Source of the DNA: Deltaproteobacteria bacterium RIFOXYA12_FULL_61_11
Lineage (GTDB): Bacteria; Bdellovibrionota_F; JAHFAK01; YA12-FULL-61-11
Direction: 5' to 3'
Assembly (NCBI GenBank): GCA_001799195.1
Contig: MGSU01000241.1
Span: forward strand, 1-7,341
Length of the DNA stretch: 7,341 nt
Position numbers and translations under genes: made by a program. Below, piece by piece: positions 1-7,341 of this stretch. The notes beneath the pieces were generated by a model. That model did no database searches. It worked only from the letters and a program-made list of their open reading frames with translations, and was not told the DNA's origin. How positions within the stretch are numbered: position 1 is the first letter of the stretch; every line of letters begins with the position of its first letter.

Positions 1-14
1 TCAGTCTTGGGTGG
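1..14 (+). repeat. Possible terminal repeat of a mobile element at the window edge
   Basis: The first 14 bases match positions 5322-5335, the left terminal inverted repeat of the 187-bp element, at 13 of 14 positions; the first 11 (TCAGTCTTGGG) are identical. The orientation is the same as the left end of that element, so an element would extend rightward into this window. No matching right end (CCCAAGACTGA) was found in the following few kilobases. This may be a solo end, a degraded copy, or the outer end of a different element with related termini. An 11-base match by chance is unlikely but not excluded in 7.3 kb. Confidence 0.35.
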
Positions 15-293
15 ATTACCGATTGTTCGGGTCACCTTAAGGACTACTAAAGCCGGACTCGGTTTCCTATGCTTGCTTGTCACGCGGCCCGCTGCCGAAA
101 CACCGCCGATCGGGGAGGCGATGGTCAGGGGCCTCGCGGGGCGCCAGCCCGCGGCGAGCGCACGGTAGCGCTTCTCCACCCAGTCCTCGCGCCTCCGGAG
201 CGCGCGCGAAGACGGCGAGGCCCGACGTCCCTCGGCTGCGCGTGCATACCGAAACGTGCGAGGACAGCATGCAGGTACTTCACTTCGGTTCCG
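15..293. other. Stretch without a recognisable gene
   Basis: No convincing gene was identified. The part from about 100 to 250 is very GC-rich. A 60-codon minus-strand frame starts with GTG at 307 and overlaps the end of the 76-aa gene by 14 nt. Its first half is protein-like, but its second half is rich in Arg, Gly and Ala in the way of an out-of-frame GC-rich reading. A different minus frame reads DWVEKRYRALAAGW at roughly 145-186 with much more GC-rich third positions. This could be a frameshifted or decaying small gene. No clear terminator hairpin with a T run is seen after the 76-aa gene. Confidence 0.3.
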
Positions 294-524
294 TCAGTCC
301 GGTCCACCCAGGGTCCAGACCTCGCGTCCGCTCTTGAGGTGCTTCTTGTGGATCTTCACATCCTCGGCGCCCTCGGCCTCCGCGATGGAGAGGAGTTCTG
401 CGACGTCCTCGGGGCTTCCGTCGCAGAACCCCATGGGGCGCGGATTGTCGGGCAGTTTGAGCTGAACCTTGAACTCGCCCCGGTCCCAGCGAGTCTGCGT
501 GGCGTTGCCGTAGGGGTAGATCAT
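294..524 (-). CDS. Hypothetical 76-aa protein, coupled to lysine-rich small gene
   Basis: I do not recognise a family. The 76-aa product is soluble, with no signal peptide and no membrane segment. It begins MIYPYGNATQTRW, has a mixed-charge body with an acidic middle (SPEDVAELLSIAEAEGAEDV, about residues 37-56), and then a basic stretch (KIHKKHLKSGREVW). It contains a single Cys near residue 34. Third codon positions are strongly GC-rich, which supports this frame over the longer plus-strand frame opposite it. The ATG lies inside the stop of the upstream 42-aa gene (ATGA overlap), and no Shine-Dalgarno sequence of its own is visible, so translation is probably coupled. The pairing suggests a joint role with the lysine-rich protein, but no function can be assigned. 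Confidence 0.62.
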   Translation of the reverse strand: MIYPYGNATQTRWDRGEFKVQLKLPDNPRPMGFCDGSPEDVAELLSIAEAEGAEDVKIHKKHLKSGREVWTLGGPD

Positions 525-649
525 GAAGCTGCGACAGCAGTCTTTTTGGGGCGCTGCTTGTCTGCCTTTTCCTTCGCCTCTTGCTGTTTCTTGGTCGTCT
601 TCTGTTTCTGGTCTTTCATCTTGTCCTTCTTTCCGCTTTTATCACCCAT
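521..649 (-). CDS. Lysine-rich 42-aa small protein
   Basis: This 42-codon gene starts at ATG 649 and stops at TGA 521-523. The product starts MGDKSGKKDKMKDQKQK, contains 14 lysines in 42 residues plus many Gln, Asp and Glu, has no hydrophobic segment, and ends KKTAVAAS. From memory, very short proteins beginning MGDKSP/G and rich in Lys occur in many bacteria as uncharacterised proteins; their function is unknown. Such a basic, probably disordered chain could bind nucleic acid, but that is inference. A good ribosome binding site (AGGGAG, 7-nt spacer) precedes the start. Its stop overlaps the start of the 76-aa gene by ATGA, so the two probably form a unit. It lies 78 nt downstream of the kinase remnant. 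Confidence 0.65.
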   Translation of the reverse strand: MGDKSGKKDKMKDQKQKTTKKQQEAKEKADKQRPKKTAVAAS

Positions 650-656
650 CGGGTAT

Positions 657-662
657 CTCCCT
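657..662 (-). promoter_or_regulatory. Ribosome binding site of the lysine-rich small gene
   Basis: AGGGAG on the minus strand, 7 nt before the ATG at 649. It supports translation of this very short reading frame and fixes its start. Confidence 0.6.
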
Positions 663-727
663 GTGTTCTTGTTTCTGCCTCGACAATGTTCCAGGACGCC
701 CTGAACACCCGTATTCAGCCTTCAAAC

Positions 728-1138
728 TCAGTCGCCTTCCCAGTCGAAGAAGAAATCCTTGTTGGTCAGGGTCGGCACCTGCTCGATCGCTGCAGCTCTA
801 CCTCGTTCGCCCTGAATGATTGCGACGAGATCCTCCAGAGCACGGGTTTCCTCCTGCCAGTACTCCTCGGTACCGAACTGCGGCCATGTCCTAGGGAAGA
901 TCGGATCATGCCATCGCTTGGCGAGCCAGGTGGAGTAGTGGATCATCCTCAGGCCTCGGAGCGGCTCGATCAGCCGCATCGTGGAGCGGTCGAACTTTCG
1001 AAATCGCTCGTACCCGTCGAGGAAAATCTCCCTCTGGCGTCGGGTAGCGTCGTCTCTCCCAGGCAGCGCGAGCCAAAGGTCCTGCACGGCGGGCCCGACC
1101 ACCATGTCATCGAAGTCCAGCATAATAACAAGAACCAA
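728..1138 (-). pseudogene. C-terminal remnant of SrkA/YihE-type stress-response Ser/Thr kinase
   Basis: The 136-aa frame closely resembles the C-terminal part of SrkA (YihE), a choline-kinase-fold Ser/Thr protein kinase involved in envelope and oxidative stress survival in E. coli. Diagnostic stretches are LDFDDMVVGPAVQDLW (residues 7-22, containing the metal-binding Asp of the DFD-like motif), LIEPLRGLRMIHYSTWLAKR (56-75) and DPIFPRTW (78-85), followed by EEYW (91-94). E. coli SrkA is about 328 aa, so roughly the first two thirds are missing, including the ATP-binding lobe and the HGD..N catalytic loop. The frame meets a stop at 1178-1180, and none of the three minus frames between 1140 and 1310 shows the missing part, so this is a real deletion rather than a simple frameshift. 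TTG at 1138 is only the first possible start; a true start is doubtful. The gene is almost certainly non-functional as a kinase. The 171-bp gap to the transposase remnant is unassigned. Confidence 0.8.
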
Positions 1139-1309
1139 GTTAGACTTTGTTCTATCGTGGGTCTTCCCCCTGGGTCCTCAGTACTGCGACAATGCCATCG
1201 GTCTACTTGGAGAAAGCAAAGAAAGAACGTTGCAACCCACAACCGCGGCTTTGTTGGACGCACCTCTCCCGTCCTCGCGCGGTGCTCACAAGACTCCCGA
1301 GATGGCAGC

Positions 1310-1822
1310 TCAGTCTTTTTGCGACGCGTCGGTAGCTGCGAGTTTCCGGGCCTCGTAAAGCTCCCGGTTATGGTCTCGGACCTGCGACAGAAGATGCTCG
1401 GTGCGCGAGAGACAGTACTGTACAGATCCAAAGAAATACCGTGGCCCCACCAGGACCTCTTCGTCCCTGGCCTTGCCTTCCAAGCGCTTGGTTTCAACCA
1501 ACTCACGATAAGCCGCAGCGCGCTCGGCGTCGGTCTCACCCAAGCCCAACCAGGCCTCCGAGGTGTCGATTCGGTCGTCGCGCTCAATACCCGCGTAGTG
1601 CCTGTAGCCGCTGAAGCGGAAATGCTCCGGCCGCGTTCTTTTGGCGTAGTGCCAGCGGTTGAGAGCCAGATACGCCTGCAACCTCAGCACGGCCTCGTCC
1701 GTCTCTTCCATCACCTGGGTCTTGACGCGCAGTTCCACCACTGAACCTGTCCGGCCGATGGCATGGTTGAGCAGCTTGGCGAACGAGGTGTTCACGCTCT
1801 GCAGGAGGGATTCAGGATTCAC
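1310..1822 (-). pseudogene. 5'-truncated REP-associated tyrosine transposase (IS200-like Y1 family)
   Basis: The 170-aa frame matches the C-terminal half of REP-associated tyrosine transposases (RayT/TnpA-REP, HUH Y1 superfamily), which cut and join single-stranded DNA at hairpin repeats. The visible family pattern is LLQSVNTSFAKLLN (residues 6-19), GRTG (23-26), YLALN (51-55), then RPEHFRFSGYRHYAG (64-78) and WLGLGETDAERAAAYRELV (91-109). The N-terminal part carrying the HUH metal-binding motif is absent. The position where relatives usually carry the catalytic Tyr (S-Y-x-x-x-x-N context) appears to be Phe14. The usual NPVRAG after YLALN is replaced by RWHYAKR. The frame is the same as that of the upstream cyclase gene, with only DPF between that gene's TAG and the GTG at 1822. 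An AGGA lies 7 nt before this GTG, so a product could be made, but it could not be an active transposase. Confidence 0.62.
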
Positions 1823-1831
1823 GAACGGGTC

Positions 1832-4800
1832 CTACGTCGGCCGCTCGAGTTGGTTCAGCTTGGTCTCGAGTTTGCGGAATTCATCGACCAGTTTCTGGAA
1901 GCCGGTCCGCTCCGAGACCTCGAGACCCTCGGCGATGACCTCGCGGGCTTTCTCGAATTCACCGTCCTCGCAGTACAGCTTGGCCAGGAGGAATTTCCCT
2001 TGTGGGATCGTGCGTTTGAACTGCAACCGGTCCGCCTCGGCAATACCGCGTTCGAGCTCGGCGATGCCTTTCTGTTCTTCCAGCAGGGTATAGCTCAGGT
2101 ACCCGACGTAGAGCAGGTTGGTGACGTACCCCTCCTTCCAGCCGATCTCCTCGGACAGGGGCAGGGACTTCTCGAAGTGCGAATAGGCCTGCTCGAGGTC
2201 GTTCATCTCGTAGAACAATTCACCCATGTTGTGCAGGTTGCGGGCAATGCCGATCTTGTCGCCGATCTCCATGGCCAGCTCCAGCGCGAGCTGGTAGTAT
2301 TCCAAGGCCTTTTTGAATTTCTTCTGGAAGCCGTAGACGATACCGATATTGCCCAAGGCCTTCATCTTGAAGTGCTTGAGCATCCCATCCGCCGTCGCCT
2401 CGAGCGCTTTGTGGTAATATTCGAGAGCTTGTTTATAGTCCCCCTTGAACAGCGCGGTGGTGCCGTACCGCAACGAGAGTTCGCCGAGGAGGTGTTTATC
2501 GCCATGCCCCTCGGCCAACTTCATGGCCTCGTTCAGCTCGTTGAGCGAACGGCCGGAATCCCCCAACCGCTCGTAGGTGGCGCCGAGGAAACACCGGACT
2601 TCGATGATGATGTCCGGCTTCGAGGAGGTGACCACGGCCAAACGCAGGGCGAGGATCAAGGATTCCCTTGCTTTATCGTACTCACCTCGGTCGTACTGGA
2701 ATTTTCCCTTCCAGTACCAGCCCAGGACGTGCTCGACGGTATTCCGGCTGTCCGGCAACAGCTCGAGGGTCTTCTCGACCAGGGTCAAGCCCCGCTCGAT
2801 GGCTCCCAATTTATTGCAATTCTTGATGATCTTGAGATTGAGCTGGACCACCTTCTCCTTGATGTTGGAGCGGTCGAGGAAGACCACCCGGGTGGTCAGC
2901 GGCATGTTCTCGAGGTTCTCGTTGATCAAGGCCAGACAGCGTTCGTAGTAGTCGTTGGAACCCTGGAGCTGGTGTTCGTTGGCCAGTTTATCCCCCGAGC
3001 GCTCGCAATACTGGGTTTTCTTGTCGAGGAAATCGGTCTCCAGATAGTGATAGGCGAGGTGCTCGACGTGCTCGTCGATGCGATCGTGGAACAGTTCCTC
3101 CATGATCTTGGCGACTTCCTGGTGGATTTCCTTGAGCTTGCGCTTGAGAATGCTCTTGTAGGCGACCTCGCGCAGCAAGGTGCTGCGGAAACCGTATTCC
3201 CGGTCGCGTTCGTCCAGACCTTCCTTGACTATGCAGATCATGTCGCGCTTGAGCAGCGCCTGGATGCTGGCCTCGAGATATTCATCGTGGTTGAAGATCC
3301 GGGAGAGCAAGAGGTGGCTGAAGTTCAAGCCGACCACCGAGAAGACTTGGAGCACCCACTTGAGCTCGTCCGGTAGCTTGTCGATCCTGGCGGCAAGCAA
3401 ACCCTGGATGGTCGGGGGGATGTCCACCTCCAAGCCCTGTTCCAGGACCTGGAAGCCCCCCTCCGTGGTTCGGACGATGGACCCAGCCTCGACCATGGAC
3501 TTGATGATTTCTTCGACGAACAAGGGGTTGCCCCCGCTCTTGGACCAGATCAGGTCGAGTACGGGCTGGGAGAGCTCACAGTCCTTGAGGATGGAGTGGA
3601 CCATGGCATTGGTGTCGCCGCGGGACAGGGGCAAGAGAGGGAAGTGCGCGCTGCATTGCCGGGGAACCAGCCCGAGGGTCTCCTTGATCCGGGTGGTGTA
3701 GAGGATGAGAATTTTTTCGTTCTCGATGGATTCGAACAGGAAGCCGAGCAACTCCTCCGAAAGGGGATCGAGCCACTGACAGTCATCCAGGTAGAGCAGC
3801 AGGTGGTTGGTGCGGGACAGGTTGAGGAAGAGGGTCTTGATCGCCTGGAAGGTCAGATTCTTTTTTGCTTCCTCGTTGAAGTATTGGATGTTGCTCTCGG
3901 CGAACTTGATCGCGAACATGTTCGCGAGGATGTGTACTTCGTTGTCGTTCAGATTATAGCCCTTCAGTTTGCTCAACTTGAGCCGCAGGTCGTCCTCGCT
4001 GTCGTTGTCTTCGATCTGGACCAACTCGCGGAGAATACCGAGGAAAATGAAATAGGAGAGATTGGAGCTGTGGGAAACGCACGCTCCCCGCAAGACCTGC
4101 CATTTGTAAGGTGAGGCCTTGATCGTGTCGATCAGCTCCTCGGTGAACCGGCTCTTGCCGATGCCCGATTCCCCCGAAACGACGATGACCTGACCGCGCG
4201 ATTTGGCTACCTTGTGGATGGCTTGTTCGGCGCCGAGGAATTCCGGTTTGCGGCCTTGGAAGTCCGAGACGAGCGTGGAGAGAGGGGAAGGTCGGGCCTG
4301 GCCTTTCCGCTCGCCGAGGGCGAGGTAGCACTGGATGGGCAACTTCTTGCCCTTGACCTTGACCGGTTCCCGGGTTTCGTATTCGAAGAGACCCTCGGTT
4401 GCTTGGTAGATCTTCTCCCCGACCAGGATCTGGTTGCGTTCGGCCAACCCCTGCAAGCGCTGGGCGATGTTCACCGTGTCGCCCATCACGGTATATTCCT
4501 TGCGCATCGCCGTGCCCACGGTCCCTGTGACGACGATGCCGTAGTTGATGCCGATGGAGAGCCCGAGAGGGGAAGCCAACTGCCTGCGCCCGTTGAAGCG
4601 TTCGAGTTCTTCGAGCAATTCGAGGGAACAACGCACCGCGCGTTCGGGATCGTTCTCGTGGGCGATCGGAGCGCCGAACAAGGCCATGATGCAGTCCCCG
4701 ATGAACTTGTCGACGTACCCCTCGTACTTGTAGATGATATCAACCAACCCCTTGAAACAATTGTTCATCAGGTCCCGGACTTCCTCGGGATCGAGTTCCT

Positions 4801-5236
4801 CGGACATGGAGGTAAAACCGCTGATATCGGCGAAGATCACGGCCACGTCTTTCCGTTCGCCATCGAGCAGGGCTCGGGATTCCTGCATACGTTGTTTTAT
4901 TTCATGAGGCAGGGGTTCGCGGTATTGCCGAGGTCCTGCGACGAAGTCGTCGACGAACTCGGCCTTCGCGCCGGCCCCGATTCCTCCCGATAGCTGCCCC
5001 TCTCTAGGTTGGGAGAGGAGCTTCCCCTGGGACGGACCGCTCGGGTCCTCGGTCTGCCGAGTCCGGATTGGGCCTTCCTCACCGACACGGGTCCCACAGG
5101 AACCGCAGAATTTGGCCTGGGGCAGCACCGACTGTTGGCAGTGCTTGCATTGTTTCACCGTGCGTTGATCAAGGCCGCACTGGTGGCAGAAGTTCGTGTT
5201 CTCCGGAAGTTCGGTCTGACAGGAAGGACAACGCAT
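1832..5236 (-). CDS. Zinc-ribbon / class III adenylate-guanylate cyclase / STAND-type ATPase / TPR signalling protein
   Basis: This is an intact 1134-aa cytoplasmic signalling protein with no signal peptide or membrane segment. Residues 3-20 (CPSC...CHQC) and 30-47 (CKHC...CGSC) form two zinc ribbons. Residues about 128-305 form a class III nucleotide cyclase: metal-binding Asp137 (FADISGF) and Asp181 (FIGDCIMALFG), purine-selecting Lys177 and Asp253, and transition-state Asn256 and Arg260 (VNIAQR) are all present. This predicts an active enzyme, more likely making cAMP than cGMP. Residues about 330-640 are a P-loop ATPase of AAA/STAND type with Walker A GESGIGKS (355-362), Walker B LLLYLDDCQW (479-488) and SGGNPLFVEEI (567-577). 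Residues about 840-1120 are TPR-like helical repeats (for example GEYDKARESL, GDYKQALEYYHKAL, KKFKKALEYYQLAL). The ATPase and TPR parts probably sense a partner or load. ATG 5236 is chosen because the first zinc ribbon begins at residue 3; only a weak GAGG lies about 10 nt upstream. The partner is unknown. Confidence 0.93.
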   Translation of the reverse strand: MRCPSCQTELPENTNFCHQCGLDQRTVKQCKHCQQSVLPQAKFCGSCGTRVGEEGPIRTRQTEDPSGPSQGKLLSQPREGQLSGGIGAGAKAEFVDDFVAGPRQYREPLPHEIKQRMQESRALLDGERKDVAVIFADISGFTSMSEELDPEEVRDLMNNCFKGLVDIIYKYEGYVDKFIGDCIMALFGAPIAHENDPERAVRCSLELLEELERFNGRRQLASPLGLSIGINYGIVVTGTVGTAMRKEYTVMGDTVNIAQRLQGLAERNQILVGEKIYQATEGLFEYETREPVKVKGKKLPIQCYLALGERKGQARPSPLSTLVSDFQGRKPEFLGAEQAIHKVAKSRGQVIVVSGESGIGKSRFTEELIDTIKASPYKWQVLRGACVSHSSNLSYFIFLGILRELVQIEDNDSEDDLRLKLSKLKGYNLNDNEVHILANMFAIKFAESNIQYFNEEAKKNLTFQAIKTLFLNLSRTNHLLLYLDDCQWLDPLSEELLGFLFESIENEKILILYTTRIKETLGLVPRQCSAHFPLLPLSRGDTNAMVHSILKDCELSQPVLDLIWSKSGGNPLFVEEIIKSMVEAGSIVRTTEGGFQVLEQGLEVDIPPTIQGLLAARIDKLPDELKWVLQVFSVVGLNFSHLLLSRIFNHDEYLEASIQALLKRDMICIVKEGLDERDREYGFRSTLLREVAYKSILKRKLKEIHQEVAKIMEELFHDRIDEHVEHLAYHYLETDFLDKKTQYCERSGDKLANEHQLQGSNDYYERCLALINENLENMPLTTRVVFLDRSNIKEKVVQLNLKIIKNCNKLGAIERGLTLVEKTLELLPDSRNTVEHVLGWYWKGKFQYDRGEYDKARESLILALRLAVVTSSKPDIIIEVRCFLGATYERLGDSGRSLNELNEAMKLAEGHGDKHLLGELSLRYGTTALFKGDYKQALEYYHKALEATADGMLKHFKMKALGNIGIVYGFQKKFKKALEYYQLALELAMEIGDKIGIARNLHNMGELFYEMNDLEQAYSHFEKSLPLSEEIGWKEGYVTNLLYVGYLSYTLLEEQKGIAELERGIAEADRLQFKRTIPQGKFLLAKLYCEDGEFEKAREVIAEGLEVSERTGFQKLVDEFRKLETKLNQLERPT

Positions 5237-5265
5237 GGATCGGGGACCTCGACCGACACCGGGGC

Positions 5266-5294
5266 ATCATAACGGCCGGGTCGAGGAAAAGCAA
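5266..5294 (-). promoter_or_regulatory. Putative sigma70-type promoter of the cyclase gene
   Basis: On the minus strand, TTGCTT (5289-5294) and TATGAT (5266-5271) are separated by exactly 17 nt. The -10 box matches the consensus at 5 of 6 positions; the -35 box only at 3 of 6. The predicted transcription start is near 5259, giving a leader of about 23 nt before the ATG at 5236. It sits between the inverted-repeat element and the gene, which suggests the cyclase is transcribed independently of the lipoprotein operon. Confidence 0.42.
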
Positions 5295-5320
5295 TGTCCG
5301 AACTCTCCCGCGAGTATAAG

Positions 5321-5507
5321 TTCAGTCTTGGGGGGCGAGGGGTCCTGTCGCCTCACACCCCCACCATGCTCATGCTTGCGCCCAATGGTGCTGCATCCTG
5401 CGCACCACCTGGAGGTGTGCATCCATGCACCCACCGTGGCGGGGGTCCCCCGTCGGCGCCACCCCTACGAGGTTACTGAAACTATCAGTAATACCCCCAA
5501 GACTGAA
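5321..5507. mobile_element. MITE-like or structured element with 14-bp terminal inverted repeats
   Basis: A 187-bp intergenic segment is bounded by perfect 14-bp inverted repeats, TTCAGTCTTGGGGG at 5321-5334 and CCCCCAAGACTGAA at 5494-5507. It encodes no protein. Internal stems are GGCGA/TCGCC (5334-5338 with 5348-5352), GCAC-ACC/GGT-GTGC with one bulged C (5402-5420), GTGGCG/CGCCAC (5436-5441 with 5457-5462, enclosing a GGGG-T-CCCC palindrome), and TTACTGA/TCAGTAA (5473-5479 with 5485-5491, 5-nt loop). The size, terminal repeats and lack of coding capacity fit a miniature inverted-repeat element. A structured RNA between the two transcription units is the alternative. No abutting target duplication is obvious. 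The family of a driving transposase cannot be named from the ends alone. Confidence 0.55.
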
Positions 5508-5564
5508 TGGTTACTCCCGTGATCTCCGGGAACCGGATAGGTGACCTTCGAGTAGCGTTTCGGC

Positions 5565-6266
5565 TCAGGGCGTCACATCGTTCTGGGCAGGATCCGAGGT
5601 CTCATCCTGGGTCGAGGGGTCATTGCTGGGGTCAGTGGTGCTGCCGTCGGCAGACAGGTCGTCGCTGCTATCCTCCGGATCGTCGGTGACGTCGGAGTCC
5701 GAGGGATCCTCGGTCGGATCGGTCTCCGAGGGATCTGGGGAAGCCTCGGGCTGCGAGGGATCACCGCTCGGATCGGTTCCATCGTCCCCCTCCGGATCCT
5801 CGATCACCGGCGCGGTGCCGCCTTTCCGAACCAGGGTAAGGGTGAGCAACTCGTTGAAATGGGGGTAATACTTATAGTCCCCGGCAGTACCGTCGAACAA
5901 TACCTCCGTTCCCTTCAGGACCCGGACCTCGAACTTGGCGGTCTTGCGCTTGAGCAGGCTGCTCACCCGGACCGTCAACCGAAAGTCGTCCTGCCGGCCC
6001 TTGAATTGATAACACACGGTGCGGGTCTGATCACACAGGTCGACCGCCCCCTGGGTCACGATATTGAGGGTCAGCCAGGGATCGGTGGTGCGGTTGTTCG
6101 TCTTGCGATAGATCTTCAGTTCGACCTTGTCCGCGGTGAGGAACACGGGAGCATCCGTGGCGGGCTCGGGCAACTTCATCGAGAACGCGATTTCGAGCTT
6201 GGTTTCTTCCTCACTGCACCCGACGGTTAGGCCGACGAGCGCGATCAACCACAGCAATACCTTCAT
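5565..6266 (-). CDS. Predicted lipoprotein with Asp/Ser/Pro-rich C-terminal tail
   Basis: The 233-aa product starts with a short lysine-plus-hydrophobic signal (MKVLLWLIALVGLTVGC) and a lipobox-like TVGC, predicting lipid attachment at Cys17. Position -3 is Thr rather than the usual Leu, so the site is slightly atypical. Glu residues follow the Cys, with no Asp at +2, so outer-membrane sorting is plausible. Residues about 22-148 look like a beta-rich domain (DKVELKIYRK, FRLTVRVSSLL, KFEVRVLKGTEVLF) with two cysteines, 78 and 85, that could form a disulfide. Residues about 157-233 are a low-complexity acidic tail of DPS/DPT/DPE-like units. I do not recognise the folded domain. The ATG overlaps the preceding stop (ATGA) and is preceded by a strong AGGAGG, so it is the third gene of the FecR/GspG-like operon and probably acts in the envelope. 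Confidence 0.8.
   Translation of the reverse strand: MKVLLWLIALVGLTVGCSEEETKLEIAFSMKLPEPATDAPVFLTADKVELKIYRKTNNRTTDPWLTLNIVTQGAVDLCDQTRTVCYQFKGRQDDFRLTVRVSSLLKRKTAKFEVRVLKGTEVLFDGTAGDYKYYPHFNELLTLTLVRKGGTAPVIEDPEGDDGTDPSGDPSQPEASPDPSETDPTEDPSDSDVTDDPEDSSDDLSADGSTTDPSNDPSTQDETSDPAQNDVTP
5568..5798 (-). repeat. Low-complexity coding repeat: Asp-Pro-Ser tail
   Basis: This part of the lipoprotein gene codes for about 77 residues dominated by Asp, Ser, Pro, Thr and Glu, with DPS, DPT, DPE or DPA recurring roughly every 4-10 residues. The DNA shows recurring short units such as GGATC and CGAGGGATC on the plus strand. Such tracts are prone to length change and often act as flexible, acidic surface linkers; a calcium-binding role is possible but not shown. 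Confidence 0.7.
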
Positions 6267-6541
6267 GGCTCACCTCCTGGAGTCTCTCTCGGCGGGGGTT
6301 CGACCAACCGCCAGGCGATCATCCTAGACAACTCGTCGAGGTAGCGCAATACCTCTTCGTGCAACGAGGAAGAATAGAGCAATTCGACCAGACTGCAGCC
6401 CTCACCGACCTTCTTCTCCACGGTACGCAGCATGGCCAGATGGCCATAGGCCTCGAGAGTGCAACGCAAGACCGCGATGGAAGGAGTATCGACCTCGAGC
6501 AGCATCGAGGCAGGAACCGAGGGGTCAGAACTTGACATCAT
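6263..6541 (-). CDS. DUF4911-like small protein
   Basis: The 92-aa product matches my memory of the DUF4911 pattern: a beta strand (LLEVDTPSIAVLRCTLEAYGHLAMLRT, about residues 14-40), a turn, a second strand (SLVELLYSSS, 50-59) and a helix (LHEEVLRYLDELSRMI, 60-75). The charge-rich C-terminus is WRLVEPPPRETPGGEP. In that family the central part reads as resistance of a helix to position-specific change around LE.Y..L...RT and L.V; function is unknown, and it is often found in delta-type and related genomes. The product has no signal peptide, so it is probably cytoplasmic. The start overlaps the end of the FecR-domain gene by 17 nt. AAGGAA lies 6 nt before ATG 6541; a second ATG at 6538 is a possible alternative start. 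Its stop forms an ATGA overlap with the lipoprotein gene. Confidence 0.68.
   Translation of the reverse strand: MMSSSDPSVPASMLLEVDTPSIAVLRCTLEAYGHLAMLRTVEKKVGEGCSLVELLYSSSLHEEVLRYLDELSRMIAWRLVEPPPRETPGGEP
6273..6278 (-). promoter_or_regulatory. Strong ribosome binding site of the lipoprotein gene
   Basis: AGGAGG on the minus strand, 6 nt before ATG 6266, lies inside the end of the DUF4911-like gene. Together with the ATGA overlap it supports both the start site and coupled translation. Confidence 0.7.
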
Positions 6542-7341
6542 CGACGGTTCCTTGCCGGCCGTCCTCGCCCAAGGAGAAGATCCTGATCCTCTCCCCGTCC
6601 AATTCCTCTATCTGGTAGGGTTTTCCCCAGGGATCCCTTCGTTCGTCCGTCGTGAGAGAGGAGAGCTCGTCGACCTGCTTCGGCATTCTGCCCTGGATTG
6701 CGGAGAAGGAGACCATTTCGAACTGTATCAACTTGATGTCGTTTCGTATTTTTTTCAACGCCGCCTCGTTCGGGACGATACGCTCGGCCTCGGCGGCCGC
6801 GGCCCCGAAGTCACCATCTCCACCGGTCAGCACCTCGATTTCCTCCTCGAACAACTCGAGGGGCGAGGTGCGGAACGCCTCGTACAGGTTCTCGGCAAAG
6901 GACCTGCCGGAGGCACTCGGGAGCGGGGGCAAAGTCATCTCATGGAAAACCGGGGTTCCGGATGGCGACACCCCGGCAGCATCGACCAGGAGCTCTGCCT
7001 CAGGAGTGACGAGGACCTTTTCCTGCAATTTGTTCTTGTCGAAGAGGTCGACCATGCCCTCGAATACGCGCACCGCGGTCTGCTCGGCCTCGCGATCGAA
7101 CTGAACCCCCAGGTCTGTGCCGACCACCTTGACCACGGAGTTCTTGGTCAGGATCGCGAATTGCCGATCGCCTTGGGGCTTCAAGCGCAGGTAGAGTCGT
7201 CCCTGGAACAAAATCAAACGGATGCGCTCGTCCGAGAGCTGGTGCACTTCCAGTCTGGTCGACGGAGCGAGCAGGACTTGGCTGCCGTCGAACAGGTCCA
7301 CTCCGGCAGAACCGTCCGCTCCGGTCACCAGCCGATCGCCC
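6525..7341 (-). CDS. FecR-domain protein with GspG-like C-terminal domain (5' end outside window)
   Basis: The gene runs off the right edge. The reading frame is open to the window end and gives GDRLVTGADGSAGVDLFDGS, the typical start of a FecR domain, so GTG 7328 is not a true start. Numbering from that GTG, residues 1-97 are FecR-like, with LFDGSQVLLAPSTRLEV (12-28) and VVGTDLGVQFDREAEQTAVRVFEGMVDL (68-95). The last 75 or so residues resemble the globular part of the type II secretion pseudopilin GspG: IKLIQFEMVSF (198-208), GRMPKQVDEL (213-222), RDPWGKPYQI (231-240) and SLGEDGRQGTVDD (252-264), the loop that binds calcium in GspG. The hydrophobic pilin helix of GspG is not between the domains. 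FecR proteins usually sit at or in the periplasm, so an N-terminal membrane anchor is expected outside the window. It is the first visible gene of the operon with the DUF4911-like and lipoprotein genes. Confidence 0.82.
   Translation of the reverse strand, partial: GDRLVTGADGSAGVDLFDGSQVLLAPSTRLEVHQLSDERIRLILFQGRLYLRLKPQGDRQFAILTKNSVVKVVGTDLGVQFDREAEQTAVRVFEGMVDLFDKNKLQEKVLVTPEAELLVDAAGVSPSGTPVFHEMTLPPLPSASGRSFAENLYEAFRTSPLELFEEEIEVLTGGDGDFGAAAAEAERIVPNEAALKKIRNDIKLIQFEMVSFSAIQGRMPKQVDELSSLTTDERRDPWGKPYQIEELDGERIRIFSLGEDGRQGTVDDVKF

Follow-up and report, generated by a model that had tools for sequence, protein, structure and literature searches.

The window considered here is the whole stretch of DNA that was analysed, 7,341 nucleotides of contig MGSU01000241.1 from Deltaproteobacteria bacterium RIFOXYA12_FULL_61_11. 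Its minus strand carries a cyclase-AAA-TPR regulator gene, for which a relative at no more than 38% identity was found, in a deltaproteobacterial MAG, and the remnant of a RAYT/Y1 transposase, of which ORF 1310-1822 shares 78% identity over 165 aa with the Y1 protein of C161 and the DNA 1256-1809 is homologous to C309. Just downstream of this remnant, a second imperfect inverted repeat of the window (CCAAGTTAGACT...GGTCTACTTGG) spans positions 1135-1212, and a minus-strand fragment at 728-1138, apparently truncated at its start, matches positions 191-238 of PF01636, where the APH phosphotransferase family has its C-terminal end. A short repeat, AAAGCCGGACTCGGTTTCC, lies beside a MITE end at 46-67 of the window, recurs in L141 (223-244) and L086 (174-191), and is also found downstream of the RAYT genes of C194 and C341; it may mark the 3′ side of a RAYT transposon. 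Between the regulator gene and the stop of the gene upstream of it (5565, minus strand) lies a short structured element, which is the subject of this report. The features of the window are the following:

5314-5514, plus strand: MITE copy, the whole element from GTATAAG to TGGTTAC, among 100 matches of covariance model CM R1 in its own genome (92 extracted)
5306-5313, no strand: left target-site duplication (TSD), TCCCGCGA, identical to 5515-5522 at 7 of 8 positions
5515-5522, no strand: right TSD, TCCCGTGA, identical to 5306-5313 at 7 of 8 positions
5314-5334, plus strand: left terminal inverted repeat (TIR), inner 14 bp exact; family consensus GTAnnnnTTCAGTCTTGG
5494-5514, minus strand: right TIR, inner 14 bp exact; same family consensus
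5339-5352, plus strand: left arm of the inner stem, GGGGTCCTGTCGCC; position 5350 covaries with 5457
5455-5465, plus strand: right arm of the inner stem, GGCGCCACCCC; position 5457 covaries with 5350
5358-5380, plus strand: 5′ half of the core hairpin, with its partner arm at 5435-5445; found in nearly all complete copies
5381-5434, minus strand (REP sense): module A, a 54-bp two-hairpin REP-like unit matched by covariance model CM R2; precisely missing from 47 core-only copies
1-36, plus strand: second MITE copy, a right-end fragment at the contig edge, with 83-89% identity to many copies
5289-5294, minus strand: -35-like hexamer TTGCTT at offset 19 from the element end; a strict consensus scan does not call it
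5266-5271, minus strand: -10-like hexamer TATGAT, spacer of 17 to the -35-like hexamer
1832-5236, minus strand: cyclase-AAA-TPR regulator gene adjoining the element (Guanylate_cyc, AAA_16 and TPR domains)
1256-1822, minus strand: RAYT/Y1 transposase remnant lacking the N-terminal catalytic part, with no unit at its 3′ end

An earlier note, made from the sequence alone, had described a 187-bp element with perfect 14-bp inverted ends. Those repeats are indeed exact, at 5321-5334 (TTCAGTCTTGGGGG) and 5494-5507 (CCCCCAAGACTGAA), and simple arithmetic gives about 0.006 chance pairs of 14 bp at most 200 bp apart in the 7.3-kb window. The full element is longer, because comparison with other copies and an 8-bp duplication fix its limits 7 bp further outwards at each end, at 5314-5514 (201 bp), with the ends GTATAAG-TTCAGTCTTGG.../...CCAAGACTGAA-TGGTTAC. 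Instead of the four separate stem-loops first proposed, the core forms a nested palindrome, in which the TIR stem is followed by GGGGTCCTGTCGCC/GGCGCCACCCC and then by CCCCCACC...GTGGCGGGGG, giving one long nested stem that ends in an apical hairpin and into which the 54-bp two-hairpin unit is inserted. The ORFs that cross the element (61-95 aa) are mechanical and the one that was tested had no Pfam match. The location between an operon end and a promoter was also correctly described, as the element is flanked by the upstream gene stop on one side and, on the other, by the promoter-like pair 5289-5294/5266-5271, a putative promoter leading to the adenylate-cyclase-type regulator gene that starts at 5236.

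The host assembly is a fragmented MAG of 4.64 Mb in 342 contigs, 87% complete, and the copy numbers given here are based on genome searches and retrieved stretches. Allowing at most one mismatch, the terminal motif occurs 128 times in this genome, against 1 for a reversed-pattern control; BLAST of the element returned 83 pieces, and CM R1, built from 25 copies, gave the 100 matches mentioned above, which amount to about 90 copies. Many contigs of the assembly terminate within copies. The 8-bp flanks match at 7-8 of 8 positions in 24 of 89 copies, versus 0.26 expected from shuffled pairing, and flank identity has a sharp maximum at k=8. In some subfamilies the ends are longer (e.g. GTATGGCTTCAG...), and extended-end copies, once re-anchored, give exact 8-bp duplications (CAACTCCG in C269, GATTGCCC in C315). 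The element thus combines terminal inverted repeats, a target-site duplication and dispersed, multiple, short non-coding copies, and there is strong support for its being a MITE; with TIRs and 8-bp duplications in about 90 copies, it is therefore one moved by a DDE-type transposase. A MITE family had been among the guesses of the earlier note, to be checked by BLASTN against the host and a search for flanking duplications, with a single copy conserved in place as the outcome that would argue against mobility; both searches bore the guess out, and with a multi-copy family mobility stands. Searches of 40 sampled genomes outside the host, of the sole other genome of the phylum that was compared, and of viral contigs, plasmids and phages found no copy. 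The MITE ends of C125 and C155, together with an end in C253 (L141), have a common flank, GATGCYCGGAACYGGGCGYGGTATC, which suggests that the MITE landed in, or travelled with, another repeat.

An autonomous element with matching ends is the usual companion of a MITE, without being a strict requirement. Such a partner would carry GTAnnCCTTCAG ends; a search by TIR pattern found none in the 87% complete, fragmented assembly, the extended-end motif AGAGCCAGGGAACA gave 44 matches versus 38 in the control and nothing beyond MITE ends, and no transposase was found near other candidate ends. The IS66 family, with its GTAA ends and 8-bp duplication, was also considered as a parent. The element may resemble it in its ends, which begin GTAa/t, and in its duplication of 8 bp, whereas the only full IS66 transposase of the genome lacks the ends of the element and no TIR is shared with an IS66-type transposase locus in the host assembly; IS66 parentage was set aside as unsupported.

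The copies fall into several classes, namely 47 with the core only, 20 with a module B, 2 with module A (the window copy included) and 7 with both, the rest being truncated or incomplete. Modules A and B are homologous 54-bp two-hairpin units which, in the minus-strand sense, begin with a GTGG-like tag (GTGG, GTGA or GCGA) and then form a hairpin whose GGA loop is conserved; in this foot hairpin 97.5% of cells are paired, and its two outer pairs covary across copies. The unit model CM R2, built with the window unit among others (match C241:5381-5434), detects 100 places in the host genome, and more than 25 of these lie outside the MITE. In C194, C35, C104, C199, C306 and C56, Y1/RAYT genes or gene fragments have units at their 3′ ends, so that module 5381-5434 is homologous to sequences physically linked to Y1 genes of the host, and units also form tandem arrays in C287 and C268. 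A further unit, C, lies inside two MITE copies (C329 and C252), after GCGCCAC, with 52 of its 54 positions shared with free units. On the other hand, some RAYT paralogues are unit-free, such as those of C161, C141, C25, C341 and the window remnant 1310-1822, and these and the 47 core-only MITE copies serve as empty sites.

Some loci illustrate the diversity of these units. The Y1 ORF of C194 (L160; 311 aa) contains two 54-bp units in frame, of 18 codons each, at its C-terminal end. In C287 (L198), unit arrays occur at 870-977, 1683-1848 and 3438-3545, and many of the units, probably a second subfamily, have GTCAC instead of GCCAC ends. Finally, mosaic loci at L156 727-900 (C309) and L148 1011-1200 (C34) join half a MITE core with RAYT 3′-end sequence and REP-like units, and that of C309 has a different inverted end, CCGAAGTCCAA.

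The earlier note had also considered a REP-like element and, as a hunch, a link with the transposase remnant, and both ideas survive for the insert only. The 54-bp unit 5381-5434 is homologous to units at RAYT 3′ ends and is therefore, in the window copy, a passenger from a system of the RAYT-remnant type; the remnant in the window, 3.5 kb away, is itself unit-free, and a functional link with it would be speculative. Y1 transposases generate no TSD. The whole element has one of 8 bp and is therefore not REP-like, nor does the MITE move as a REP does. The linkage of units to Y1 genes, the tandem arrays and the absence of a TSD lead us to infer that a Y1 enzyme would have placed the unit. That the entire element is a REP/BIME-like repeat spread by RAYT (Y1, single-strand) transposases would accord with at least 12 host Y1 genes over the Pfam cut-off and with the match between modules and RAYT 3′-end units, yet it conflicts with the 8-bp target duplications and DDE-like inverted ends, which already refute its whole-element version, and with the 47 copies that lack any unit; we regard it as extremely improbable. 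The reverse history, in which the original form had the modules and the precise loss of 54-bp units gave rise to the short copies, draws on the presence of A and B in both inner-stem classes, G-C and A-T. This seems to us rather improbable, given that 47 copies lack both units with exact junctions, that the same unit type is present in some RAYT paralogues and absent from others, and that unit C occurs in only two MITE copies while agreeing with free units at nearly every position.

The strong fold raises the question of a function as RNA, which was another of the initial guesses. The element folds far better than its shuffled versions, as RNA (z of -5.0 and -4.9 for the two strands) and as DNA (z of -5.7). 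In the alignment of copies, the internal pair 5350/5457 is G-C in 48, A-T in 28 and mismatched in 1, and one TIR position covaries (C/C in 26, T/T in 5); apart from these, RNAalifold detects little covariation, the core being nearly invariant. Compensatory change, which the earlier note had proposed to look for, was thus seen at one internal pair and one TIR position, but it does not single out an RNA element, since a palindromic DNA transposon would yield an equal signal. A structured RNA kept by selection, either as a 3′-UTR hairpin or attenuator or as a CsrA decoy through minus-strand GGA loops, would be in line with the folding, the compensatory internal pair, the GGA loops of the modules and the csrA gene of the host genome. 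However, the core loop is free to vary at the GGA site (CATGCTTG in 37 copies, CATCCTTG in 36, also other bases), modules are missing from 47 copies, the conserved loops are accounted for by REP-type recognition, and no Rfam family matched the element at gathering score, all of which leaves this explanation very improbable. The reading as a CsrA sponge was rejected as the main one because the core GGA site varies and the short copies lack the modules.

A last question is where the MITE inserts. Element copies tend to sit at a fixed distance, 20 bp, upstream of predicted gene promoters. Exact TTGAC is found at an outward offset of 19 in 15 of 172 flanks, versus 0.28 per position elsewhere (P ~1e-21 to 4e-21; P ~5e-25 against the genomic TTGAC rate), and TTGACA with at most one mismatch in 18 flanks at offset 19 and 6 or 7 at offset 20, compared with about 0.6 at other offsets. 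The 17 flanks with TTGAC at 19 or 20 have pairwise identities of at most 52%. As the -35 motif had been noticed by eye ahead of testing, the -10 box was used as an independent check: it follows with a spacer of 17 in 8 of the 17 TTGAC flanks, and among the 147 flanks without a -35 match TA...T appears at offsets 42-43 in 10 and 8, versus 0.96 elsewhere. Reading the flanks inwards gave no promoter-offset peak. At a moderate threshold, a sigma-70-type promoter, in all cases a prediction from sequence, stands at offset 19-20 in 48 of 92 copies against a background of 4.6, counting the window copy with its weak -35; about half of the copies have no promoter at the right offset. The fitting promoters lie on either end of the element (29 left, 25 right) and in both orientations. 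Moreover, the fit is better in copies with a recognisable TSD (26 of 38) than in those without (20 of 51; Fisher P 0.006), which is what a spacing set at insertion would predict. With genes called by a simple codon-score caller, none of the 76 copies with enough flank lies inside a called gene; 36 are placed between divergent, 33 between tandem and 2 between convergent genes. Convergent gaps are mildly avoided (2 of 71 versus 11.6% of intergenic bases, P 0.008), and with this background share measured the placement bias alone is modest and not the main evidence. By these statistics the target that becomes duplicated lies some 12 bp on the upstream side of the predicted -35 hexamer, at about -55 to -48 relative to the putative transcription start. 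This zone is the upstream margin of the stretch that RNA polymerase holoenzyme covers together with its alpha C-terminal domains.

Promoter-targeted insertion is the best reading of this spacing, and selection for the spacing its main rival. The latter supposes that insertions were scattered across intergenic DNA and that those at a fixed spacing upstream of -35 boxes were retained, the TIR or a protein bound to it improving or insulating the promoter. The spacing does fall in a zone in which helical phase is important, that of UP elements and activators, and with the same TIR on both ends either orientation could work, as the similar numbers on the left and right would allow. Nevertheless, the better fit is that of the copies whose TSD is recognisable and hence younger, whereas slow retention would give the reverse; the peak is only one or two bases wide; and copies are scarce in neutral convergent gaps. 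The narrow peak and the better fit of the TSD-bearing copies speak against selection, which we consider unlikely.

Taken as a whole, a MITE moved by a DDE-type transposase, with promoter-guided insertion and, in the window copy, a separate REP-like passenger unit, is the account that we consider likely. A DDE-type transposase would act on GTAnnnnTTCAGTCTTGG ends and cut the target with an 8-bp stagger; its guide would be either RNA polymerase in complex with the promoter or a bend or opening of the DNA at the promoter's upstream margin. The 54-bp units occupy fixed internal sites in many MITE copies; a Y1 transposase would have put the unit in once per site, after which the unit would have spread as a passenger of the MITE. 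We put at about even the chance of a wider reading, that the transposase recognises the polymerase-promoter complex (or the distal UP-element region occupied by it) and integrates at a fixed position near -50, with the MITE as a landing site for the REP/RAYT system and nested repeats of two mechanisms as the result.

Bacterial MITEs are usually described simply as intergenic, a placement that purifying selection alone could explain. An insertion peak 1-2 bases wide with respect to the -35 box, at dozens of unrelated sites, points to a direct coupling of transposition with the transcription machinery; if promoter targeting is true, the MITE copies would offer a promoter map for an uncultured phylum. 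In turn, REP units that land inside another mobile element with many unit-free empty sites would help to test the spread of REPs by RAYTs.

The family is similar to other bacterial MITEs, such as Correia/NEMIS, ERIC, RUP, MITEAba12 and BrickBuilt (PMC10969869), in being short, non-coding, intergenic and multi-copy, bounded by TIRs, flanked by TSDs and strongly folding. A review of prokaryotic MITEs (PMC10969869) reports an intergenic preference and promoters inside elements, and no fixed spacing to a host promoter; the present family differs in this fixed spacing and, as far as could be searched, has no sequence family in common with them. Like the BOX elements of Streptococcus (PMC3049150), it has fixed outer modules and an optional internal hairpin module, but boxB occurs in tandem, whereas the modules described here lie at separate fixed sites and match RAYT 3′-end units. 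The inserted unit shares with REP/REPIN-RAYT systems (PMC2817692, PMC3116915, PMC8266576) a hairpin pair, a tetranucleotide-like tag, a link to Y1 genes, tandem copies and the lack of a TSD; unlike them, its tag is mostly GTGG, GTGA or GCGA, not GTAG, and its units are found within a DDE-type MITE as well as at RAYT 3′ ends, where they have a direct order and, in C194, are in frame. REP dimers (GTAG/CGTC) within longer palindromes are reported from Anabaena and Halothiobacillus, where no unit-free palindromes were found (PMC3733652), in contrast with the 47 unit-free copies of this family and its host palindrome with TSDs. In the light of these hallmarks and of the known context, we class the family as a MITE, one that combines two features not found described together. 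The open-access literature searched holds no precedent for fixed-distance promoter-targeted transposition in bacteria, a search result that is no proof of absence. Finally, the yeast Ty elements undergo promoter-guided integration, of which the fixed-position insertion near -50 is proposed as a bacterial counterpart.
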